From NCBI GenBank assembly GCA_028823235.1, contig JAPKBW010000007.1:1-64000 (forward strand): a DNA stretch of 64,000 nt, given 5' to 3'. Below the pieces are notes generated by a model. The model had not been told where the DNA came from. It searched no databases and saw nothing but the letters and a program-made list of their open reading frames with translations. This stretch comes from Longimicrobiales bacterium. GTDB taxonomy: Bacteria > Gemmatimonadota > Gemmatimonadetes > Longimicrobiales > Gaopeijiaceae. Shown here piece by piece: positions 1-64,000 of this stretch (position 1 is the first letter of the stretch; every line of letters begins with the position of its first letter). A program made the translations under genes and the position numbers.

Positions 1-2
1 TG

Positions 3-89
3 ACAGACGCGATGGGTGGGGTCGAGGGGACTCCATATGGCCTGTCGGCTGGACCATTCGAAGTGGACCTAGTGGGATCGGGTTCATGA
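3..89 (+). CDS. C-terminal end of a gene entering from the left (partial)
   Basis: An open frame enters from the window edge and encodes about 28 residues ending in VDLVGSGS before a TGA stop. Its G/C-rich third positions fit the neighbours. It stops 27 bp before the first attC-like repeat, where a plus-strand cassette gene would be expected to end. Nothing identifies the product. It could be a chance open frame. Confidence 0.3.
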   Translation, partial: TDAMGGVEGTPYGLSAGPFEVDLVGSGS

Positions 90-116
90 GGGGCAGGTCG
101 GGAGTCAAGCGGGGCG

Positions 117-173
117 AACTAAGAAGCGGTTGCTACTGAGCGGCCCATGCAACAGGACCGCAAGACGTTAGAA
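117..173 (+). repeat. attC-like site 1 (short form)
   Basis: The left arm reads ACTAAGAAGCGGTTGCTACTG (written here as ACTAAG + AAGCGGTTGCTACTG less the shared AAG) and the right arm GACCGCAAGACGTTAGAA. The central 40-50 bp present in other copies is missing, leaving a 57-bp hairpin. The GTTAGAA end box is intact; the left box is ACTAAG rather than CTAAC. Confidence 0.7.
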
Positions 174-225
174 CGCCACGAGGCCAAGGCTTTGTTTCCC
201 GTCTTCGGTCGGGTGTTCTCTCTCT

Positions 226-1134
226 TCAGCGCGCAGTCGTCAGCCGCTCCGCGAGAGTCCGCAGCCGCTCCCGGGCGTCTGCGTCGTACGCCTGGAGATG
301 CGCGCGAGTCGGTGTCGTCTGATTGAAATAACCGCCGGTCCCGATATCCTCTCCGGCGAGGACATACATCACCGCGTCGACTCCATCATGGACGCTACTG
401 CGAGCCTGCGCGCCGCGGCCCAAGACCATGTCGGTGTCCATCATGGACGCAGGATGCACAGCGTTGGTTGTGACTCCACTGCCTGCTAGCTCCTCGGCGA
501 GATCGAACGTGAGCATGATCTGGGCTAGCTTACTCTGGGCGTAGGCGCGACCATCGCTGTAATCGTCTTCGAGCATCACGTTACCAAAGTCGATCGGCTG
601 CTGGGCGACGGAAGAGACGTGGACGATTCTCGACGGGGCGCTCTGGCGGAGTAGGGGAAGAAGCTCTCGGGTAAGGAGGAAGCTGGAGAGGTAGTTGACC
701 TGGAAGTGAAGCTCGTGGCCGTCGTCGCTAAGTTGCCGAGGGCCTTCCAGCCAGATTCCGGCGTTGTTGACGAGCACGTCGAGGCGGCCGTAGTCACGTT
801 GGATGGCCCTCGCGAGCGCGTTCACTTGTTTTAAGGAGCCGAGGTCCGCGAGATACAAGCGCGCGCTCCCACGCCCCGCGGCTTCGATTTCGGCCACGAG
901 CTCCATCCCCCGCTCGAGGCTCCTGCCGTGTAGGACGACGTGGTCGCCGCTCGCCGCGAGACCCCTGGCTACTTCTCGTCCCAGGCCACCGGTAGAGCCT
1001 GTGACAAATACCACCCGTTGCCCTTCGCTCGGTGAACGGCCTCCGACCGGTTGAAGTTCTTGTCCGGAGGCGGGGAGGGACATGACGAAGCTTGTGGAGA
1101 AAAGCGCGACAGCGACTTGTGCGATCCGGCTCAT
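226..1134 (-). CDS. exported short-chain dehydrogenase/reductase (SDR)
   Basis: A classical SDR-family oxidoreductase of 302 aa, using NAD(P)H on an unknown carbonyl or alcohol substrate. The nucleotide-binding motif TGSTGGLG is at about residues 45-52, NNAG at 123-126, the catalytic Ser in VHVSS near 174, and YAQSK at 198-202. The ATG at 1134 is preferred to one 30 bp upstream because AAGGAG lies 7 nt before it. The first ~25 residues form a hydrophobic leader ending near ASG, suggesting Sec export. That is odd for an SDR, since NAD(P) is scarce in the periplasm; the leader may instead be an anchor. The gene sits between two attC-like repeats but on the opposite strand to them. Family assignment is firm, substrate unknown. 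Confidence 0.9.
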   Translation of the reverse strand: MSRIAQVAVALFSTSFVMSLPASGQELQPVGGRSPSEGQRVVFVTGSTGGLGREVARGLAASGDHVVLHGRSLERGMELVAEIEAAGRGSARLYLADLGSLKQVNALARAIQRDYGRLDVLVNNAGIWLEGPRQLSDDGHELHFQVNYLSSFLLTRELLPLLRQSAPSRIVHVSSVAQQPIDFGNVMLEDDYSDGRAYAQSKLAQIMLTFDLAEELAGSGVTTNAVHPASMMDTDMVLGRGAQARSSVHDGVDAVMYVLAGEDIGTGGYFNQTTPTRAHLQAYDADARERLRTLAERLTTAR

Positions 1135-1245
1135 GAGGGGACTCCTTAGTCGAATGGTCCGCACGAAAGCCTAAGGCATCGACACCTTACGCTCGCCCAA
1201 CATCCTGCCGCGCCGGACAGTGGGCAAGCGGGGAGCACCTGTCTC

Positions 1246-1338
1246 GCCCAACGATGATAGGCGGGCGGGTCACTCGCCTATCGGCTCGCAGCCCTTGTTA
1301 GCAGAAGGGCCGTGCAGTAGAAACGCAGAACGTTGTAG
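1246..1338 (+). repeat. attC-like site 2 (degenerate)
   Basis: The right arm is clear (CGTGCAGTAGAAACGCAGAA then GTTGTAG at 1332-1338). The left box is GCCCAAC at 1246-1252; a second GCCCAAC at 1195-1201 could be the true left end. The left arm is poorly conserved. Confidence 0.55.
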
Positions 1339-1370
1339 AGAATCAGTAAGCCCGGTGGATCATCCAGCGG

Positions 1371-1913
1371 TTAGTTCATCGATGGGTCGTATGGCGTCAG
1401 GGATAATTGCCGGTACGCCGGTCCTTTCCGCTTGAGCACGCTACTCCAGAGCAAGTCTGGCGCGGTGGTGAATACGTCATCCTCAAGAGCGGATTCGATG
1501 ATCCAACTTTCGGCGGCCATCTCTGCCTCGAGTTGACCCGGCCCCCATCCTGAGTAACCCGCGAAGACCCTCGCTCTGACAATACTTGGTTCGATGTCGG
1601 ACTGTACTTGGCCCACAAGAAACCCTACGGACCCGAACACCAGGATATCTGCTGACTCCGGGGTCTTAAACTCGGCCAAAAGCACGGGACTACCCGGCTG
1701 GACTGGGCCACCCTCGAATAGCGACTCACCTGGAGGCACCAGATCGCTCAAAGTGGGGAGCGCATTCTGAACTGAGATGCCAAGAGTCCGATTCAGTACC
1801 ACGCCCAGCGACCCCTCCGAGTTATGCTCCCCAACCAGAACCACGGTGTGGCGGAAGTTCGGGTCGTGCAGACCACCGCTGGAAATTAGCAGGCTGCCGC
1901 GCAGATTCTCCAT
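1371..1913 (-). CDS. YqgE/AlgH family protein (DUF179)
   Basis: A 180-aa member of the YqgE/AlgH family, a compact cytoplasmic fold of uncertain function once linked to alginate regulation. The family signatures are present: N-terminal LRGSLLIS followed by DPNFRHTVVLV, the EGGPVQPG segment near 67-74, and FAGYSGWGPGQLEAE near 117-131. Full length and normal architecture. A GAGG-containing stretch lies just upstream of the ATG. It is encoded opposite to the flanking repeats. This is normally a single-copy housekeeping gene, so finding it between attC-like sites suggests that these repeats do not mark only typical cassette cargo. Confidence 0.92.
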   Translation of the reverse strand: MENLRGSLLISSGGLHDPNFRHTVVLVGEHNSEGSLGVVLNRTLGISVQNALPTLSDLVPPGESLFEGGPVQPGSPVLLAEFKTPESADILVFGSVGFLVGQVQSDIEPSIVRARVFAGYSGWGPGQLEAEMAAESWIIESALEDDVFTTAPDLLWSSVLKRKGPAYRQLSLTPYDPSMN

Positions 1914-2012
1914 TTATGTGCCTCTTGCCGACGGTCGAGCGTGGTGGCCAACGTTTGGGACAACCTAGATGGCGCCCACAGGGTCCGGTAGGATCGCCTA
2001 AGGAGAGATTCT

Positions 2013-2115
2013 GACTAACAAGCAGTTGCTACTGACACGGGTTACAGTTGGGTCGGACACGGATACGCACGGGTCAGCAAGAGTGGCCGGGCAGCAGAAT
2101 CGCAAGACGTTAGAA
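2013..2115 (+). repeat. attC-like site 3 (well conserved)
   Basis: Left box GACTAAC (2013-2019) is followed by AAGCAGTTGCTACTGACACGG; the right arm GGGCAGCAGAATCGCAAGAC ends in GTTAGAA (2109-2115). Length 103 bp. The SnoaL-like gene starts 22 bp after the right end. Confidence 0.85.
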
Positions 2116-2137
2116 AGCACTACAGGGGGACATCCCG

Positions 2138-2578
2138 ATGACATCGACGCAGAGACAAGCTGCGACCCTGCTGCTGATTGCTCTCGCGTCATGCGCGGGA
2201 CCACCGGCTGCGACGGAAGCGGAGGATCGTGAGCAACTCTTGGCACGAATCGAACAGTTCAACGAAGCCATCCGCGAAGGCGATGTAGAGAAGTACACCG
2301 AGGTCTTTGTGGACGACTTCGTATTCACGTGGGCTCCCGACGGACAGATCTACGCTCCGGAGGAAATTTTCCCGAATGTCGTTCCCACTCCGGACCATGC
2401 TCCCAGCGTGGACGAGATCGTCGTTCGCATCTACGGAGACGCCGCGATCGTAAACGTGCGCATGAGGCAGCTGCCCCATGAGGCTGGTGCGCGCGTCACA
2501 TTCAGCTTCGCCCGCGTCGAGGGCGCATGGAAAGTGGTCGCGTATCAGAGCACGAATATCACAGACCCGGCCGGCTAA
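2138..2578 (+). CDS. SnoaL-like (NTF2-fold) lipoprotein
   Basis: A 146-aa lipoprotein with a signal peptide and lipobox ALASC (Cys19), followed by a cone-shaped NTF2/SnoaL-type domain like the DUF4440 group. The sequence shows the N-terminal helix REQLLARIEQFNEAIREGDVE split over residues ~31-51, a strand containing VFVDDFVFTWAPDG, and a terminal FSFARVEGAWKVVAYQSTN. Family members can be enzymes or ligand-binding proteins; no catalytic residues can be assigned here. The start codon is 22 bp downstream of attC-like site 3 and the gene ends 34 bp before site 4, so it forms a textbook single-gene cassette in the repeat orientation. Confidence 0.8.
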   Translation: MTSTQRQAATLLLIALASCAGPPAATEAEDREQLLARIEQFNEAIREGDVEKYTEVFVDDFVFTWAPDGQIYAPEEIFPNVVPTPDHAPSVDEIVVRIYGDAAIVNVRMRQLPHEAGARVTFSFARVEGAWKVVAYQSTNITDPAG

Positions 2579-2611
2579 AGCGGAGAGGTCCGCTGGGTCA
2601 TACTCCGTGTT

Positions 2612-2728
2612 TTCTGAAAAGCAGTTGCTACTGACACGGTTTCGCGGGTAGGCGGGCGGGCCACTCGGCGCCAACTCGCGTACCCTTTGGGGAGGCTGGC
2701 CGTGCAGCAGAATCGCGAGACGTCGGGC
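2612..2728 (+). repeat. attC-like site 4
   Basis: Left arm TTCTGAAAAGCAGTTGCTAC and right arm GTGCAGCAGAATCGCGAGAC are conserved, but both end boxes have drifted (CTGAAA on the left, GTCGGGC on the right). Length about 117 bp. Confidence 0.75.
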
Positions 2729-2796
2729 GGTGCGTGCTCCGATCGGTCACTTGGACCATTCTCGATCGCGTACGTCGAGTGAAAATGGCCCCGCCG

Positions 2797-4224
2797 TTAC
2801 GTCGCGGGTCGGCCCGCCAATCTGTTTAGTATCGTATACCAATGCTCGAGGGCCCCGTAGAACTCTCGCACCCTCACTCGTTCGTTGAGACCGTGCATGA
2901 ATGAATCGTTGTCTTTGAAGAAGGCGCCCATGACGCCGTATGTGGGTATGCCCGAAGCACGAACCACCAATCCGTCGGTCCCGTAGGGCGCCATGTATGG
3001 AATGATTGGTGTGCCTGGGTAGCGGGCCTCAACCGCGGCGGTGACGGCATCCACGACATCGTCCCGAATTGGTGAGGCTGGGCTAGTCTTGGGATCGCCG
3101 AACACCTGGATCGTCAAGCCCGGAGTGGCGGCGATTCTCTCCAAGGTGGTTTGTACCGCAGCAACATCCACCCCGGGAAAGATCCGACAGTTGATAGTTG
3201 CAGTAGCCGACTGGGGCAACGCGTTCTCGGCATGACCAGCGCGGAGCATCGTCGCTATGCAAGTCGTCCGGGTTAGGCCAACGATCTCTGGCTGATGCCA
3301 GAGGATATCCGCAGCCTGTGAATCGTCTGGGTTCTCTGCCAATCGGGCCATGGCCTCACCGACTTCACCCGGCGTGACCGCGGCCGTGCCGTTCAAGTAC
3401 AGTCGCGTGGCCTCGTTGACCATCACGGGGAAGCGGTATGCCTCGACATTGCTGAGCGCGGTCGCCAGATCGTAAATCGCATTGTCGGTCCGAGGGGTGG
3501 AGCTGTGTCCACCTGGATTTGTGACGGTTAGTTCGAACGTGGCGTAGGTTTTCTCAGACGTTTGAATTGCATAGCTAACGGCGTCTCCACTCGCGTCGAG
3601 AACACCTCCGCCTCCATCAGCGTTCAGAGCAAATTCCGCATCTGTCAGCTCTCGGTGAGTTGTTACCATTCGGTGCGCGGACATCATGCCGGTCTCCTCG
3701 TCGCCCGTGAAGGCGATAATGAGGTCCCGCGTTGGCACAAAGCCTTCGGCTCTCAAACGGAGAAACGTGGTAGTGAGGGTGGTGATCCCCATTTTGTTGT
3801 CTGAAGTGCCTCGGCCAAAGAAATAGCCGTCCTCCTCGACGAGCGTGAATGGACTTCGAGTCCAGTCTTGAGGAAGGGCGTCGACCACATCCATGTGTGC
3901 CAGCAGCAGGATCGGGCGCTCTCCTGATGATCCGTCACCCCGGTACCGGACGATTAGCCCGGCTGTCTCTTCTCCCCCTTCGACCTCAAAGGGAAGAACG
4001 TGGACGTCTTCGTCCGGGAATCCTCCCTCGCGAAAGTGACCCGCTAGGTATGCCGCCAGATCCGGAACCTGACCGTGCGTAGCTGCGCTTCGGTATCCAA
4101 TGATCGTTTCGAGGATGCTCAAGGCATCTTGTTGGTACGGCTCTGTATAGTCCGAACTTGAGTCTTGACCCGACAATGTGGCGGGGAGAAAGAGGACCGC
4201 GAGGGCCAATAACGTGCTACGCAT
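2797..4224 (-). CDS. exported M20-family metallopeptidase
   Basis: A 475-aa zinc peptidase of the M20 family (carboxypeptidase/PM20D1-like), probably hydrolysing peptides or N-acyl amino acids outside the cytoplasm. A signal peptide ends near SGQ (residue 20). Metal and catalytic motifs are visible: LLAHMDVV (His110, Asp112), GRGTSDNKMG (Asp142), GDEETG (Glu176-Glu177), NADGGG, and the C-terminal HGLNERV histidine. The dimerisation domain lies between, including NPGGHSS. All expected ligands are present and length is normal. It lies on the minus strand between attC-like sites 4 and 5, with nothing resembling an operon partner. Confidence 0.93.
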   Translation of the reverse strand: MRSTLLALAVLFLPATLSGQDSSSDYTEPYQQDALSILETIIGYRSAATHGQVPDLAAYLAGHFREGGFPDEDVHVLPFEVEGGEETAGLIVRYRGDGSSGERPILLLAHMDVVDALPQDWTRSPFTLVEEDGYFFGRGTSDNKMGITTLTTTFLRLRAEGFVPTRDLIIAFTGDEETGMMSAHRMVTTHRELTDAEFALNADGGGGVLDASGDAVSYAIQTSEKTYATFELTVTNPGGHSSTPRTDNAIYDLATALSNVEAYRFPVMVNEATRLYLNGTAAVTPGEVGEAMARLAENPDDSQAADILWHQPEIVGLTRTTCIATMLRAGHAENALPQSATATINCRIFPGVDVAAVQTTLERIAATPGLTIQVFGDPKTSPASPIRDDVVDAVTAAVEARYPGTPIIPYMAPYGTDGLVVRASGIPTYGVMGAFFKDNDSFMHGLNERVRVREFYGALEHWYTILNRLAGRPAT

Positions 4225-4320
4225 AGTCGTTCTCGGTTCGGACGATGTGAGGAATGCCTGAACATAGGACAGTGTCGTCGCGCGAGTCAGTAGATCGGCG
4301 CGTGGCCTTTTGGGTACACC

Positions 4321-4418
4321 GCCTGACGAGCGTTTGCTGGCCAGGTTTAGAGTCGGGTCGCGCGCGGTGTGCGCGGTCAGCTAGTGTGACGGTGCGGCAG
4401 AAACGCGAGACCTTAGAT
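4321..4418 (+). repeat. attC-like site 5
   Basis: Left box GCCTGAC (4321-4327) with a diverged left arm; right arm GTGCGGCAGAAACGCGAGAC ends in CTTAGAT (4412-4418). Length 98 bp; the GNAT gene begins 27 bp downstream. Confidence 0.7.
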
Positions 4419-4444
4419 CGCACAATCGAGGAGACGAGGCGGGC

Positions 4445-5059
4445 ATGCTACAGGGTCGACCACGAGTCGGAATTTTGCACGCAGATCGAGCGTCCGAGAT
4501 AGTTGACGTACTTTGTGAGACATTCTTCGACTACCCGGTCATGCGGTTCGTCCTTGGGACTTCCGCGGACTACGGTGCGCGGCTTAACGAGCTGATGACT
4601 TTCGATGTGGCCGCGAGAATCGCTTGCGACGAATGGCTTCTAGGCATTGAAGGTCCCTCCGGATTGAGCGCAGCGGCCACCGTTTCGCGGCCAGCGGCTG
4701 AGAGTCCACCGAAGGTGGTGAACTTGCGCGAGAACATGTGGGCGTCGCTTGGCGGCGATGCACGGTCCCGCTACGAATTGTTTACTCAAGCGAGCGCTCC
4801 CTTTGAGGTCGAACAACCACATCTTCATCTCAGTCTGATCGGTGTCCGCAAAGATGTGCGGGGACATGGTCTGGGACGCGGACTACTTGAGGCAGTTCAT
4901 GCGCTCTCAGAAATGGACGATTCCTCAGTGGGTGTAGCGCTGACGACGGAGGTGAAGAGGAACGTCAGCCTCTACGAGCGTTTCGGCTACGAGATAGTGG
5001 GGCAGGCCCGGGTCGAGTCATCGTTCACGACTTGGGGTTTCTATAGGCCTGACGGATAA
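4445..5059 (+). CDS. GNAT-family N-acetyltransferase
   Basis: A 204-aa cytoplasmic acyl-CoA-dependent acetyltransferase. The pyrophosphate-binding motif A, VRKDVRGHGLGRGLL, is at about residues 134-148, preceded by the beta strand LHLSLIGV. The C-terminal NVSLYERFGYEIVGQ matches the motif B region of the family. Substrate cannot be inferred. The start is supported by a GAGACGAGG stretch upstream and by its position 27 bp after attC-like site 5. The gene ends about 25 bp before site 6, again a clean one-gene cassette. Acetyltransferases are common cassette cargo in known integrons. Confidence 0.88.
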   Translation: MLQGRPRVGILHADRASEIVDVLCETFFDYPVMRFVLGTSADYGARLNELMTFDVAARIACDEWLLGIEGPSGLSAAATVSRPAAESPPKVVNLRENMWASLGGDARSRYELFTQASAPFEVEQPHLHLSLIGVRKDVRGHGLGRGLLEAVHALSEMDDSSVGVALTTEVKRNVSLYERFGYEIVGQARVESSFTTWGFYRPDG

Positions 5060-5083
5060 GGAGTTGGGCCACGGCCTGTGAGC

Positions 5084-5178
5084 AGTATAAGTGATCGCTA
5101 CAGTCGCGGATTGCAGATCGGGCGCGCTACACGCTCGTCAAATGGCCGACCGTGCAGTAGCATCGCGAGACGTTAGGA
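5084..5178 (+). repeat. attC-like site 6
   Basis: The left arm (AGTATAAGTGATCGCTAC) is diverged; the right arm GTGCAGTAGCATCGCGAGAC ends in a perfect GTTAGGA (5172-5178). Length about 95 bp. Confidence 0.7.
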
Positions 5179-5200
5179 AGAGTGGAAAGGTCCTTAGAAA

Positions 5201-5887
5201 GTGAAGCGTGTAGCGGTGCCTGTGAATTTTGTCCTGTGGGACCACGACGGTGTGCTCGTTGATACGGAGCCACTTTTCTTCGAAGCCACTGCTCGAGCAC
5301 TGGCGGATCACGGGGTGGCCGTTAGTCACGACAGGTGGGCTGCACTACAGGCTGTTGGTTCGGGCATCGTCCGGCTCCTCGATGAGGCAGAAGGCATCGG
5401 CGTGACTCAGGCCGAGATCCGCCATATCCGTGACGAGATCTATGCCGAGCTACTTTCCCAGCGCGACGTGTTGATCCCGGGAGCCCGCCGTGCCCTGGAA
5501 GAGATTGCCAGATCTTATCGATCTGTCATGGTGACAACTTCGTTGAGGCGCTACATCGATCAGATCCACGGTCAGACCGGCTTGTTGGAACACTTTGAAC
5601 ACATCGTGACGGCAGAGGACTGCTCAAGGCACAAGCCTCATCCTGAGCCGTACCTCCGAGCTATGGATCTGATCGGTGCCACACCCGAAGCCTGTGTTGC
5701 AATCGAGGACTCGCCACGTGGCTTCGCATCGGCCAGGGCGGCAGGGGTTCGCTGTGTTGTTGTTCGCAGCGACTTCATCGGGTCGGGTAGTTTCGATGGC
5801 GCGGAGCGCGTCTTGGACCGGGTGGCCCAGTTTGGCCCCTTTCTGGCTCAGCTCGGAGACGCCGCTGCTGAAGGTGCCGGATCCTAG
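5201..5887 (+). CDS. HAD-superfamily hydrolase, beta-phosphoglucomutase-like
   Basis: A 228-aa HAD phosphatase or phosphomutase with a subfamily I cap. Motif I is WDHDGVLVD (Asp14 nucleophile, Asp16 acid/base), motif II is the VMVTTS stretch, motif III contains KPHPEPY (Lys), and motif IV is AIEDSPRG (Asp ligands). The DGVLVDTEP wording matches the PgmB/Gph-like group, which dephosphorylates or isomerises sugar phosphates. Cytoplasmic, with no signal peptide. It starts 23 bp after attC-like site 6 and ends 28 bp before site 7. All catalytic residues are intact, so it is probably active; exact substrate unknown. Confidence 0.9.
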   Translation: MKRVAVPVNFVLWDHDGVLVDTEPLFFEATARALADHGVAVSHDRWAALQAVGSGIVRLLDEAEGIGVTQAEIRHIRDEIYAELLSQRDVLIPGARRALEEIARSYRSVMVTTSLRRYIDQIHGQTGLLEHFEHIVTAEDCSRHKPHPEPYLRAMDLIGATPEACVAIEDSPRGFASARAAGVRCVVVRSDFIGSGSFDGAERVLDRVAQFGPFLAQLGDAAAEGAGS

Positions 5888-5914
5888 CGCGGCTTTGGGC
5901 GAGACGGGGGATTC

Positions 5915-6012
5915 TCTCTAATAAGCAGTTGCTGCGGACACGGGTTACTGTCGGGTGGTACGCGAAGGGCGCGGTCAGTTAGAATGGCCGCGCAGCTGAG
6001 CCGCGAAAGAGG
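5915..6012 (+). repeat. attC-like site 7
   Basis: Left box CTCTAAT with arm AAGCAGTTGCTGCGGACACG; right arm GGCCGCGCAGCTGAGCCGCG is followed by a degraded end (AAAGAGGAAG instead of AGACGTTAG). The right arm reads in frame into the downstream gene, creating a false N-terminal extension. Confidence 0.7.
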
Positions 6013-6034
6013 AAGCCGGAGAGGTCGCCTGTCT

Positions 6035-6895
6035 GTGAGGAGCATTGTGCGAAGCGTAATGGTGGGAGGATTGGGAGTGCTGGGTGTCATCTCAGCCGTT
6101 GTCGTCGGCTGGTTCATGCTCAACGAGTCATCCCTTGTATTCCCTGGCCAATCTCGGACGGATCTTCCCATCGCGCCGGGAGCGGCGGCCGAGTTCCCCT
6201 GGGACTCCCTTCGAGTGGGAGGGGCAGGTGGCGCCACGACGTTTCTCATTGAGAGTAGTCTTCCGACCGATGTCAGTGGACGGTGGGCGATCTTCTTTCA
6301 TGGAAACGATATGCTCGTCTCCGACTCCGGCGGCAGGTACGCATTGTTGCGGGCAGCTGGGTTCAACGTCCTCTCGGTCGAGTTCCGGGGCTACGGGGCC
6401 TCCAAGGCCTTGGGCAGAGCTGAGGAGCAAGGTACCTACCTCGACGCGATGGCTGGCTGGACATACCTCACAGAAACAAGGGGAGTACGTCCGGACAGCA
6501 TCGTAGTGTATGGCTTCTCCATAGGATCAGGGCCGGCAACATTCCTTGCCGCCCAGGAGGATCTTGCTGGCATAATCACGGAAGGTGCGTTCACGTCTGC
6601 TCCAGACATTGCGGTGCTCAGATATCCGTGGCTTCCGGTACGCTGGCTCATGAAGACTCAGTTCTCGAATATTGAGCGCGCGGACAGTGTTTCGGAGCCT
6701 TGGCTGCTCTTCCACGGCCTTGATGATCAAATTGTCCCGTTCTCACACGCCGGTGCGCTCGCCAAGGCCGCTCCCAATGCGAGGGTTGTTCCGCTGGAGG
6801 CCGGTCATAGCAATGGTGTGACCAAACACCGAGAAACTTTGTTGAATGCGCTTCGGGAATTCGCCATCGAAGTCTTCGGTGAAGCTGGCCGATAG
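6035..6895 (+). CDS. membrane-anchored alpha/beta hydrolase
   Basis: A 286-aa serine hydrolase with an N-terminal membrane helix (GGLGVLGVISAVVVGWF) and an exposed alpha/beta hydrolase domain. Oxyanion-region motif FFHGND, nucleophile elbow GFSIGSG, acid in HGLDDQIVP and histidine in EAGHSNG form a complete triad. It resembles the BAAT/FrsA-like group of bacterial inner-membrane hydrolases; substrate unknown. I take the GTG at 6035 as start because GGAGAGG lies about 10 nt upstream. The longer reading from 5984 would translate attC-like site 7, and an ATG at 6059 is a further alternative. Single-gene cassette. Confidence 0.88.
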   Translation: MRSIVRSVMVGGLGVLGVISAVVVGWFMLNESSLVFPGQSRTDLPIAPGAAAEFPWDSLRVGGAGGATTFLIESSLPTDVSGRWAIFFHGNDMLVSDSGGRYALLRAAGFNVLSVEFRGYGASKALGRAEEQGTYLDAMAGWTYLTETRGVRPDSIVVYGFSIGSGPATFLAAQEDLAGIITEGAFTSAPDIAVLRYPWLPVRWLMKTQFSNIERADSVSEPWLLFHGLDDQIVPFSHAGALAKAAPNARVVPLEAGHSNGVTKHRETLLNALREFAIEVFGEAGR

Positions 6896-6897
6896 CC

Positions 6898-7030
6898 TTC
6901 CGGGATGTTGTCGCCGACGGCGAAGGGAGCGGGATCGTCCACCTCCGTCGTGATCCACTCGGCCTGAGTCGCGTAGAGCTGTTCGCAGTCCTTCCTTGTG
7001 ATTCGGGCATAACTGAGCAGGTAGAGTGAG
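6898..7030 (-). pseudogene. possible gene fragment, minus strand
   Basis: The minus strand encodes a stretch containing RKDCEQLYATQAEWITTEV and DPAPFAVGDNIPEG with strongly G/C-biased third positions, as in real genes of this window. It has no plausible start or stop of its own: the right end runs into attC-like site 8 and the left end into the hydrolase gene. I do not recognise the protein. It may be the remnant of a cassette gene. Confidence 0.3.
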
Positions 7031-7039
7031 CGGGGTGCC

Positions 7040-7141
7040 ACCGAACAAGCGGTTGCCATCGTCACCGGTTACAGTTGAGACGCTCGACCTCGCGGGCAGT
7101 CAACTAGCGCTGCTGCGCAGTGGAATCGCGAGATGTTAGAA
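7040..7141 (+). repeat. attC-like site 8
   Basis: Left box ACCGAAC followed by AAGCGGTTGCCATC; right arm GCGCAGTGGAATCGCGAGAT ends in GTTAGAA (7135-7141). Length 102 bp; the M42 gene starts 37 bp downstream. Confidence 0.82.
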
Positions 7142-7177
7142 GGCTGGCGCTAAGTTGACCCACCCCGAGGGAATCAG

Positions 7178-8326
7178 ATGAATCGATCTTGGATGTTTGT
7201 ATTTGTAGCCTCCCTCATGACAGCCCCGGCATCCAGCCAGACGCTTGATGCGAGTGCCGAACTGATGCGGGCGCTGACAGAAGCGCCGGGTCCGTCAGCC
7301 TTTGAAGAATCCGTCAGAGAGATTGTTGTCCGGGAGTTTGAGGACCTAGGCTCTGATATTCGGTTTGACGGTCTAGGATCAGTGCTCGCCACGATCCCAG
7401 GTGGGGCGGGTGGTCCTGTGGTCATGGTCACGGCGCATCTCGACGAAGTCGGGCTCATGGTGCAGTACATCACGCCAGATGGATTTATCCGAGTGAAGGC
7501 TCTCGGTGGCTGGCTCAGGCAGGCCCTTCCGGATCAGCGGTGGACCATACTGGGGAGTGAGGGCCCAGTGATGGGGATCAGCGGCATTCGGACCGTCCAC
7601 GTCACGCCAGCCGCTCAACGTGAGCGCGTATGGGCGTTGGATGAGATTTTCCTAGATGTGGGAGCGACGTCGAGAGACGAAGTCGAGGCGATGGGGGTGA
7701 GACCAGGAGATGGTATCGCTCCGCTCAGTGACTTCGCCGTATTGGCCAACGAGCGTTACGCGGCGAAGGCGTGGGACGACCGCGTGGGCCTCGCAGTGAT
7801 GCTGGTTGCCGCTAGAAGGATCCGGGATGAAGGAATCCAAGTCCCTGCGGAGGTCGTCTGGGTGGCCACTACGCAGGAGGAGATCGGGTTGAGGGGCGCT
7901 CAAACTGCCGTCGCACTAGCTAAGCCAGAAATCGGAATTTCGATTGAGGCCGGGGTCGCGGCTGACTTCCCAGGGATTGGACCGACCCAAGCTCAGGAGC
8001 GACTCGGAGGCGGGCCAGGAATGTTCCTGCTGGATAGCTCCATGATCCCCAACAGGAAGTTCCGTGACTTCATGTTCAGAATTGCTGACGAAACTGGCAT
8101 TTCCCTTCAGCCCGATGTCCTGACCGGGTACGGGGAGGACGGCGCTGAGATCCAACGCTTCGACTCAGGTCGCCCTTCTGTGAACATCACGGTACCCACG
8201 CGCTATCTCCATTCTCATACCGGCATCATACAGCGGTCGGACTTCGATGAGGCAGTTCAGTTGCTCATCGAGGTGCTCCAACGCCTCGATCAAGAGACCG
8301 TCCGAGAGTTGGGGAGCTTCCGTTAG
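7178..8326 (+). CDS. exported M42-family metallo-aminopeptidase
   Basis: A 382-aa binuclear metal aminopeptidase of the M42 (glutamyl aminopeptidase/TET-like) family. A signal peptide ends near ASS-QTL (residue 20), which is unusual because most M42 enzymes are cytoplasmic. Metal ligands and catalysts are visible: VTAHLDEVG (His87, Asp89), AWDDRVG (Asp200-Asp201), TQEEIG (Glu234-Glu235), the SIEAG aspartate-equivalent region, and the terminal LHSHTG histidine. Length is slightly above the family norm because of the leader. It starts 37 bp after attC-like site 8 and stops 22 bp before site 9, forming a single-gene cassette. Together with the M20, S9 and M24 enzymes it suggests extracytoplasmic peptide degradation. 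Confidence 0.92.
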   Translation: MNRSWMFVFVASLMTAPASSQTLDASAELMRALTEAPGPSAFEESVREIVVREFEDLGSDIRFDGLGSVLATIPGGAGGPVVMVTAHLDEVGLMVQYITPDGFIRVKALGGWLRQALPDQRWTILGSEGPVMGISGIRTVHVTPAAQRERVWALDEIFLDVGATSRDEVEAMGVRPGDGIAPLSDFAVLANERYAAKAWDDRVGLAVMLVAARRIRDEGIQVPAEVVWVATTQEEIGLRGAQTAVALAKPEIGISIEAGVAADFPGIGPTQAQERLGGGPGMFLLDSSMIPNRKFRDFMFRIADETGISLQPDVLTGYGEDGAEIQRFDSGRPSVNITVPTRYLHSHTGIIQRSDFDEAVQLLIEVLQRLDQETVRELGSFR

Positions 8327-8348
8327 TGATCAGCTATTCGAGTCAGCT

Positions 8349-8447
8349 TTCTAACAATCCATTGCTACTGGAACGAACTCGCGGGTGGGTAAGTCAGGTA
8401 ACATGGTGGGTTTGTTAGCAGGCGGGCCGTGCCGTCACGTATGTGAA
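8349..8447 (+). repeat. attC-like site 9 (right end degraded)
   Basis: Left box TTCTAAC (8349-8355) and arm AATCCATTGCTACTG are clear. The right arm keeps GGCGGGCCGTGC but the GAATCGCGAGACGTTAG end has been replaced by CGTCACGTATGTGAAAG. Confidence 0.65.
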
Positions 8448-8552
8448 AGTGCGCGGCCCGGTGCGGATCGCGATCTTGAGAATCGACTTGGCCGGGGACT
8501 ATTGAAAACGCGCGGACATCCATCCGCCGACGCTCAAAAAGGAAGATGCTCA

Positions 8553-10025
8553 ATGTGGAACATCCGATCGATTCTATTCTCGACCGTCCTTGCAGCACTC
8601 TTTTGTACGCCCGTCCTGACAGACGCGCAGGTGATCCGCTATGACGTCGCGATCCTCGGTGGCCGCGTCATCGACCCCGAGACGAGGTTCGATGGAATCG
8701 CCAACGTTGGGCTGCGCGGTGGTCAGATTGCGGTCGTGACCACGGATTCCATATCTGGCGACAGCGAGGTCGATGCTCGCGGTCTCGTGGTCGCCCCGGG
8801 GTTCATCGACCCGCTCACCCATCTCGTTGCCGCTCGGCTACCAAGTGCACTCTACAAGGTGACTGACGGCGTGACGACCGTGCTTGAATTGCACGGCGGG
8901 CCTGTCGATGTCGAGGCCCGGTACCGTTCGATGGAGTCGGAGGACATGCTGCTCAACTATGGCACCAATGTGGGGCACGCTGCCCTGCGGGGCGCAGTGG
9001 GACTCTCCTCGAAGGCCGATGGGAGAGAGCGTGAGGTTCCGGCGACTGCCGAGGAGGTCACCCGCATTGTGGAACTGGCCCGAGAGGGGATCTTGGGGGG
9101 CGCGCTTGGGATCGGATTCGGGATTCAATATGTGCCGAGCACTACCGAGGAGGAGATCTTTCGCCTCTTTGAGCTTGGGGCTCAATATGGCGTCCCGTCG
9201 CACCTGCACATCCGATATTTAGGGCCGCAGCGCCCGATCAACAGCGTCAAGGCGATCCACGAAGTCATCGCGACGGCCGCCGCTACGGGCGCCTCAGCGC
9301 ACGTAGCCCACGTGAACTCGACGTCCCCGAGGGACATTGATCTCGTCCTAGATCTCCTCGAGGGGGCCGCCGCGCACGGCATCGACGTGTCGGCCGATGC
9401 CTATCCGTGGGAGGCAGGTTCGACGGGTCTGGAGACGTCGGTGTTCGACCTGGGGTTCAGGGAGCGGATGTCGATTGGGTATGACGACATCGAGCTAGTG
9501 AGCACGGGTGAGCGCCTCACCGAGGAGACCTTCCATCGGTATCGGTCCGACGACAACCACGATCGTGTCATCGTGCACTTCATTCCCACGGAGACCTTAC
9601 GTAAGGCCCTGACGAGTCCGATCGTAATGGTCGCGAGCGATGGCGAGATTAGTCCCGAGGGACTCGGACATCCGCGCGGGGCCGGGACCTATGCTCGCTT
9701 CCTACGTCAATATGTTCGGGAGTGGGGGGACCTCTCTCTCGTCGAAGCCATGCGGAAGACCAGCTATCTGGCTGCGGTGCAGCTGCAGCAGGCGTCACCG
9801 GCAATGCGGCGGAAAGGTCGTCTCAGCGCTGGTGCGGATGCAGACATCGTCGTGTTCGACCTCGCCACCGTGAGAGAGCGAGCCACCTATCTGGAGCCGG
9901 CTCAGACGTCCGTTGGCATTGAACATGTGTGGGTCAACGGCGTGCGTGTCGTCCGTGGTGGGGAGTTGGTGGAGGGCGTAGCTCCAGGTCGGGCGATTCG
10001 AGGCGCTCCTCAGCGGAGTCGCTAA
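8553..10025 (+). CDS. exported amidohydrolase, N-acyl-D-glutamate deacylase-like, with an altered metal site
   Basis: A 490-aa amidohydrolase-superfamily protein most like D-aminoacylases/N-acyl-D-glutamate deacylases, which release D-amino acids from N-acyl forms. Family features: N-terminal beta-sandwich LGGRVIDPE, DGVTTVLELHGG, NYGTNVGHAALRG, HLHIRYLG, AHVNSTSPRD, and SDGEISPEGLGHPRGAG. The metal motif that should read HxH reads DPLTH (Leu88 in place of the first His, His90 kept). A signal peptide ends near TDAQ. The start is the ATG at 8553, with AAGGAAG 7 nt upstream; the longer frame from 8385 runs through attC-like site 9. The missing ligand makes activity uncertain, though some relatives use a single metal held by other residues. 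Confidence 0.85.
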   Translation: MWNIRSILFSTVLAALFCTPVLTDAQVIRYDVAILGGRVIDPETRFDGIANVGLRGGQIAVVTTDSISGDSEVDARGLVVAPGFIDPLTHLVAARLPSALYKVTDGVTTVLELHGGPVDVEARYRSMESEDMLLNYGTNVGHAALRGAVGLSSKADGREREVPATAEEVTRIVELAREGILGGALGIGFGIQYVPSTTEEEIFRLFELGAQYGVPSHLHIRYLGPQRPINSVKAIHEVIATAAATGASAHVAHVNSTSPRDIDLVLDLLEGAAAHGIDVSADAYPWEAGSTGLETSVFDLGFRERMSIGYDDIELVSTGERLTEETFHRYRSDDNHDRVIVHFIPTETLRKALTSPIVMVASDGEISPEGLGHPRGAGTYARFLRQYVREWGDLSLVEAMRKTSYLAAVQLQQASPAMRRKGRLSAGADADIVVFDLATVRERATYLEPAQTSVGIEHVWVNGVRVVRGGELVEGVAPGRAIRGAPQRSR

Positions 10026-10066
10026 TCGCTACCTGGGGCTGACGAGTGCGGTCGTGCAGGGCCACA

Positions 10067-10162
10067 GTCTAACAAGAGATTGCTCCTGCCACGGGTTACC
10101 TATTAGGTACGATTCGCTTGCCTCGAGGTGGGTCCAGGCAGCAGAATCGCGAGACGTTAGCA
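10067..10162 (+). repeat. attC-like site 10 (well conserved)
   Basis: Left box GTCTAAC (10067-10073) plus AAGAGATTGCTCCTGCCACG; right arm GGCAGCAGAATCGCGAGAC ends in GTTAGCA (10156-10162). Length 96 bp. Confidence 0.85.
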
Positions 10163-10423
10163 ACTGTGTTGGAGACTGAGCTGACCGAGGGCGGGACGGT
10201 ACTCGGCCGATTCGGAGTGCCCGGCCTCACCTTGGCTGTGGTGGGTATCTACGGAGTGATGACCTACTCGGTATCGCTCCGAGAGCGTGAGATCGGAATT
10301 CGACTTGCACTCGGCGTCGATCGGCGCGCGGTCCAGCGGCTGGTCCTCGGGGAGGGACTCTTGATCGCCGTGACCGACACGGTGATTGGAATGGCCGCCG
10401 TGTTGGCCCCGTCGCCCCGATGA
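10163..10423 (+). pseudogene. C-terminal fragment of a MacB/FtsX-type ABC permease
   Basis: The frame encodes about 86 residues typical of the C-terminal part of MacB-like permeases: a transmembrane segment GLTLAVVGIYGVMTYSV, the hallmark loop REREIGIRLALG, then VQRLVLGEGLLIAV and VIGMAAVL before an early stop. A complete permease has 400-850 residues and more membrane helices on both sides, so both ends are missing. The fragment begins exactly at the right end of attC-like site 10, where a cassette gene should start. This suggests deletion or capture of a partial gene. It cannot work as a transporter alone. Confidence 0.75.
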
Positions 10424-10445
10424 GTACACTCGAGAGCGACTGAAC

Positions 10446-10487
10446 GAACGAAGGGGCTGGGTCGGCGATGCCACCCAGCCCCCGTTC
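10446..10487. terminator. hairpin terminator between convergent genes
   Basis: GGGGCTGGGT (10453-10462) pairs perfectly with ACCCAGCCCC (10473-10482), extended by GAACG/CGTTC outside. The stem lies just past the 3' end of the minus-strand S9 gene. There is no strong T tract, so it may stabilise transcripts rather than act as a classical intrinsic terminator. Confidence 0.65.
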
Positions 10488-10513
10488 GGATCCGACTGCG
10501 GATCGAAACTGAA

Positions 10514-12553
10514 TCAGTCCTGCGTGATGCTCCGTCCGCTCGAGTGCTTTGCGAACCATTCTCGCAGGAAGAGCTGGGTACGGAGGAAGTTCGACGGCGT
10601 ACTCGACGTGCCGTGCCATTCGTTGTTGAAGCGAACCATCGCCGTCTCGACACCCATGACCTTGAGCGCCGCGAAATATTCTTCGGTCTGAGGCATCGGC
10701 GTGCGAAGGTCGTTGACGCCCGTCATGAGCATTGTAGGAGTCGTGACGTTCCCCACGTACATGAGCGGCGAGCGACGCAGGTGCTCACTCGGGTCGTCCC
10801 AGGGGAGATTCTCGAAGTTCCGATACCATCCGATGCCGTCCGTCGTACCCACGAAAGACAACCAGTTGATCACCGGGCAGTTTGCCGAAGCGGCTGCGAA
10901 ACGATCGGTGTGCCCAACCACCCACGACGTAAGCACGCCACCACCGGAGCAGCCATAGACGAACATGTTCTCATCGTCGATGTACCCACGGTCGATGACC
11001 AAGTCGACTCCGTTCATCAGGTCGTCGTAGTCTTTGCCCGGATACGCGTTCTTGATCGAATTGCCGAACGCACTTCCGTACCCGGAGCTGCCACGGGGGT
11101 TTGTGTAGAGTACGACGTATCCGTTCGCTGCATGCTCCTGCCAGGCGAAGTTGAAGCCGACGTTGTACATGCCGTGCGGCCCACCGTGGATCGACAGCAT
11201 CATCGGGTACTTGCGGCTCGGATCGAAGTCCGGCGGCTTGACGATCCAACCCTCGATCTCGAAGCCATCGACCGACTCGTACTTGATCTCTTCGACGTCG
11301 CCAAATGTCACGCCAGCGAACACGTCGTCATTCACGTGTGTCAGCTGTGTCCGACGGTTCGGGTCGGAGAGACTGAAGGACACGATGTCGGACGGCAACT
11401 GTGGACTGGTGAGGGTGCCGACCGCTTGTCCGTCAGCTGTGAACGAACTCAGTGCGAACATGTGGTTACCCGACGACAGCGCAGTCACGCCACCACCCGT
11501 CGAGACGAAGTGGATGTTCCGGTCCCCTTCAGCGCTGACCGTGAGGTACAGGCCACTTCCATCGTGGGCCCACTGCATGCCATTGATGGAACGATCGAAG
11601 TCTCCCGAAATCAGGTGAGAATTGGAGCCATCCATGTTCATGATATACACACCGGAATTGCGGTACGTGTCGGTGTGGAAGTCGGCACCGCGATACGCGA
11701 TCAGGTCACCCGCCGGAGACGGGATCGGACCGGAGTCTTGGCCATGCCGGGTAGTCAACTGACGGATCGTGCCATTCGCGACGTTCACGGCGTAGACCTC
11801 GGACTGACGCCAAGAGAGCTCGGAGTCTTCGGTACGCAGTGACGAGAACACCAACTCCGCTCCGTCGGGCGTCCATTCTCCTGTCGAGTGGTTCCAGTAT
11901 CCGTCCGTGAGCTGCCGTGCGGTCCCACCCTCTGCGGGAACCACGAAAATGTGCCTCCAACCTTCGTCGACGAAGCCGACACGGTCCTGACGATAGTCGG
12001 CCCGAGTGACGACCTTCGGTGGTTCGGTCCAGTTCGCCCCCTCCGGTCGGCCGGGAGGGCTGACTGACCAAGCCTCTTCTCCGTCCATAGTCATCGTGAA
12101 TGAAAGTGTGTTGCCGTCGGGCGCCCAACGGATTCCGCCAGGAGCCTTCTGCAGTCGCGTGATCTGGCTCGAGGCACCTTCGTCGTCCATCCAGCGAACG
12201 AAGATCTGGCTGCCTTTGGGCTCGCCTTCAGAGGTATAGGCGATCCGAGTCCCGTCTGGAGACCAGATCGGACCGGAGCCGTCGACGAGGAAGCGAGCCC
12301 TCGAACCGTCGACATTCATGATCCAGACTGACGACTCGCGGCGATCGTTCATCTTGTCGACCCAGCCACGGGTGTAGACGACTTGCGAGCCATCGGGGGA
12401 GATCTGGGGGTCGGATGCGCTCTCGAGATCGAGATACATTTCCAAGGAGATCGTCCTTGTTTCGTCTGCCTGAGCGGACACGAAGGACGGAGTCACCAAC
12501 ACGACCGCGATCGCCAGGGCCACGGTGGCGAAGGGTTGCATGCGTTGCGACAT
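10514..12553 (-). CDS. exported S9-family prolyl oligopeptidase-like peptidase
   Basis: A 679-aa serine peptidase of family S9 (acyl-aminoacyl peptidase/DPP-like). A signal peptide ends near VSAQ (residue 28). Residues ~30-420 form a TolB/WD40-like beta-propeller with repeated WSPDG/WAPDG/WTPDG blades; the C-terminal third is an alpha/beta hydrolase. The nucleophile elbow is YGCSGGGVLTSW, the acid lies in TGVNDLRTPMPQ and the histidine in NNEWHGTSS. SIHGGPHG and NPRGSSGYG are the oxyanion and family signatures. A hairpin terminator follows. It neighbours a second S9 gene on the same strand, but 390 bp apart and with different motifs, so they are paralogues rather than a recent duplication. 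Confidence 0.95.
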   Translation of the reverse strand: MSQRMQPFATVALAIAVVLVTPSFVSAQADETRTISLEMYLDLESASDPQISPDGSQVVYTRGWVDKMNDRRESSVWIMNVDGSRARFLVDGSGPIWSPDGTRIAYTSEGEPKGSQIFVRWMDDEGASSQITRLQKAPGGIRWAPDGNTLSFTMTMDGEEAWSVSPPGRPEGANWTEPPKVVTRADYRQDRVGFVDEGWRHIFVVPAEGGTARQLTDGYWNHSTGEWTPDGAELVFSSLRTEDSELSWRQSEVYAVNVANGTIRQLTTRHGQDSGPIPSPAGDLIAYRGADFHTDTYRNSGVYIMNMDGSNSHLISGDFDRSINGMQWAHDGSGLYLTVSAEGDRNIHFVSTGGGVTALSSGNHMFALSSFTADGQAVGTLTSPQLPSDIVSFSLSDPNRRTQLTHVNDDVFAGVTFGDVEEIKYESVDGFEIEGWIVKPPDFDPSRKYPMMLSIHGGPHGMYNVGFNFAWQEHAANGYVVLYTNPRGSSGYGSAFGNSIKNAYPGKDYDDLMNGVDLVIDRGYIDDENMFVYGCSGGGVLTSWVVGHTDRFAAASANCPVINWLSFVGTTDGIGWYRNFENLPWDDPSEHLRRSPLMYVGNVTTPTMLMTGVNDLRTPMPQTEEYFAALKVMGVETAMVRFNNEWHGTSSTPSNFLRTQLFLREWFAKHSSGRSITQD

Positions 12554-12945
12554 CGCAGGACCTCGTTTCGGGGGTGAACATATTTCAATTCAAATCGGGC
12601 GATTAAGCTAGGGCTGCCGGTCGAACGCGCCAGCGATGGAAGCGTCGCAAACGTCCTACGAGTGGCGTATCGGCTTCGAAGTTGAACTCGAGAATGCCAT
12701 GGAGAAGTTGGGTGGCTTACCGGGTAATACCCAAGCCGCAGCGTTTGTCTGTATTTGGACGCGTTATAGCCAACTCATTTGTCTTTCGTTGAAGGGCTAT
12801 ATCGAGTGTGCTTGTCCCATCCAGAGCGATTGCCGTGGCTCTGAGGGTCTCGGGGCGATGCTCACGCTTCAAGCGTTAACGGCTCTGGCCCGCCTAAGCT
12901 GTGTCCGGCAAGCTGCAGAGTCTCATGCTCGAGGTGCTAGGTCAG
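12554..12945. other. intergenic stretch between the two S9 peptidases
   Basis: This 392-bp stretch holds no convincing gene. Open frames on either strand lack coding-like codon bias or start signals. It must contain the promoter of the S9 gene ending at 10514, probably in the AT-richer part near 12575-12605. No attC-like arms were found. Confidence 0.5.
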
Positions 12946-15048
12946 TCAGTCGCTGATTGGCCGGCCGGTCCCCCGAACGTGGGTGTCGTACCAGGCGAGG
13001 TAGCGTTCGTAACGGTCAACCTGGTACGAGGGCACGCGGATCCCATGACTCTGTCCCGGATACACGACCAGCTGTGTCTCGATTCCACGCCGGCGTAGCG
13101 CCTGGTATAACTGCTCGGAGTTCAAGATGGGGACGTTCCAGTCGTCCTCACCCCCCATGATCAGGGTCGGGGTCTCGATGTCCTCGACCCGGTTGAACGG
13201 ACTCAGTCGCTCCCAGTTGTCACGGTTGTTGTCCTCCCATGGGAGCCCCAGTTCTGCCTCCCACTGCCGTTGGTAGTGGTCGTGCCCGTAGTTGGAGATG
13301 TAAAGCACCTCGCTCGCACCCGTGATTGCGCCTTGGAAGCGATCCGTCTGGGTGATCACGTAATTCGTGAGGATTCCGCCGTACGACCACCCGCCCACGC
13401 CGAGGCGATCCGGATCTGCCCAGCCCTCGGCGATCACGTGGTCCACGCCGGCCATCACGTCCTGGAAGTCTGGCGTGCCCCAGTTCGCCCATAGCTGAGC
13501 CGAGAAGTCCTGGCCGTATCCGGATGAGCCGCGCGGATTTACACGGACAACCAAGTAGCCCTTGGACGCGAAGAGCTGAGATTCGAACTGGAACGCATGG
13601 CTGTACTGCGATACCGGACCGCCGTGGATGCGTAGCAGCGTCGGGTACCGGCGTCCTTCGGCGAAGTCTGGGGGAAAGGTCACAAAGCCCTCGACTTCGG
13701 TTCCGTCTGCCGACCGAAACTGAATGGTGCGGGTTTCCGCGATGCGGACCGTAGAAAGAAAATGTGAATTGTGTGTGGTCACTGGATCCAGCACCGCGGT
13801 CTCACCGGGCACCGTGCCAGAGATCCAGTCCCCGGAGCCCAGGGTGGCGGCTCGATAGATTTCCCCAGGCCGGTCCAGGTAGCTGACGGACGCGGCGAAG
13901 GTCTCGCCCGCCCAGTCGAACGCACCCGCGCTGAGAGGGCCCGAGATCGGTCGCCCCAGGCCTGACCCGTCGGGTCGGATCCGGGCGATGTGGTTTTCTC
14001 CCGAGTCCTCGAGTCGGAACCAGATCCATTCGCCGTTCGCGGAGAAGCGGGGCTGGCTCACGTTCCGATCGAGTGCAGTCGTCAGTAATCGAGCCTCACC
14101 GCCGTCTGAAGCGATCACCGCCAGGTGCGTGGTTGCGTACCAGATCAGATCGGGACGAACGCCGGTCGTGTAGGTGAGCCAACGCCCATCGGGGCTCCAC
14201 GCCGGAGATCCGTCCGAGCCCAGATTGGTCGTCACTCGGGTCGGCGAATCCGTTGGTTCAGAAAGATCTGCCGATACGGTCCACACGTCGGAGTTTTCAT
14301 TCGCGTCCGGCTCGCCCGTCCGGTTGGAGCTGAACGCGATTTGGGTGCCGTCGGGGCTCCAGACACCCAGAGATTCATCCCAGCGCCCGGTAGTGAGTTG
14401 CCGCAGGGTCTCGGTCTCGAGGTCGTAGACGTACAGGTGTGTGTGCCGGTCGCCTGTGAGATACCCTGTGTTGTCGCGCTTGAACTGCAGGCGGTCAATC
14501 ACCCACGGCTCCTGCGGTGCGTTCTCCTTCGCGCTTTCCTTTTCCTCCTCCTCATCGCGTACCGTGAGCAGCAGCCGGGTGCCGTCCGGAGACCAGCGGT
14601 AGCCAGAGATGCCTTGTGAGACATCGGTGAGCGGGAAGCCTTCACCACCCCGTCGGTCGAGCGCCCAGACCTGGGTCTCACCCTCATCGCGAGATGCGGT
14701 GAAGGAGAAGTAGCGACCATCCGGGCTCCAGCCCGGCGAGCCCGCTGACTTCCCCGGAGCTGTCAGCCCGACTGCTTCTCCTCCTGTTGAGGGCGACATA
14801 AAAATGCGAGTGAACGACCGCTCCTCTTCGAGCGATGTGCGTGATACCGTATATGCAATCCAGTCGCCCTCAGGGCTGACCACCGGCGCTCCTACCGAGC
14901 GGGTCAGAAACATGTCATCCGGTTCGATCGGACGAAGATCCTGCGCAAGCAATGGAGACGAGAAGATAATCCCCAGGAGAGCAGCGGATACGACCTTGCA
15001 GGTCATCGGAGTCGTCGACCGGAGCGGCCCTGGAGCGATGTCGGACAT
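12946..15048 (-). CDS. exported S9-family prolyl oligopeptidase-like peptidase
   Basis: A 700-aa S9 serine peptidase with a leader ending near LLAQ (residue 36), a beta-propeller with WSPDGR/WSPDGT blades over residues ~50-430, and a C-terminal catalytic domain. Nucleophile elbow GGWSYGGILTNY, acid in GGEDDWNVP, histidine in PGQSHGI; RIHGGPVSQ and NPRGSSGYGQ are the other signatures. It probably removes dipeptides or N-acylated residues in the periplasm. An internal ATG at 15006 (Met15) gives a more normal signal peptide length; neither start has a good Shine-Dalgarno sequence. The negatively charged linker EEEEKESAKE in the propeller is a small oddity. Confidence 0.95.
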   Translation of the reverse strand: MSDIAPGPLRSTTPMTCKVVSAALLGIIFSSPLLAQDLRPIEPDDMFLTRSVGAPVVSPEGDWIAYTVSRTSLEEERSFTRIFMSPSTGGEAVGLTAPGKSAGSPGWSPDGRYFSFTASRDEGETQVWALDRRGGEGFPLTDVSQGISGYRWSPDGTRLLLTVRDEEEEKESAKENAPQEPWVIDRLQFKRDNTGYLTGDRHTHLYVYDLETETLRQLTTGRWDESLGVWSPDGTQIAFSSNRTGEPDANENSDVWTVSADLSEPTDSPTRVTTNLGSDGSPAWSPDGRWLTYTTGVRPDLIWYATTHLAVIASDGGEARLLTTALDRNVSQPRFSANGEWIWFRLEDSGENHIARIRPDGSGLGRPISGPLSAGAFDWAGETFAASVSYLDRPGEIYRAATLGSGDWISGTVPGETAVLDPVTTHNSHFLSTVRIAETRTIQFRSADGTEVEGFVTFPPDFAEGRRYPTLLRIHGGPVSQYSHAFQFESQLFASKGYLVVRVNPRGSSGYGQDFSAQLWANWGTPDFQDVMAGVDHVIAEGWADPDRLGVGGWSYGGILTNYVITQTDRFQGAITGASEVLYISNYGHDHYQRQWEAELGLPWEDNNRDNWERLSPFNRVEDIETPTLIMGGEDDWNVPILNSEQLYQALRRRGIETQLVVYPGQSHGIRVPSYQVDRYERYLAWYDTHVRGTGRPISD

Positions 15049-15454
15049 GAGATGCGGTGGTATGAGGACACGGTGGACAGAGCCGACAGACAGGACTGCA
15101 GGGTGGGGGCGTCGTCGGGCAGGGCCACATAACTACGCAGAGTGCCTTCAAGGCAATCGCGAGGGTATGCAACATCCGAGTGGGCCCGGTGGTGGGCAAG
15201 GCAGAGTCCGGCCCAGAGCTGCCAACCTTTCGCAATCAGGACTCTTTTTGCATGGAGGGGTTCGGGCGGACGCACGTTGTTCGATCGGGACCAGATATCA
15301 CGCGCATCGCGTGTCAGGGGGATACTGTGCCGATCTATTGGAGCGTCCCCTGAGCCGCGGGCTCAGACTATTGGGTCAGCTCACGACAGCCATTCGGGTG
15401 CGCCGGTACAGTCCTCGAAAAAAATCACGGAGCGCGAGATGGGGTAACCGCGCT
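15049..15454. other. intergenic stretch before attC-like site 12
   Basis: About 400 bp upstream of the S9 gene without a convincing gene. One plus-strand frame stays open to a TAA inside the next attC box, ending ARWGNRAM, as a cassette gene would, but its codon use is poor and no start signal is seen. It may be a decayed cassette or chance. Confidence 0.35.
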
Positions 15455-15561
15455 ATGTAACAAGCGATTGTTACTGACACGGGTTGCGTAGTCGGCAGGT
15501 CGGGTGGCTCTTGTTCTTTGTCACGAGGTCGCCCGTGCAGCAGAAACGCAGAACGTTCGGC
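15455..15561 (+). repeat. attC-like site 12
   Basis: Left box ATGTAAC then AAGCGATTGTTACTGACACG; right arm GTGCAGCAGAAACGCAGAAC ends in GTTCGGC (15555-15561). Length 107 bp. Confidence 0.82.
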
Positions 15562-15577
15562 TGAGTCAGGAGGCGTA

Positions 15578-16546
15578 TTGAAGCATCAAAGAACATTTGC
15601 TGCGTGTGGGACGGTCCTTGCGGCCGCCCTGTACTCGGCTGGCTGTGGCCCACCCGCAGGGCTGCCCGACGATGGGTTCGTCGACGTAACGGGTGGACGA
15701 ATCGCGTTCCGCGTCATGGGCGACGGAGCCGGGGTGCCTGTGCTGGTCATTCACGGCGGTCCGGGGAGTTCCAGTTGCATCTATCCCTCGACGTTGACTG
15801 GCATGGCCGAGGAACGGCCGGTCATCATGTACGACCAATTGGGGACAGGTCACTCAGAGCGGATAACCGACTTGGAGCGATACGCGGTTCTTCCGAGGTT
15901 CGTTGAGGAGGTCACAGCTCTTCGCGCCGAACTCGGGTTGGAGGCGCTTCACATTTTGGGTCATTCCTGGGGTGCCACCGTCGCCTTGGAATACCTGCTC
16001 ACGGCCTCACCAACCGGAGTGCTGTCAGTCACTCTAGTGGGCCCACTGGTCGGAACAGATCGCTGGCTTCGAGATGCTAATGACTTGGTGGCGGAACTCT
16101 CGGTTGAGGCTCAGGCCGCGGTCCGTGCCGCCGTGGATTCTGGAGACTTTGCGACGGCAGCCTTTGAGGCAGCGAACACAGAGTTCATGGGTCAGTTCGG
16201 CATCCGGAATCCCGATGCATACGCGGGTATTCAAGAGTGCGCGCTCAGGCCACCAGGAAACTCAGGGTTGTACGAGTACATGTGGGGTCCTTCGGAGTTC
16301 GTCTCGACGGGCACTCTACGAGACTACGATCGAATTGACCGGCTTCCGGAGCTAACCCTGCCGGTTCTATTCTTGGTCGGCGAATACGACGAGGCCCGAC
16401 CAGAGACGGTCCGGGAGTTTCAGGCCATGGTACCGGGGTCCATCGTAAAGGTTATTCCGGACGCTGGGCACGTTAGCAATGTCGATCAACCCGAGCTGTT
16501 CAATGCGGCCGTGAACGAATTCTTGGCGGGAGTCGAGCGTCGGTAG
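15578..16546 (+). CDS. alpha/beta hydrolase lipoprotein, proline iminopeptidase-like (S33)
   Basis: A 322-aa lipoprotein hydrolase related to proline iminopeptidases and haloalkane-dehalogenase-type esterases. After a lipobox SAGC (Cys23) come IHGGPGSSS (oxyanion), MYDQLGTGHS, the nucleophile elbow GHSWGAT, an acid in VGEYDEARP and histidine in PDAGHVSN. HGGPG and DQxGxGxS are S33 peptidase signatures, so release of N-terminal proline or related amides is likely. The TTG at 15578 is chosen because AGGAGG lies 5 nt upstream; the longer frame from 15518 lies inside attC-like site 12. The gene occupies a single cassette ending 17 bp before site 13. Confidence 0.9.
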   Translation: MKHQRTFAACGTVLAAALYSAGCGPPAGLPDDGFVDVTGGRIAFRVMGDGAGVPVLVIHGGPGSSSCIYPSTLTGMAEERPVIMYDQLGTGHSERITDLERYAVLPRFVEEVTALRAELGLEALHILGHSWGATVALEYLLTASPTGVLSVTLVGPLVGTDRWLRDANDLVAELSVEAQAAVRAAVDSGDFATAAFEAANTEFMGQFGIRNPDAYAGIQECALRPPGNSGLYEYMWGPSEFVSTGTLRDYDRIDRLPELTLPVLFLVGEYDEARPETVREFQAMVPGSIVKVIPDAGHVSNVDQPELFNAAVNEFLAGVERR

Positions 16547-16563
16547 TCCACGAGAGAAATCCC

Positions 16564-16660
16564 GCCTAACAAGGGATTGGGGCAGCCGCTCGAGAAGGGT
16601 GGGCACCTCGATGCGTTTGTGGACGGGGTGGTCGTGCAGCAGAACCACGAGACATCAGGC
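16564..16660 (+). repeat. attC-like site 13
   Basis: Left box GCCTAAC (16564-16570) then AAGGGATTGG; right arm GTGCAGCAGAACCACGAGAC ends in ATCAGGC rather than GTTAGGC. Length 97 bp. Confidence 0.75.
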
Positions 16661-16682
16661 GTCCAGCGGAGGGCGTTGCACT

Positions 16683-17396
16683 ATGAGAAGAGGCTTCACG
16701 CATTGGGTGGCGAGGGGCGCCCTAGTACTGCCGATGTTGTGGGTCTTTCCGGCGTCTGGATCGAGTCAATCTGTCTCCTGTAATCTGTCGGCAGAGGACA
16801 CCGGATCGTTCGTCGGCAGCTGTAAATTCGCGACCGCGACACGACGGATCGAACTGTCTCGACCTGCGGATGCTAGCGACGCACTCTGGGTCGGAACCGT
16901 GGAGGATGCGATTGGATCGACGCCCGTCGAGATCGCCACCTACCAATACTCGTCGGCCCCCCGGCTTATCGTTCGGACTGGCCTTTGGCATGTGCTCGGC
17001 GAACTCTCAGTCTCCGAGGAAGGCCTGCGACTCGCTTGGGACGAAGGCATCGAGGCGCCTCCCTCGCAGACCGATCTCGACATTTTCATTACAGCTCGTG
17101 ACTTGCTGAACGAAGAAGCACGTTGGGATCGTGAGGATGACCGAAACTGCGAGAACGATACATCCCTTATCAGTCTTTATTGCGCCCTCGCTCGGGCTAC
17201 TGCTGGAGCGATGGGACGCTACCAACACCGCCAACCGGCCATGCAGGCTGTGCGTCGCGTGATCGCGGCGGAGTGGCCTGACCGGGTCGTGGACCATCGA
17301 CTCATGAACTTCAACAACGATCCCCGCACCACACTTGCTGACGTCCACCGATTGTTCGATCTCGCTGAGGAGTCTTTGCTGAGAACGATTGACTAG
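16683..17396 (+). CDS. exported protein of unknown function
   Basis: A 237-aa protein I do not recognise. It has a signal peptide (GALVLPMLWVFPASG) and then a beta-rich region to about residue 115 with paired cysteines (SCNLSAED and GSCKF). A charged, mostly helical C-terminal half follows, containing ARWDREDDRNCENDTS, SLYCALARATAGAMG and DHRLMNFNNDP. Four cysteines may form disulfides outside the cytoplasm. ATG at 16683 is preferred because the longer frame from 16599 begins inside attC-like site 13. The gene fits cleanly between sites 13 and 14, stopping 12 bp before the latter. No catalytic motif is evident. Confidence 0.75.
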   Translation: MRRGFTHWVARGALVLPMLWVFPASGSSQSVSCNLSAEDTGSFVGSCKFATATRRIELSRPADASDALWVGTVEDAIGSTPVEIATYQYSSAPRLIVRTGLWHVLGELSVSEEGLRLAWDEGIEAPPSQTDLDIFITARDLLNEEARWDREDDRNCENDTSLISLYCALARATAGAMGRYQHRQPAMQAVRRVIAAEWPDRVVDHRLMNFNNDPRTTLADVHRLFDLAEESLLRTID

Positions 17397-17407
17397 GACC
17401 GTTTGAA

Positions 17408-17509
17408 TCCGAACAAGCGGTTGCGACCGACACGGGCTCTCGGGTGGGTGAGTCGGTAGCTGGGGTTGTTAACAGGCCGCCCACGCAGCAGAATCGCGAG
17501 ACATTCGGT
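17408..17509 (+). repeat. attC-like site 14
   Basis: Left box TCCGAAC then AAGCGGTTGCGACCGACACG; right arm ACGCAGCAGAATCGCGAGAC ends in ATTCGGT (17503-17509). Length 102 bp. Confidence 0.82.
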
Positions 17510-17562
17510 AGTGCCTGATGCCAGTGGGGCCTGCCAGTCCTGTCGCCCCCAGTTGAGTTCAG

Positions 17563-18276
17563 ATGAGTCGATCCAACCTCGAAATCCTGGCCTATGAGGC
17601 GACCCCGCTTGGTGATTTGTGTTTGCGCCGTCGGGAACTCCTTTCGCGGCCGGGTACGGTGATTACGGAGATCACCCTCGATCACCAACTGCTGATGAGC
17701 AGCCACAATACCGTGTCCGAGAGAGCTTTGGCGACTGAGGCGCTGGAGCGCCACCCCGGGGCCGACCTGTCGGTTCTCGTTGCAGGACTCGGTCTCGGCT
17801 ATACCGCCGCGGCAGCTTTGGCGTCGACGAGCGTGACACGCTTGGAGGTGATCGAGTTCCTCCCTGCAGTGGTCGGGTTTCTCAATGAGGGCCTTGTGCC
17901 GCTCTCCTCAGAGCTGCTCGCGGACTCCCGTTTCGGCGTACGACATGGTGACGCGTACGCGGTGCTGAATGGGGAAGCCGAGGACTTGTGGGACCTCGTG
18001 CTCATCGACGTGGACCACGCGCCCGACGATCATCTCGGCGTTGACAACAAGGCGTTCTACACGCGTCCGGGGCTGGCGCGCGCGAAGTGTCACCTTGCTC
18101 CGGGTGGGATACTAGCCGTCTGGTCCTACGCGGAGAGCTCTCCGTTCGCCGACGCGTTGCGTGCATCGTTCGACGTGATCGAGGTCATCCCGGTGAGATA
18201 CACCAACGACCTCGTCGACGAGGAGCATGCAGACTGGCTCTTTTTCGCCAAGGACGAACTAGTGAATACAGCCTGA
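17563..18276 (+). CDS. spermidine synthase-like SAM/dcSAM-binding protein
   Basis: A 237-aa Rossmann-fold protein of the spermidine synthase-like group. Motif I reads VAGLGLGYTAAAA (about residues 73-85), followed by RLEVIEFLP (acidic residue for the ribose), a RHGDAY segment and LVLIDVDHAPD. It lacks the N-terminal tetramerisation beta-hairpin of true SpeE and the gatekeeper sequence is not obvious. It may therefore be a methyltransferase-like or aminopropyltransferase-like enzyme of unknown substrate. Cytoplasmic. It begins 53 bp after attC-like site 14 and ends 67 bp before site 15. Confidence 0.82.
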   Translation: MSRSNLEILAYEATPLGDLCLRRRELLSRPGTVITEITLDHQLLMSSHNTVSERALATEALERHPGADLSVLVAGLGLGYTAAAALASTSVTRLEVIEFLPAVVGFLNEGLVPLSSELLADSRFGVRHGDAYAVLNGEAEDLWDLVLIDVDHAPDDHLGVDNKAFYTRPGLARAKCHLAPGGILAVWSYAESSPFADALRASFDVIEVIPVRYTNDLVDEEHADWLFFAKDELVNTA

Positions 18277-18343
18277 TGAGACAGCTGCATCTGGTACCTG
18301 ATGTACCTGGACACCTGAGGATGGTATCTGGCTGAACACCGGC

Positions 18344-18452
18344 ACTATCGATCAAGCGCCGCTAATGGCACGGGTTGGATAGTCCGTAGGTCGAGTAGCG
18401 CTTGTGGGTTATCATGCGGCCGCCCGTGCAGTAGAATCGCGAGTCGTTAGAA
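18344..18452 (+). repeat. attC-like site 15
   Basis: The left arm is diverged (ACTATCGATCAAGCGCC); the right arm GTGCAGTAGAATCGCGAGTC ends in GTTAGAA (18446-18452). Length 109 bp. Confidence 0.75.
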
Positions 18453-18485
18453 AGCTCTTCATGAACTCCACTTGGTTGGTACGTC

Positions 18486-19244
18486 TTGCGAGTCACGTCA
18501 TACAACATGCGGCAGGGTGGCTCGGTGGCTCACTGGGCTCAGATCCTCTCTACGACTGCGCCTGAGCTTCTTCTAGTTCAGGAAACGAAGGATCCCACGA
18601 CGTTCTCGAATGACCTTCTTGAACCCTTAGATCTAGGTGGGGCACTTTGGAGGCCGGTCAATCAGAACCCCTGGGGTTCTGCGGTCCTCCTTCGGGGAGC
18701 CGAGATCGTCGAGATTTCGGTCCCGGGGTTCGAAGGCTGGGTGGTAGGGGGCGAAGCTCAACTGGGCGCCGAGACAACTTTCCTTTTTAGTGTGCATCTA
18801 TCTCGCTCCGAGGGGACGTATCTCAAGACTGGGCATCGTCTCATGGACCAACTGAAGCCAATCATCGCCGGCACGCCATGCATTTTAGGTGGCGACTGGA
18901 ACTTTACGGCGTGTCTGAGAGACCCTGGCGATTCCTTGGGTCATCGCCGAGGTGAGATCGAATTCATCCACCGAATGTCCGATGAGTTCGGCCTCGTCCC
19001 AGCGTGGCGTATCGCTCATCCCGAGGGTGAATTGCCTCAGACACTTCGGTGGATGCGCGAGCCGAGAACTCCCTACCACTGCGACGGCGTCTTTGTCCCA
19101 GCGGCCCTCGCCATGGTCCCGGTGACTGCGCGCGTTCACTCAGGGCCGCTCTGGCTCAATCTCTCCGACCACAATCCGCTTGAGATAGAGTGGGACGGGC
19201 AGCTATCGTCTGATGTTGCTCCCCAGTGTAGTACCACTCCCTAG
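18486..19244 (+). CDS. endonuclease/exonuclease/phosphatase-family protein
   Basis: A 252-aa member of the EEP (DNase I-like) superfamily, metal-dependent phosphodiesterases or nucleases. Motifs: SYNMRQGG (Asn7), VQETKD (Glu33), FSVHLSRSEG, GGDWNF (Asp137, Asn139), and SDHNPL (Asp/His near 228). All catalytic positions are filled. No signal peptide, so it probably acts in the cytoplasm. The frame begins with TTG at 18486; a nearby ATG at 18461 is in another frame, and no clear Shine-Dalgarno sequence is seen, so the start is uncertain. It lies 33 bp after attC-like site 15. Substrate could be DNA, RNA or a phosphoester. Confidence 0.85.
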   Translation: MRVTSYNMRQGGSVAHWAQILSTTAPELLLVQETKDPTTFSNDLLEPLDLGGALWRPVNQNPWGSAVLLRGAEIVEISVPGFEGWVVGGEAQLGAETTFLFSVHLSRSEGTYLKTGHRLMDQLKPIIAGTPCILGGDWNFTACLRDPGDSLGHRRGEIEFIHRMSDEFGLVPAWRIAHPEGELPQTLRWMREPRTPYHCDGVFVPAALAMVPVTARVHSGPLWLNLSDHNPLEIEWDGQLSSDVAPQCSTTP

Positions 19245-19433
19245 AGCCAGATCCTCTGTTTGACCCACTACGCGGCAACCCTGGGTCGGAAGGATTGATC
19301 CAGCGGGTGAGAGATTGCGCAGATTGACGGCTGAAGATCAGGTTGGGTGACGCTCAAGTGACGAAGCGGGTCTGGCGGCGACGGAAATATTCGGGCAGGC
19401 AGGTGTCGTCGCTCTGGAAAGTATCTGTGGCCC

Positions 19434-20753
19434 CTACCTGTTGCGTCTTTCTCTCACAAATTGCTCGAGCCGCCCCATCGCGACCTTGAGTTCCTCAATC
19501 GACACACACGGATAGACGACCCGAAAGAGTCCCTTCTTCGTGTGCCCGAATCCGGTTCCCGGAGTGAGGAGGACGCCAGTGACTCGGAAGAGCTCTTGCC
19601 AAAGTTCCAACTCCGCCTCTCCCGAATCGCCGTTCATGAATTCCGACAAGTCGATCCAAACGAAGAGGCTTCCTCGGCTTGGGACATAGGGTATGCCGAG
19701 GCGCTTCATGTACCCAACCGCGACTGCGTACGATTGGGTGAGGCGCTTCCGGTTGCGGATGAGGTACGGGGTCATGAACTCGGCGTCGGTCAGTAGATGC
19801 TCGAGCACCCACTGAGTGTGGTTGGATACCGAGTGGGTCAGATTCAGGTTTTCGTAGGCTTCCAGAAGCGCGGCATTTTGTGAGTAGACGAGCCCGACGC
19901 GGAAGCCAGAGATGCCGAGGTCCTTGGAAACGGCGTACCACAGATGGAGGAAGTCGCTTGGCTTCGCCGCCATGATGTTGGCGAAAGAGGAAAAGAGCAG
20001 CTCCTCGGAGTAATCAGACCTGATCACCGGGTGCTCGGTGTCGATGAGCGACAATCCGTAGATCTCGTTGACGACCATGTGGACCTCCTGCTCGATGCAC
20101 CAGTCGGCCACCTCAGAGAGCCGGCCCGCTCGGTAGATGCCGCCGGTCGGGTTGTCGGGTGTCGTGAGGATCAGCATGCGGAAGCGCTTGCCAGCCGCTT
20201 CGATCTCCTCTCGTGCCTGCTCAAGATGGGCGAGAGTAAGGGCGGGGCCGTGTTCTATTTCCGAAAGCTCGTGGTGGGTCACGAGGTCGTAGCGCTCGAC
20301 GCCGGAGAGGTTGCCGATATCTTGGCGATACACGGGATAGCTTGGCGAGGGGATGACCGCGACGTCGCCAACATCGGCGAGGATGAAGGAGGTCATTTCG
20401 ATGACGCTAGTAGCTCCGGCGGAGACACCCAGATGCTCCGGGTCGACGGGACAGCCGGTCAGGTGCTCGGCTAGGAAGGTCGCGACGGCCTCTCTGAACT
20501 CTGGCGCTCCCCGGGCGGAGGTGTATCCCGGCACCCATGCGGGAATCTCGTTCTCCGAGGTGATCGCCTCGATCTTTGCCTTCAGATCAAACCAACTGAG
20601 ACGATTCTCCGCGACGTTGAGCGGCAAGGCTCCGGTGGGGTTATCGGTTGGGTGATAGACGTTCGCGATCGCCTCACTATAGGCGCCGTAGTCGATGCGG
20701 AGCGGGGTGTCGGCCGCATGAGCTCCGCGGCTCGAGAGTGAGGTCTGGGTCAT
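19434..20753 (-). CDS. PLP-dependent aminotransferase, ACC synthase-like
   Basis: A 439-aa fold-type I class I/II aminotransferase. Landmarks: VSAGATSVIEM, PSPSYPVYRQD (cofactor ring-stacking Tyr), TTPDNPTGGIYR (Asn201), VVNEIYG, and the PLP lysine in YAVSKDLGISGFRVG (Lys277). The SKDLGxxGFRVG wording matches the 1-aminocyclopropane-1-carboxylate synthase signature better than that of aspartate aminotransferases, and the length fits. One oddity: the residue that normally pairs with the pyridine nitrogen (Asp in DEIY) is Asn229. True ACC synthase, a related lyase or an aminotransferase are all possible. The gene is opposite to the flanking repeats. Confidence 0.9.
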   Translation of the reverse strand: MTQTSLSSRGAHAADTPLRIDYGAYSEAIANVYHPTDNPTGALPLNVAENRLSWFDLKAKIEAITSENEIPAWVPGYTSARGAPEFREAVATFLAEHLTGCPVDPEHLGVSAGATSVIEMTSFILADVGDVAVIPSPSYPVYRQDIGNLSGVERYDLVTHHELSEIEHGPALTLAHLEQAREEIEAAGKRFRMLILTTPDNPTGGIYRAGRLSEVADWCIEQEVHMVVNEIYGLSLIDTEHPVIRSDYSEELLFSSFANIMAAKPSDFLHLWYAVSKDLGISGFRVGLVYSQNAALLEAYENLNLTHSVSNHTQWVLEHLLTDAEFMTPYLIRNRKRLTQSYAVAVGYMKRLGIPYVPSRGSLFVWIDLSEFMNGDSGEAELELWQELFRVTGVLLTPGTGFGHTKKGLFRVVYPCVSIEELKVAMGRLEQFVRERRNR

Positions 20754-20889
20754 GAAATCATCCTTCGTCGCTGATGGCCGGTGCAGAGTGGATCAGACTG
20801 GTCATGGTGGATGGGTGACTGCTGAGGTTCCAACTGACTCTCGAGCCGGAAAGTTAGAAGCTCGCCCGCCCAGCGGACGAGTGGCCGCC

Positions 20890-20991
20890 GCCCAACAAAC
20901 GGTTGCTTCTGACACGAGTTACAGCTGGGTCGTGTGCGCAGGACGCCGTCAAGCTAGTGCGGCCGTGCAGCAGAATCGCGAGTCGTTACGC
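20890..20991 (+). repeat. attC-like site 16 (well conserved)
   Basis: Left box GCCCAAC then AAACGGTTGCTTCTGACACG; right arm GTGCAGCAGAATCGCGAGTC ends in GTTACGC (20985-20991). Length 102 bp. Confidence 0.85.
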
Positions 20992-21012
20992 AGTGACTTC
21001 AGGAGCGCACGC

Positions 21013-21278
21013 ATGGCCCGATGGGAAAGCGAGATCCGGGGCGCGATCAAGGGGTGCTTCGAGTTACTCGCGGCCGAAGACGTCGGTGAACATTAGAACA
21101 AAGCTGTGCTGTGCCGATCCCTCGCGAGCTCAGGGCGCACGAATGGCAGGTTGAGATCGCCGACAATGACGTCCTTCAAATGAAGAACCGCGCCACAGCC
21201 CGACGCGCGGGTACCATCTTCCTCGCTCGAATCGAGTCACTCGAAGGACCCCACCGAGCGAGCTGCAGGCTGTGTTAA
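21013..21278 (+). pseudogene. small cassette gene, probably frameshifted
   Basis: An ATG at 21013 with AGGAG 7 nt upstream opens a 27-residue frame (MARWESEIRGAIKG...) that stops at 21096. A second frame with similar codon bias, containing LRAHEWQVEIADNDVLQMK, runs to a TAA at 21276-21278, five bases before the next CTAAC box. The two parts together would make a normal small cassette gene, so I suspect a frameshift near 21090-21115. The product is not recognised. The first part alone could be a real 27-aa peptide. Confidence 0.4.
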
Positions 21279-21282
21279 AGGT

Positions 21283-21328
21283 TTCTAACATGGGCAGTGG
21301 GCAGCGTGCGAGGTCGAGACACTGTAGG
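21283..21328 (+). repeat. attC-like remnant 16b (short)
   Basis: TTCTAAC (21283-21289) is followed after a short spacer by GCAGCGTGCGAGGTCGAGAC and CTGTAGG, resembling both ends of the repeat with the centre deleted. Confidence 0.45.
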
Positions 21329-21372
21329 GTATGTCTCCGTCGACGAACCGTCCTCCTTTGAGTGAGCCCTGA

Positions 21373-22902
21373 ATGAAGTCCATATGTGCCGTCACCAGAC
21401 TATATGCAGCCGCTTTCGTTGTTCTCGTGGCGGGGTGCGCTGCGGAAGGCGGCATGGCGGGAAGCCCCTCTTCCTTCCTGATAGTTGGCGCAACCGTCGT
21501 CGACGGGACCGGTGCACCTGGCCGGGTTACGAACGTGCGCGTGCTCGGCGACCGAATCGCCGCAATCGGGGGTCTGGAAGCGGAGCGCGGCGAGACGGTC
21601 GTCGAAGCCGACGGGCTGGTCCTCGCTCCCGGTTTTATCGACACGCACAGCCATCATGACGGTGGCCTCACCGAGACTCCTGAGGCACTCGGCGCGGTTA
21701 GTCAGGGCATTACGACGATCATCGTCGGCCAAGACGGCGGATCGCCACTTCCGTTGAGCGACTTCTTCGGTGAGGTCGAGGCGACGTCGGTCGCGATCAA
21801 TGTCGCGGCGTACGCAGGCCACAACTCCTTGCGAGGCGCCGTCATGGGTGATGATTTCCGCCGTCCGGCAGATGATCAAGAGGTCCAGGAGATGGCGGAC
21901 CTCCTCCGGAGGGAGCTCGAAGCCGGGGCGATCGGATTGTCGACCGGGCTGGAGTACGACCCAGGCATCTATTCGGAGACTTCGGAAGTTCTGGCTCTCG
22001 CTCACGTAACCGCAGACGCGGGGGGTCGTTACATCAGCCATATGCGCAGCGAAGATCGGGCGTTCTTCGAAGCACTGGACGAGCTGCTGACGATCGGCCG
22101 CGAAACCGGGATGCCGGTCCAGGTCGGACACATCAAACTCGCCATGAAGAGCCTCTGGGGTCGCACCGATGAGGTCATCGCGATTCTCGACTCGGCGCGA
22201 GCCGAAGGGATCGACGTCACTGCGGATATCTACCCGTATGAATTTTGGCAGTCGACCATGACGGTGCTCTTCCCGGACCGAGAGTTCACCAGGGAGGCTG
22301 CACAGTTCGCTCTCGAAGAACTCGCGCCACCTGAGGGGATGCTCATTGCTGCGTTCGACCCCGACCCGTCCTACGTCGGGTTGACCCTCGCCGAGATCGC
22401 CGCGGCGCGTGGCCGCCCCGCAGTCGACGTGTACCTCGAGCTGATTGCGGAGGTCGCCGCGATCGACGGTCGAGAGAGTGTGATCGCCCGCAGTATGGTT
22501 GCCGACGATATCGGAGCTTTCCTCTCTTGGCCGCACACCAACGTCTCAAGCGACGGTTCTTTGGCCGGCCGGCACCCGAGAGGCTTTGGAGCGTTCACGC
22601 GGGTTCTTGCACTCCATGTGCGAGAGCGGGGAGATGTGACGTTGGAGGAAGCCATCCGAAGAATGACGTCGCTCGCCGCGGAGCACATGGGTCTAGTGAA
22701 CCGAGGCACATTGGCCGTAGGGGCGTTCGCAGACTTCGTCCTATTCGACCCCCACATCGTGACGGACCGAGCCACACCGGAGTCACCGAACGAACCGTCC
22801 GTGGGAATCGCCGGTGTGTGGGTCAACGGTGAACAGGTCTATGGCTCGGAGGGCACTACGGGAGCCAGGCCGGGTCGCATTCTCAGGAAGACAACACGAT
22901 GA
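21373..22902 (+). CDS. lipoprotein amidohydrolase, N-acyl-D-amino-acid deacylase family
   Basis: A 509-aa D-aminoacylase-like amidohydrolase that should release D-amino acids from N-acyl derivatives. Signal peptide with lipobox VAGC (Cys22), so it is an outer-face lipoprotein. The metal motif is intact: FIDTHSHHDGG (His92, His94). Other family signatures are GQDGGSPLP, YAGHNSLRGAVMG, GLSTGLEYDPG, YISHMRSED, VGHIKLAM, and SSDGSLAGRHPRGFG. The stop overlaps the start of the next gene by 4 bp (ATGA), so the two are translationally coupled. Unlike the paralogue at 8553, all metal ligands are present. Confidence 0.93.
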   Translation: MKSICAVTRLYAAAFVVLVAGCAAEGGMAGSPSSFLIVGATVVDGTGAPGRVTNVRVLGDRIAAIGGLEAERGETVVEADGLVLAPGFIDTHSHHDGGLTETPEALGAVSQGITTIIVGQDGGSPLPLSDFFGEVEATSVAINVAAYAGHNSLRGAVMGDDFRRPADDQEVQEMADLLRRELEAGAIGLSTGLEYDPGIYSETSEVLALAHVTADAGGRYISHMRSEDRAFFEALDELLTIGRETGMPVQVGHIKLAMKSLWGRTDEVIAILDSARAEGIDVTADIYPYEFWQSTMTVLFPDREFTREAAQFALEELAPPEGMLIAAFDPDPSYVGLTLAEIAAARGRPAVDVYLELIAEVAAIDGRESVIARSMVADDIGAFLSWPHTNVSSDGSLAGRHPRGFGAFTRVLALHVRERGDVTLEEAIRRMTSLAAEHMGLVNRGTLAVGAFADFVLFDPHIVTDRATPESPNEPSVGIAGVWVNGEQVYGSEGTTGARPGRILRKTTR

Positions 22903-24374
22903 CCGCACTCAGTGTTCGCACCCATCGCCTTCTGGACACCGGCCCGTGGCTGGGCGCGGGTCTATTCGCCCTCGCGCTCCTCGTGCTTTACCCCGGCGAG
23001 GCTCGAGCGCAGGCGGCCCTCGAGCGCACCGAGGTGGACGCGGTGTTCGCCGACTTCGGTATGAACACGCCTGGCTGTGCGCTCGGTGTCGTATCGGACG
23101 GGCGACTCATCTACGGGCGGGGATACGGTCTCGCCAACCTCGAGCACGACATCCCGATCACGACCCACTCGGTATTCCGTTCCGGATCGGTATCGAAGCA
23201 GTTCACGGGAGCTGTCGTCGCGTTTGCTGCCATGGAAGGGCACCTGAGTCTGGAAGACGAGCTGCGAACGTGGGTCCCCGAGCTGCCAGATTACGGAAGC
23301 CGGCTGACGCTCCTCCACGCCTTGAACCATACGAGCGGTCTGAGGGACTACCTGACGCTGATGGATCTGAGGGGCCTGCGAAATGACGACTTCTACACAG
23401 AGCTCGACCTCATTGAACGGCAGGCCGCCCAAGAAGAGCTCAACTTCGACGCCGGCTCAGAGCACCTGTACAGTAACTCGGGCTATTTCCTTCTCACCGA
23501 GGCAGTGGCACGCGCGGTCGGCAAGCCATTCCGCGAGTACGCGGACGAAGTCCTTTTTGAACCGCTCGGCATGACCAACTCGCACTTCCACGACGATAAC
23601 AACCATGTGGTTCCGCTCCGAGCCGACGGGTATGCTCCCCTGCCCGACGGCAGCTACCGAACCTCGATGACAACGCTAGAGATGATCGGGGATGGAGGCG
23701 TTTACACCTCCATCGAGGATATGGCGAAGTGGCTGGTCGCCCAGGAACAGGACGGGCTGAGGGCGGGCCTCAACGACATCGTTCAAGCGCGGGGGGTGCT
23801 AAAGTCAGGGGACGACATCCCCTACGCGCTGGGGATCACCCACGGCAACTATCGCGGCCTGCCGACAATCGGACACGGCGGGTCGTTCGTCGGATTTCGC
23901 GCCCATACCCTTCGCTTCCCCACCGAGGGTTTTGGTCTGGTGGTCCTCTGCAATCGATCCGACGGCGATCCGGGGAGGAGAATCCGACGCGTGGCCGATG
24001 TCGTGCTCGCGGGACGACTCGGTCCGATACCGGAGGAGTCCGCGGAGGAGCGGCGGGCCCGCGAGGGCGTACCCGCGGTGACTCCAGAGAACCCCTCTGA
24101 GTATGTGGGCGTGTACTACAGCCCCGAGCTGGACGTGGAGTACCACTTCTCGGAGGAAGACGGGGCCCTGCGGGTGCGAGCAGGTAGCGCGATTGAGGAG
24201 CAGGTCTATCGGATGGACGGGGACACACTTGCGGCGGGCTCACCCTTGCCCGGCGATCGATTCTCGCCCTCCCTCGTATTCCGTTTCGAGAGAGACGGCA
24301 GGTCGGTATCGGGCTTCGAGCTCGATGCCGGTCGGGTTGTGCGCCTGCGCTTTCGGAAGGTGCGTGGTGGTTAG
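22899..24374 (+). CDS. exported serine beta-lactamase-fold hydrolase
   Basis: A 491-aa member of the class C beta-lactamase/penicillin-binding-like family (S12). Signal peptide to about ARAQ (residue 38). Active-site motifs: SGSVSKQF (Ser97, Lys100), LYSNSG (Tyr191, Asn193), and HGGSFVGF (KTG-box equivalent). A C-terminal beta-barrel domain from about residue 385 begins EYVGVYYSPELDVEYHF. Members include D-aminopeptidases, esterases and D-peptidases. Its coupling to a D-aminoacylase suggests a role in D-amino-acid-containing peptides rather than antibiotic resistance; that is an inference from context. Confidence 0.92.
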   Translation: MTALSVRTHRLLDTGPWLGAGLFALALLVLYPGEARAQAALERTEVDAVFADFGMNTPGCALGVVSDGRLIYGRGYGLANLEHDIPITTHSVFRSGSVSKQFTGAVVAFAAMEGHLSLEDELRTWVPELPDYGSRLTLLHALNHTSGLRDYLTLMDLRGLRNDDFYTELDLIERQAAQEELNFDAGSEHLYSNSGYFLLTEAVARAVGKPFREYADEVLFEPLGMTNSHFHDDNNHVVPLRADGYAPLPDGSYRTSMTTLEMIGDGGVYTSIEDMAKWLVAQEQDGLRAGLNDIVQARGVLKSGDDIPYALGITHGNYRGLPTIGHGGSFVGFRAHTLRFPTEGFGLVVLCNRSDGDPGRRIRRVADVVLAGRLGPIPEESAEERRAREGVPAVTPENPSEYVGVYYSPELDVEYHFSEEDGALRVRAGSAIEEQVYRMDGDTLAAGSPLPGDRFSPSLVFRFERDGRSVSGFELDAGRVVRLRFRKVRGG

Positions 24375-24860
24375 GCAATCTCTGCCGCGCCGGATGAACC
24401 ACGGGACTATCAACCACATCCCCTCCTTCAGGGGGAGAACCCTGTCGACAATATCGATCCACTAACAAGCGGTGCCGGATACGGATGTTCTCAATGTAAC
24501 GAAGCGGTTTATTGAGACTACGTGATATTTCAGTCCTGGGTTCCTGCAATTACTTCGCTGCGCGCGAACGGACATCATGGCCGATTGTGGGTATCCTGCG
24601 CATTGGCTGTGCGCTGATCTGGCAGGTTGGATCGAACACCGCACGGCGCTCACGCCGGGGCAACGAATTCGGTGGCTATGGAAAACGGTTCGTTCGTGCG
24701 AGCCGGTGGCCACATGGCCTAGCGTTGGGATGACCCGCTATCGGCGATCCGGTACACGTGCTGGGCGCCCTCGATATGAAGACCTGGGAGATTATCCGCC
24801 CGCCAAGTGGCGACGAGAACTCAGCGGGTGGCGTGGGTCGTTCTCGTCGCCTGTCAATCT
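24375..24860. other. intergenic stretch with one attC-like half site
   Basis: No convincing gene in 486 bp between convergent genes. CACTAACAAGCGG at 24460-24472 matches the repeat's left arm exactly, but no right arm follows within 150 bp. This is the last attC-like trace before the repeat-free block. Confidence 0.5.
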
Positions 24861-26690
24861 CTATCGCGTCCCAGGTAACACCGGGCCTCGAGTTCGGTAA
24901 TCCAGGTCGAAGCGAGACAGGATCATGAAGTGGTCGGAAGGAAAACCCGAGTCCGAGGTTGAGATCACCCGTGTCGACGTGTTCTTCAGCCCCGTGCCCT
25001 TGTAGTACAGCTGGTCGATGCGTCGCCCGCTCTGGTGCGTGGGCCCGGGCCACTCCTCGACATCAGCGTGGAGACTACGGAAGGCGTCAGTGAATCCTGC
25101 GTCCAGGAGTGCGAGCGAGGCGGGACTGTCCCCACCGTCCGTGTGCGGGATCGCGTTGAAGTCCCCACCGAAGAGGACAGGAATCGATTCGGCCTCTGCG
25201 AACCGTGACTGATGGAAGTCGAAGACGTCCCCGAACTGATTCATCCCGTACCAGTTCGACATGACGTACATGTCCTGAGTCGCACTGAGCTGAACTCTCG
25301 TGCCGACGTTGTTGAACGGAGCGTCCTCTTGGACATGGATTTCGCGGATCGGGTAGCGGCTCAAGACAGAGATGTTCGCGCCCTGGTTCAGGTAGTCCCA
25401 ATCGACCGTTGTCGCGAAGTAGTACCCGACCTCGGCGGCAATGAAATCACCTGAGGAGTAGGTCTCCTGCATCATGACGACGTCGACGCCTTCGGCTGCG
25501 ATGACCTCGGCAACGCGCTCGCGTGAGTCCCACCCGTGTTCCTCAGGCGTGAAGTGCTTCCCTCCATGCCAGATGTTCCAAACCCCAGAGGTCAACGTCG
25601 ACACGCTTTCCCGGAGCGCCTGATCCGGTGACGCGAAGTGCTCAGCGTAGGTGCTTTGTAGGTCCTCGGGCGATACGACGTGGTTCCAGATCGCGAGCTC
25701 GTCGATGTCAAAAATAGGTGTCGAGAGTCTTTCTCTGTCCGAGTATCGCGCGGCGACATCCCGGCGAATAACCACCCTGCCATCGATGAGCGCGTAGATC
25801 TTCGACAGGGGTGCCGCGATCATGAACTCCAGCGCTTGATGGATCGTATAGGGGTTTTCCATGAGCGCCGCCTCTGCAGCCGCGACGGGCTGCCAGGCGC
25901 CGTCTTCGACTTCACGACCGGCCCTCTCTTCGAACATCGACCGGGGATCGACGATGAGTCGAAGAAACTCGTCGGACTCGATCGGCCGCTGACCGAGAGC
26001 GTTGAAGGCGTCGACGAACGCCTGCAGGCGGACCGCACCCGAGTCGATGGCCGGGAGCACGTCGGGCACGGGTGAGGCGTCGCGAGCGTCCCATCCGACG
26101 GTAACTGGATCGGTACTGGTAAAGTCAAAGCCGTCCGAGTCAGAGACGTGGTACGACACCCAGTTCACGCCATCATAGAAGAGTCGGATCTCGGAGAGAC
26201 CCGCACTGTATGTCATCGCCAACTGATGCCACCGACCGTCATTCAGCGGCATGTGTTCTCCGTTATCACGCTCGTACGTGAGGCGGCGCGAACCGGAGCC
26301 GAGGCTCCAGGCCCAGGTGCCGCTGGACACGTAGAAAACCCATCCCGCGTTCTTTTGTGAATCCAGGCTGTTGTCGTCGAACTTCTTGTTGGAAAGGACG
26401 ACAAAACGCCGATCGACCTCCGCTTCAGACCGGATCCAGAATCGGACGGTAAAGTCCTCATCGCCACCGAGTGACAGGCCGGACGGGAGGGTCAAGAACG
26501 TCGTCGCAGCATCTGGCCCGAGGCTGAGGGCCTCGCCCTCGATGCCGCCCACGAAAGAGAGCGGCTCAGATGATTCGAAGGTCCCATCAAAGTGGAAAAT
26601 GGCCGACGGATTGCTCTGGGCCTCCGCGCCCGCGCTCGTGGCAGACAGGGTGAATGCAGTAAGGAGGAGGACCCCCACGCGTGGAATCAT
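24861..26690 (-). CDS. exported LamG-domain endonuclease/exonuclease/phosphatase protein
   Basis: A 609-aa two-domain secreted protein. After a signal peptide ending near AEAQ comes a LamG/concanavalin-like domain (about residues 30-220; DFTVRFWIRSEAE, GRWHQLAMTYSAG, LFYDGV), a linker, and then an EEP catalytic domain from about 370. The catalytic domain shows GVWNIWHGGKHF, VMMQETYSSG, VLSRYPI, FGGDFNAIPH, RIDQLYYKG and SDHFMIL. The combination suggests an extracellular phosphodiesterase or nuclease with a carbohydrate-binding or adhesive module. I start at the ATG at 26690, which has AAAGG upstream; the longer frame starts with GTG. It lies 45 bp downstream of the sulfatase gene on the same strand, so they probably share a transcript. 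Confidence 0.88.
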   Translation of the reverse strand: MIPRVGVLLLTAFTLSATSAGAEAQSNPSAIFHFDGTFESSEPLSFVGGIEGEALSLGPDAATTFLTLPSGLSLGGDEDFTVRFWIRSEAEVDRRFVVLSNKKFDDNSLDSQKNAGWVFYVSSGTWAWSLGSGSRRLTYERDNGEHMPLNDGRWHQLAMTYSAGLSEIRLFYDGVNWVSYHVSDSDGFDFTSTDPVTVGWDARDASPVPDVLPAIDSGAVRLQAFVDAFNALGQRPIESDEFLRLIVDPRSMFEERAGREVEDGAWQPVAAAEAALMENPYTIHQALEFMIAAPLSKIYALIDGRVVIRRDVAARYSDRERLSTPIFDIDELAIWNHVVSPEDLQSTYAEHFASPDQALRESVSTLTSGVWNIWHGGKHFTPEEHGWDSRERVAEVIAAEGVDVVMMQETYSSGDFIAAEVGYYFATTVDWDYLNQGANISVLSRYPIREIHVQEDAPFNNVGTRVQLSATQDMYVMSNWYGMNQFGDVFDFHQSRFAEAESIPVLFGGDFNAIPHTDGGDSPASLALLDAGFTDAFRSLHADVEEWPGPTHQSGRRIDQLYYKGTGLKNTSTRVISTSDSGFPSDHFMILSRFDLDYRTRGPVLPGTR

Positions 26691-26735
26691 CAGCGTCGCC
26701 TTTCGGTGATGTTGTCTACAGGTCACGGGAAGCCC

Positions 26736-28193
26736 TCACCGCCGCGTGGGCATGTTGGCGTCCAGTTCGTTCCGCCAGTTGCGGAGTTCCTTGAGGAGTC
26801 GAGCGGTGTCCTCCGGGCGTTCCGTCGAGAGATCCCGCCTTTCACCCAAATCAGTCGCCAGGTCGTACAACTCGACAACGCCGTCCTCGAACCACTCTAC
26901 GAGCTTCAGATCTGCGATTCGCACGGCCCCCCCGGGACGGTTGCCCGAACCGTGGTAGTGAGGAAAGTGCCAGAAGAGCGCCTCATGCACCTCTGGCGCT
27001 CCGTTCATCGCCCCGACCAGGCTCGCTCCGTCTACATGATGTGAAGGTTGGCCGGGCAGGCCAGCCAGCTCGAGTAGCGTGGGGAAGACGTCGGTGCTAG
27101 CGGCCGGGGCAGAGACCACCGCGCCGGCCGAGATCGTCCCCGGCCAACGAACGATGAGTGGTGCCCGAATACCGCCTTCGTACAGCCACCCCTTTCCCGC
27201 CCGCAGGGGGGTATTCGCCGTGGCCTGGTTCGGACTCCGGCGCGTCAGTGTACTCAGCCCGCCATTGTCGGAGAGGAATACCACCACTGTGTTCTGATCG
27301 AGTGACAGCTCGGACAGTTTGTCGAGAATGCGACCCACGCTGCGATCGCTGGACTGGACCATTGCCGCGTATGTCGCATGGTCCTGTCGGAGCTTTGTGT
27401 CCGCGTCCCGCTCGGCCTCATAGTGCTCCTCTGACTCGGGCCCGAGCGCAGCGGCCTTGGCCTCATACCGCTCAACCTCATCGGCAGGCGCCTGTAGCGG
27501 AGTGTGAACCGCATAGTGCGACAGGACCAGGAAAAATGGACTGTCTCGGTTGTTCTCGATGAACTCCAGCGATGCGTCCGTGAGCCGGTCGGTCAGGTAT
27601 GCGTCATCTGGGTCTCCGGCTAGATCAGGAACGTCGGTGACCGACGGATTCGCGAGGGCATAGGGCGGAAAATAGGACGCCGGCTGCCCGGCCTGATTCA
27701 CGGCGAAGTTGAATGCGAATCCCTGCGTGTCCGGAAGGTATGGCGACTCTCCGAGGTGCCACTTTCCCACGTAGCCAGTGTGGTAGCCGGCTGCCTGGAA
27801 CGCTTCTCCGATCGTAACCTCATCCTGGGGGAGCTGGCGGATGTACTCGGCCTGATCCAGCAGGCCGTTTTGCTCGCCCCCGATCCAGTTGGTGAGATCG
27901 AGCCGAGCCGGGTGCTTCCCGGTCATGATGCTGGCCCGCGTTGGCGAGCATACCGAGCTGGCGGTGTAGAACTGTGTGAATCGAGCTCCCTCGGCCGCCA
28001 GGCGGTCGATGTTCGGGGTCTCATAAAAGGTGCTGCCGTACACTGACGTGTCCATCCAGCCGATGTCGTCGATCAGTACCACGACGACGTTGACGGGAGC
28101 GTCGACCGCATACTCACCACACCCGGACACGGCCAGGACCAGAAGGCATCCCAGGGTCATAAGGTCTCTCGGACCCTTCATCATCGAATCCAT
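26736..28193 (-). CDS. lipoprotein arylsulfatase-type sulfatase
   Basis: A 485-aa type I sulfatase hydrolysing sulfate esters, probably on carbohydrates. Lipobox AVSGC (Cys25). The N-terminal metal site is LIDDIGWMD (Asp42, Asp43). The active-site motif CSPTRASIMTGK carries Cys82, which needs conversion to formylglycine by a separate enzyme not seen in this window. GKWHLGE and the FLSDNGG segment supply further ligands, and the C-terminal subdomain ends ELYDLATDLGERRDLS. Upstream ATG choices (Met1, Met4, Met5) cannot be separated. With the LamG-EEP gene downstream it suggests degradation of sulfated polymers outside the cell. Confidence 0.93.
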   Translation of the reverse strand: MDSMMKGPRDLMTLGCLLVLAVSGCGEYAVDAPVNVVVVLIDDIGWMDTSVYGSTFYETPNIDRLAAEGARFTQFYTASSVCSPTRASIMTGKHPARLDLTNWIGGEQNGLLDQAEYIRQLPQDEVTIGEAFQAAGYHTGYVGKWHLGESPYLPDTQGFAFNFAVNQAGQPASYFPPYALANPSVTDVPDLAGDPDDAYLTDRLTDASLEFIENNRDSPFFLVLSHYAVHTPLQAPADEVERYEAKAAALGPESEEHYEAERDADTKLRQDHATYAAMVQSSDRSVGRILDKLSELSLDQNTVVVFLSDNGGLSTLTRRSPNQATANTPLRAGKGWLYEGGIRAPLIVRWPGTISAGAVVSAPAASTDVFPTLLELAGLPGQPSHHVDGASLVGAMNGAPEVHEALFWHFPHYHGSGNRPGGAVRIADLKLVEWFEDGVVELYDLATDLGERRDLSTERPEDTARLLKELRNWRNELDANMPTRR

Positions 28194-28450
28194 GAATCCA
28201 TGTCTCTCGCGCTGTGCGTATTGCCACCGGACGAGCTCCGGGAGGCGGTTCGACTCAGAAGATGGTGGCCACCGAGCGAGCCGGCGAGCCGGGGGTTACA
28301 AGGGGCTGGCGGCCACGATGAAGCTCAGTTCGCGTCGCCATGGGCACTGACCGGCAGGGGGGCCCACCGCACGAGATCATGCTATTGTCATCGCTGCCTT
28401 TTCTGCCGCCGCATCGGCTTTCCAGCCCAACCTCCGGAGGTCATCCACAA

Positions 28451-30259
28451 GTGAATGACTCATTCGTCGTCGGGCTCGTTTCCGTCGCAGTGCTTGGCGG
28501 AGTGGCACAGTGGCTCGGGTGGCGCCTGCGTCTCCCCGCGATCCTGCTCCTGCTGCTCTTTGGGATGGCAGCCGGACCCGACGGGATTGGGCTCGTGCCA
28601 ACGGACGCAATGTTTGGGGACCTGCTTCTCCCATTCGTGGCCGTCTCCGTTGCGATCCTGCTGTTTGAGGGCGCCCTGACGCTGCACCTGCCGGAGCTTG
28701 GCGCTCAGTCTTGGGTTGTGGCGAAGTTGGTCACGATCGGGGCGGCTGTGACGTGGGTACTGGCTGCGGTAGCCGCTCACTTCGTTCTGGGCTTGTCCTG
28801 GTCTCTCGCGATTCTCATTGGTGCCGTGCTCACCGTCACTGGCCCCACCGTGGTTCTTCCCCTCCTGCGTCAGATTCGCCCCACCGGGGCCGGCGGAGCT
28901 GTCCTGAAGTGGGAAGGCATACTCATTGACCCGATCGGTGCAGTCCTCGCCGTTCTCGTGTTTGAGGCACTGGTCGACGGCGGTGTCAGCCCCGCGTTCA
29001 TCGGCATTGCGAAGACGATTTTCGCGGGTGGCGCTTTTGGAGTTCTGCCTGCGTTGTTCCTGGTCGTATGTCTCCAGCGCTACTGGATTCCCGATCATCT
29101 GCACGCGGTGGCAGCTTTGACCTTCGCGCTCCTCGGGTACCAGCTGGCGAACACGTTCCAGCATGAGTCGGGCCTCCTCGCGGTGACGGTCATGGGTGTG
29201 GTGCTGGCTAATCAGCGCCGCGTCGATATCAGCCATATCACCGAATTCAAGGAGAACCTACAGGTCTTTATCATCTCAGCGCTGTTCATTCTGCTGGCGG
29301 CCCGGGTGCGCTGGGCTGATCTGCAGGAGCTGCTGGTGCCCGAATTTGGAATTTTTCTTGGGATCCTGGTCCTCGTCGTGCGCCCGCTCGCAGTGGCTTT
29401 ATGCACTGGAGGCGGTGGACTCTCTCGGAGAGACCGGATCTTTCTGTCTGCCATGGCTCCCAGGGGTGTGGTAGCTGCGGCGGTTACGGCGGTTTTTGCA
29501 CTCCGCCTGGAGGAAGAGGGTTTCGCCGGAGCCGAGAGGCTGGTTCCGCTCATGTTCATGGTGATCGCAGGTACGGTTGCGATCTATGGACTGCTCGGGC
29601 GTCCGCTTGCTCTCAGGCTCGGCCTCGCAGAGCGCAATCCCAATGGATTCGTTCTGGTCGGGGCACATCGCCTGGCGCGCTCGCTCGCGCACGCGCTCAT
29701 GCAGGCCGACCTGCCGGTGCTCCTCGTCGATACGAACGTCGGGCTGGTCGAGACTGCCAGAGACGAAGGCCTGGCCGTTTATCACGGCAGTGTGTTGAGT
29801 GATCAGGCAGACGAGGAGCTCGAGTTGCCAGGGATCGGCAAGCTGCTGGCGCTCACCGCGAATGACGAAGTGAACGCCCTGTCCGCGCGGCACTTCGTAC
29901 ACCTCTTCGGTCGACAGAACCTCTACCAGCTCTCGCCAGGTCGGCGCCCGCACGGGGGGGCGTCCGAATTGTCATCAGATCTGAGAGCCCGCGTGCTCGG
30001 CGACGACGATTTGACGTTTGCGGCGCTGGAGGAGCGGATGAGGGCCGGCTCTCGATTCAAGTCGACGATTCTGGCCGATGAGGACGGAATGGAAGGATGG
30101 TGGGCGGAGCACGGCGAGCACGCGGTGCCGTTCATCGCAGTGGCCAGATCTGGTGAGGTCACAGTGGCAAGTCAGGGCAGGGCCCTCGATCCGAAATCCG
30201 GTGATACGCTGATTGGTCTGACCGGCGCCCCCGCGAGCGAGCCGGCGACGAGGTCCTAG
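28451..30259 (+). CDS. CPA-type Na+/H+ antiporter with C-terminal TrkA-N domain
   Basis: A 602-aa inner-membrane cation:proton antiporter of the NhaP/KefB-like CPA group. About 12 hydrophobic helices span residues 1-410; VTGPTVV and EGILIDPIGAVLAVLVFEAL carry the Asp of the ion path. A cytoplasmic Rossmann-type RCK_N/TrkA-N domain (GFVLVGAHRLARSLA, VLLVDTN, LLALTANDEVN) follows and likely binds a nucleotide as regulator. The GTG at 28451 has GGAGG about 10 nt upstream and places the first helix at the terminus; the 37 extra residues of the longer frame look non-coding. It ends 4 bp into the convergent DUF2141 gene. Confidence 0.92.
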   Translation: MNDSFVVGLVSVAVLGGVAQWLGWRLRLPAILLLLLFGMAAGPDGIGLVPTDAMFGDLLLPFVAVSVAILLFEGALTLHLPELGAQSWVVAKLVTIGAAVTWVLAAVAAHFVLGLSWSLAILIGAVLTVTGPTVVLPLLRQIRPTGAGGAVLKWEGILIDPIGAVLAVLVFEALVDGGVSPAFIGIAKTIFAGGAFGVLPALFLVVCLQRYWIPDHLHAVAALTFALLGYQLANTFQHESGLLAVTVMGVVLANQRRVDISHITEFKENLQVFIISALFILLAARVRWADLQELLVPEFGIFLGILVLVVRPLAVALCTGGGGLSRRDRIFLSAMAPRGVVAAAVTAVFALRLEEEGFAGAERLVPLMFMVIAGTVAIYGLLGRPLALRLGLAERNPNGFVLVGAHRLARSLAHALMQADLPVLLVDTNVGLVETARDEGLAVYHGSVLSDQADEELELPGIGKLLALTANDEVNALSARHFVHLFGRQNLYQLSPGRRPHGGASELSSDLRARVLGDDDLTFAALEERMRAGSRFKSTILADEDGMEGWWAEHGEHAVPFIAVARSGEVTVASQGRALDPKSGDTLIGLTGAPASEPATRS

Positions 30260-30750
30260 CGGACCTCTACCATTCGAGAAGCGGTTCCGGCTTCAAGCTC
30301 GAAGCTGGCGTCCTTAAAGGAGGGGGCACCGAAGCGTCCCCGGGCCTGGTTTGAGAAGCCATAACGCTCGCGAGGCATGCCGAGAAAGTTGGTGTTCAGC
30401 TTGCCATTGCTGTCTTCGTCATGAATGACGGCGACTGCATAGCGCCCAGCGGGCAGTCGCACGCTCCACACTGCGGTTGTGCGCTCTACCGGAATCACCT
30501 CTGAGACCAACGGTTCGTCCACGAACGTCGCGGGCGAGTCGAAGACGGCGATCCGGAGTTCACCCGCGATCGACTCGATCCCGGAGATCTCCACTACCAG
30601 GTCGTAGTGCGGAGGGACCAATTCCTCTGTCTGTGAAACCTGCGCCTCCAACTGTTCATCTGCGGAAGCTGCTGATCCGGTCAATGCGACCAGAAGGACG
30701 GTGGCCGCTCGGATCGCCCCGGTTCGTACCCGGCTTGTTTTCTGAGCCAT
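30256..30750 (-). CDS. exported DUF2141 protein
   Basis: A 164-aa periplasmic protein of the DUF2141 family. Signal peptide to about SAD. The family core is clear: SIAGELRIAVFDSPATF, LPAGRYAVAVIHDED, NGKLNTNFLGMPRERYGFS, and ARGRFGAPSFKDA. DUF2141 genes are often found beside carotenoid genes in other bacteria, and here it is divergent from the crt operon and shares its promoter region. Function unknown; a role in carotenoid placement or membrane modification is speculation. Its 3' end overlaps the antiporter gene by 4 bp in convergent orientation. Confidence 0.9.
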   Translation of the reverse strand: MAQKTSRVRTGAIRAATVLLVALTGSAASADEQLEAQVSQTEELVPPHYDLVVEISGIESIAGELRIAVFDSPATFVDEPLVSEVIPVERTTAVWSVRLPAGRYAVAVIHDEDSNGKLNTNFLGMPRERYGFSNQARGRFGAPSFKDASFELEAGTASRMVEVR

Positions 30751-30782
30751 GCCATCCCTCTCGACTTGACGCTGTATAAGTA

Positions 30783-30850
30783 TTGTACAAGTTTAAGTTA
30801 CATAACGATAATACTTGTACATGATTTGTACAGGATCACATGTGAGGAGG
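30783..30850 (+). promoter_or_regulatory. carotenoid promoter with TTGTACA repeats
   Basis: The AT-rich divergent region holds a candidate -35 TTGTAC (30783-30788), an 18-bp spacer and a -10 GATAAT (30807-30812). TTGTACA occurs three times, at 30783, 30815 and 30826; the last two are tandem 11 bp apart. Eleven-bp TnnTACA direct repeats are the known operator pattern of the B12-dependent light regulator CarH/LitR, so this is a plausible photoreceptor operator. The strong ribosome site GAGGAGG (30844-30850) follows. Confidence 0.6.
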
Positions 30851-30852
30851 AC

Positions 30853-31725
30853 ATGGTAGCGAACGCGTCGATAGGATGGACTTGGACGGAAAAAGCCGCG
30901 TTGTGGGCTCTCCTCGGGTTCACGCTTGTGGCAGTGCTCGGGTATGGAGTCTACGGGCTCCATCCACAGTTCATCCCGCCGAGCGAATTTGGCTTCAAGC
31001 TGTTTGCCATCTCGTTTCAACTATTCGCCCGCATTCACATCGCCCTGGCCGCCCTGGTTCTATTCCTGGTTCTGTTTCGCAGGCTCGGCACTACCTGGTT
31101 GCTTCCCTTCGGATTGGTCTACGGGCTGAGTTTCTGCGCGGAGCACATCGGCACGGGCTACGGCGTTCCGTTCGGTGGGTACGAATACACCGGCCTTCTG
31201 GGGGCCAAGCTGGGCGGGCGGGTCCCGTTCCTGATTCCGATCAGTTGGTTCCTGATGGCCTTGCCATCCTGGGTACTTGCCAGGCACGCGCTCCGAGGTC
31301 CAGACCAGGCCCTGGGTCGGATTGCCCTCGCTTCCATGTGGCTGGTCGTGTGGGATCTCGCCCTCGACCCGGCGATGAGTTTCCTCACCCCTTATTGGAT
31401 GTGGGAGGACCCAGGGTCCTACTACGGTATGCCACTCATTAACCTGTTGGGGTGGTACGTGACCGGAGTCGCCCTGATGGCTGTGATCGAGGGCTTCTCG
31501 TCCCGCGTTCGTTGGCTGGATCTCGATACGCGCTGGATGGCCGCCTACTACGGCGCGATGCTCGCCATGCCGCTCGGGATGCTCATCGCCGCCGGACTCT
31601 GGCTGGGCGTCGTCGTGACGCTCGTCGCGGTGGCATCGGCCTCATGGCTGACCGCACGTCTGGGTGGTCGTGAGACCGCCGGCCGAGTCGAACCAGCCTA
31701 CTCCCCTGGAGGCGCCAGCGTATGA
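30853..31725 (+). CDS. cruF: carotenoid 1',2'-hydratase-like membrane protein (CruF family)
   Basis: A 290-aa polytopic membrane protein of the CruF/carotenoid biosynthesis family (PF04240), which adds water at the psi end of carotenoids. About seven hydrophobic segments are visible. Family signatures: EHIGTGYGVPFGGYEYT, LGGRVPFLIPISWFLMALPS, WDLALDPAMS, and YYGMPLINLLGWYVTG. The ATG at 30853 lies just after GAGGAGG; the longer frame has 29 unlikely extra residues. It is the first gene of the crt operon and overlaps the next gene by 4 bp (ATGA). With CrtE, CrtB and CrtI it predicts a hydroxylated acyclic or monocyclic product, since no lycopene cyclase is seen nearby. Confidence 0.9.
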   Translation: MVANASIGWTWTEKAALWALLGFTLVAVLGYGVYGLHPQFIPPSEFGFKLFAISFQLFARIHIALAALVLFLVLFRRLGTTWLLPFGLVYGLSFCAEHIGTGYGVPFGGYEYTGLLGAKLGGRVPFLIPISWFLMALPSWVLARHALRGPDQALGRIALASMWLVVWDLALDPAMSFLTPYWMWEDPGSYYGMPLINLLGWYVTGVALMAVIEGFSSRVRWLDLDTRWMAAYYGAMLAMPLGMLIAAGLWLGVVVTLVAVASASWLTARLGGRETAGRVEPAYSPGGASV

Positions 31726-33683
31726 TCAGCTTCGGCGATGTCAGGAACATGGACGCGGATGGCGCATTGCGGATCGTACGGCGAGAGCTCGAAGCCGTCT
31801 CGGATGTTCTACGAAGCGAGGGACTGCCAACACCTACGCTCGAGGGAAAGATCCTGCGGCCCCTCATTGCGTACGCGTTCGTGCCGCCGGAGGCACGCGG
31901 CCAACTCGACCGGCGCTTCTGGCTTGGTGCCCTCGCGATTCAGATGGTACATGAGGCTTCGCTGCTACACGATGACATTCTCGACGATGCTGCCGAGCGA
32001 CGTGGGCGGCCCACCATGCACACCGACCAGGGGGTCGGTCCCGCGCTGGTCCAGGGAGATCACCTCCTCACGGCGGCATACGCGGTGTCACTCAAAACCG
32101 GGTCCATCGAGTTCATCGAGCGCTTCGTCCATGCGGTGGAGCGGACTGTAGCTGGAGAGATCGGGCAGGCTCGAGCCGCGGGAGTGATCAGCGATGAGCA
32201 AACGTATCGGAAGATCATTGCCGGGAAGTCCGGGGAGCTTCTCGGCGCAGCGGCATGCCTTGGAGCTGCGCTCAGCGAGTCTGGCGAACTCGATGCCCGC
32301 GTCGCTGTCGGTCGCCGGATCGGGTCACTCTACCAGCAGGTCGACGATCTCCTCGACTACTGCTCGGCGGGACACAGCGGAAAGCCTCCACTGCAGGATT
32401 ACCGACAGGGGAAATGGACGTGGGTGCTTGGCGAGGCTCAGGTGTCTGACTTTGGACTTCCCCACGAACAGGTAGCAGAAGCGATCTTCGGCCAAAGCGG
32501 CCAAGGTCCGTCCGTGGCTGAACGCGTGATCAAGGTGCTCGAGGAAGCGCGGGACGAACTGGTGCCAGATGCCGCCTGGATGAGGGCGTGCCCTATCCTG
32601 CTGGAGAGTATCTTGAACGGGTGGGTGGATGCCGCCCGGAGTGGGGTCCGCGCGCAGGTGCAGAGCCTCGGCACTTCCGATCCGCAGAAGCTCCAGACCG
32701 TAGCTGACCCGGAGGCGGGCGCCTCGTATCACGCGCCCTCCGTTGAGGCTGTGGTGTTCGAAACCGCCCGGCGAGCGGGAGGCCCGGACGCGTGGCGAGC
32801 GTACTTCACGCGGCACGCTCGCACGTTCAGCTTGGCGGCGCGCTTGTTCCCGCCAGGACCCGCAAGGCAGGTCGAAGGGCTCTATGCTTATTGCAGAGTC
32901 ACCGACGACCTCGTCGACGACCCCATTGTCCCAGCCTCTAACGACGTCCTCCAGTGTCGACTCGACCTCTGGCGTACCCTGAGTAAAGCCGCCTACGAGG
33001 GTGACAGAACAGGTGTTCCCGTTCTCGACTTCGTCATGAAGGAGGCATCTCTCGCATCAGTCGACTGGCTCTACCCGGAGGCACTTCTCGACGGTGTCGA
33101 GATGGATCTTACTGAATGCCGTTACGAGGATTGGAAGGCACTCGAGCGCTACACGTTCGGGGTGGCGGGCTCGGTAGGTGGCTGGATGACCCAGCTCTTC
33201 GGAATCACCGATCCGGAGACCCTGGACCGAGCGCACGCGCTCGGGCACGCACTGCAACTCACCAACATCGCCCGCGACGTTGGTGAGGACTTGAAACGCG
33301 GTCGAGTATATCTGCCCCGAGTTCTCCTGAACCGCCACGGCTTCTCGACCGATGACCTTCACAGTTGGCAGGTGATCGGCGGTCCCGTTCCGGGGTCGTA
33401 TCGTGCGGCGGTCGAAGAACTCCTGACGGTGGCAGACAATTACTACGAGGTAGCACGTCCGGGAATCTCCGGGCTTCCGATGTTCTTCCGACGTCCCGTC
33501 GCAGCAGCAGCTGAGGCGTATCGGGGAATCGGGCAAGAAATTCGCCGAAATGGCCACGACAATCTGAACCACCGGGCATACACACGGGCTGGTCGCAAGT
33601 TGATCCTGGGCGCCCGCGGGATTCTGATGGCCAGACAGTATGCTGGGCAGCGCCGCCGGCGGCACGGAGGAATAACGACATGA
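31722..33683 (+). CDS. bifunctional geranylgeranyl diphosphate synthase-phytoene synthase fusion
   Basis: A 653-aa fusion of two carotenoid enzymes. Residues ~1-310 form a trans-isoprenyl diphosphate synthase: KILRPL, first Asp-rich motif LLHDDILDD (Asp84, 85, 88), second motif YQQVDDLLDY (Asp208, 209, 212), and GKPPLQDYRQGK. A linker at ~315-345 leads to a squalene/phytoene synthase domain with YAYCRVTDDLVDD (Asp395-400) and NIARDVGEDLKRGRVYLP (Asp519, 523). Both catalytic sets look intact. The enzyme should make GGPP and condense two GGPP into phytoene within one chain, allowing channelling. No stop or frameshift lies between the halves. It overlaps cruF by 4 bp upstream and crtI by 4 bp downstream. 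Confidence 0.93.
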   Translation: MISFGDVRNMDADGALRIVRRELEAVSDVLRSEGLPTPTLEGKILRPLIAYAFVPPEARGQLDRRFWLGALAIQMVHEASLLHDDILDDAAERRGRPTMHTDQGVGPALVQGDHLLTAAYAVSLKTGSIEFIERFVHAVERTVAGEIGQARAAGVISDEQTYRKIIAGKSGELLGAAACLGAALSESGELDARVAVGRRIGSLYQQVDDLLDYCSAGHSGKPPLQDYRQGKWTWVLGEAQVSDFGLPHEQVAEAIFGQSGQGPSVAERVIKVLEEARDELVPDAAWMRACPILLESILNGWVDAARSGVRAQVQSLGTSDPQKLQTVADPEAGASYHAPSVEAVVFETARRAGGPDAWRAYFTRHARTFSLAARLFPPGPARQVEGLYAYCRVTDDLVDDPIVPASNDVLQCRLDLWRTLSKAAYEGDRTGVPVLDFVMKEASLASVDWLYPEALLDGVEMDLTECRYEDWKALERYTFGVAGSVGGWMTQLFGITDPETLDRAHALGHALQLTNIARDVGEDLKRGRVYLPRVLLNRHGFSTDDLHSWQVIGGPVPGSYRAAVEELLTVADNYYEVARPGISGLPMFFRRPVAAAAEAYRGIGQEIRRNGHDNLNHRAYTRAGRKLILGARGILMARQYAGQRRRRHGGITT

Positions 33684-35236
33684 GTGAGCTGAAGACTGCA
33701 ATCGTGATCGGTGCGGGATTTGGAGGCTTGGCAGTCGCAACCCGACTTCAAGCCTCAGGGGTCGATGTCACCTTGCTGGAGAAGCGGGAGGAGATCGGCG
33801 GTCGCGCTTATCAGCTGCGCGACAGCGGGTACACGTTCGATATGGGCCCCAGTCTGATCACTGCGCCGCACATTATCGATTCAATCTTCAGTGCCGCTGG
33901 AAAAAATCTTCGAGAATACGTCGACCTGATGCCGCTAGATCCGTACTACCGGATCTATTTCCACGACGGCACGCACATCGACTATGTGGGTGACCCTGAG
34001 CGGATGAAGGCTCAGATGGCTCAGTTCGACCCCGAAGACGCGGCAAACTTCGACGGGTTCATGGATGAAATCAGGCCGATCTATGACGCCGTCATCGGCG
34101 ATCGACTGGGCTCGAAGCCGTTCGATAGCATAGGCACGATGCTGCGCTTCCTGCCCCGGATGGCTCAACTGAAGGCGTTCCTTCCAGTGACGACCTTCGT
34201 GAATCGCTGGTTCAAGGACTTTCGGCATCGGTTCATTTACTCGTTCCATCCCCTGTTCGTCGGGGGAAACCCGTTCAAGACGCCTTCGATCTACCTGATG
34301 ATTCCGTTCCTTGAGCGCGAAGGCGGGGTCTGGTTTTCGAAGGGCGGGATGTATTCGGTCGTCGAGGCACTGGGTAGACTGTTCGCAGAACAGGGCGGAC
34401 AACTACGGACTGGCCAGGAGGTCAACGAGATTCTGATCGAGGACGGGAGGGCGGTCGGAGTGCGTACGTCAGCCGGCGAAATGCGAGCAGACCTCGTAGT
34501 CAGCAACGCCGATCCAGGCCATACGTACGGCACCCTCGTCGAGCGGAAAAGCCGGAAGCGTTGGTCCGACCGGAAGCTCGCGTCCACGGATTGGAGCATG
34601 AGTTGCTTCCTGCTGTACCTCGGGACGAAGAGGCAGTATCCGCAACTCGCGCATCACACGCTGATCTTGTCGGAACGCTACAAAGCGCTCCTCCATGACA
34701 TCTTCGGACGGAAGATCCTTCCGGAGGACTTCTCAATGTACTTGCATGCGCCGACGAGGACCGACCCGGACATGGCACCCCCGGGCTGTGAGAGCATGTA
34801 TGTCCTCATTCCCGTAGCGAACCAACAATCCGGCATCGACTGGCCGGCGCTGCAGGAGCGTTTTGCCGACACCGTGATCGACTATCTCGAAGAGTGGGGC
34901 CTTGATGATCTCCGTGACCAGATCGAAGTCCAGCACGTGTTTACTCCCGATGATTTCGAATCGGAGCTGAACGCGACGTGGGGCAACGCTTTCGCGATCG
35001 AACCCAAGTTCACGCAGACGGCGTGGTTCCGCCCTCAGAATCGCAGTGAAGATGTGAAGGGGCTCTACCTGGTGGGAGGTGGCACACACCCGGGGGCAGG
35101 CGTACCGGGTGTCCTTCTCAGCGCTGAGACGACTTTCGGGTGCATCGCTGAGGACTGGGGGCTCCCCGACCAATGGGATTGGGCAGAGCCCGGTCGGGCG
35201 GCGATGGATGAGGCCGAGCCGACTCCCACGGCCTAG
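33680..35236 (+). CDS. crtI: phytoene desaturase (CrtI family)
   Basis: A 518-aa FAD-dependent desaturase that introduces double bases of conjugation into phytoene to give neurosporene or lycopene. N-terminal dinucleotide fold VIGAGFGGLAVATRLQ, followed by TLLEKREEIGGRAY and FDMGPSLITAP. The C-terminal signature YLVGGGTHPGAGVPGV is characteristic of CrtI. Length and motif order are normal. It starts with an ATGA overlap with the crtE-crtB fusion and is the last gene of the operon. CrtI-like ketolases or 3,4-desaturases (CrtO, CrtD) are related alternatives, but the operon position and sequence favour CrtI. Confidence 0.93.
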   Translation: MSELKTAIVIGAGFGGLAVATRLQASGVDVTLLEKREEIGGRAYQLRDSGYTFDMGPSLITAPHIIDSIFSAAGKNLREYVDLMPLDPYYRIYFHDGTHIDYVGDPERMKAQMAQFDPEDAANFDGFMDEIRPIYDAVIGDRLGSKPFDSIGTMLRFLPRMAQLKAFLPVTTFVNRWFKDFRHRFIYSFHPLFVGGNPFKTPSIYLMIPFLEREGGVWFSKGGMYSVVEALGRLFAEQGGQLRTGQEVNEILIEDGRAVGVRTSAGEMRADLVVSNADPGHTYGTLVERKSRKRWSDRKLASTDWSMSCFLLYLGTKRQYPQLAHHTLILSERYKALLHDIFGRKILPEDFSMYLHAPTRTDPDMAPPGCESMYVLIPVANQQSGIDWPALQERFADTVIDYLEEWGLDDLRDQIEVQHVFTPDDFESELNATWGNAFAIEPKFTQTAWFRPQNRSEDVKGLYLVGGGTHPGAGVPGVLLSAETTFGCIAEDWGLPDQWDWAEPGRAAMDEAEPTPTA

Positions 35237-35537
35237 GCTGATCGGCACGCCGCCACCAAGAGCAGCGAGTCGGGTCTTTAGGAAGAGGCCGACCTGGAGG
35301 ACAGCCTCAGGCAATCGATCACGTTCCAGGAACGTTACTGCCCCCGCCCACAAGGAAGCCTGGCCCGTCAATCAGGTCGAGAGCGGGCCGCCATTCGCGG
35401 CGGGAACCCAATCGATCCCGTCGCGCTCGAGTTGCGCACACCCCGTATGGAGTTCATGTGCGGTTCAGGCGTCGCCCGTGCGAGCCAGGAGTGGAGCCGA
35501 CGATTTTCTCCAGGAAAGACCCTAGTGACAACCCTGA
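35237..35537. other. intergenic stretch between convergent operons
   Basis: About 300 bp between the 3' ends of crtI and the RND permease gene. No gene, repeat or clear terminator hairpin is seen. Confidence 0.45.
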
Positions 35538-38500
35538 TCAATCGCCGGTGGCGACGAGCGGTGGAGTGGGTGACAGCGACCCGCGCGCACGGAGACGCGG
35601 CCTTCCGAGCGTGGCTGTGATCCGTGTTTCCTGCACGGCCAACGCGGGCAGCACAACCATGATCAAGGGCGTGGCGAAGAGGATTCCAAAACCGAGACTG
35701 ACCGCGGTAGGAGCGAGAAATTGAGCCTGAATGCTCCGCTCCAAGATGAGTGGTGCAATTCCAAGAAACGTCGTCAACGAAGTGAGAAAAATCGGACGGA
35801 ATCGGGCCCGCGCGGCGTCGAGCAGGGCATCCTCCAGCGAGGCTCCCTCTGCGCGCTCTGCGTTCACGAAATCCATGAAGACCAGTGAGTCGTTCACGAC
35901 CACACCCGTCAGGCCGATAATGCCGAACAGGCTGAACAGGCCGACTGGCACGCCGAGCAGCGCGTGACCTGTAAGCGCCCCGATGATCCCGAAGGGAATC
36001 GCGGCCATGATGACCAACGGTTGTACATAAGAGTTAAGAGGGATCGCGAGCAGAGCGAAGATCCCAAGTAACGCGAGAAGGAAGCCTCGACCGAGGGATG
36101 CGTACGTGTCGGTCTGCTCTGCCCGCTCGCCCCCGAGACTGAATGTGACCTCAGGGTGTCGCTCTGCGAGCGCTGGAAGGACCGCACGACCCAACTGGCG
36201 ATTCACTTCATCAGTCGTAACCACCGTTTCGTCGGCGTCCGCCGTGACTGAGACGACTCGCTCACCACTCCTTCGCGAAATGCTGGTCGGTGTCGACCCC
36301 AGCGAGACCGTGGCGACTTCCTCGAGAGGGACCCGCGTGCGCTGCGGCGTGGACACCCGGAAGGAGAGCAGGTCGGCGATCGCGTCTCGCTCTGCTTCTG
36401 GCAAGCGGACGTAAACTGGCACCTCTTCGCCATCTCGCTGGAGTCGCTGAACCTCAGAGCCGAAGAAAGCGCTGCGCACCTGATTCGCGAGATCGTCCAG
36501 CGAGATATCCAGCGAGCGGGCCTGGGGTCGGAGGTCTAGCTGGAATTCCTGCTCCCCGAGGTCGTCGTCTGTGAGGATGTCGAACACGCCGGTGAACTGG
36601 CCAAGCTCTCTCGCTACGTCGGCTGAGGCTGCATCAAGCGCTTCTATGTCTTCGGACGCCAGTTCGACTTCGATGGCCTCCGCCACCCTAAAAAAGTCGG
36701 AGGTAATGGTGAGAGAGCGGACGCCCATCAGGTCCGGCAACTCTGCTCGCCAGGCAGCCTCGAACTCCGCTGGTGTGAACTGGCTTACCTCCGGGTTCGG
36801 AAGTTCCACCGTCAGGGATGCCCGATTCGATGCCGACGCGCGGGGAGTGTCCGTCTGCCCGGGCCCTCCGCCCCCGCCACCACCTCCCCCGATTACCGAG
36901 TAGAGATTTTTGATCGGCTCCGGGTGGTCGTCCGGAAGTTCTGATCGGAGCGTCTCACCTGCTCGGAGCACAGACGCCTCGATCTCCCCGATGACCTCGA
37001 GCGTGCGCTCCACGGGAGTGCCTGGCGGCATTTGAAGATTTGCGACGACCGTCTCTCCTTGGATCGAAGGGAGGAAAGAAAAAGGAAGACGGCCCCCACC
37101 GATGAGCCCGAAGCAGAGGATGATGGATGTTCCCGCCCCAGCCATGACCACGCTCGGGTTCCTGATACTGTATGTGACGACTCGGGTCAGTGGCCCATGG
37201 ACGAACCGTTGCAGCTGATAGTCCACACGCGCGCGCGCCGCTTCGATGGCCGTCACGATCGGGTTTCGTCGTGTGCTCTTGGGTCTGGCGTGCGACAGGT
37301 GCATGGGGAGGATGAACAGAGCCTCGACCAGCGAGAGAATCAGCACGACGATGACGACGAGCGGCAGATCGATCAGAAGCCGACCCAGGGTCCCTTCGAT
37401 AAAGAGGAGAGGCGCGAACGCGACAATGGTAGTGAGCACGGCGAAGACGACGGGTTTGGCGATTCGCACCGCGCCCTTTCTGGCCGCTTCCATGGGTGGG
37501 AGCCCTTTCTCTCGCTCCGCGAAGATGTTCTCTCCCATCACGATCGCGTCATCGACCACGATCCCGAGCGCGAGGATGAACCCGAAAAGAGAGATCGTGT
37601 TCATGGTCACGCCGAGCGGCGCGAGCAGGGCGAACGCGCCGATAAACGAGATGCCGATCCCCAGCGCAGTCCACGCCGCCAACCTGAGGTCGAGGAAGAG
37701 CGTCAGCGCGATGAGAACCAGGCCGAGGCCGAGTAGGCCATTCTTGAGAAGAAGCTTGAGTCGGCCCGACAGTACGACCGACTGGTCCTGCCAGACCGAG
37801 ATATCGACCCCTGCCGGCAACGTCGGGGCGAACTCCAGGGCATAGGCTTGCACCGCAGCCGCGACCTCGAGGACGTTCTCTTCGCCCACCCGATACGCGG
37901 TCACGACGACCGCTGGTTTGCCGTTGAATTTTGCGGCCAGGTCGGAGTCTGCGAATCCGTCTTCCACTCGTGCAATGTCGCCGAGTCGCACCTCGGTTCC
38001 GTCTGACTGACCAACGACCACGATCTCCCTGAAATCTTCGGCGGTCTCGTTTCGGCCCTGCGTCCTGAGAAGAACTCTGCCGTTACTGGTTTCGATTTCT
38101 CCACCGGAAAGCTCGAGACTCTCGCGTCGGACGATCCCAGCTACGTCGGTGAGGCTCAGGCCGTACGCATCGAGAACGTCAGACGAGACCTCGATCGACA
38201 TCTCGTAGTCGCGTGCGCCGCTGACCTGCACGTCTGAAATCGAGTTCAGCGCGACCAGGTCGTCGCGTACTTCTGCGGCGGTTTCTTTCAGGTAGCGCTC
38301 TCCCACGTCTCCTGACACGACCAGCTGAATGACCTGTGAACGCGGTGAGGCCAGGCTCACGACCGGGCGTTCGATCTGCGCGGGCAAGGTGCGGATACGA
38401 TCGATCGCTGACTTCACCTCGTCGAGGACTTGGGCCTTATCCACACCGGTCCGCAGTTCGGCCGTGACGACCGCCAGGTTCTGCGAAGCCGTGGCGTTGA

Positions 38501-38741
38501 CCTCGATCACTTCATCGATCGACTCGAGTCGCGCCTCGATCGGGATGACGATGGCCTCTTCGACCTCAACTGGGGACGCCCCTGGGTAGGCGACGGAGAT
38601 GTTGATGATGTCGGGAGAGAACTCTGGAAATATCTGCTGCCTGAGAGTCATTGCACCAAAGCCGCCCGCGACCAGGAGGAAGACCATGAGCAAGTTGGCG
38701 GTCACGCCGTTGCTGATCATCCACTCGATTGCTCGGTTCAT
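35538..38741 (-). CDS. RND-family efflux permease (HAE1-like)
   Basis: A 1067-aa inner-membrane proton-driven efflux pump subunit. It begins with the typical MNRAIEWMISNGVTANLLM helix and shows the porter-domain signature VAYPGASPVEVEEAI. The TM4 proton-relay Asp pair is in LGIVVDDAIVMGENIF, and the second half repeats the architecture (VGLFSLFGIIGLTGVVVND). A run of eight glycines near residue 620 lies in the second large periplasmic loop. Third gene of an efflux operon: its start overlaps the stop of the membrane-fusion gene (ATGA). Substrate cannot be told from sequence; drugs, bile-like amphiphiles or lipids are typical. Confidence 0.95.
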   Translation of the reverse strand: MNRAIEWMISNGVTANLLMVFLLVAGGFGAMTLRQQIFPEFSPDIINISVAYPGASPVEVEEAIVIPIEARLESIDEVIEVNATASQNLAVVTAELRTGVDKAQVLDEVKSAIDRIRTLPAQIERPVVSLASPRSQVIQLVVSGDVGERYLKETAAEVRDDLVALNSISDVQVSGARDYEMSIEVSSDVLDAYGLSLTDVAGIVRRESLELSGGEIETSNGRVLLRTQGRNETAEDFREIVVVGQSDGTEVRLGDIARVEDGFADSDLAAKFNGKPAVVVTAYRVGEENVLEVAAAVQAYALEFAPTLPAGVDISVWQDQSVVLSGRLKLLLKNGLLGLGLVLIALTLFLDLRLAAWTALGIGISFIGAFALLAPLGVTMNTISLFGFILALGIVVDDAIVMGENIFAEREKGLPPMEAARKGAVRIAKPVVFAVLTTIVAFAPLLFIEGTLGRLLIDLPLVVIVVLILSLVEALFILPMHLSHARPKSTRRNPIVTAIEAARARVDYQLQRFVHGPLTRVVTYSIRNPSVVMAGAGTSIILCFGLIGGGRLPFSFLPSIQGETVVANLQMPPGTPVERTLEVIGEIEASVLRAGETLRSELPDDHPEPIKNLYSVIGGGGGGGGGPGQTDTPRASASNRASLTVELPNPEVSQFTPAEFEAAWRAELPDLMGVRSLTITSDFFRVAEAIEVELASEDIEALDAASADVARELGQFTGVFDILTDDDLGEQEFQLDLRPQARSLDISLDDLANQVRSAFFGSEVQRLQRDGEEVPVYVRLPEAERDAIADLLSFRVSTPQRTRVPLEEVATVSLGSTPTSISRRSGERVVSVTADADETVVTTDEVNRQLGRAVLPALAERHPEVTFSLGGERAEQTDTYASLGRGFLLALLGIFALLAIPLNSYVQPLVIMAAIPFGIIGALTGHALLGVPVGLFSLFGIIGLTGVVVNDSLVFMDFVNAERAEGASLEDALLDAARARFRPIFLTSLTTFLGIAPLILERSIQAQFLAPTAVSLGFGILFATPLIMVVLPALAVQETRITATLGRPRLRARGSLSPTPPLVATGD

Positions 38742-39976
38742 CGAGACGCTCCGGAAGGCTCGTCTCGCGTGGCCGACCGCACTTGCATCCCTTCGGTCAT
38801 CACCGTGAGATCGCTGACTACGATCTCTGTGCCCGACGGCAGATCAGCCTGCACGAACACTGTGTCCTGTATCTCCTGGATCACTCCTACCCTAGCGGTC
38901 GACACGACTCCCTTGTCGCTCACCACCCACACCGCGGGTCCTTCCCGCAGCGCCCGGCGTGGAACAGCGAAGAATCCCTCGATGCTGCGACCCTCGATCG
39001 TGGCTCGGGCGTAGGAGCCTATGAGCAATGGTGGTCGGTCGTCCTCTGTATCGAAGGGTGCGGGGATGCGGACGACCACTTCGACGGTGCGCGTCGTCGG
39101 ATCAAGCGCACCTGAGGTGTGCTCGACAAATCCGTCCCACTCATACCACGTCCCACCAAATTCTGCCTGAATCTTCGCCGGAATTCTACTAGCTCCGGTC
39201 TCATCCCAGAGATCGTCGATCAGTGCGGCCTGTCGGGTACTGAGGGAGATGTCGACCTCAACAGCGTCTGTGCCGTAGATCTCAGCCAAAACCTGCCCTG
39301 GAGAGATTACCTGGCCCACGTCGACAGACTCGGATCGGACCCGCCCGGAGAAGGGTGCGGTTACGGCAGTACGCGTCAGGTTCAACATCGCGTCGGCGAG
39401 CAGGGCCTCGGACCGGGCCAACGAGGCTTCGGCTGCCGCAAACTGGGGCTGCTGCCGTGCGAGGCGGGCGGCCAGTGTGGTGTCGGACGTGGCGGTACGA
39501 CCCGTACGTGCGCTCAGGAGTTCATACTCCTGCTGGGCGACTGCCTGATTCTGTGCTGCGAGCGCGACGTCGACCTCTCGTTGCTGCACCTCAGCCCGCG
39601 CGATCGCAACCGCGTTCAGGTAGCTCTGCTGCTCGATCAGGAGAAGCGTGTCACCTTCTTCGACCGCTCCGCTGCGGGCCAATTTGTAGGACACCGCTAC
39701 GACCCGACCCGAGACCTCCGCCGAAAGGGTGATCTCGGCGGTCGGACGCACGGTGCCGGTGCCCTCTACTACCAATGATGCAGTCCTGGGAACCAGTGAC
39801 TCGGTTGATACGACAGGGGCCAGACGCGGGGCTGCGATCCGCTCGGGTTGCGGCCGGCTAGCCAACAACCACACTGCGGCCAAGACGCCGCAGCCCAGTA
39901 TAAGTGCTGGGAGGAAGCACCCGATGTTGCGGCTGCGCCCGCGCTCTGCGGGATCGGTGCGGAAGTGGTAGGTCAT
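38738..39976 (-). CDS. RND efflux periplasmic adaptor (membrane fusion protein)
   Basis: A 412-aa HlyD/AcrA-type adaptor linking the RND pump to the outer-membrane channel. N-terminal anchor CFLPALILGCGVLAAVWLLA, a lipoyl/barrel-sandwich region (SGRVVAVSYKLARSGAVEEGD), a coiled-coil hairpin (about residues 105-190, rich in Ala, Glu, Gln, Arg), the second lipoyl half TAPFSGRVRSESVDVGQVI, and beta-barrel/membrane-proximal domains. The ATG at 39976 overlaps the stop of the upstream TolC-like gene (ATGA), which decides the start over a Met 14 codons upstream. Middle gene of the operon. Confidence 0.94.
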   Translation of the reverse strand: MTYHFRTDPAERGRSRNIGCFLPALILGCGVLAAVWLLASRPQPERIAAPRLAPVVSTESLVPRTASLVVEGTGTVRPTAEITLSAEVSGRVVAVSYKLARSGAVEEGDTLLLIEQQSYLNAVAIARAEVQQREVDVALAAQNQAVAQQEYELLSARTGRTATSDTTLAARLARQQPQFAAAEASLARSEALLADAMLNLTRTAVTAPFSGRVRSESVDVGQVISPGQVLAEIYGTDAVEVDISLSTRQAALIDDLWDETGASRIPAKIQAEFGGTWYEWDGFVEHTSGALDPTTRTVEVVVRIPAPFDTEDDRPPLLIGSYARATIEGRSIEGFFAVPRRALREGPAVWVVSDKGVVSTARVGVIQEIQDTVFVQADLPSGTEIVVSDLTVMTEGMQVRSATRDEPSGASR

Positions 39977-41505
39977 CGGGATTCTTCTAGTGTGGGTTCC
40001 GCGGGTGGAGCGAGCCATGTGCCGCCCAAGGCCCGGTGTACGTTGAGTCGAGCCGCGGCGAGCTCGCGCTCGGCTGAAGCTTGTGTGTCCTGGACGTTCA
40101 GGACCGTCCGCAGTGCATCCAGATATCCGACGTAGTCGCCGACGCCCAACTCGACACGCCGCAGCTGGGCCTCGACTGAGGACTGGGCGCCCAGGAGCTG
40201 CTCGTCGAGCACAAGTTTGCGTTGGCGCTGTGCATCGAAGGCGGCGAGAGAGGCGTCCACCTCCTGAAAGGCCGTGAGCACGGATCGGGCGTAACGAGCC
40301 GCCTCCTGCCCGTAGCGAGCCTCAGCCGCTTCCTGCTCCGCTTTCAACCGGCCACCTGAAAATATCGGGGCGGTCAGGGACGTGATGAAATTCGTGAACC
40401 ACTGGTCAGCGCGTACGATATTCTTGAGTTCGCCGCTCTGCGTTCCTGTCGAGCCAGTGAGCGAGATCGAAGGGAAGCGTGCGGCGGCGCGCTCACCCAC
40501 TCGCTGCCTAGAGGCCTCCAGACGTAAGCCCGCGGCTCGCAGATCCGGGCGACCAGCGAGGACATCAGAGGGAAGCCCTGCCGGGATTGGATCGGAACTG
40601 ACCACAGGTACGCCGTCCCCCGCGAGGATTTCGTCAACCTCATGCGGGTAGCGCCCTAGGAGAAGAGCGAGTCGGCCTCGTGTTGCCCTGATCTGGCTGA
40701 CCAAGAGAGGGAGGCCCGCTCTCGTAGCGTTGAGGTCCTGCTGGATCTGGTACAGCTCGATGGACGTTGCCACGCCACGCTGGTAGCGATCCTCGGTGAG
40801 TGCGTCGCGCTCTGTGAGGATGTCGACCACGCCCTCGAGAATAGTCTGGCGTGCCCGAAGTTCCCGTAGCTCGAAGTACGCTGCGATCGTCTCGGAAGCG
40901 ATTGAGATCTGAACGGTGTGAAGGTCTGACTCCGTCGCCATAAAGTCTGCCATCGCCGCGCGCCGACCGCTGTTCAGCTTCCCCCAGAAGTCGAGCTCGT
41001 AGGAAAAACTGAGGCTCGCGCCGAAGGTCGCGAACGAGAAGCGGTTGGTCCGTTCTGGGTCCCCTTCTCCTGCACCACTTTCTAGGATGGCACCGAATTG
41101 ACCTGTGTTTGCGGGCTGACTGAAGCGCGATGCGTCGATACCCGCGGTGACCGAGGGAAAGAGGGGTGATCTCCCGATTCGATATTGTGCCCGCACTTCT
41201 TCGACCCGCGCGACGGCCTCATGGACGTCCAGATTGAAGACGATCGCCAGGCCGACCACTTCGTCGAGTGTCGGGTCTTGAAAGTCGGTCCACCACGCGA
41301 TCGCCTCGGGCCTCTCCGCGCCGCCGTCCGGGAACGCATCGGGAATCCGATTCAGGGCAGAAATCGTGACCGGATCGGGCGCCATCGAGCAACCCATGGC
41401 GAACACTGAAAGCGCAAGGGAATATCGCAGGCCTCGCGTCACCCATCGGGGAAGACGGCGTTTGTCTACCTCGTTTGGACACAGCCCAGGGGCGGATTTA
41501 ACCAT
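39973..41505 (-). CDS. outer-membrane efflux lipoprotein (TolC/NodT family)
   Basis: A 510-aa outer-membrane factor completing the tripartite pump. The lipobox FAMGC is at about residue 40, after a longer than usual leader; a start nearer 41450 is possible. Two OEP repeats of long alpha-helical coiled coil are visible (VHEAVARVEEVRAQYRIG..., ASAERELAAARLNVHRALGG), with SFSYELDFWGKL and GLPSDVLAGRPDLRAAGLRL being NodT signatures. First gene of the operon, transcribed from a promoter near 41520-41550 that carries an inverted repeat. The three genes overlap by 4 bp each, so expression should be tightly coupled. Confidence 0.94.
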   Translation of the reverse strand: MVKSAPGLCPNEVDKRRLPRWVTRGLRYSLALSVFAMGCSMAPDPVTISALNRIPDAFPDGGAERPEAIAWWTDFQDPTLDEVVGLAIVFNLDVHEAVARVEEVRAQYRIGRSPLFPSVTAGIDASRFSQPANTGQFGAILESGAGEGDPERTNRFSFATFGASLSFSYELDFWGKLNSGRRAAMADFMATESDLHTVQISIASETIAAYFELRELRARQTILEGVVDILTERDALTEDRYQRGVATSIELYQIQQDLNATRAGLPLLVSQIRATRGRLALLLGRYPHEVDEILAGDGVPVVSSDPIPAGLPSDVLAGRPDLRAAGLRLEASRQRVGERAAARFPSISLTGSTGTQSGELKNIVRADQWFTNFITSLTAPIFSGGRLKAEQEAAEARYGQEAARYARSVLTAFQEVDASLAAFDAQRQRKLVLDEQLLGAQSSVEAQLRRVELGVGDYVGYLDALRTVLNVQDTQASAERELAAARLNVHRALGGTWLAPPAEPTLEESR

Positions 41506-41520
41506 TGCGTGCCAGGGTTG

Positions 41521-41550
41521 TATATCGAAAGTCTAACTTTTATTAGACAA
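41521..41550 (-). promoter_or_regulatory. efflux operon promoter with palindromic operator
   Basis: On the minus strand TTGTCT (41550-41545) and GATATA (41526-41521) are separated by 18 bp, a good -35/-10 pair for the efflux operon. The spacer contains GTCTAACTTTTATTAGAC (41531-41548), a 6-bp inverted repeat that overlaps the -35. This looks like a TetR-type repressor site; no regulator gene is adjacent. The CTAAC in it is not part of an attC repeat. Confidence 0.55.
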
Positions 41551-41872
41551 GCGTAATGCAATGCTCCTGGTACACAAGGGTGAGACTGCCAGGTTGTTCA
41601 GGACTGGGCCTATGTTGGCGCTGCTAGAACAGGCCGCGCGCCTCGATCCCGATACGAAACCTTCGCTCGATTACGGCCTGCCAACCGTCCGGGCGGGCGT
41701 CGAGCAGATTGTCGACACCGAGCGTTCTCACAGCTGCGGGCGTCGCGATGGATCAGATTCCGACACGATACCGGTCAGTCGACCTAGTCTCTGAGTCGAC
41801 ACAGAAACCCGCCCGAAGGTCTACAGCCCGCCGAGAAGTTCGGCCCTGAGACGCGTGTCGCCCGCATGAGCA
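41551..41872. other. intergenic stretch upstream of the efflux operon
   Basis: About 320 bp without a convincing gene. A 77-codon plus-strand frame (41561-41794) lacks a ribosome site and recognisable motifs. The region leads into a kinase gene remnant. Confidence 0.4.
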
Positions 41873-41989
41873 ATGCGGATTCTATCATCCGTCGAGGGCG
41901 AGCCGTTACGCGATCGCCTCGACCGTGAGCATCAACTGCATGTGGATGATGCCGTTAAGATCGCGACGGACCTTGCCGAGGCGCATTAG
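41873..41989 (+). pseudogene. Ser/Thr protein kinase gene fragment
   Basis: A 38-codon frame reads MRILSSVEGEPLRDRLDREH followed by QLHVDDAVKIATDLAEAH and stop. This matches the alpha-D/alpha-E part of bacterial Pkn-type kinases (usually GESLRDRL...LPVDDA...IA...AEALDYAH), ending where the HRD catalytic loop should follow. Both ends are missing, so it is a relic. Its end overlaps the 3' end of the RIO kinase gene on the other strand, so arrival of that gene may have truncated it. Confidence 0.6.
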
Positions 41990-42843
41990 CCCGCTAGGTC
42001 TGCCTCGCGCAGTCGCTCGCGGCGTTCCATCTCCTCGGCTTCCACCGTCTCGATTTCATCCAGCATCGAATCCACGTCCGCGAGCTGGGTGTCTTCCTTA
42101 TGGACACCGCTGAGTTCGGACTCCGGCTGTAACTCACCAGCCTCGAAACGCGACCAGATTTCGCCGTCATAGCGCGTCGCCAGCAGTTCCGGTGCATACA
42201 GGCCGTAGTATGCAGTGATATTGTTAACATCGCGGGCAAAGAAACGCGCGGCATTGTTGTTCGCTGCGGCGTTGATGACCTGCGGCAGGTCGATGATCAC
42301 CGGGCCCTGCTCGTCCACCAGTACATTGAATTCGGACAGGTCGCCGTGCACCAGCCCGGCGCACAGCATACGCGTCACGTAGCGCATCATCACAGCGTGG
42401 TCCGCACGTGCCTGTTCAGGGGACAGCGAGACATCACTCAGCCGTGGAGCTTCGCGGCCTTCGCCGTCCATGATCAATTCCATCAGCAGCACACCATCGA
42501 AACAGCCATAGGGCTGCGGTACGCGCACCCCTGCACTGATGAGCTTATAGAGCGCATCGAGCTCGGTGTTCTGCCACACCTGCTCTTGCTGGTCACGGCC
42601 GAAACGGGACCCCTTTGCCATCGCGCGCCCACGGCGGCTGTTACGCACCTTACGCCCTTCCTGGTACTGGACCGCATGCTTGAAGCCCCGCTTAGCGGCT
42701 TCCTTATACACCTTGGCACAGCGGATCTCGTCGCCACAGCGCACCGCGAAGACATCGGCCTCCTTGCCGCTCATCAGCGGGCGGATGACTTCATCCACGA
42801 GTCCGTCGTCGACCAGTGGCTGGATGCGTCTTGGGATTCTCAT
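41986..42843 (-). CDS. RIO-family serine/threonine protein kinase
   Basis: A 285-aa atypical kinase of the RIO1-like family. P-loop MSGKEADVF (residues 24-32), ATP-binding lysine in CAKVYK (Lys44), catalytic loop LVHGDLSEFNVLV (Asp168, Asn173) and metal-binding IIDLPQ (Asp185). Archaeal and eukaryotic RIO kinases act in ribosome maturation; the bacterial role is not settled. The start ATG at 42843 has AAGG 6 nt upstream, and the longer frame lacks coding character. The charged C-terminal tail (VEAEEMERRERLREADLAG) is typical. Codon use and wording resemble proteobacterial RIO proteins, so acquisition by transfer is possible but unproven. Confidence 0.93.
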   Translation of the reverse strand: MRIPRRIQPLVDDGLVDEVIRPLMSGKEADVFAVRCGDEIRCAKVYKEAAKRGFKHAVQYQEGRKVRNSRRGRAMAKGSRFGRDQQEQVWQNTELDALYKLISAGVRVPQPYGCFDGVLLMELIMDGEGREAPRLSDVSLSPEQARADHAVMMRYVTRMLCAGLVHGDLSEFNVLVDEQGPVIIDLPQVINAAANNNAARFFARDVNNITAYYGLYAPELLATRYDGEIWSRFEAGELQPESELSGVHKEDTQLADVDSMLDEIETVEAEEMERRERLREADLAG

Positions 42844-43232
42844 TGAGGCCTTATACCTAGGTGCTGTCGGGAACGGGTAGGAATCCAACCGGCCTCTTGG
42901 TCCAAGAGCCACGCTGTTTCGTGCAGCTGTGGAGGGTCCCGTAGGAGGGAAGGTCGCACCGCCCGATCATTCTCGACAGCTTCCCCAGATGGGTATGTCC
43001 TCCCTGGGCGTGGAAGGCTGCGGCTCCATTTCGCAGCAGAGTCGCGATCCACTGGAACGCGTAAAAAAGAGCGTCTTAATTCCAATTTCGAAGCGGGCGG
43101 ATTGGCTCCGCCTCTTCGTGAAAGGCGTTGTGATTCTATAGTAGACGGGTCGTGCGCGATTCCTGCGGTCAGCCAATGTATCCGAACAGCACAGCCACGA
43201 GACGGTGGTGGCACCCACGGGAGCGATCCTCC
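42844..43232. other. intergenic stretch with a possible attC-like half site
   Basis: About 390 bp with no sure gene. A plus-strand frame at 42929-43141 ends VKKSVLIPISKRADWLRLF..., possibly the tail of a decayed gene. At 43183-43207 ACAGCACAGCCACGAGACGG resembles the repeat's right arm, marking the possible left edge of the second attC field. Confidence 0.4.
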
Positions 43233-44021
43233 TTAGTCGATCATCTCGGCCGGGAGTTCTGTCTCCACAATTTGCCCGCCTTCTAAGGCCACATAGTAGA
43301 CGCTGGCCTCAGCGCGAGTCTTTATGACACGGCCCACCTCATTGTCCACGAAGTAGATGCCCGCGTCGTTGTCGCACGCGTACCCGGGCTTGAGCTCGCC
43401 CGATCGAATCAGTCGCTGGTACGTAGGCCTCCTCACCGCTTCCGCGTCGTAGTGCGGCGAGTGACTTCCGCGAAGGAGTCCGAGGCATTCGATCTTGGTG
43501 ACTTCCTGTGGCCTAGAGTCGGTTGTGCCTTCTTCGAACCAGCAGAGTGACCCGGCACTGGCTCCCCCCAGGACGATTCCACGATCCCAAGCCTCCCGCA
43601 GAATATCGTCAATCCCCTGGACCCTCCAGATCGCCTGTTGATTCAACGTGTTGCCACCCGACACCACGATCCCGTCCATCGAGAGAAGTATGTCCTGCCA
43701 GCTCTGATCCATGCTGTAGCTGCTTATGAAGCTCTCCTGCACCATGGGAGTCACATTGAGCGATGCGCAGTTCTCGTACCAACGGATGATTCCCGACTCT
43801 CGATCGGCGGACGCGGTAGGGAGATAGCACAACCGAGGCCGGTCCTTACCTGTGAGTTCGGCCATGTAGCGAATGAAGGCGGTCCCGAAACCTCCGCCGG
43901 CGATCAGGATCTGGCGAGGCGTTTGTCGCGAGGTCGGCTCTGCTGCGGCCAGAGGCTGGTGGGGTATACCCAGACCGAGGCCGGCTGCGGCGGAGGATGT
44001 CAGGAAGTCTATTCTTTTCAT
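43233..44021 (-). CDS. exported S51-family peptidase (peptidase E/cyanophycinase-like)
   Basis: A 262-aa serine peptidase of the S51 family (dipeptidase E or cyanophycinase-like). N-terminal leader MKRIDFLTSSAAAGLGLG has a Tat/Sec-like character, then LIAGGGFGTAF, CYLPTASADR, VVSGGNTLNQ, and the nucleophile loop GGASAGSLCWFE (Ser155). The SHSPHYD segment probably holds the catalytic histidine. Peptidase E cleaves Asp-X dipeptides; relatives degrade cyanophycin. The ATG at 44021 is chosen because GAGAGGAC lies just upstream. Opposite in strand to the repeats; it lies between the half site at 43.2 kb and attC-like site 19. Confidence 0.88.
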   Translation of the reverse strand: MKRIDFLTSSAAAGLGLGIPHQPLAAAEPTSRQTPRQILIAGGGFGTAFIRYMAELTGKDRPRLCYLPTASADRESGIIRWYENCASLNVTPMVQESFISSYSMDQSWQDILLSMDGIVVSGGNTLNQQAIWRVQGIDDILREAWDRGIVLGGASAGSLCWFEEGTTDSRPQEVTKIECLGLLRGSHSPHYDAEAVRRPTYQRLIRSGELKPGYACDNDAGIYFVDNEVGRVIKTRAEASVYYVALEGGQIVETELPAEMID

Positions 44022-44158
44022 CGGTAGTCCTCTCGTATGTGGCATTCGGGCGGACGAACGTAGCTAGCGGCTGGAGTCAGGAATAGCTCGGTTGTGTAGA
44101 GCAAAATGGTTGTGAGCGAGCGTCTGCTTCGCTTTCTCAATTGAGCGCACACAGGACC

Positions 44159-44458
44159 ATGGATTGGACCGCTATTCGTGCGATCGGCGAGGTCGGTGTC
44201 ATCGTGTCGCTGCTCTACCTCACCACTCAGGTGAGGGACAGCACAAAGGGCTTCCGAGACTTCACATATCAGGCACTTGTGGACGCATCACTCGGCATCT
44301 CACTAAGGCTGGGAGGGGTGATCGCACGGGCCGAAGCCAGCAACCCGAGAGTGCTGAGTAGACCCTCTGTTTCACCGCATCCACCGGTGGATTATACGAC
44401 ACTGTTTTGCACGGCTGGTCCGGTGCTCCGGCCAAGTTGCAGAATCATGGCGCCCTAA
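44159..44458 (+). pseudogene. truncated small membrane protein gene
   Basis: An ATG at 44159 opens MDWTAIRAIGEVGVIVSLLY and LTTQVRDSTKGFRDFTYQALVDA. This is the recognisable N-terminus of a common bacterial family of about 170-200 aa with one N-terminal membrane helix (typically ...VITLLYLATQVRENTK...). After about residue 60 the reading becomes non-coding-like and stops within the next attC-like repeat. It is therefore probably a truncated or frameshifted relic. Confidence 0.55.
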
Positions 44459-44525
44459 GCAGAATGAGAGCATGAAGAGGAATCTGCGCGGCGCGACCGT
44501 GCAACAGAATCGCGAGACGTTAGAA
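44452..44525 (+). repeat. attC-like site 19 (short form)
   Basis: Left box GCCCTAA and a diverged left arm; right arm GTGCAACAGAATCGCGAGAC ends in GTTAGAA (44519-44525). Length 74 bp, with the centre shortened. Confidence 0.7.
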
Positions 44526-44575
44526 TGCCGGTTCAGCGAATAACGCTTCCCACCGGGGCCCCATGTGGAGAGACT

Positions 44576-45700
44576 ATGAGTAGGGTGATTTCGAGATCGA
44601 TCGTTCGTATCGCGACCTTGGGCTGTCTTTTCTTCGGTCTCGTGTCCTGTGCGGCGTCTCAGGATGCCGCGTGGGGAGGGGAACTGGTTGCCCGGATCGA
44701 CTCTCTCGCTGAGGCGACGCTCCGCGAGGGGCCGGTCGCGGGCTTGACGATCGGCGTGAAGCGTGGCGGTGATCTGCTCATGGTGAAGGGCTACGGATAC
44801 GCAGACATCGAGAATAGCGTGCCGATGACGGCAGAGACCGTGTATCGGATCGGTTCTCTCACGAAGCAGTTCACGGCCGCGGCGGTCATGCAGCTGGTCG
44901 AGGCGGGCCTCATTGGCCTCGACGATCCGATGACACGGTACTTGCCGAACTATCCCACGCAGGGTCACGAGGTGAGCATTCGGCATCTCCTCACGCATAC
45001 TTCGGGCATAAAGAGCTACACGAGCATCGGAGACGCGTTCTGGCTCAAGGCCGCCCTATTGGATCTCTCCCACACCGAGATGCTTGAGCTCTTTCAAGAC
45101 GAGCCATTCGACTTCGCTCCTGGTGAGGGGTACAGCTACAACAACTCAGGGTACTATCTGCTCGGCATGATCATCGAGGAGGTGAGCGGTGAGTCCTATG
45201 ATGGTTATCTCGGTACCCACGTCTTCGGGCCGCTGGGTTTGTCACGTTCGTCCTATTGCCATGAGGCCCAGATTATCCGCGGCAGGGCGGAGGGCTATGA
45301 ACAGGGCCCCGATTGGCTTTTGAATGACGGGAGCATTTCCATGAACACCCCGGGAGCAGCGGGCGCGCTGTGCTCCACGGTGCCAGACCTTCTGTCTTGG
45401 ACCACGGCGCTACGGAGTGGACGGGTCGTAACTGAAGCGAGCTACCAGGCCATGGCGACTTCTGGCCTACTGGACGACGGCTCCGCGACCGGATATGGAT
45501 TCGCTCTTGGTGTTACCCCTCTTGGGGAGCATTCCAGGGTGGCCCACACCGGTGGCATCAACGGCTTCAGCACAGTGATGGCACACTATCCGGAGTCTGG
45601 CCTCGATATCGTAATTTTGTCCAACACCGGCAGCGGTGCCCCCGGGCAAGTGGAGGACAGGATCGCTCGATGGGCGCTCGGGATGCCGCTCAAGAACTAG
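44576..45700 (+). CDS. lipoprotein serine beta-lactamase-fold hydrolase
   Basis: A 374-aa S12/class C-like serine hydrolase. Lipobox LVSC near residue 23. Motifs: RIGSLTKQF (Ser and Lys of SxxK), SYNNSGYYL (Tyr-x-Asn), and HTGGINGFS (KTG-box equivalent). It lacks the extra C-terminal barrel of the homologue at 22.9 kb and is closer to a single-domain esterase or D-Ala-D-Ala-type enzyme. The ATG at 44576 has GGAGAG 5 nt upstream; the longer frame starts at the edge of attC-like site 19. One-gene cassette ending 39 bp before site 20. Confidence 0.92.
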   Translation: MSRVISRSIVRIATLGCLFFGLVSCAASQDAAWGGELVARIDSLAEATLREGPVAGLTIGVKRGGDLLMVKGYGYADIENSVPMTAETVYRIGSLTKQFTAAAVMQLVEAGLIGLDDPMTRYLPNYPTQGHEVSIRHLLTHTSGIKSYTSIGDAFWLKAALLDLSHTEMLELFQDEPFDFAPGEGYSYNNSGYYLLGMIIEEVSGESYDGYLGTHVFGPLGLSRSSYCHEAQIIRGRAEGYEQGPDWLLNDGSISMNTPGAAGALCSTVPDLLSWTTALRSGRVVTEASYQAMATSGLLDDGSATGYGFALGVTPLGEHSRVAHTGGINGFSTVMAHYPESGLDIVILSNTGSGAPGQVEDRIARWALGMPLKN

Positions 45701-45739
45701 TGTTGTCCCTGCGCTGTGGTGGGGCTAACCGAGCCAGGG

Positions 45740-45846
45740 TTCTCACAAGCGGTTGCTACTGGCACGAGTTGCCAAATGAGTGAGTCAGATAGCGTTCAGG
45801 GGTTGTTCGCAGGTCGCCCTTGCAGCTAAATCGCGAGACGTTAAGA
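45740..45846 (+). repeat. attC-like site 20 (well conserved)
   Basis: Left box TTCTCAC then AAGCGGTTGCTACTGGCACG; right arm TTGCAGCTAAATCGCGAGAC ends in GTTAAGA (45840-45846). Length 107 bp. Confidence 0.82.
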
Positions 45847-45891
45847 AGAACAAAGATCAAATTTCGTGGTGACCGAACCCCCAGAAAGCGT

Positions 45892-46407
45892 ATGACCCTG
45901 AACTACGACATCACTGAGGACGGCCTCTGGGTCATGACGTTTGCCGATATGGCTGCGGCCAAGAGCGACCGGAAGGCGGTATCGCCACTTGATGTACTTC
46001 TCGGGCTCATGTTGCTGAGCGATCCCGCGTTCTCGGAGGACCTTCCAAGTCTCGCGAGCCAGCTACTGAGGGCTGCCTGCCTACACCCCGATGATCTTCC
46101 CACATTGCGCGACTTGGGCTGGACGAATCTCCCTGATCAGCCTTCTTTCGGCGGAGTGATGACTCCGGAAGTGACGGAGCTTCTTGGGGGAGCCCTGCGC
46201 TGTGCTCGCGATTTCGCGACGCCTTATATCGGTGCAGAACATCTTCTGGTGAGCGTGCTCGCGGGAAATTTTGGCCCCGAACTGGAATCTTGGATGGATG
46301 ATTCCGGCCTCAGCGAAGCAGAGGTCTTCAGGCAGTGGGTTAAAGTGTTGCTTCAGATCCAAGGTGGTGACATTGGCTTTGGCCCCGCTTCAGTTGTGGA
46401 AGCATAG
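45892..46407 (+). CDS. Clp N-domain-like protein
   Basis: A 171-aa cytoplasmic protein that reads as two Clp_N (Clp R) repeats: AAAKSDRKAVSPLDVLLGLMLL near residues 20-41, with its downstream helices, and LLGGALRCARDFATPYIGAEHLLVSVLAG near 105-133. Such domains bind substrates or adaptors of ClpA/ClpC unfoldases; no ATPase domain follows. A free-standing ClpN-like protein could modulate Clp proteolysis. The start at 45892 is chosen because the longer frame from 45820 reads through attC-like site 20 (MQLNRETL...). It is followed 9 bp later by an unknown gene in the same cassette, which suggests they work together. Confidence 0.75.
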   Translation: MTLNYDITEDGLWVMTFADMAAAKSDRKAVSPLDVLLGLMLLSDPAFSEDLPSLASQLLRAACLHPDDLPTLRDLGWTNLPDQPSFGGVMTPEVTELLGGALRCARDFATPYIGAEHLLVSVLAGNFGPELESWMDDSGLSEAEVFRQWVKVLLQIQGGDIGFGPASVVEA

Positions 46408-46416
46408 GTCGGCCGA

Positions 46417-46947
46417 ATGGAACCCATTCTTGTCGGTTACTTCCCCAAGCAGGTGCGTCTGCCGCCTCCGTCGCTCACAGGGGTGGGCATCGAAGAGATC
46501 GGCAGCGTCGCGCGCTGTATCGCGTCTGGACCCGTTGGTTGGTTCGACCTTGGGAAACACAATGCGTGGGGCTGTTACAGCGACCCGGACACTGCGTGGT
46601 CCTTGGTCCCGCCTGACCAACAAACGGACTACCGACTCTGGGCGTACGAAGTCTACCCAATGGAATTTTTCGACGGCGCAGCGCACGCCTTGGAGATTGC
46701 TTCTCCGGAGGTGACACCGCTCGCAGGAGACTTCCGAGCGGTCGGCTGGGATGCGGTCTCTCGATCAGGGGGTCAAGACTTCGAGTGCTCTCCGCTCTCA
46801 TGCAACTACATGGTCGAGCGCTACACGGTCAACGCATACTGTCTCGTCAATCTCCAAGATGCGCAGAACCTCGCGGCGACTGCCGAGCGAGAGGGCTGTG
46901 AGCCGGGGCCCTACGTGGTGGTCAACGTTTGGCAACGTGATGTCTAA
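46417..46947 (+). CDS. protein of unknown function paired with the ClpN-like gene
   Basis: A 176-aa soluble protein that I do not recognise. It is rich in aromatic residues and cysteines: GYFPKQVRLPPPSLTG at the start, IASGPVGWFDLGKHNAWGC, LWAYEVYPMEFFDG, CSPLSCNYMVERYTVN and VVVNVWQRDV at the end. No signal peptide. It begins 9 bp after the ClpN-like gene. Its TAA stop lies inside the left box GTCTAAC of attC-like site 21, exactly as in classical gene cassettes. The pairing with a Clp adaptor-like protein might indicate a stress, toxin-antitoxin or immunity module, but nothing in the sequence proves this. Confidence 0.75.
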   Translation: MEPILVGYFPKQVRLPPPSLTGVGIEEIGSVARCIASGPVGWFDLGKHNAWGCYSDPDTAWSLVPPDQQTDYRLWAYEVYPMEFFDGAAHALEIASPEVTPLAGDFRAVGWDAVSRSGGQDFECSPLSCNYMVERYTVNAYCLVNLQDAQNLAATAEREGCEPGPYVVVNVWQRDV

Positions 46948-47042
46948 CAAGCGATTGCTCCTGACACGGGTTGCCGAAGGGGTGAGTCAGGTAGGGTCTA
47001 GGGATTGTTGGTAGGTCGCCCGTGCAGACGGCAGGTCGAACC
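46942..47042 (+). repeat. attC-like site 21 (right end degraded)
   Basis: Left box GTCTAAC (46942-46948) overlaps the stop of the preceding gene; arm AAGCGATTGCTCCTGACACG is perfect. On the right GTCGCCCGTGCAG is kept but the GAATCGCGAGACGTTAG end has become ACGGCAGGTCGAACC. Confidence 0.75.
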
Positions 47043-47073
47043 GATGGAGGAGAGACACTCGTGAGACTCAGGC

Positions 47074-47235
47074 GTGCTCAAGGTGTTCGTGATCCCGCTC
47101 GGTACCCTGCTCGCTTTCTCAGTGGAAGCCTGGTGGGGCAAGGTGCAGGTTCGGAGAGAGTTGGTCCGGGCCCGAATCGCGGTCTCAAGCGAGTTCAGGT
47201 TCAATCTCGAGACGATTGAACCGTCGACCTGCTGA
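47074..47235 (+). pseudogene. truncated small membrane-anchored protein gene
   Basis: A GTG at 47074 opens a 53-codon frame containing VLKVFVIPLGTLLAFSVEAW and KVQVRRELVRARIAVSSEFR followed by FNLETIE. This resembles the N-terminal helix-plus-arginine-rich start of DUF6090-like proteins, usually about 200-250 aa. It stops at 47235; the stretch up to 47420 shows no continuation in one frame. Likely a relic sitting directly after a degraded attC-like site. Confidence 0.45.
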
Positions 47236-47422
47236 GTTTTCCAGTGCTGGTGGACGCCACGCTCTATCGGAAGGAGCGGTGTTTCCCCCCTTTTATGATC
47301 GCTCCGAGCGCCCACTACGTATCGTTTGTCTTCCTCTACGGGATGCGAATGTTTGGACAGCCCACCACCTTGCAGTCGTACGGGACATCCGAGCCAACGC
47401 GGCATAGAGGGAGAGAAGGTTC

Positions 47423-48748
47423 GTGGGAATCATCATGAGCGAGCGTCCGATTCGAGCTAGGTGCGGCATCACGTTTGTGACCGGATATGCTGCACTACTC
47501 CTGTCAGCTGCGTGCATGGGAGGTCTCGCAGAAGAGATGCCGCCGGTCCATGTGGAAGAGGGACTCGTTTACACGTTCGACGCGGCCACCCCGGGCGGAC
47601 CTGAGGCGGTCCGCAGGATCAATATCAGCGTGCCGGACCAGGTCCTCGAAGACCTCGAGTACCGCTTGGGCCGTACGCGCTTGCCCGACCAGATCCCTGG
47701 CACCGCGTGGGATTATGGTACGGACGGAGACTACCTGGTTGAGCTCCTGGCGTACTGGAAGGACGACTTCGATTGGCGGGCGCAGGAACGCAGGCTCAAT
47801 GATTTCGACCACTTCGTGACCGAGATTGATGGGGTCGATATGCACTTCATCCACCAGCGTTCGCCAAACCGCGATGCGACTCCCTTGTTGCTCACGCACG
47901 GCTGGCCTGGGTCGTTCGTCGAGTTCACCGAGCTCATCGGTCCGCTTACCGATCCGGCGGCATTCGGCGGCGACCCCGCGGATGCGTTTCACGTGGTTGT
48001 GCCGTCACTTCCTGGTTTCGGCCTTTCCGGTAAACCAACCCAGCCTGGCTTTAGCCCCGAGCGAATGGCCGAGGTCGAAGCGGCCTTGATGGAACGTCTC
48101 GGTTACGATCGTTATGGAGCGCAGGGCGGGGACTGGGGTGCCATTATCGGCCGCTCGCTCGCGGGAAATTATCCAGAGAACGTGATTGGGCTCCACTCGA
48201 ATTTCATCCTCGCCGGACCGGGTGCCGATACCGGCCAAGATGGAGGTGCGACGCCCGAAGAGATGGAGCATCGTGCCGAGCGGGCTGCCGCCTTCGGTGA
48301 GGGGAGCGCGTACCAAAACATTCAAGGTACGAAGCCGCAGACGGTCGGAGTGGGACTCAACGACTCGCCAGCCGGTCTAGCTGCCTGGATCGTGGAGAAG
48401 TTCCACGGCTGGAGCGACAACGACGGGAAAGTGGAAAGCGCGTTCACCAAGGACCAGATTCTGACCAACATCACCCTCTACTGGGTGACCGAGACGATTA
48501 CATCGTCAGCGCGCATCTACTACGAGTCGAGTCACACAATGGTGACCCGCCCAGTGAGGTACGTGGGGGTCCCGACTGCGGGCGCGATCTTTCCTAAGGA
48601 GATCTACTTTACTCCGCGGGCTTGGGCGGAGGCGAGCTACAACATCGTGAGGTGGACGATGATGCCGAGCGGAGGGCACTTTGCTGCGCTCGAAGAGCCG
48701 GAACTCCTAGTGGACGACATCCGGGCGTTCTTCAGGGAGTTGAGATGA
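47423..48748 (+). CDS. exported epoxide hydrolase
   Basis: A 441-aa alpha/beta-hydrolase epoxide hydrolase with the N-terminal EHN domain (VPDQVLEDLEYRLGRTRLPD, residues ~70-90). Catalytic features: THGWPGSF (oxyanion), nucleophile Asp in GAQGGDWGAI, and the terminal histidine in SGGHFAALEEPE. Tyrosines that activate the epoxide are expected in the cap region. A leader with LLLSAACMGG suggests a lipoprotein or secreted enzyme. The start is GTG 47423 or ATG 47435; GAGAGAAGG just upstream fits the former. It follows a gene relic inside the same cassette interval and ends directly against a tiny convergent gene. Confidence 0.92.
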   Translation: MGIIMSERPIRARCGITFVTGYAALLLSAACMGGLAEEMPPVHVEEGLVYTFDAATPGGPEAVRRINISVPDQVLEDLEYRLGRTRLPDQIPGTAWDYGTDGDYLVELLAYWKDDFDWRAQERRLNDFDHFVTEIDGVDMHFIHQRSPNRDATPLLLTHGWPGSFVEFTELIGPLTDPAAFGGDPADAFHVVVPSLPGFGLSGKPTQPGFSPERMAEVEAALMERLGYDRYGAQGGDWGAIIGRSLAGNYPENVIGLHSNFILAGPGADTGQDGGATPEEMEHRAERAAAFGEGSAYQNIQGTKPQTVGVGLNDSPAGLAAWIVEKFHGWSDNDGKVESAFTKDQILTNITLYWVTETITSSARIYYESSHTMVTRPVRYVGVPTAGAIFPKEIYFTPRAWAEASYNIVRWTMMPSGGHFAALEEPELLVDDIRAFFRELR

Positions 48749-48871
48749 TTAAGGGAGGCCTGGGAGCAAGATCGAACCCACTCCGATCAACACACCGCCG
48801 AGGGCCCACCCGACGGCCCACGTCAGCCCCATTCCAACGGCACCGCGGATTCGTCTAGGCCACCTGTTCAT
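48749..48871 (-). CDS. 40-aa membrane protein, probably truncated
   Basis: A short frame encodes MNRWPRRIRGAVGMGLTWAV followed by GWALGGVLIGVGSILLPGLP and stop. The basic start and single hydrophobic helix match the N-terminal part of a longer Gemmatimonadota-type membrane protein that I recall as having this RRxRGAxGMGLTWAxGW wording; that is memory, not a search. It is therefore probably a truncated copy. A perfect 9-bp palindrome stands 55 bp upstream, so the gene still has a regulated-looking promoter region. It meets the epoxide hydrolase gene tail to tail with no gap. Confidence 0.45.
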   Translation of the reverse strand: MNRWPRRIRGAVGMGLTWAVGWALGGVLIGVGSILLPGLP

Positions 48872-48926
48872 TGCTGCCTACTCGCGCATCCGGACTCTTC
48901 TACTGCGAGCCGGTGTCACATGCAAA

Positions 48927-48947
48927 AAACTTTGTATTACAAAGTTT
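48927..48947. promoter_or_regulatory. perfect 9-bp palindrome, putative operator
   Basis: AAACTTTGT and ACAAAGTTT are separated by ATT. The AT-rich perfect palindrome lies upstream of the 40-aa membrane ORF and resembles PadR- or TetR-type repressor sites. No regulator gene is adjacent, and no clear -35/-10 pair could be fixed. Confidence 0.5.
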
Positions 48948-48987
48948 GTGCCGGTTGGGCGAAGTCCAAGAACTGCAATGGCCAGGG

Positions 48988-49506
48988 CTAACGGCCTGGG
49001 ACGCCGTCCGGATGTTTTGAGCACCTTGGTGGCTGCTCGATGGTGTACGCGAGCGATGAGATCAACCAGTCGTCGTCGACCTGCACGAGAGTAAAGAGAT
49101 CGACGCCGCAGTGAGACCATTCACCATCGCGATAGAAATCGTACGGAAGCCAGACGGTTGCCAAGCCGCTGACGATCTCGACCCGTCCGTCGAAGCCTCG
49201 CTCCACAAAGTCTGAATTCATGGGGCGGGCACGAGTTTCCTCTCGAGTCGTCAGGCGTGGAGTCCCCCCACCGGACGGCATCGCCAACGTTATCGCGCCT
49301 TCGATCATCAGGTCGGTCAGGCCAACGGGGTCTTCCTCGCTAATCGCCCTTAACGCCGCGTGAGCAACGGAGAGGGCAGCTTCCTCGTGGGGCAACTCCT
49401 GAGCGCCTACCGGCGTCGTCCAGGCGAAGAGGCCGGCGACGACCAGCAGGGTCGATCGACCAAGAGGAAGGAGCAGCAGTCCAATTCCGTTGCAATGCAG
49501 CTTCAT
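48988..49506 (-). CDS. exported SnoaL-like (NTF2-fold) protein
   Basis: A 172-aa exported protein with a signal peptide ending near PVGAQ (residue 35) and an NTF2/SnoaL-like domain. Visible elements: the helix SVAHAALRAISEEDPVGLTD, the strand GFDGRVEIVSGLATVWLPYD, and VDLFTLVQVDDDWLISSLAY near the C-terminus, followed by a Cys-containing tail. No catalytic residues can be named. It is one of three SnoaL-like exported proteins in the window. It lies on the minus strand between the palindrome at 48.9 kb and the degenerate attC-like site 22. Confidence 0.75.
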   Translation of the reverse strand: MKLHCNGIGLLLLPLGRSTLLVVAGLFAWTTPVGAQELPHEEAALSVAHAALRAISEEDPVGLTDLMIEGAITLAMPSGGGTPRLTTREETRARPMNSDFVERGFDGRVEIVSGLATVWLPYDFYRDGEWSHCGVDLFTLVQVDDDWLISSLAYTIEQPPRCSKHPDGVPGR

Positions 49507-49551
49507 GCCGTGCTTCTCCAGACTCTGTATTCCAGGCGCGGTGAGAAGCGA

Positions 49552-49656
49552 TGTTATCGCGTTGCGGCGAGGACCGCTTGGACTGGGCAGCGTAGGAGGT
49601 GGAGACGTCGTGGGGTTGTTGGCGGACCACCGACCCGACAGAATCGCAACATCGAA
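49552..49656 (+). repeat. attC-like site 22 (degenerate)
   Basis: The right part GGTTGTTGGCGGACCACCGA then CCCGACAGAATCGCAACATCGAAC follows the repeat pattern with substitutions; the left part TATCGCGTTGCGGCGAGGAC is weak. It stands 30 bp before the next plus-strand gene, as expected for the family. Last recognisable copy in the window. Confidence 0.45.
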
Positions 49657-49685
49657 CGTGCCTCGCCCAAACAGGAAAAAATAGT

Positions 49686-50879
49686 ATGCGCCGAGCTCTG
49701 GTCACGTTCGCCTTGGTCCTGGTTCTGGCGGGCTGCTCTGATGACTCTCTGATCGACGACGGTTTCGCCGCTAGCCATTACCTCTTCGTCTGGGCGACGG
49801 ATTCAGATTCTGTCGATCTGAACTTCCTTGCCGTCCTGGACGCTGATCCGGTGTCAGACACGTATGCCGAGGTGCTCACGACGGTGCCTGTGCCTACTGA
49901 AGGCCGCACGAGAGGCCACCATACCGAGCACCGGCTGCATGAGGGCGGCCGCCTGTTCGCGAACGACTTCGGGACCGGAAAAACGTACGTGTTTGACCTG
50001 ACTGACCCGTTGGTTCCGACAGTCTTGGACTCATTCACGGTGGCTGGGCCGCTGGCGTCCCCTCATAGCTTCGAACGGCTTTCGAGCGGTAATGTTCTCG
50101 CCACCTTTCAGAACAATGGTCCCGACAACACGGCACCGGGTGGGATCGCCGAACTTGACCCACGGGGTGTCGCCGTAAGGTGGAGTTCGGCCGGAGAGCC
50201 AGGCAACTCCGTGCGGCCCTACAGCCTCGCGGTGTCACACGAGTTGGATCGGGTCGTCACGGGTAGCGCGGACATGCTGGGGGGATTCGACAGCCGCGCG
50301 ATTCAAATCTGGAGGCTCAGCGATTTGGCTTTGCTCGAAACGCTCGAATTTCCCGAGGAATGGGGGCCGGCGGCGGAGCCCCGCGTCCTCGCGGACGGAG
50401 TGACGGTCCTCGTTTCGACGTTCGGCTGCAAACTGCTCCATGTGGTTGGATTGGAAACGGACGATCCGAGCCTGGAGCTGGCTTACGATTTTGGGGGAGC
50501 CAACTGCGCGCTACCTGTGGTGACCGGGAACTTCTGGATTCAGGCGGTCCCTGACGCCAACGGGCTGGTGGCGCTTGATGTCTCAGCGGTGTCGAGTCCA
50601 GTGGAGGTGGCTCGGGTAGAGCTGACCGAGGATGACTGGCCCCATTGGATCGCTCTGTCTCCGGACCAGAGCCGGATCGTCGTGACAGGGTATGCCGGTA
50701 CCCGGTATCGGGTCATTCTGATCGATCTGGATGCTCGTACCGGGAAGATGCAAGTCGATGCTGCGTTCGCCACAGCCGGAGAGGATCGGCCGGGTGTGTC
50801 CTTCGATCGACCGTCGTGGGCGCACGGTTCTACCGGTCCTGCGGATCCTCACGGAGCCGTTTTCTCACTGGTGCGATAG
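49686..50879 (+). CDS. lipoprotein beta-propeller, SBP56-like
   Basis: A 397-aa lipoprotein (lipobox LAGC near residue 18) whose sequence resembles selenium-binding-protein 56-type propellers: FLAVLDADPVSDTYAEVLTT, TEGRTRGHHTEHRL, FANDFGTGKTYVFDL, PHSFERLSSGNVLATFQ, and DDWPHWIALSPDQSRIVVTG near the end. SBP56 proteins include methanethiol oxidases, but the metal-binding residues are not certain here, so a generic exported propeller is the safe call. The ATG at 49686 begins 30 bp after the degenerate attC-like site 22. Two small genes follow with 2 and 4 bp spacing, so they likely form one transcript. Confidence 0.75.
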   Translation: MRRALVTFALVLVLAGCSDDSLIDDGFAASHYLFVWATDSDSVDLNFLAVLDADPVSDTYAEVLTTVPVPTEGRTRGHHTEHRLHEGGRLFANDFGTGKTYVFDLTDPLVPTVLDSFTVAGPLASPHSFERLSSGNVLATFQNNGPDNTAPGGIAELDPRGVAVRWSSAGEPGNSVRPYSLAVSHELDRVVTGSADMLGGFDSRAIQIWRLSDLALLETLEFPEEWGPAAEPRVLADGVTVLVSTFGCKLLHVVGLETDDPSLELAYDFGGANCALPVVTGNFWIQAVPDANGLVALDVSAVSSPVEVARVELTEDDWPHWIALSPDQSRIVVTGYAGTRYRVILIDLDARTGKMQVDAAFATAGEDRPGVSFDRPSWAHGSTGPADPHGAVFSLVR

Positions 50880-50881
50880 CA

Positions 50882-51430
50882 ATGTTCAACAACACTCCTG
50901 CGCTTTGGATCGGCGTGATCCTCTTGTCCGTGGTGGCGCTCGCGATGAAGATCACGGCCCTGGTCGTCGTTGCCCGGACGGGTGCCGGTTTTGTTAAGGG
51001 TGATGCTTCCGCGGTGGCGGGCACGTGGATCCTCGAAGAGCTCCGGGGTTCGGGTCCTGAGCAGGCGACCTCCGGCGAGAGGACCGAGGTCGCGGCGACC
51101 CTGCTAGCGCTCGCCGCCTCCGATGTGCAGACCCTTCGACTGATACTCTCTCCATCGACGGTCACACTCTTTCTGGACGACGGCCCCGCTCTGGGTTTCA
51201 GCGAATCTCCTGGCGCCACTCAACGAAGTCATAACGGAACCAGGGTCAGGGCTATGGGATTTGTCGAAGATGAACGGGTGCGCCTGGTGACAGAGGTCAC
51301 AGGTGGGTCGTCACTCGAAGAGCAGTATGATCTACAGGTCGCGACCGGAAGGCTCGAACGCTGTACACGAGTCGAGGTACCCGGCGAGCGGCTGACTGTC
51401 GAATCCGCACGGGTTTTTCGGCGGGCCTGA
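50882..51430 (+). CDS. membrane-anchored protein of unknown function
   Basis: A 182-aa protein with one N-terminal membrane helix (LWIGVILLSVVALAMKI) and an exposed mixed domain: GTWILEELRGSGPEQ, TLRLILSPSTVTLFLDDG, RAMGFVEDERVRLVTEV and YDLQVATGRLERCTR. The C-terminal part looks like a beta-rich lipocalin-like or similar barrel, but this is only an impression. No catalytic motif. The start ATG lies 2 bp after the stop of the SBP56-like gene; longer frames would overlap that gene. The next gene begins 4 bp after its stop. Confidence 0.7.
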   Translation: MFNNTPALWIGVILLSVVALAMKITALVVVARTGAGFVKGDASAVAGTWILEELRGSGPEQATSGERTEVAATLLALAASDVQTLRLILSPSTVTLFLDDGPALGFSESPGATQRSHNGTRVRAMGFVEDERVRLVTEVTGGSSLEEQYDLQVATGRLERCTRVEVPGERLTVESARVFRRA

Positions 51431-51434
51431 GCAC

Positions 51435-51938
51435 ATGAACAAACCACCTTGGGGCACCATGAGAACAAAACTGGTTACGGTCCTTTTTCTGACCCTCTGC
51501 GCACACGCTTCCCTCGGAGCACAGGAGACTCGACCCGATGACGTCTCATCAATCGACGGAATCATCCGAGCCTACTACGAGATCGTTTCTGGGCCGGAGG
51601 GCGAGGCCCCCGATGCAGCGCGCGATCGGAGTATCCACCATCCCGACGCGTGGGTCGCGCTCGCAGCCATGAACGCGGAGGGACAGCCTGTGGTGAATGT
51701 GATCACCCTGGACGAGTACCACGGAGAGGGACGCCCACGATCCGAGGGGTTTTGGGAATGGGAAACCGATCGAGTGGTTAGCCGCTCTGGAAACATGGTG
51801 CACGTCTGGAGTAGTTACGCCTCTGCACGAACCAAAGGCGGCGAGCCCTACACGGGCGGGGTTAACAGCATCACTCTGTTTCACGACGGCACGCGCTGGT
51901 GGGTCATGGGTTGGATGTTCGACTCGGCGGTCGGCTGA
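51435..51938 (+). CDS. exported SnoaL-like (NTF2-fold) protein
   Basis: A 167-aa exported protein with a signal peptide ending near SLGAQ (residue 29), then an NTF2/SnoaL-like domain: SSIDGIIRAYYEIVSGPEGE, DRSIHHPDAWVALAAMN, VVSRSGNMVHVWSSYASAR, and SITLFHDGTRWWVMGWMFD. This layout is common in DUF4440-like proteins of environmental bacteria, with no defined substrate. Start is the ATG at 51435 or one at 51459. Last of a three-gene run with the propeller and membrane protein. Confidence 0.8.
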   Translation: MNKPPWGTMRTKLVTVLFLTLCAHASLGAQETRPDDVSSIDGIIRAYYEIVSGPEGEAPDAARDRSIHHPDAWVALAAMNAEGQPVVNVITLDEYHGEGRPRSEGFWEWETDRVVSRSGNMVHVWSSYASARTKGGEPYTGGVNSITLFHDGTRWWVMGWMFDSAVG

Positions 51939-52068
51939 ACGGACTGGGTTGAGCGCGGCAGGCCCCATTCGTAAAGATGCCTTACCGCCCCTAACGTCAG
52001 GCATCATCGCCTTTCGAACAAAGAGCGGGGCGCGACTGAAACAGGGTCATGTGCTCTGAACTCGGCTG

Positions 52069-52758
52069 TCAGGGACTCTGGCGACCCAGCGATTCCAGTG
52101 CATCCGCCCATTCGGCCAAATCTTGTCGACCTTTTGGCGAAAGGTCGTAGTGGCCTGTCCGCACGCGCTCGAACCATCCGTAGTGATTGTCCCTCAGAAT
52201 GGGGCCGGCACGCTCGACGTCCGCTCGCTCCCGGATCACGCTCAGTTTCAATCCGTCCTCTGCAGCCAGCTCCCGAGCGCACCTCAGGGCATCTTGGCGA
52301 TAGGCGGTCAGCCGCTTGCGAGACGGTGATCCTCCGGCCTCTGGGTCGCCGACTCGTTCTGCGAACTCCTTGAGCAGTCGATCTCGGCGACCTGCATTAG
52401 CCCTTGGTTGGTAGGGTGCCGGGTCGAGGACGGGAACGACCTGGCCCCTACTCGAGACGGTCAACAGGCCCAAGCCGAGGCGCCGGAGGAGGCTGGTCAC
52501 CTGTTTCCTCTTGGTGCGCCACGTTGCGCTCTGTCCCTTCCCAATTCGGAAGGCGACGTAGACTTCATCCGAAGCCTGAAGCCGATCGGCGGCCTGAAGG
52601 AGCAAGACAAGATTAAGCCTCTCCTTCAATTCGACGACGACGGGCCCTTCATTACCCCGTACCGCGACGATGTCGCACGCACCGATCTCGCCCTTCACCT
52701 CATAGCCCTGGGCCTCGAGGAACCGCTTGATTGGCTCGTAGAGGTCGACCTCAGCCAC
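52069..52758 (-). CDS. DUF2161-family PD-(D/E)XK nuclease-like protein
   Basis: A 229-aa protein of the DUF2161 family, a member of the restriction-endonuclease-like fold. The core is LYEPIKRFLEAQGYEVKGEI (Glu early), ACDIVAVRG (Asp), VVVELKERLN (Glu-x-Lys), then LLLQAADRL. The three acidic residues and Lys fit the metal-dependent catalytic set. The C-terminal part contains a likely winged-helix (GWFERVRTGHYDLSPKGRQDLAEW). Biological role unknown; such proteins may act in DNA repair or defence. A 35-codon ORF ends 12 bp upstream on the same strand. Confidence 0.85.
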   Translation of the reverse strand: MAEVDLYEPIKRFLEAQGYEVKGEIGACDIVAVRGNEGPVVVELKERLNLVLLLQAADRLQASDEVYVAFRIGKGQSATWRTKRKQVTSLLRRLGLGLLTVSSRGQVVPVLDPAPYQPRANAGRRDRLLKEFAERVGDPEAGGSPSRKRLTAYRQDALRCARELAAEDGLKLSVIRERADVERAGPILRDNHYGWFERVRTGHYDLSPKGRQDLAEWADALESLGRQSP

Positions 52759-52770
52759 GGTGTTTCCGGA

Positions 52771-52878
52771 TCAGCTCTCGTCCTCCCGAAGCGTTTTGAC
52801 CCTCTGGACACCCACTACCTCGTTGAGGGATCTGGGCGACTTGAAATGCGCGTGCAGAGCGATCGCTGTCTGCGACAT
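52771..52878 (-). CDS. possible 35-aa protein upstream of the DUF2161 gene
   Basis: An ATG at 52878 with GAGGAG about 8 nt upstream opens a 35-codon frame (MSQTAIALHAHFKSPRSLNE...). It stops 12 bp before the DUF2161 gene on the same strand. The good ribosome site and spacing favour a real leader peptide or small protein; length and lack of known motifs argue for caution. Confidence 0.4.
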   Translation of the reverse strand: MSQTAIALHAHFKSPRSLNEVVGVQRVKTLREDES

Positions 52879-53425
52879 CGGGGGGTTCTCCTCGTGCTGC
52901 ATCAGATTGAACCGCGTCGAGGGCACGATCGTCGGACAGGTCTGTGGTCGCAAGCATGTTGATTCGCTTGTGATGGTGTGGCTCAAACGGCACAAGCGCC
53001 CGATCCAGTCGATCCTTCTTCGAGATGCCCAGCCTGAAGGCCTATGAAGACGACCAGCCGAAATCTGACGACACTTCGGAAGCTGGTCGCGAAGACAGCG
53101 GGATGAGAGTCGGAAGCCGGGATGTCTCCTCCCACGGGCTGCGTCGCCGCTCTGGGTCTCGCCCTCCCGTCGTATCCTGACCTTCAAAGCCGAGATCTGC
53201 AGGGATGACGGCGACCCGCCTGCTGGGTCGACATCGGTGGCGTCGAGGGTTACAGGTACGCCGATATCATCGAGGCCAACTTTGGTGGCTGGAACGGGGT
53301 CCGCCTCAGTCGCCTGAGGCGGGGGCAGGTCTGGGGCGGTCAAGTCCCTTGTCGGGCTGCTTCCTGTCTGCATCTTTCCGCGTCGAATATGCCCGGTCCA
53401 CGGGCCGGACTGGGTGGAGAGCGAT
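52879..53425. other. intergenic stretch upstream of the DUF5916 gene
   Basis: About 550 bp between divergent genes. The long frames on both strands have low-complexity, Arg/Ser-rich translations typical of non-coding GC-rich DNA. No repeat, RNA gene or clear promoter was identified, though promoters for both flanks must lie here. Confidence 0.4.
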
Positions 53426-55687
53426 ATGGTCGGTGCTGGAGCGCGGAGACGTGGGCAGAGCTTTGCGCTCTCCGTTCTTTTGCTCGGACTCCCGATCGCA
53501 GCTTCGGCCCAGGCCACGCGAGCTGCCCCGAGCGACCAGATCCCAGCTTATCGTATCGCGGAGGGTGCCTCCGAGCCGGTGAATATCGATGGCCGTCTAT
53601 CGGAGGCCTTCTGGTCACTCGCGGTGCCGATCGAGGGTTTTCGCCAGAAGGACCCCGAAGAGGGTGAGGCCGCCACAGAGCGCACCGAGGTCAGGATCGC
53701 CTATGACGCGGACGCCCTCTACATCGGTGTGATGGCGTTTGACCGGAGTCCGGACGACGTCGTCGCCCGGGTCATGCAACGGGACAAGATATTCGAGGTC
53801 GATGGCTTCGGGCAGAATGGCCTGGAAGCGGCGGGCGACGATGCTGTCGCGATCCTTCTTGATCCATTCCATGACCACCGGAGCGGCGTGATTTTCGCCA
53901 CGAATCCAAATGGGGCGGAGTTCGAAGCGCTAGTTACCGACGAAGGCAGCAACATCAACATCGACTGGCGAGGCGTGTGGGAAGTCTCGTCGACCCGGAC
54001 TGCAGACGGGTGGAGTTCAGAGTTTGCGATCCCCTGGAGAACACTCCGCTATCCCGACGCAACAGTCGGGGAACCGTGGGGCATCAACGTCATGCGCGTG
54101 ATCCGGCGCCGGAACGAGATGACGCTCTGGCAGGCGTGGGAACGAGAGGGCGGAGGGCTGACTCGCGTGAGCCGAGCTGGACACCTGACCGGACTTGCCG
54201 ACCTGCCTCGACCGGGATTGAACGTCGAGGCCAAACCATACGGCCTGGCTGGTCGGACGCAGGAAGCTGACCATGCGGGTGTCATCGTTTCGTCCAGTGA
54301 GTTCTCCGCCGGCCTCGATCTGAAGTCAGAGCTTCGGCCAGGGCTCCTGCTCGATCTCACGGTGAATACCGACTTTGCTCAGGTCGAGGTCGACGACGCG
54401 CAGGTCAACCTGACACGCTTCAACCTCTTCTTCCCGGAGAAGCGCGACTTCTTCCTGGAGAACTCAGGAATTTTTGACTTCGGTATCCCGGGGAATCCGC
54501 TCGAGCCACCGGCCTACCAGATGTTCTTCAGTCGCCAGATCGGCATCTCGGAGGATGGCGAAGTACCACTTCTCGGAGGAGCGAGGCTCACAGGTCGAGT
54601 GGGTGGGCAGACGATCGGCTTCATGACTGCGGCGACGGACAAACTTCCCGCGATGGGTGATGCCCAAGCGATCGATCGGGAGGTCTTCTCGGTTGCACGG
54701 GTGAAGCGTGATGTCGGGGAGAGCAACTACATCGGGGGCATGGTGGTCGATCGTCGTGGGAACTCGGAGACCAGCACGAGTGCGGGCGTCGACGGACAAT
54801 TCATGGTCGGGGAGGCGTGGATCTGGGACGGGTTTGTGTCACGGAGCTTTACCGAAGGACCGGGCGGCGACGACATCAGCTACCGCGTTGGGTACAACTA
54901 CAACGGTGACAAGTGGGGGTCTTTCTTCAACCACTATGGCATCGGGGCTGAATCGGAGGCTGCCGCTGGCTTCATCACCCGGACGGACTACAGGAATACC
55001 GAGCTGTGGGGTGGCTACACGTTCCGACCGTCACTTTTGGGTCTTCGGGAGATCCAGATCTACTCCGGCGGAAAGTATGCCAGCTCGATGACTGACAATC
55101 GACTCCAGGACTGGCAGACAGGCTTCTGGATCGCCCCTGTCTGGGAATCTTCGGACAACGTCAGTGTGTTCGTGAACGCGGCCGAAACGGTCGTCGACGA
55201 GTCGTTCAAGCTGTCCGATGATGTCGAGGTTCCCGTGGGGCGCTATCGGAACGATCACATCGGGTGGTTCGGTGGATCCAGCCGCGCCCGCGCGTTGAGC
55301 GCGAGCGTGAACGGCATGTTGTCGAACTTCTACGGAGGCACGCTCACGAGTGCCGGCGTCAGAGTGACTGCCTCCATTTCGCCGCAGCTCTCAGTCGAAC
55401 CAGGCTTCCAACACAATGTCGTGGACGTCCCGGCGGGTGACTTCTCCGCCGACATCACGTCGCTCCGCGTCTCGTACTCGTTCTCGACGAAGATGTCCGC
55501 GAATGCACTGCTTCAATACAACAGTCTGGCTCGGGATTTCTCGACGAACATTCGCTTCAACTTTATCCATCACCCGGGCAGCGATCTCTTCATTGTCTTC
55601 ACTGAGAACCGAGGCGACGACAACGGCCTGTGGAATCTCTCGGATCGCGGACTAGTAATGAAAGTGACATATCTGTTGAGGCTGTAG
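53426..55687 (+). CDS. DUF5916 outer-membrane protein with CBM9-like domain
   Basis: A 753-aa exported protein. A signal peptide ends near ASAQ (residue 28). Residues ~40-230 form a carbohydrate-binding family 9-like sandwich (VNIDGRLSEAFWSLA, RIAYDADALYIGVMAFDR, FATNPNGAEFEALVTDE, FAIPWRTLRYP). The rest is the DUF5916 region with FNLFFPEKRDFFLENSGIF and repeated amphipathic beta strands, ending in VTYLLRL as in beta-barrels. Probably an outer-membrane protein for polymer binding or uptake; function unproven. The ATG at 53426 has GGAGAG just upstream and is preferred to the GTG at 53414. Confidence 0.88.
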   Translation: MVGAGARRRGQSFALSVLLLGLPIAASAQATRAAPSDQIPAYRIAEGASEPVNIDGRLSEAFWSLAVPIEGFRQKDPEEGEAATERTEVRIAYDADALYIGVMAFDRSPDDVVARVMQRDKIFEVDGFGQNGLEAAGDDAVAILLDPFHDHRSGVIFATNPNGAEFEALVTDEGSNINIDWRGVWEVSSTRTADGWSSEFAIPWRTLRYPDATVGEPWGINVMRVIRRRNEMTLWQAWEREGGGLTRVSRAGHLTGLADLPRPGLNVEAKPYGLAGRTQEADHAGVIVSSSEFSAGLDLKSELRPGLLLDLTVNTDFAQVEVDDAQVNLTRFNLFFPEKRDFFLENSGIFDFGIPGNPLEPPAYQMFFSRQIGISEDGEVPLLGGARLTGRVGGQTIGFMTAATDKLPAMGDAQAIDREVFSVARVKRDVGESNYIGGMVVDRRGNSETSTSAGVDGQFMVGEAWIWDGFVSRSFTEGPGGDDISYRVGYNYNGDKWGSFFNHYGIGAESEAAAGFITRTDYRNTELWGGYTFRPSLLGLREIQIYSGGKYASSMTDNRLQDWQTGFWIAPVWESSDNVSVFVNAAETVVDESFKLSDDVEVPVGRYRNDHIGWFGGSSRARALSASVNGMLSNFYGGTLTSAGVRVTASISPQLSVEPGFQHNVVDVPAGDFSADITSLRVSYSFSTKMSANALLQYNSLARDFSTNIRFNFIHHPGSDLFIVFTENRGDDNGLWNLSDRGLVMKVTYLLRL

Positions 55688-55754
55688 CTGGACCTGGACG
55701 GATCGTCCGAGTGTTGGCGCAGCGGGTCGCGATCGCCCTCATCAAGGATGATGA

Positions 55755-55771
55755 GCCTCATCGACTGAGGC
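55755..55771 (+). terminator. possible terminator hairpin after the DUF5916 gene
   Basis: GCCTCA-TCGAC-TGAGGC forms a 6-bp stem with a 5-base loop 67 bp after the stop codon, followed by GCATTTC. Short stem and weak T tract make this tentative. Confidence 0.35.
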
Positions 55772-55920
55772 GCATTTCGGATGATCTCGTCATCCTGGTG
55801 ATCTGGAAGAAATAGCGGGCGAGATTCGCGAACCGACCCTATGCGTCCCACTTTCTGGTCCTGAATCTGGACCGCCCGTGGGATCGGCGTGGGTTCGCTA
55901 CTGCTGGCCTTGGAGGCCTC

Positions 55921-56475
55921 ATGAAACGCTTCGCTCTCCTGACACTTGCTGCTGCACTGATGCTTCCCGCACCCGCGGTCTCGCAGGACACGTCTGCTGC
56001 CGTGGAGAAAGCCCTCTCCGCGTTACCCGCACGGGCCCGCGAAGAGGCGACGGTCATCCGCTGGAACGCGGACAACACGTACGAGACGCTCAAGGAAGGG
56101 ACCAACCCGATGGTTTGCTACGATCGCTCGGGTGAGGGTCGACGCGCACCGTTCGACGTACAGTGCACGAGCCTGATGAATCTAGACCGGGTCAAGCAGA
56201 ACCGTGAGTTTCGCGCCACGGCTGCGGACCGGGCTGCTGAATCCGCCATGGTGGCGGCTGCCGATGCCAACGGCACGCGTAAAGAGGTCGAATATGGATC
56301 CATCTGGATTGCGATGCGCGGTGATGATCAGGCCAGTGCCCGGACGCACACCACGATCGCGGTCCCCGGCGCCACCACGGCTTCGACAGGATTCCCGGAG
56401 AATGGTCGCGGCGGTGGTGCATACATCATGGGCGCGGGCACGGCAGCCGCTCACCTCATGACGCCGGGTAACTGA
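55921..56475 (+). CDS. exported protein of unknown function
   Basis: A 184-aa exported protein with a clear signal peptide (MKRFALLTLAAALMLPAPAV, cleavage near VSQ). The mature part contains EATVIRWNADNTYETLKEGT, MVCYDRSGEGRRAPFDVQCT (two cysteines probably paired), LMNLDRVKQNREFRA, and a C-terminal SIWIAMRGDDQASARTHTTI and GGAYIMGAGT. I recall similar proteins in Gemmatimonadota-like genomes without a known role. No catalytic motif is evident. Single gene flanked by 230 and 210 bp of non-coding DNA. Confidence 0.8.
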   Translation: MKRFALLTLAAALMLPAPAVSQDTSAAVEKALSALPARAREEATVIRWNADNTYETLKEGTNPMVCYDRSGEGRRAPFDVQCTSLMNLDRVKQNREFRATAADRAAESAMVAAADANGTRKEVEYGSIWIAMRGDDQASARTHTTIAVPGATTASTGFPENGRGGGAYIMGAGTAAAHLMTPGN

Positions 56476-56687
56476 TCCCGACGTGACCTCAGGCCGCTTT
56501 TACCCTGACGGCACGATTCGTCTCGGCCATGCTCCTCCTCGATTCCGGCCCCCGCAACGTCCCCGGTTTCATCTTGGAAGGTGATGCGCGGACCTGATCA
56601 TATTCCCCCCAGACTTGCCCGCGGCGGAGTGCCGAATCAGACTCCTCGGCCATCTACTCATTTTGCAGCGTCGTGGGAGCCAGGGCC

Positions 56688-58040
56688 ATGAAGTCGTTCT
56701 TGAGCATCGTTGGGACAGCGTTCGGTCTGGGTCTGCTCACGGGGTGTGCTGCCGGCCCGGGTGAAGACTCTGCCGACGGCCAGGGCATCGAGCTCATCGG
56801 CTGGTCGGCGCAGATGGCCGTTCGAGATGACTGGCTCACAAAGCGTCATGAGATGCTGCTCCCGATGATGCGCCGCCATGGCATCGACATGTGGATCGTG
56901 GTGAATGAGGAATTCCATGACGATCCGCTCACCGAGTATGTCGCTCCGGCCCGGCCCTATACCGGTCGTAGGGATGTGTTCGTGTTTGTCGACGCGGGAG
57001 ACGATGGGCTACGTAAGATTGCGGCGACGGGATACTGGGAAGAGACGGTCGCGCGGTTCTTCGAGTCCCCGATCGATCCGCGACCGGCGGCGGAGGTGCT
57101 TCGCGAACTGTACGACATGTACGAGCCCGATGTGATCGGTCTCGGGATCGGGGGGAGTCGAGGAATGACTCGAAGTCTCACTTGGGACAGCTACGACTTC
57201 CTGGCAGAGGCGATGGGGGCGGACGCCGAGCGTCGATTCTCGAGTGCGGAGGCGCTGATTGATGAGTTTCTCGCGACGAGGATTCCCGAGGAGTGGGCGC
57301 ACTACGAGCGACTCGTCGCACTGACCGAGTATGTGACCAAGCGAGCTCTTTCGAATGAGGCGATCACGCCAGGGGTGACGACCGTCGGCGACGTGCGCCG
57401 TTTCATGTACGATGAACTGTGGGGGCATGGGGTCGGCACCTGGTTTCAGCCTGATCTCCGAGTCCAGCGCCAGGGCATGGCGGAGGTCGGGTCCAGAGGG
57501 TTTCTCGCGGTTGCTCTCGAAGACATCGTGATCGAACCGGGAGACCTCGTGCATGTCGATTTCGGCATATCGTACATGGGCCTCGATAGTGACTGGCAGA
57601 AAATGGCCTACGTGCTTCGACCAGGTGAGTCCGGTGCACCCGACGGATTGAAGGCGGCTCTGGCCAACACCAACGCGCTGCAGGACGCACTCATGCTGCG
57701 CGCCTCCCGCCCAGGACGTACCGCCGGGGAAGCGTATCGTGAGACGATGGCTGAGATGGATGAGCAGGGGATCACGGCGCAGATCTACTCCCATCCCCTC
57801 GGCAACCACGGGCACGGCGTAGGGCCCAGTATCGACTTCAGGAGTGCGGACCAGGCAGACGCCACCGGCCGCACCCTGGTCGAAGGGGCTTACATATCGA
57901 TCGAGCTCAACACGAAGACAGCCGTACCTGAATGGGGCGGTCAGGACGTCTATGTGATGCAGGAGGACCCGGCCTATCTGACCAACGAGGGGTGGCGCTT
58001 CTTCCGACCCAGGCAGGAGATGTTCTACCTGGTTCGCTAG
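56688..58040 (+). CDS. lipoprotein M24-family metallopeptidase (Xaa-Pro peptidase-like)
   Basis: A 450-aa lipoprotein (lipobox LTGC near residue 19) of the M24 pita-bread family. The N-terminal creatinase-like domain ([20 protein letters not shown], residues ~50-70) is followed by the catalytic domain. Metal ligands: [15 protein letters not shown] (two Asp), NHGHGVG (His), ISIELNTK (Glu) and VYVMQEDP (Glu). All five are present. It should cleave Xaa-Pro bonds or related substrates in the periplasm or at the surface. The ATG at 56688 has GGGAG 8 nt upstream; a GTG at 56673 is less likely. Confidence 0.92.
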
Positions 58041-58206
58041 GTGGTGCAGAGAGTGAACTAGTGTTCTGGCTTCAGCCTCTTCGAGGGTCTCCTTGAGACC
58101 CTGCAACCGCGTGAGAACCAAGTCGTTCTATAATGTTTTTCATCTGTGTCGTACAACATTTTTCCTGCACAATCGCAAGAAGCTTCCCGCCAATCAGGGC
58201 CGAGAC

Positions 58207-58725
58207 ATGAAGAAAACTTTTGTCGTTGTTGCGTGTGCCATGGCGCTATGGATCCCGATGGCCGCCTCGAGTCAGACGGTTACGTCCACGCTCGAGGGGC
58301 TTTTCGAAGTAACGAAGGGCAATATCATAGCCAGCGCTCAAATGCTGGATGAAGACATGTACGCGTTCCGCCCGGTGGATGAAGTCCGCTCGATGGGCGA
58401 GATCTTCGCGCACATTGCTGGTGCCCAGTACTCGTTTTGCTCAGCGGCGTCCGGCGAGTCGAGTCCGAACTCGGAGAACTTCGAGGAGACTCGCACTACC
58501 AAGGCACAGATTCTTGATGCGCTCGAGGGCGGCTTCGCCTACTGCGATGAGGTGTTCAGCCACACCGTGGATGCGGACGGGGCCAACAGTGTTTCGTTTT
58601 TCACTGGCCCGAACACGGTGTTCGGTGTGCTCGCGTTCAACTCGGCACACAACTACGAGCACTACGGCAACCTGGTCACGTACATGCGTCTGAACGGCAT
58701 CACTCCGCCGTCGTCGATGCAGTAA
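58207..58725 (+). CDS. exported DinB-superfamily protein
   Basis: A 172-aa four-helix-bundle protein of the DinB/YfiT superfamily with a signal peptide ending near AASSQ. Candidate metal-binding histidines are in GEIFAHIAGAQY and AHNYEHYGNLVTYMR, two helices apart as in the family. Members are often metal-dependent thiol transferases; exported versions occur in environmental genomes with unknown roles. ATG at 58207 is preferred to the longer frame at 58093, which lacks coding character. A TATAAT element (58129-58134) about 75 bp upstream may be its promoter. A strong hairpin follows. Confidence 0.85.
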   Translation: MKKTFVVVACAMALWIPMAASSQTVTSTLEGLFEVTKGNIIASAQMLDEDMYAFRPVDEVRSMGEIFAHIAGAQYSFCSAASGESSPNSENFEETRTTKAQILDALEGGFAYCDEVFSHTVDADGANSVSFFTGPNTVFGVLAFNSAHNYEHYGNLVTYMRLNGITPPSSMQ

Positions 58726-58770
58726 TCGAGGTACTCGGCGCGCGAACCACGCGCCCGGCAGATAGCATTG

Positions 58771-58810
58771 CGAAAGCGCGGCCCGCCATGATCGGTGGGT
58801 CGCGCTTTCG
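58771..58810 (+). terminator. strong hairpin terminator
   Basis: CGAAAGCGCG (58771-58780) pairs perfectly with CGCGCTTTCG (58801-58810), with further pairing inside (GCCCGCC/GGTGGGT). It is followed by TCATTTC, 46 bp after the DinB-like gene. Confidence 0.75.
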
Positions 58811-59014
58811 TCATTTCAAATACGACGAGCGCCGCCTAGTCGTCGCCCTCGGCGACACCGAGACGATTGTGGCGAGCCGAGCGGGGTCGCTGGTGAAGGC
58901 AGTGATGAAGTGGCCGGACCAGAATGTGCGGTCAGTATTGGCCGATTTTTCTTCCGTGTTTATGTTTTGGCTCTCGTGATCAAGCGTTCACATTTCCCCG
59001 CCGAGCGCGCCGAA

Positions 59015-60187
59015 ATGTTCTCCGCTCCACCCGATGTTGAAGTGACGGAAGCTCCATGGCAGGAGCACGCGGTCGTGAGAGCGCTGACCGTCGTCACGTT
59101 GCTGTATCTCTTCCTGGTCGGCGTAAACGGACTTGGATCCGGCTTCCGCGCCTTGGGCGAGGGGGTACTTGAGTCGTTCTTCGCTGCGACGGAGAATCCG
59201 TTCATCGGACTCATGGTGGGTATCCTCGCGACCACGCTGGTTCAGAGTTCATCGGTGACGACCTCGATGATCGTCGGTCTCGTGGCCGCACCGCTGAATC
59301 CGATTCCGATCGCGAACGCCGTGCCAATGATCATGGGTGCGAACATCGGGACCACGGTGACCAACACGCTGGCGTCGATGGCTCACATGGGGCGGAAGGA
59401 AGAGTTCCGGCGTGCGTTCGCGGTCGCGACAGTGCACGACTTCTTCAACTATTTCGCGGTTCTCGTGCTGTTGCCGCTCGAGATCATGACGGGTGTTCTG
59501 CGAAAAACAGCGACGGCCCTCGCAGGCTTCCTGGGTGGTTTCGGTGGGGCCGACTACGACAGCCCGATCAAGCTTGCGATCAAGGCAGGAGGGGCACCCA
59601 TCGAGGGCGCCCTCGCGATGTTGCTGCCTTCCGAGCGCTTGGTCGCTGTCGGGTACATTGTGGTCAGCGCGTTGATGATCTTCCTGACGCTCGTGAGCAT
59701 CGTAAAGGTCATGCGCTCGAGTATGCAGACGAAGATGGAGGCGCTCGTTTCTCGGGCCCTCGCCAAGAGCGCAGTGATCGCGATCATCGTCGGTGCCATC
59801 GCCACGGTCATGGTTCAGTCGAGCTCGATCACGACCTCGCTTATGGTGCCCCTCGCCGGCGCCGGGGTGCTTACCCTACGCCAGGCGTTTCCGGTAACCC
59901 TGGGTGCGAACCTCGGCACCACGGTCACCGCGCTTCTGGCAGCAATGGCCGTTACCGATACGAACGCACAGGCCGGCCTGACGATCGCCCTCGTGCACCT
60001 GCTCTTCAATCTTGCGGGCACGGCGTTGATCTATCCGTTTGAGCCCATTCGCAATATCCCGCTGCGAGCCGCGTCCGGCCTCGCCGATATCGCAGCCGAA
60101 TCGAAGAGATGGGCCGTCATCTACGTGGTTGGTCTTTTCTACGGTATTCCCGTGTTGTTTGCGGTCCTCAACGAGTTGCTCACATAG
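59015..60187 (+). CDS. Na+/phosphate cotransporter (SLC34/NptA-like)
   Basis: A 390-aa inner-membrane Na/Pi symporter. Two inverted-repeat signature motifs are present: VQSSSVTTSMIVG (first half) and VQSSSITTSLMVP (second half), each next to GANIGTTVTN or GANLGTTVTA. About eight to ten membrane helices. The start is uncertain: ATG 59015 (used here), GTG 58976 and GTG 58910 are in frame and none has a good Shine-Dalgarno sequence. The first helix begins at about residue 18 with the chosen start. It is followed 9 bp later by a PhoU-domain gene, a common pairing that supports phosphate transport. Confidence 0.92.
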   Translation: MFSAPPDVEVTEAPWQEHAVVRALTVVTLLYLFLVGVNGLGSGFRALGEGVLESFFAATENPFIGLMVGILATTLVQSSSVTTSMIVGLVAAPLNPIPIANAVPMIMGANIGTTVTNTLASMAHMGRKEEFRRAFAVATVHDFFNYFAVLVLLPLEIMTGVLRKTATALAGFLGGFGGADYDSPIKLAIKAGGAPIEGALAMLLPSERLVAVGYIVVSALMIFLTLVSIVKVMRSSMQTKMEALVSRALAKSAVIAIIVGAIATVMVQSSSITTSLMVPLAGAGVLTLRQAFPVTLGANLGTTVTALLAAMAVTDTNAQAGLTIALVHLLFNLAGTALIYPFEPIRNIPLRAASGLADIAAESKRWAVIYVVGLFYGIPVLFAVLNELLT

Positions 60188-60196
60188 GAGTCAGGG

Positions 60197-60859
60197 ATGT
60201 TTAAGGAGCTTTTGGGCCTACTCAAGTCGAGCAATGCCATTGCCTTGATGGGCGCGGACTTCAGCAGGATGCTCAAGATCTCGCACGAGATCACGCTCGC
60301 GGCGGGTCAAAATTTCTTCAGCGAGGAGGGAGGCGAAGGGCGCGAGGAAATTCGGAAGCGGGACATCGCGATCAACAAGCTGGAGCGTGGAGTTCGCAAG
60401 CAGGTGATCGCGCATCTGACGTTGTCGCCGTCACCGGGAGAGGTGCCGTACTGCCTGCTACTCATGAGCATCGTGAAAGACGTCGAGCGGATCGGGGACT
60501 ATGCGAAGAATCTTGCTGAGGTCCGCGGAGAGGGAGGGGCACCAGTCCCCGCCGATGAGATTGGGACTGAGCTTAGGGACATCCGCCGGATCGTGGAGGG
60601 GACCTTTGCCCGGGTCGATGAGGTCTTTGTGTCCTCGGACGCTGAGGTCGCGAATGCACTCATCGAAGAAGGCCGTACCGTGACTCGGCGCTGTGATGCT
60701 CTGCTCGGAAAGGTCGCTTGCAGCGACTACGACGCTGCCACGGCGACGTCCGTCGTCCTGGGTGCTCGTTATTACAAGCGGATCGGAGCGCACCTGCTCA
60801 ACGTGCTGTCCGGCGTGGTGATGCCGCTTCACAAGCTGGACTACCACGACGAGCCATAG
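60197..60859 (+). CDS. PhoU-domain protein
   Basis: A 220-aa cytoplasmic protein with one or two PhoU-type three-helix bundles. The metal-cluster signature is SIVKDVERIGDYAKNLAE (about residues 90-107); a second half around RRCDALLGKVAC and YYKRIGAHLLNVLSG is more diverged. PhoU proteins control phosphate uptake. Coupled to the Na/Pi cotransporter 9 bp upstream, it probably regulates that carrier. AGGAG lies 6-10 nt before the ATG. It ends 17 bp before a convergent gene. Confidence 0.9.
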   Translation: MFKELLGLLKSSNAIALMGADFSRMLKISHEITLAAGQNFFSEEGGEGREEIRKRDIAINKLERGVRKQVIAHLTLSPSPGEVPYCLLLMSIVKDVERIGDYAKNLAEVRGEGGAPVPADEIGTELRDIRRIVEGTFARVDEVFVSSDAEVANALIEEGRTVTRRCDALLGKVACSDYDAATATSVVLGARYYKRIGAHLLNVLSGVVMPLHKLDYHDEP

Positions 60860-60876
60860 CGAAGCCCCCCTCCTGC

Positions 60877-62025
60877 TCAGTTCGACTCGAAGGCAGACGT
60901 CGGCATGTTCGGGATGATCCGGACGGCGTTCTCGTAGTAAAGCGCGCGGAGCGTCTCTTCCGAGAGATCCATCCCATACAGCTTCCAGAAGGCGTGGTAG
61001 CCGCGGTAGTAGTCGAAGTACTCGTCCGCGGTCTCGAAGACCCGCCAGTAGTAGGGGTACTCGTCGGGCTGAAACGAGTCCTTACCGAAGAGGATACGGT
61101 CGCGATACTTGTCGAAGAACTCACGAGCGAAGCGCGGCTGCCGGCCCAGGTCGTACAGAACGGCACCCACTTCCGCGAGAACGTTTGGGTTTCGGTCGAA
61201 AATATCGCCGAGCTGCCCCAGGTCGTGCGTGTGCCATCCCATGTGGGCCAGGATCCACGTGGTGTTGGGGTGCTTCTCCAGCATTCGATTCCGTTCGGCC
61301 ATGAGGTCGTCGAATGCGGGGAACTGCGCTGGGTCGTTGAAGCGGCGACGCTCGAACAGCGCCATCTCTAGCCAGCGCTCATTGGAGTAGTCGAGAGGCT
61401 CAAAGAACTCCGGAGGATCGGCTGTGTGAACGAACACAGGTATTCCGAGACGCCCCGCCGTCTCCCAGACGATTTCCAGCTCCGGGTCATCCATCTCGAG
61501 CCGAGCGCCGTCGGCTTTCCGAGTCGTGAGACCAAACCCCTTCTGGATTTCTCCGATGCCAACCGCTCCAGACTCGACATCGCGCTCGAGCTGCGCAGCG
61601 ATTTGGGCGCCGGATCCGGGTCCGACATCGTTGAGATCGACCGAGGCGAAGAAGACGAACCGATCTGTGTAGCCGGCCATCCGGACCGCTTCGATCTGTG
61701 ACGTCAGCCGTTCACCCGAGCTGGGCCTCGCCTGAACCATCACACCGATATTCAAGCGATCCATGGCTTCGATGACGCGAGCGATGTTCTCCGGGTTGTC
61801 GAGCGTCGGCGGGTGTCCGTGGATGTCCACGACAGGGAACCGCGCACGAGGGATTTCATGCTCCGGCACCACGAGCGTCGACTGCGGTTTATACTCGAGA
61901 ATGGTCGGGGGAGGAATCGTCGGCTGACGGTCCTGGCCCGGACGCTGCTGTGCATCGCACGCGGTGGGTGTGATAGCGATCACGAGCAGGAGAACAGCTC
62001 TTGCTGCGGGAGTGGAGACACGCAT
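60877..62025 (-). CDS. exported TIM-barrel metal-dependent hydrolase (amidohydrolase 2 family)
   Basis: A 382-aa exported hydrolase of the amidohydrolase-related (PF04909) family. After a leader with TPTAC (possible lipoprotein Cys) the metal motif is VVDIHGHPP (HxH), followed by FVHTADPPEFF (His), LAHMGWHTHD (His) and LFGKDSFQPDEYPYY (Asp). Family members decarboxylate or hydrolyse small aromatic or carboxylic substrates; the natural substrate is unknown. The ATG at 62025 has AGGAA just upstream; the 51 extra codons of the longer frame look non-coding. Divergent from the TolB-like gene with a 174-bp shared promoter region. Confidence 0.9.
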   Translation of the reverse strand: MRVSTPAARAVLLLVIAITPTACDAQQRPGQDRQPTIPPPTILEYKPQSTLVVPEHEIPRARFPVVDIHGHPPTLDNPENIARVIEAMDRLNIGVMVQARPSSGERLTSQIEAVRMAGYTDRFVFFASVDLNDVGPGSGAQIAAQLERDVESGAVGIGEIQKGFGLTTRKADGARLEMDDPELEIVWETAGRLGIPVFVHTADPPEFFEPLDYSNERWLEMALFERRRFNDPAQFPAFDDLMAERNRMLEKHPNTTWILAHMGWHTHDLGQLGDIFDRNPNVLAEVGAVLYDLGRQPRFAREFFDKYRDRILFGKDSFQPDEYPYYWRVFETADEYFDYYRGYHAFWKLYGMDLSEETLRALYYENAVRIIPNMPTSAFESN

Positions 62026-62199
62026 GGAAATTCCTGTATAGGTTGGATCGCGCCAAGCTGGGGCGCGCCCGGGGTGCTCTACAGGAGCACCACGTGGCGG
62101 CCCTGTCCACACGCGGCGATCTTCTCCGCGCCGTCGCGCGGCGATTTTGGAAGCATCGCCCATTCGAGGGACCAGCAATTCCTTTCAAGGAGTGTCGAA

Positions 62200-64000
62200 A
62201 TGAAGAAGCGTGTGCCCGTGTGGGTCGGAATTTTCTTGATCATGGCGGGTCTCGCGACCCCCGCGGTCGTCTCGGCCCAAGATGGTGAAGAAGTCGACGA
62301 GGCGACGGAGCTCCTGAAGGAAGGGCTGCCGCTTACTCCAGGCCGCACGCTTTCCGAGACGTTCACCGAGGGATCGTGGATCTCTCTCGATGTGAGCCCT
62401 GACGGTCAGACGATCGTCTTCGATCTCCTAGGTGATCTCTACACGATGCCTTTTGCGGGGGGCACCGCGACGTCCCTCACGCAGGGCATGGCCTTTGACG
62501 GTCAGCCTCGCTTCAGCCCCGACGGACAAACGGTGGCGTTCATCAGCGATAGGAGTGGCGGCGACGGGTTGTGGACCATTTCTGTCGACAAGGCCGACAC
62601 GGTCCGGGTCACGAAGGGAAACAACTCGGCCTACCAGTCCCCTGAGTGGACTCCGGACGGTGATTACATCCTTGCCACAAAGCAGAATCCCGGGCAGGGA
62701 AAGATGTGGATGTACCACCGGAAGGGGGGTGGGGGAGCGCAGCTGATCGAGGAACCCGAGAACGCTCGGACTACGGGTGCGGCTTTCGGTCCGGATGAGA
62801 GGTACATCTGGCATTCTCGCCGGACGGGTACCTGGACCTACAACTCTCCCGGCGCGGACTATCAGCTGTGGGTCTACGATCGCGAGACGGGTGAGAGCTC
62901 CTCCCGGTCGGGTCGTTACGGGGGCGCGTTTCGCCCGACCCTGTCACCGGACGGACAATGGCTCGTTTACGGAAGTCGACATGTTTCCGAGACTGGCCTT
63001 CGGATCCGCGACATGGAGACCGGCGACGAGCGATGGCTGGCGTTCCCGGTTCAGAGAGACGAGCAGGAATCACGGGCAGCGCGGGACGCGTACCCGGGGA
63101 TGAGCTTTACGCCCGACTCCCGTGAGGTCGTTGCGTTCTACGGGGGTCACATTTGGCGTGTCCCCCTCGACGGATCTGCGCCGATCGAGATTCCGTTCCG
63201 AGTGAATGCCGAGGTGCCGATGGGGCCGGAGGTCGACTTCGACTACCCCATCGAAGACACACCCACGTTCGTTGCCAAGCAGATTCGTGACGTGGCACCA
63301 TCGCCGGACGGCAAGCGCCTCGCGATCACTGTGATGGGCGATCTCTATGTCACGAACGCACGCGGTGGCGATGTCGTACGGATCGATGACGGCGGATCAA
63401 TGTCTGCAATGCCCGCATGGTCCCCCGATGGTGAGCGCCTCGTCTTTACGACGTACTCGGACGAGTCTGGTGGACATCTGCACTCTGTCCGCGGGAACGG
63501 GAACGACCTGACCCAGCTGACCACGACCGATGCTTTCTATACGCAGGCTGTCTGGTCGCCGGATGGCTCACGGATCCTCGCGATCCGAGGGCCGGGCCGG
63601 GCGTACGAAGAGGCGCTGACCCAGGGTGTGCCTCGCGGGGCCGTCGACCTCGTGGCGCTGCCTTCGTCGGGTGGGGATGCGACCGTGATTACATCTGTCG
63701 CCGGTCTGGCCAGGCCCCATTTTACCACCGATTCCGACCGGATCTATGCCTTCCAGGGAGGCACGGGCCTGATCTCAATGCGCTGGGATGGCACCGATCG
63801 AGAGGAGCACGTACAGGTTCGAGGCGGTACGCCGCCGGGTGGCAGTGGGCCGGGTGCAGCGGCAGGACTGATTCTCATGGCGCCGGTTGGTGACCAGGCG
63901 CTGGCCCAGGTCGGAAACCAGCTCTACACGGTGACGGTGCCCCGTGGGCTGGGCGGCGAGGCCCCGACGATCTCTGTCGGAAATCCCGACGACGCGTCTT
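62200..64000 (+). CDS. exported TolB-like beta-propeller protein, 3' end outside the window
   Basis: An open frame of 600 codons running off the right edge. The ATG at 62200 has AAGGAG 7 nt upstream. A signal peptide ends near VVSAQ (residue 27), then repeated propeller blades: LDVSPDGQTIVF, PRFSPDGQTVAFISDR, PEWTPDGDYILA, PTLSPDGQWLVYGSR, MSFTPDSREVVAF, PAWSPDGERLVF and AVWSPDGSRILA. In Gemmatimonadota and related phyla such N-terminal propellers usually precede an amidohydrolase domain, which would lie beyond 64000. That continuation is an inference. Confidence 0.9.
   Translation, partial: MKKRVPVWVGIFLIMAGLATPAVVSAQDGEEVDEATELLKEGLPLTPGRTLSETFTEGSWISLDVSPDGQTIVFDLLGDLYTMPFAGGTATSLTQGMAFDGQPRFSPDGQTVAFISDRSGGDGLWTISVDKADTVRVTKGNNSAYQSPEWTPDGDYILATKQNPGQGKMWMYHRKGGGGAQLIEEPENARTTGAAFGPDERYIWHSRRTGTWTYNSPGADYQLWVYDRETGESSSRSGRYGGAFRPTLSPDGQWLVYGSRHVSETGLRIRDMETGDERWLAFPVQRDEQESRAARDAYPGMSFTPDSREVVAFYGGHIWRVPLDGSAPIEIPFRVNAEVPMGPEVDFDYPIEDTPTFVAKQIRDVAPSPDGKRLAITVMGDLYVTNARGGDVVRIDDGGSMSAMPAWSPDGERLVFTTYSDESGGHLHSVRGNGNDLTQLTTTDAFYTQAVWSPDGSRILAIRGPGRAYEEALTQGVPRGAVDLVALPSSGGDATVITSVAGLARPHFTTDSDRIYAFQGGTGLISMRWDGTDREEHVQVRGGTPPGGSGPGAAAGLILMAPVGDQALAQVGNQLYTVTVPRGLGGEAPTISVGNPDDAS

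Follow-up and report, generated by a model that had tools for sequence, protein, structure and literature searches.

A decayed attC site in a Gemmatimonadota cassette array with no detectable integrase

An imperfect inverted repeat at positions 2015–2113 of a 64,000-nucleotide stretch of DNA (the window) carries extra, unpaired bases in one of its arms. This raises the questions of whether the repeat is an attC site, and of whether this copy could still direct an integrase to one strand. It is the bottom strand of attC that the integron integrase IntI folds and cuts; which strand is used, and with it the orientation, is determined by extrahelical bases (PMC8946536, PMC3053210). In natural attC sites, both extrahelical bases are found on the same side (PMC3053210). 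Larouche and Roy studied sites of the T-N6-G, T-N6-C and A-N6-C types, for which six nucleotides is the best spacing (PMC3053210). The unpaired bases in the window repeat are the standard strand-marking bases of attC, so the element is of a known kind. The window genome (G000) is a Gemmatimonadota MAG of 3.14 Mb that is 97% complete. We conclude that the site is very probably a degraded attC in the cassette array of a sedentary integron that is without its integrase (CALIN).

Anatomy of the site and its array

Alignment of the site with 13 other copies yields a stem of 21 pairs, of which 18 are Watson–Crick in this copy. The left arm (2015–2040) reads CTAAC AA GCAGTT G CT A CTG A CACGG and the right arm (2087–2113) reads CCGGG CAG C AG AATCGC AAGAC GTTAG. 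The outer part of the aligned stem consists of the R box CTAAC/GTTAG, an unequal unpaired spacer (AA versus GAGAC) and a 6-pair L box. Inward of the L box lie an extra G, two pairs, an A·C opposition, three pairs, an extra base and five pairs. Each core site agrees with the attC consensus at six of seven positions, and CTAAC/GTTAG is the consensus in relatives. Based on established attC anatomy, strand exchange would take place at G^TT in the R' box (Table 1).

Two extrahelical bases, about six nucleotides apart, are positioned on the same arm: G2028 sits 8 nt inside the CTAAC box, with A2035 six nucleotides further. The first of these is G in 15 of 15 window sites and the second is A in 8 of the 15. 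At the position equivalent to the intervening A2031/C2095 mismatch, about half of the related sites have A·C and the other half G-C.

The first-pass annotation had described pairing arms whose extra bases all lie on the left (+) strand, specifically a G after TT and an A after CTG. The alignment bears this out, and both bases are present. The pairing it proposed, in CG-TT-CT-CTG-CACGG blocks, holds in part: the ‘CG’ and ‘CACGG’ blocks belong to the family consensus and here pair incompletely because of A·C (2024/2101), G·T (2025/2100; C·A on the bottom strand) and A·G (2037/2090) oppositions, which constitute the stem damage in this copy. The right-arm reverse complement that it quoted (...CTCGCG...) is that of the family consensus; the actual letters here are CTAACGTCTTGCGATTCTGC.

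Table 1. Coordinates of the site, its parts and the other features of the array (CM, covariance model)
Feature	Position	Strand	Basis
attC (59-be), decayed copy	2015..2113	+	CTAAC...GTTAG; CM 88.4 bits, E 1.6e-20
R'' box CTAAC	2015..2019	+	sequence and alignment; inverse core site GACTAAC, 6/7 to RYYYAAC
Extrahelical base 1	2028	+	G on + strand, C on bottom; position equivalent to G20''
A2031 opposite C2095	2031	+	unpaired mismatch between the two bulges; alignment
Extrahelical base 2	2035	+	A on + strand, T on bottom; position equivalent to T12''
R' box GTTAG	2109..2113	+	sequence; core site GTTAGAA, 6/7 to GTTRRRY
AlgH/DUF179 ORF, cassette ending at the 2015..2113 attC	1371..1913	-	Pfam; antisense to array
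SnoaL-like/DUF4440 ORF, cassette starting at R' of the 2015..2113 attC	2138..2578	+	Pfam; one ORF in interval
attC relic, short terminal structure	118..172	+	CM 35.0 bits
Right half of very degraded attC	1310..1340	+	repeat family D1; missed by CM
attC, R'/R'' decayed	2613..2727	+	CM 84.4 bits
attC, decayed	4322..4417	+	CM 60.8 bits
attC, left arm decayed	5084..5177	+	CM 67.8 bits
attC, right end decayed	5917..6012	+	CM 39.8 bits
attC	7041..7140	+	CM 74.7 bits
attC	10068..10161	+	CM 75.3 bits
attC	15456..15560	+	CM 78.1 bits
attC relic	16565..16659	+	CM 29.9 bits
attC	17409..17508	+	CM 86.0 bits
attC, left arm decayed	18348..18451	+	CM 57.6 bits
attC	20891..20990	+	CM 80.1 bits
attC relic, only right end good	44391..44524	+	CM 17.3 bits; right-end pattern, 1 mismatch
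attC	45741..45845	+	CM 75.0 bits
attC, only left arm good	46943..47048	+	CM 45.7 bits; left-arm pattern, 1 mismatch

The window contains approximately 17 attC copies between 118 and 47,048, on the + strand throughout. Fifteen of these, every one on the + strand, have E < 1e-4 by a covariance model whose training set consists in part of window sites, so that its detection is biased toward the decayed window copies. Within the window, 11 matches to the right-end motif and nine to the left-end motif were found, versus none for either in 100 shuffles. A generic palindrome detector, which is strand-blind, found no window site, and a detector with explicit architecture was used instead. Core boxes are broken in several window sites, with GTC, CTT or ATT in place of GTT. 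The Rfam search and the tRNA scan of the window returned no match.

The sites form a tandem array of one orientation with ORFs between them. The intervals from 172 to 47,048 (n=15, excluding a gap of 23.5 kb) contain one ORF in 11 cases and two in 4, and about a third of the cassette ORFs are oriented against the array. The products include a short-chain dehydrogenase, AlgH-like and SnoaL-like proteins, peptidases (M20, M42 and S9), GNAT, HAD, alpha/beta hydrolases and an aminotransferase. The 23.5-kb gap (20,990–44,391) is filled by ordinary chromosomal genes, for example a carotenoid cluster and an AcrB-type pump, and the array therefore falls into two attC clusters, 118–20,990 and 44,391–47,048. 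In one over-long cassette, a 12-bit model match at 8350–8454 lies exactly between the two ORFs and is possibly a nearly erased attC.

Related sites and integrases

The proposed stem is paired in 95.9% of cells among 137 distinct sites from related genomes. These sites contain 233 compensatory cells, versus a shuffle mean of 77, and none of 500 shuffles reaches 233. When the partner is slid by one to three columns, pairing falls to 27–46% and compensatory cells to at most 34. Base 1 (equivalent to G2028) is G in 135/137 of these sites, and base 2 (equivalent to A2035) is occupied in 137/137, by T or A in 132. The identities and spacing of the left-arm bulges indicate that the bottom strand reads (T/A)-N6-C, and the site therefore fits a known attC class, the (A/T)-N6-C bottom strand tested in PMC3053210.

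We found no match over the cut-off for the integron integrase (TIGR02249) in the 97% complete window genome. Tyrosine recombinases on contigs C8 and C15 were rejected as IntI, since they give two-piece matches that skip the IntI-specific segment and score far below the cut-off; the split matches of these two best candidates are like those of Xer proteins. Position 1 of the window is the first of its contig (C7:1), which leaves room for an integrase in unassembled DNA. The covariance model locates other sites of the same family in this genome on C4 (two), C12 and C24. The two C4 sites (79086 and 79958) bracket a clean 880-base cassette. This unit (G000:C4:79086–80071) is apparently intact, with both attC sites folding well and IntI undetected in the genome, and its 880-base interval holds an ORF that, judged by eye, is SGNH-hydrolase-like.

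True IntI genes are present in three members of the same genus (G004, G006 and G008), with a fragment in a fourth (G010). In G008:C29, IntI (22137–23078) adjoins an attC site of the same family at 23896, and this attC family is also found beside IntI in G030:C58, G037:C44, G018:C74 and G032:C30. For 10 of 15 IntI loci in relatives, the contig ends no more than 1.5 kb away in the 3' direction. Across the sampled phylum, IntI scores over the curated cut-off in 121 of 346 genomes, a high prevalence. Scanning around 28 IntI loci with the explicit-architecture detector gave 34 attC sites, all located 3' of IntI (34/34), and none 5' of it in the 202 kb scanned. Read in the direction of IntI, every one of the 34 carries the extra bases on its left arm; base 1 is G on this strand in 34/34, and the bulge spacing is N6 in 28/34. 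The positions of the sites and the left-arm bulges thus place the Gemmatimonadota IntI upstream of the array and co-directional with it.

The attC identity proposed in the first-pass annotation is supported by the boxes, the tandem array in a single orientation, the cassette-like ORFs, the N6 bulges on the correct arm, the covariation and the genuine IntI genes that adjoin sites of this family in relatives. An origin from Xer-like or phage repeats was rejected on account of the linkage to IntI.

Folding, stem decay and competing explanations

The attC hairpin is not the minimum-energy fold of the 2015–2113 copy on either strand. For the bottom strand, the minimum is -5.1 kcal/mol (z +1.5 to +1.7) and the attC fold lies 2.2 kcal/mol above it; for the top strand, the minimum is -8.9 kcal/mol (z about +1) and the attC fold lies 1.7 kcal/mol above it. 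The copy is therefore filed as an attC relic rather than a functional attC. The single-strand attC hairpin is the minimum-energy fold for none of the 15 window sites, whereas it is for C12:40544, C4:79086 and C4:79958; the bottom strand of C12:40544 reaches -25.8 kcal/mol (z -3.0) as a complete attC hairpin. Decay is consequently not universal in this genome. The first-pass annotation had taken the lack of a stable imperfect hairpin as grounds for refutation; such a hairpin is indeed lacking for this copy on both strands but not for the family, in which C12:40544 folds fully.

Stem integrity follows the presence of integrase. The bottom-strand minimum is the attC fold in 0/15 window sites, 38/66 sites of IntI-bearing relatives, 7/21 sites of relatives without detected IntI and all three intact sites of the window genome. 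With sites rather than independent events as the statistical unit, the mean number of Watson–Crick stem pairs (of 21) is 14.8 in the window versus 18.6 in IntI-bearing relatives (p 3e-7), and 17.1 in relatives without detected IntI (p 7e-4 versus IntI-bearing relatives). The three intact sites elsewhere in the window genome average 20.3 of 21. The lower pairing in the window persists at stricter score cuts.

Folding energies show no preference for the bottom strand (66 sites, McNemar p 0.51), a result that fits recognition through the bulges and not through stability, without being proof of it. Wobble asymmetry among the relatives' sites (37 bottom-wobble versus 51 top-wobble cells) is uninformative on strand. 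The one-sided bulges are the sole indication of strand choice. That these bulges make the present copy a strand-selected substrate, as had been claimed, is not supported: the copy and its window neighbors are decayed and do not fold as attC, IntI was not found in the genome, and the energies favor neither strand in the family.

In a functioning array, such an attC folds its bottom strand into a hairpin, on one arm of which a pair of extrahelical bases (T and C in this copy, with six-nucleotide spacing) shows IntI which strand to cut. Cassettes are thereby inserted in one orientation. In the window genome the sites are drifting: boxes and bulges can still be read, but stem pairs have been lost and the hairpin is no longer the minimum. 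We consider it probable that the window sites were once recombined by a Gemmatimonadota-type IntI using the bottom strand, and that they decayed after the integrase was lost.

An alternative is that the array is still live: the assembly would lack its integrase, or the enzyme would act in trans, and imperfect stems would be tolerated through transient hairpin capture. Assemblies often break at arrays, as the contig edges close to 10/15 IntI loci in relatives illustrate, and the window does begin at a contig end; the attC fold of the 2015–2113 copy is only 2.2 kcal/mol over its bottom-strand minimum, and three intact sites survive elsewhere in the genome. We nevertheless regard a live array as unlikely, given that IntI was not found in a genome that is 97% complete, that the attC fold is the minimum in 0/15 window sites and that several core boxes are broken.

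There is very little probability that the copies belong to some other interspersed palindromic repeat, REP-like or terminator-like, unrelated to integrons. Their intergenic positions, the single occurrence of some and the cassette ORFs running in both directions would suit such a repeat, but the single orientation, attC boxes, one-sided N6 bulges, conserved GTTAG end and cassette-sized intervals would not; no Rfam family matches, and the adjacency to IntI in relatives contradicts it. It is similarly hard to credit the bulges as by-products of independent arm decay that are silent on strand choice. Several other mismatches are present in this copy and strand energies are equal in the family, as that explanation would have it, yet no other unpaired positions are as well conserved in relatives as the bulges (G in 135/137, base 2 in 137/137, N6 spacing), and near IntI genes throughout the phylum they lie on the left arm at every site (34/34), which contradicts it for the family. 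The degraded attC thus remains our preferred reading of the site.

Comparison with known integrons

The site resembles the T-N6-C and A-N6-C attC sites of sedentary chromosomal integrons (PMC3053210) in its R''/R' boxes, its L box and its six-nucleotide-spaced bulges on one arm, as well as in its unpaired central spacer, variable terminal structure and tandem cassettes. It differs from them in that the Gemmatimonadota sites seen have C on the bottom strand at the G20''-equivalent position throughout, in an additional mismatch that separates the bulges at half of the sites, and in the decay of the window copies. By the CALIN criterion, at least two attC sites lie within 4 kb of each other; the window sites are spaced in this way and IntI is absent, although the contig edge leaves some doubt on the latter. 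The array is like a CALIN (PMC8618304, PMC9024848) in having many attC sites in a genome where IntI was not found at the sensitivity of the search, and unlike one in that the window begins at the edge of its contig, where assembly could conceivably have separated intI from the sites, the intervals are large and a 23.5-kb gap holds ordinary chromosomal genes. In a reverse integron, intI is read toward attI and in the same sense as the cassettes. The co-directional arrangement of the Gemmatimonadota IntI and its array is that of the reverse integrons of Treponema (PMC3607928), which are from a different phylum; here the orientation is seen in relatives of the window genome, itself without detected IntI.

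Catalytic residues and W219 are kept in 54/54 IntIs, and 41 of these have HH at the T12'' histidine pair (H240/H241). Six IntIs belonging to the window's own family have xP or LS in place of the pair, and the attC sites of this IntI family have A or T at the T12''-equivalent base of the bottom strand.

The VCR left arm contains, in order, an L box, an extrahelical base, a stem and a second extrahelical base. The left-arm elements of the window site follow the order of the VCR/VchIntIA complex (PDB 2a3v). The Gemmatimonadota sites differ from that complex in having C rather than G at the G20''-equivalent position, and some IntIs of the window's family differ from VchIntIA in lacking the H240/H241 that hold T12''.

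A possible, though on balance doubtful, extension is that Gemmatimonadota harbor a distinct integron lineage with a co-directional upstream integrase and C instead of G at the G20''-equivalent position. In the window's family, the T12'' histidines would be missing and A would be as frequent as T, the pocket and bulge would have co-evolved, and the window array would be a fossil of this lineage. Gemmatimonadota are listed among the phyla with integrons (PMC8618304), and our literature search found no paper describing these features for them.

Placing this single repeat in a well-understood system leaves the general picture of integrons unchanged, and shows that one-sided bulges are readable even in decayed sites. 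The related genomes offer a natural setting for comparing the integrity of attC stems in the presence and absence of integrase, and the suggested phylum-wide attC signature could be used for testing co-evolution of integrase and extrahelical bases.

In named genomes, the right-end motif is found almost exclusively in Gemmatimonadota MAGs. The same attC right end also occurs on contigs of a Chloroflexi MAG and a Gammaproteobacteria MAG, which may be misbinned contigs or reflect cassette transfer. One Gemmatimonadota MAG (records JAOTVA010000xxx) contains at least 77 sites of the window's attC family, in two structural subtypes: A·C with an A bulge and G-C with a T bulge.
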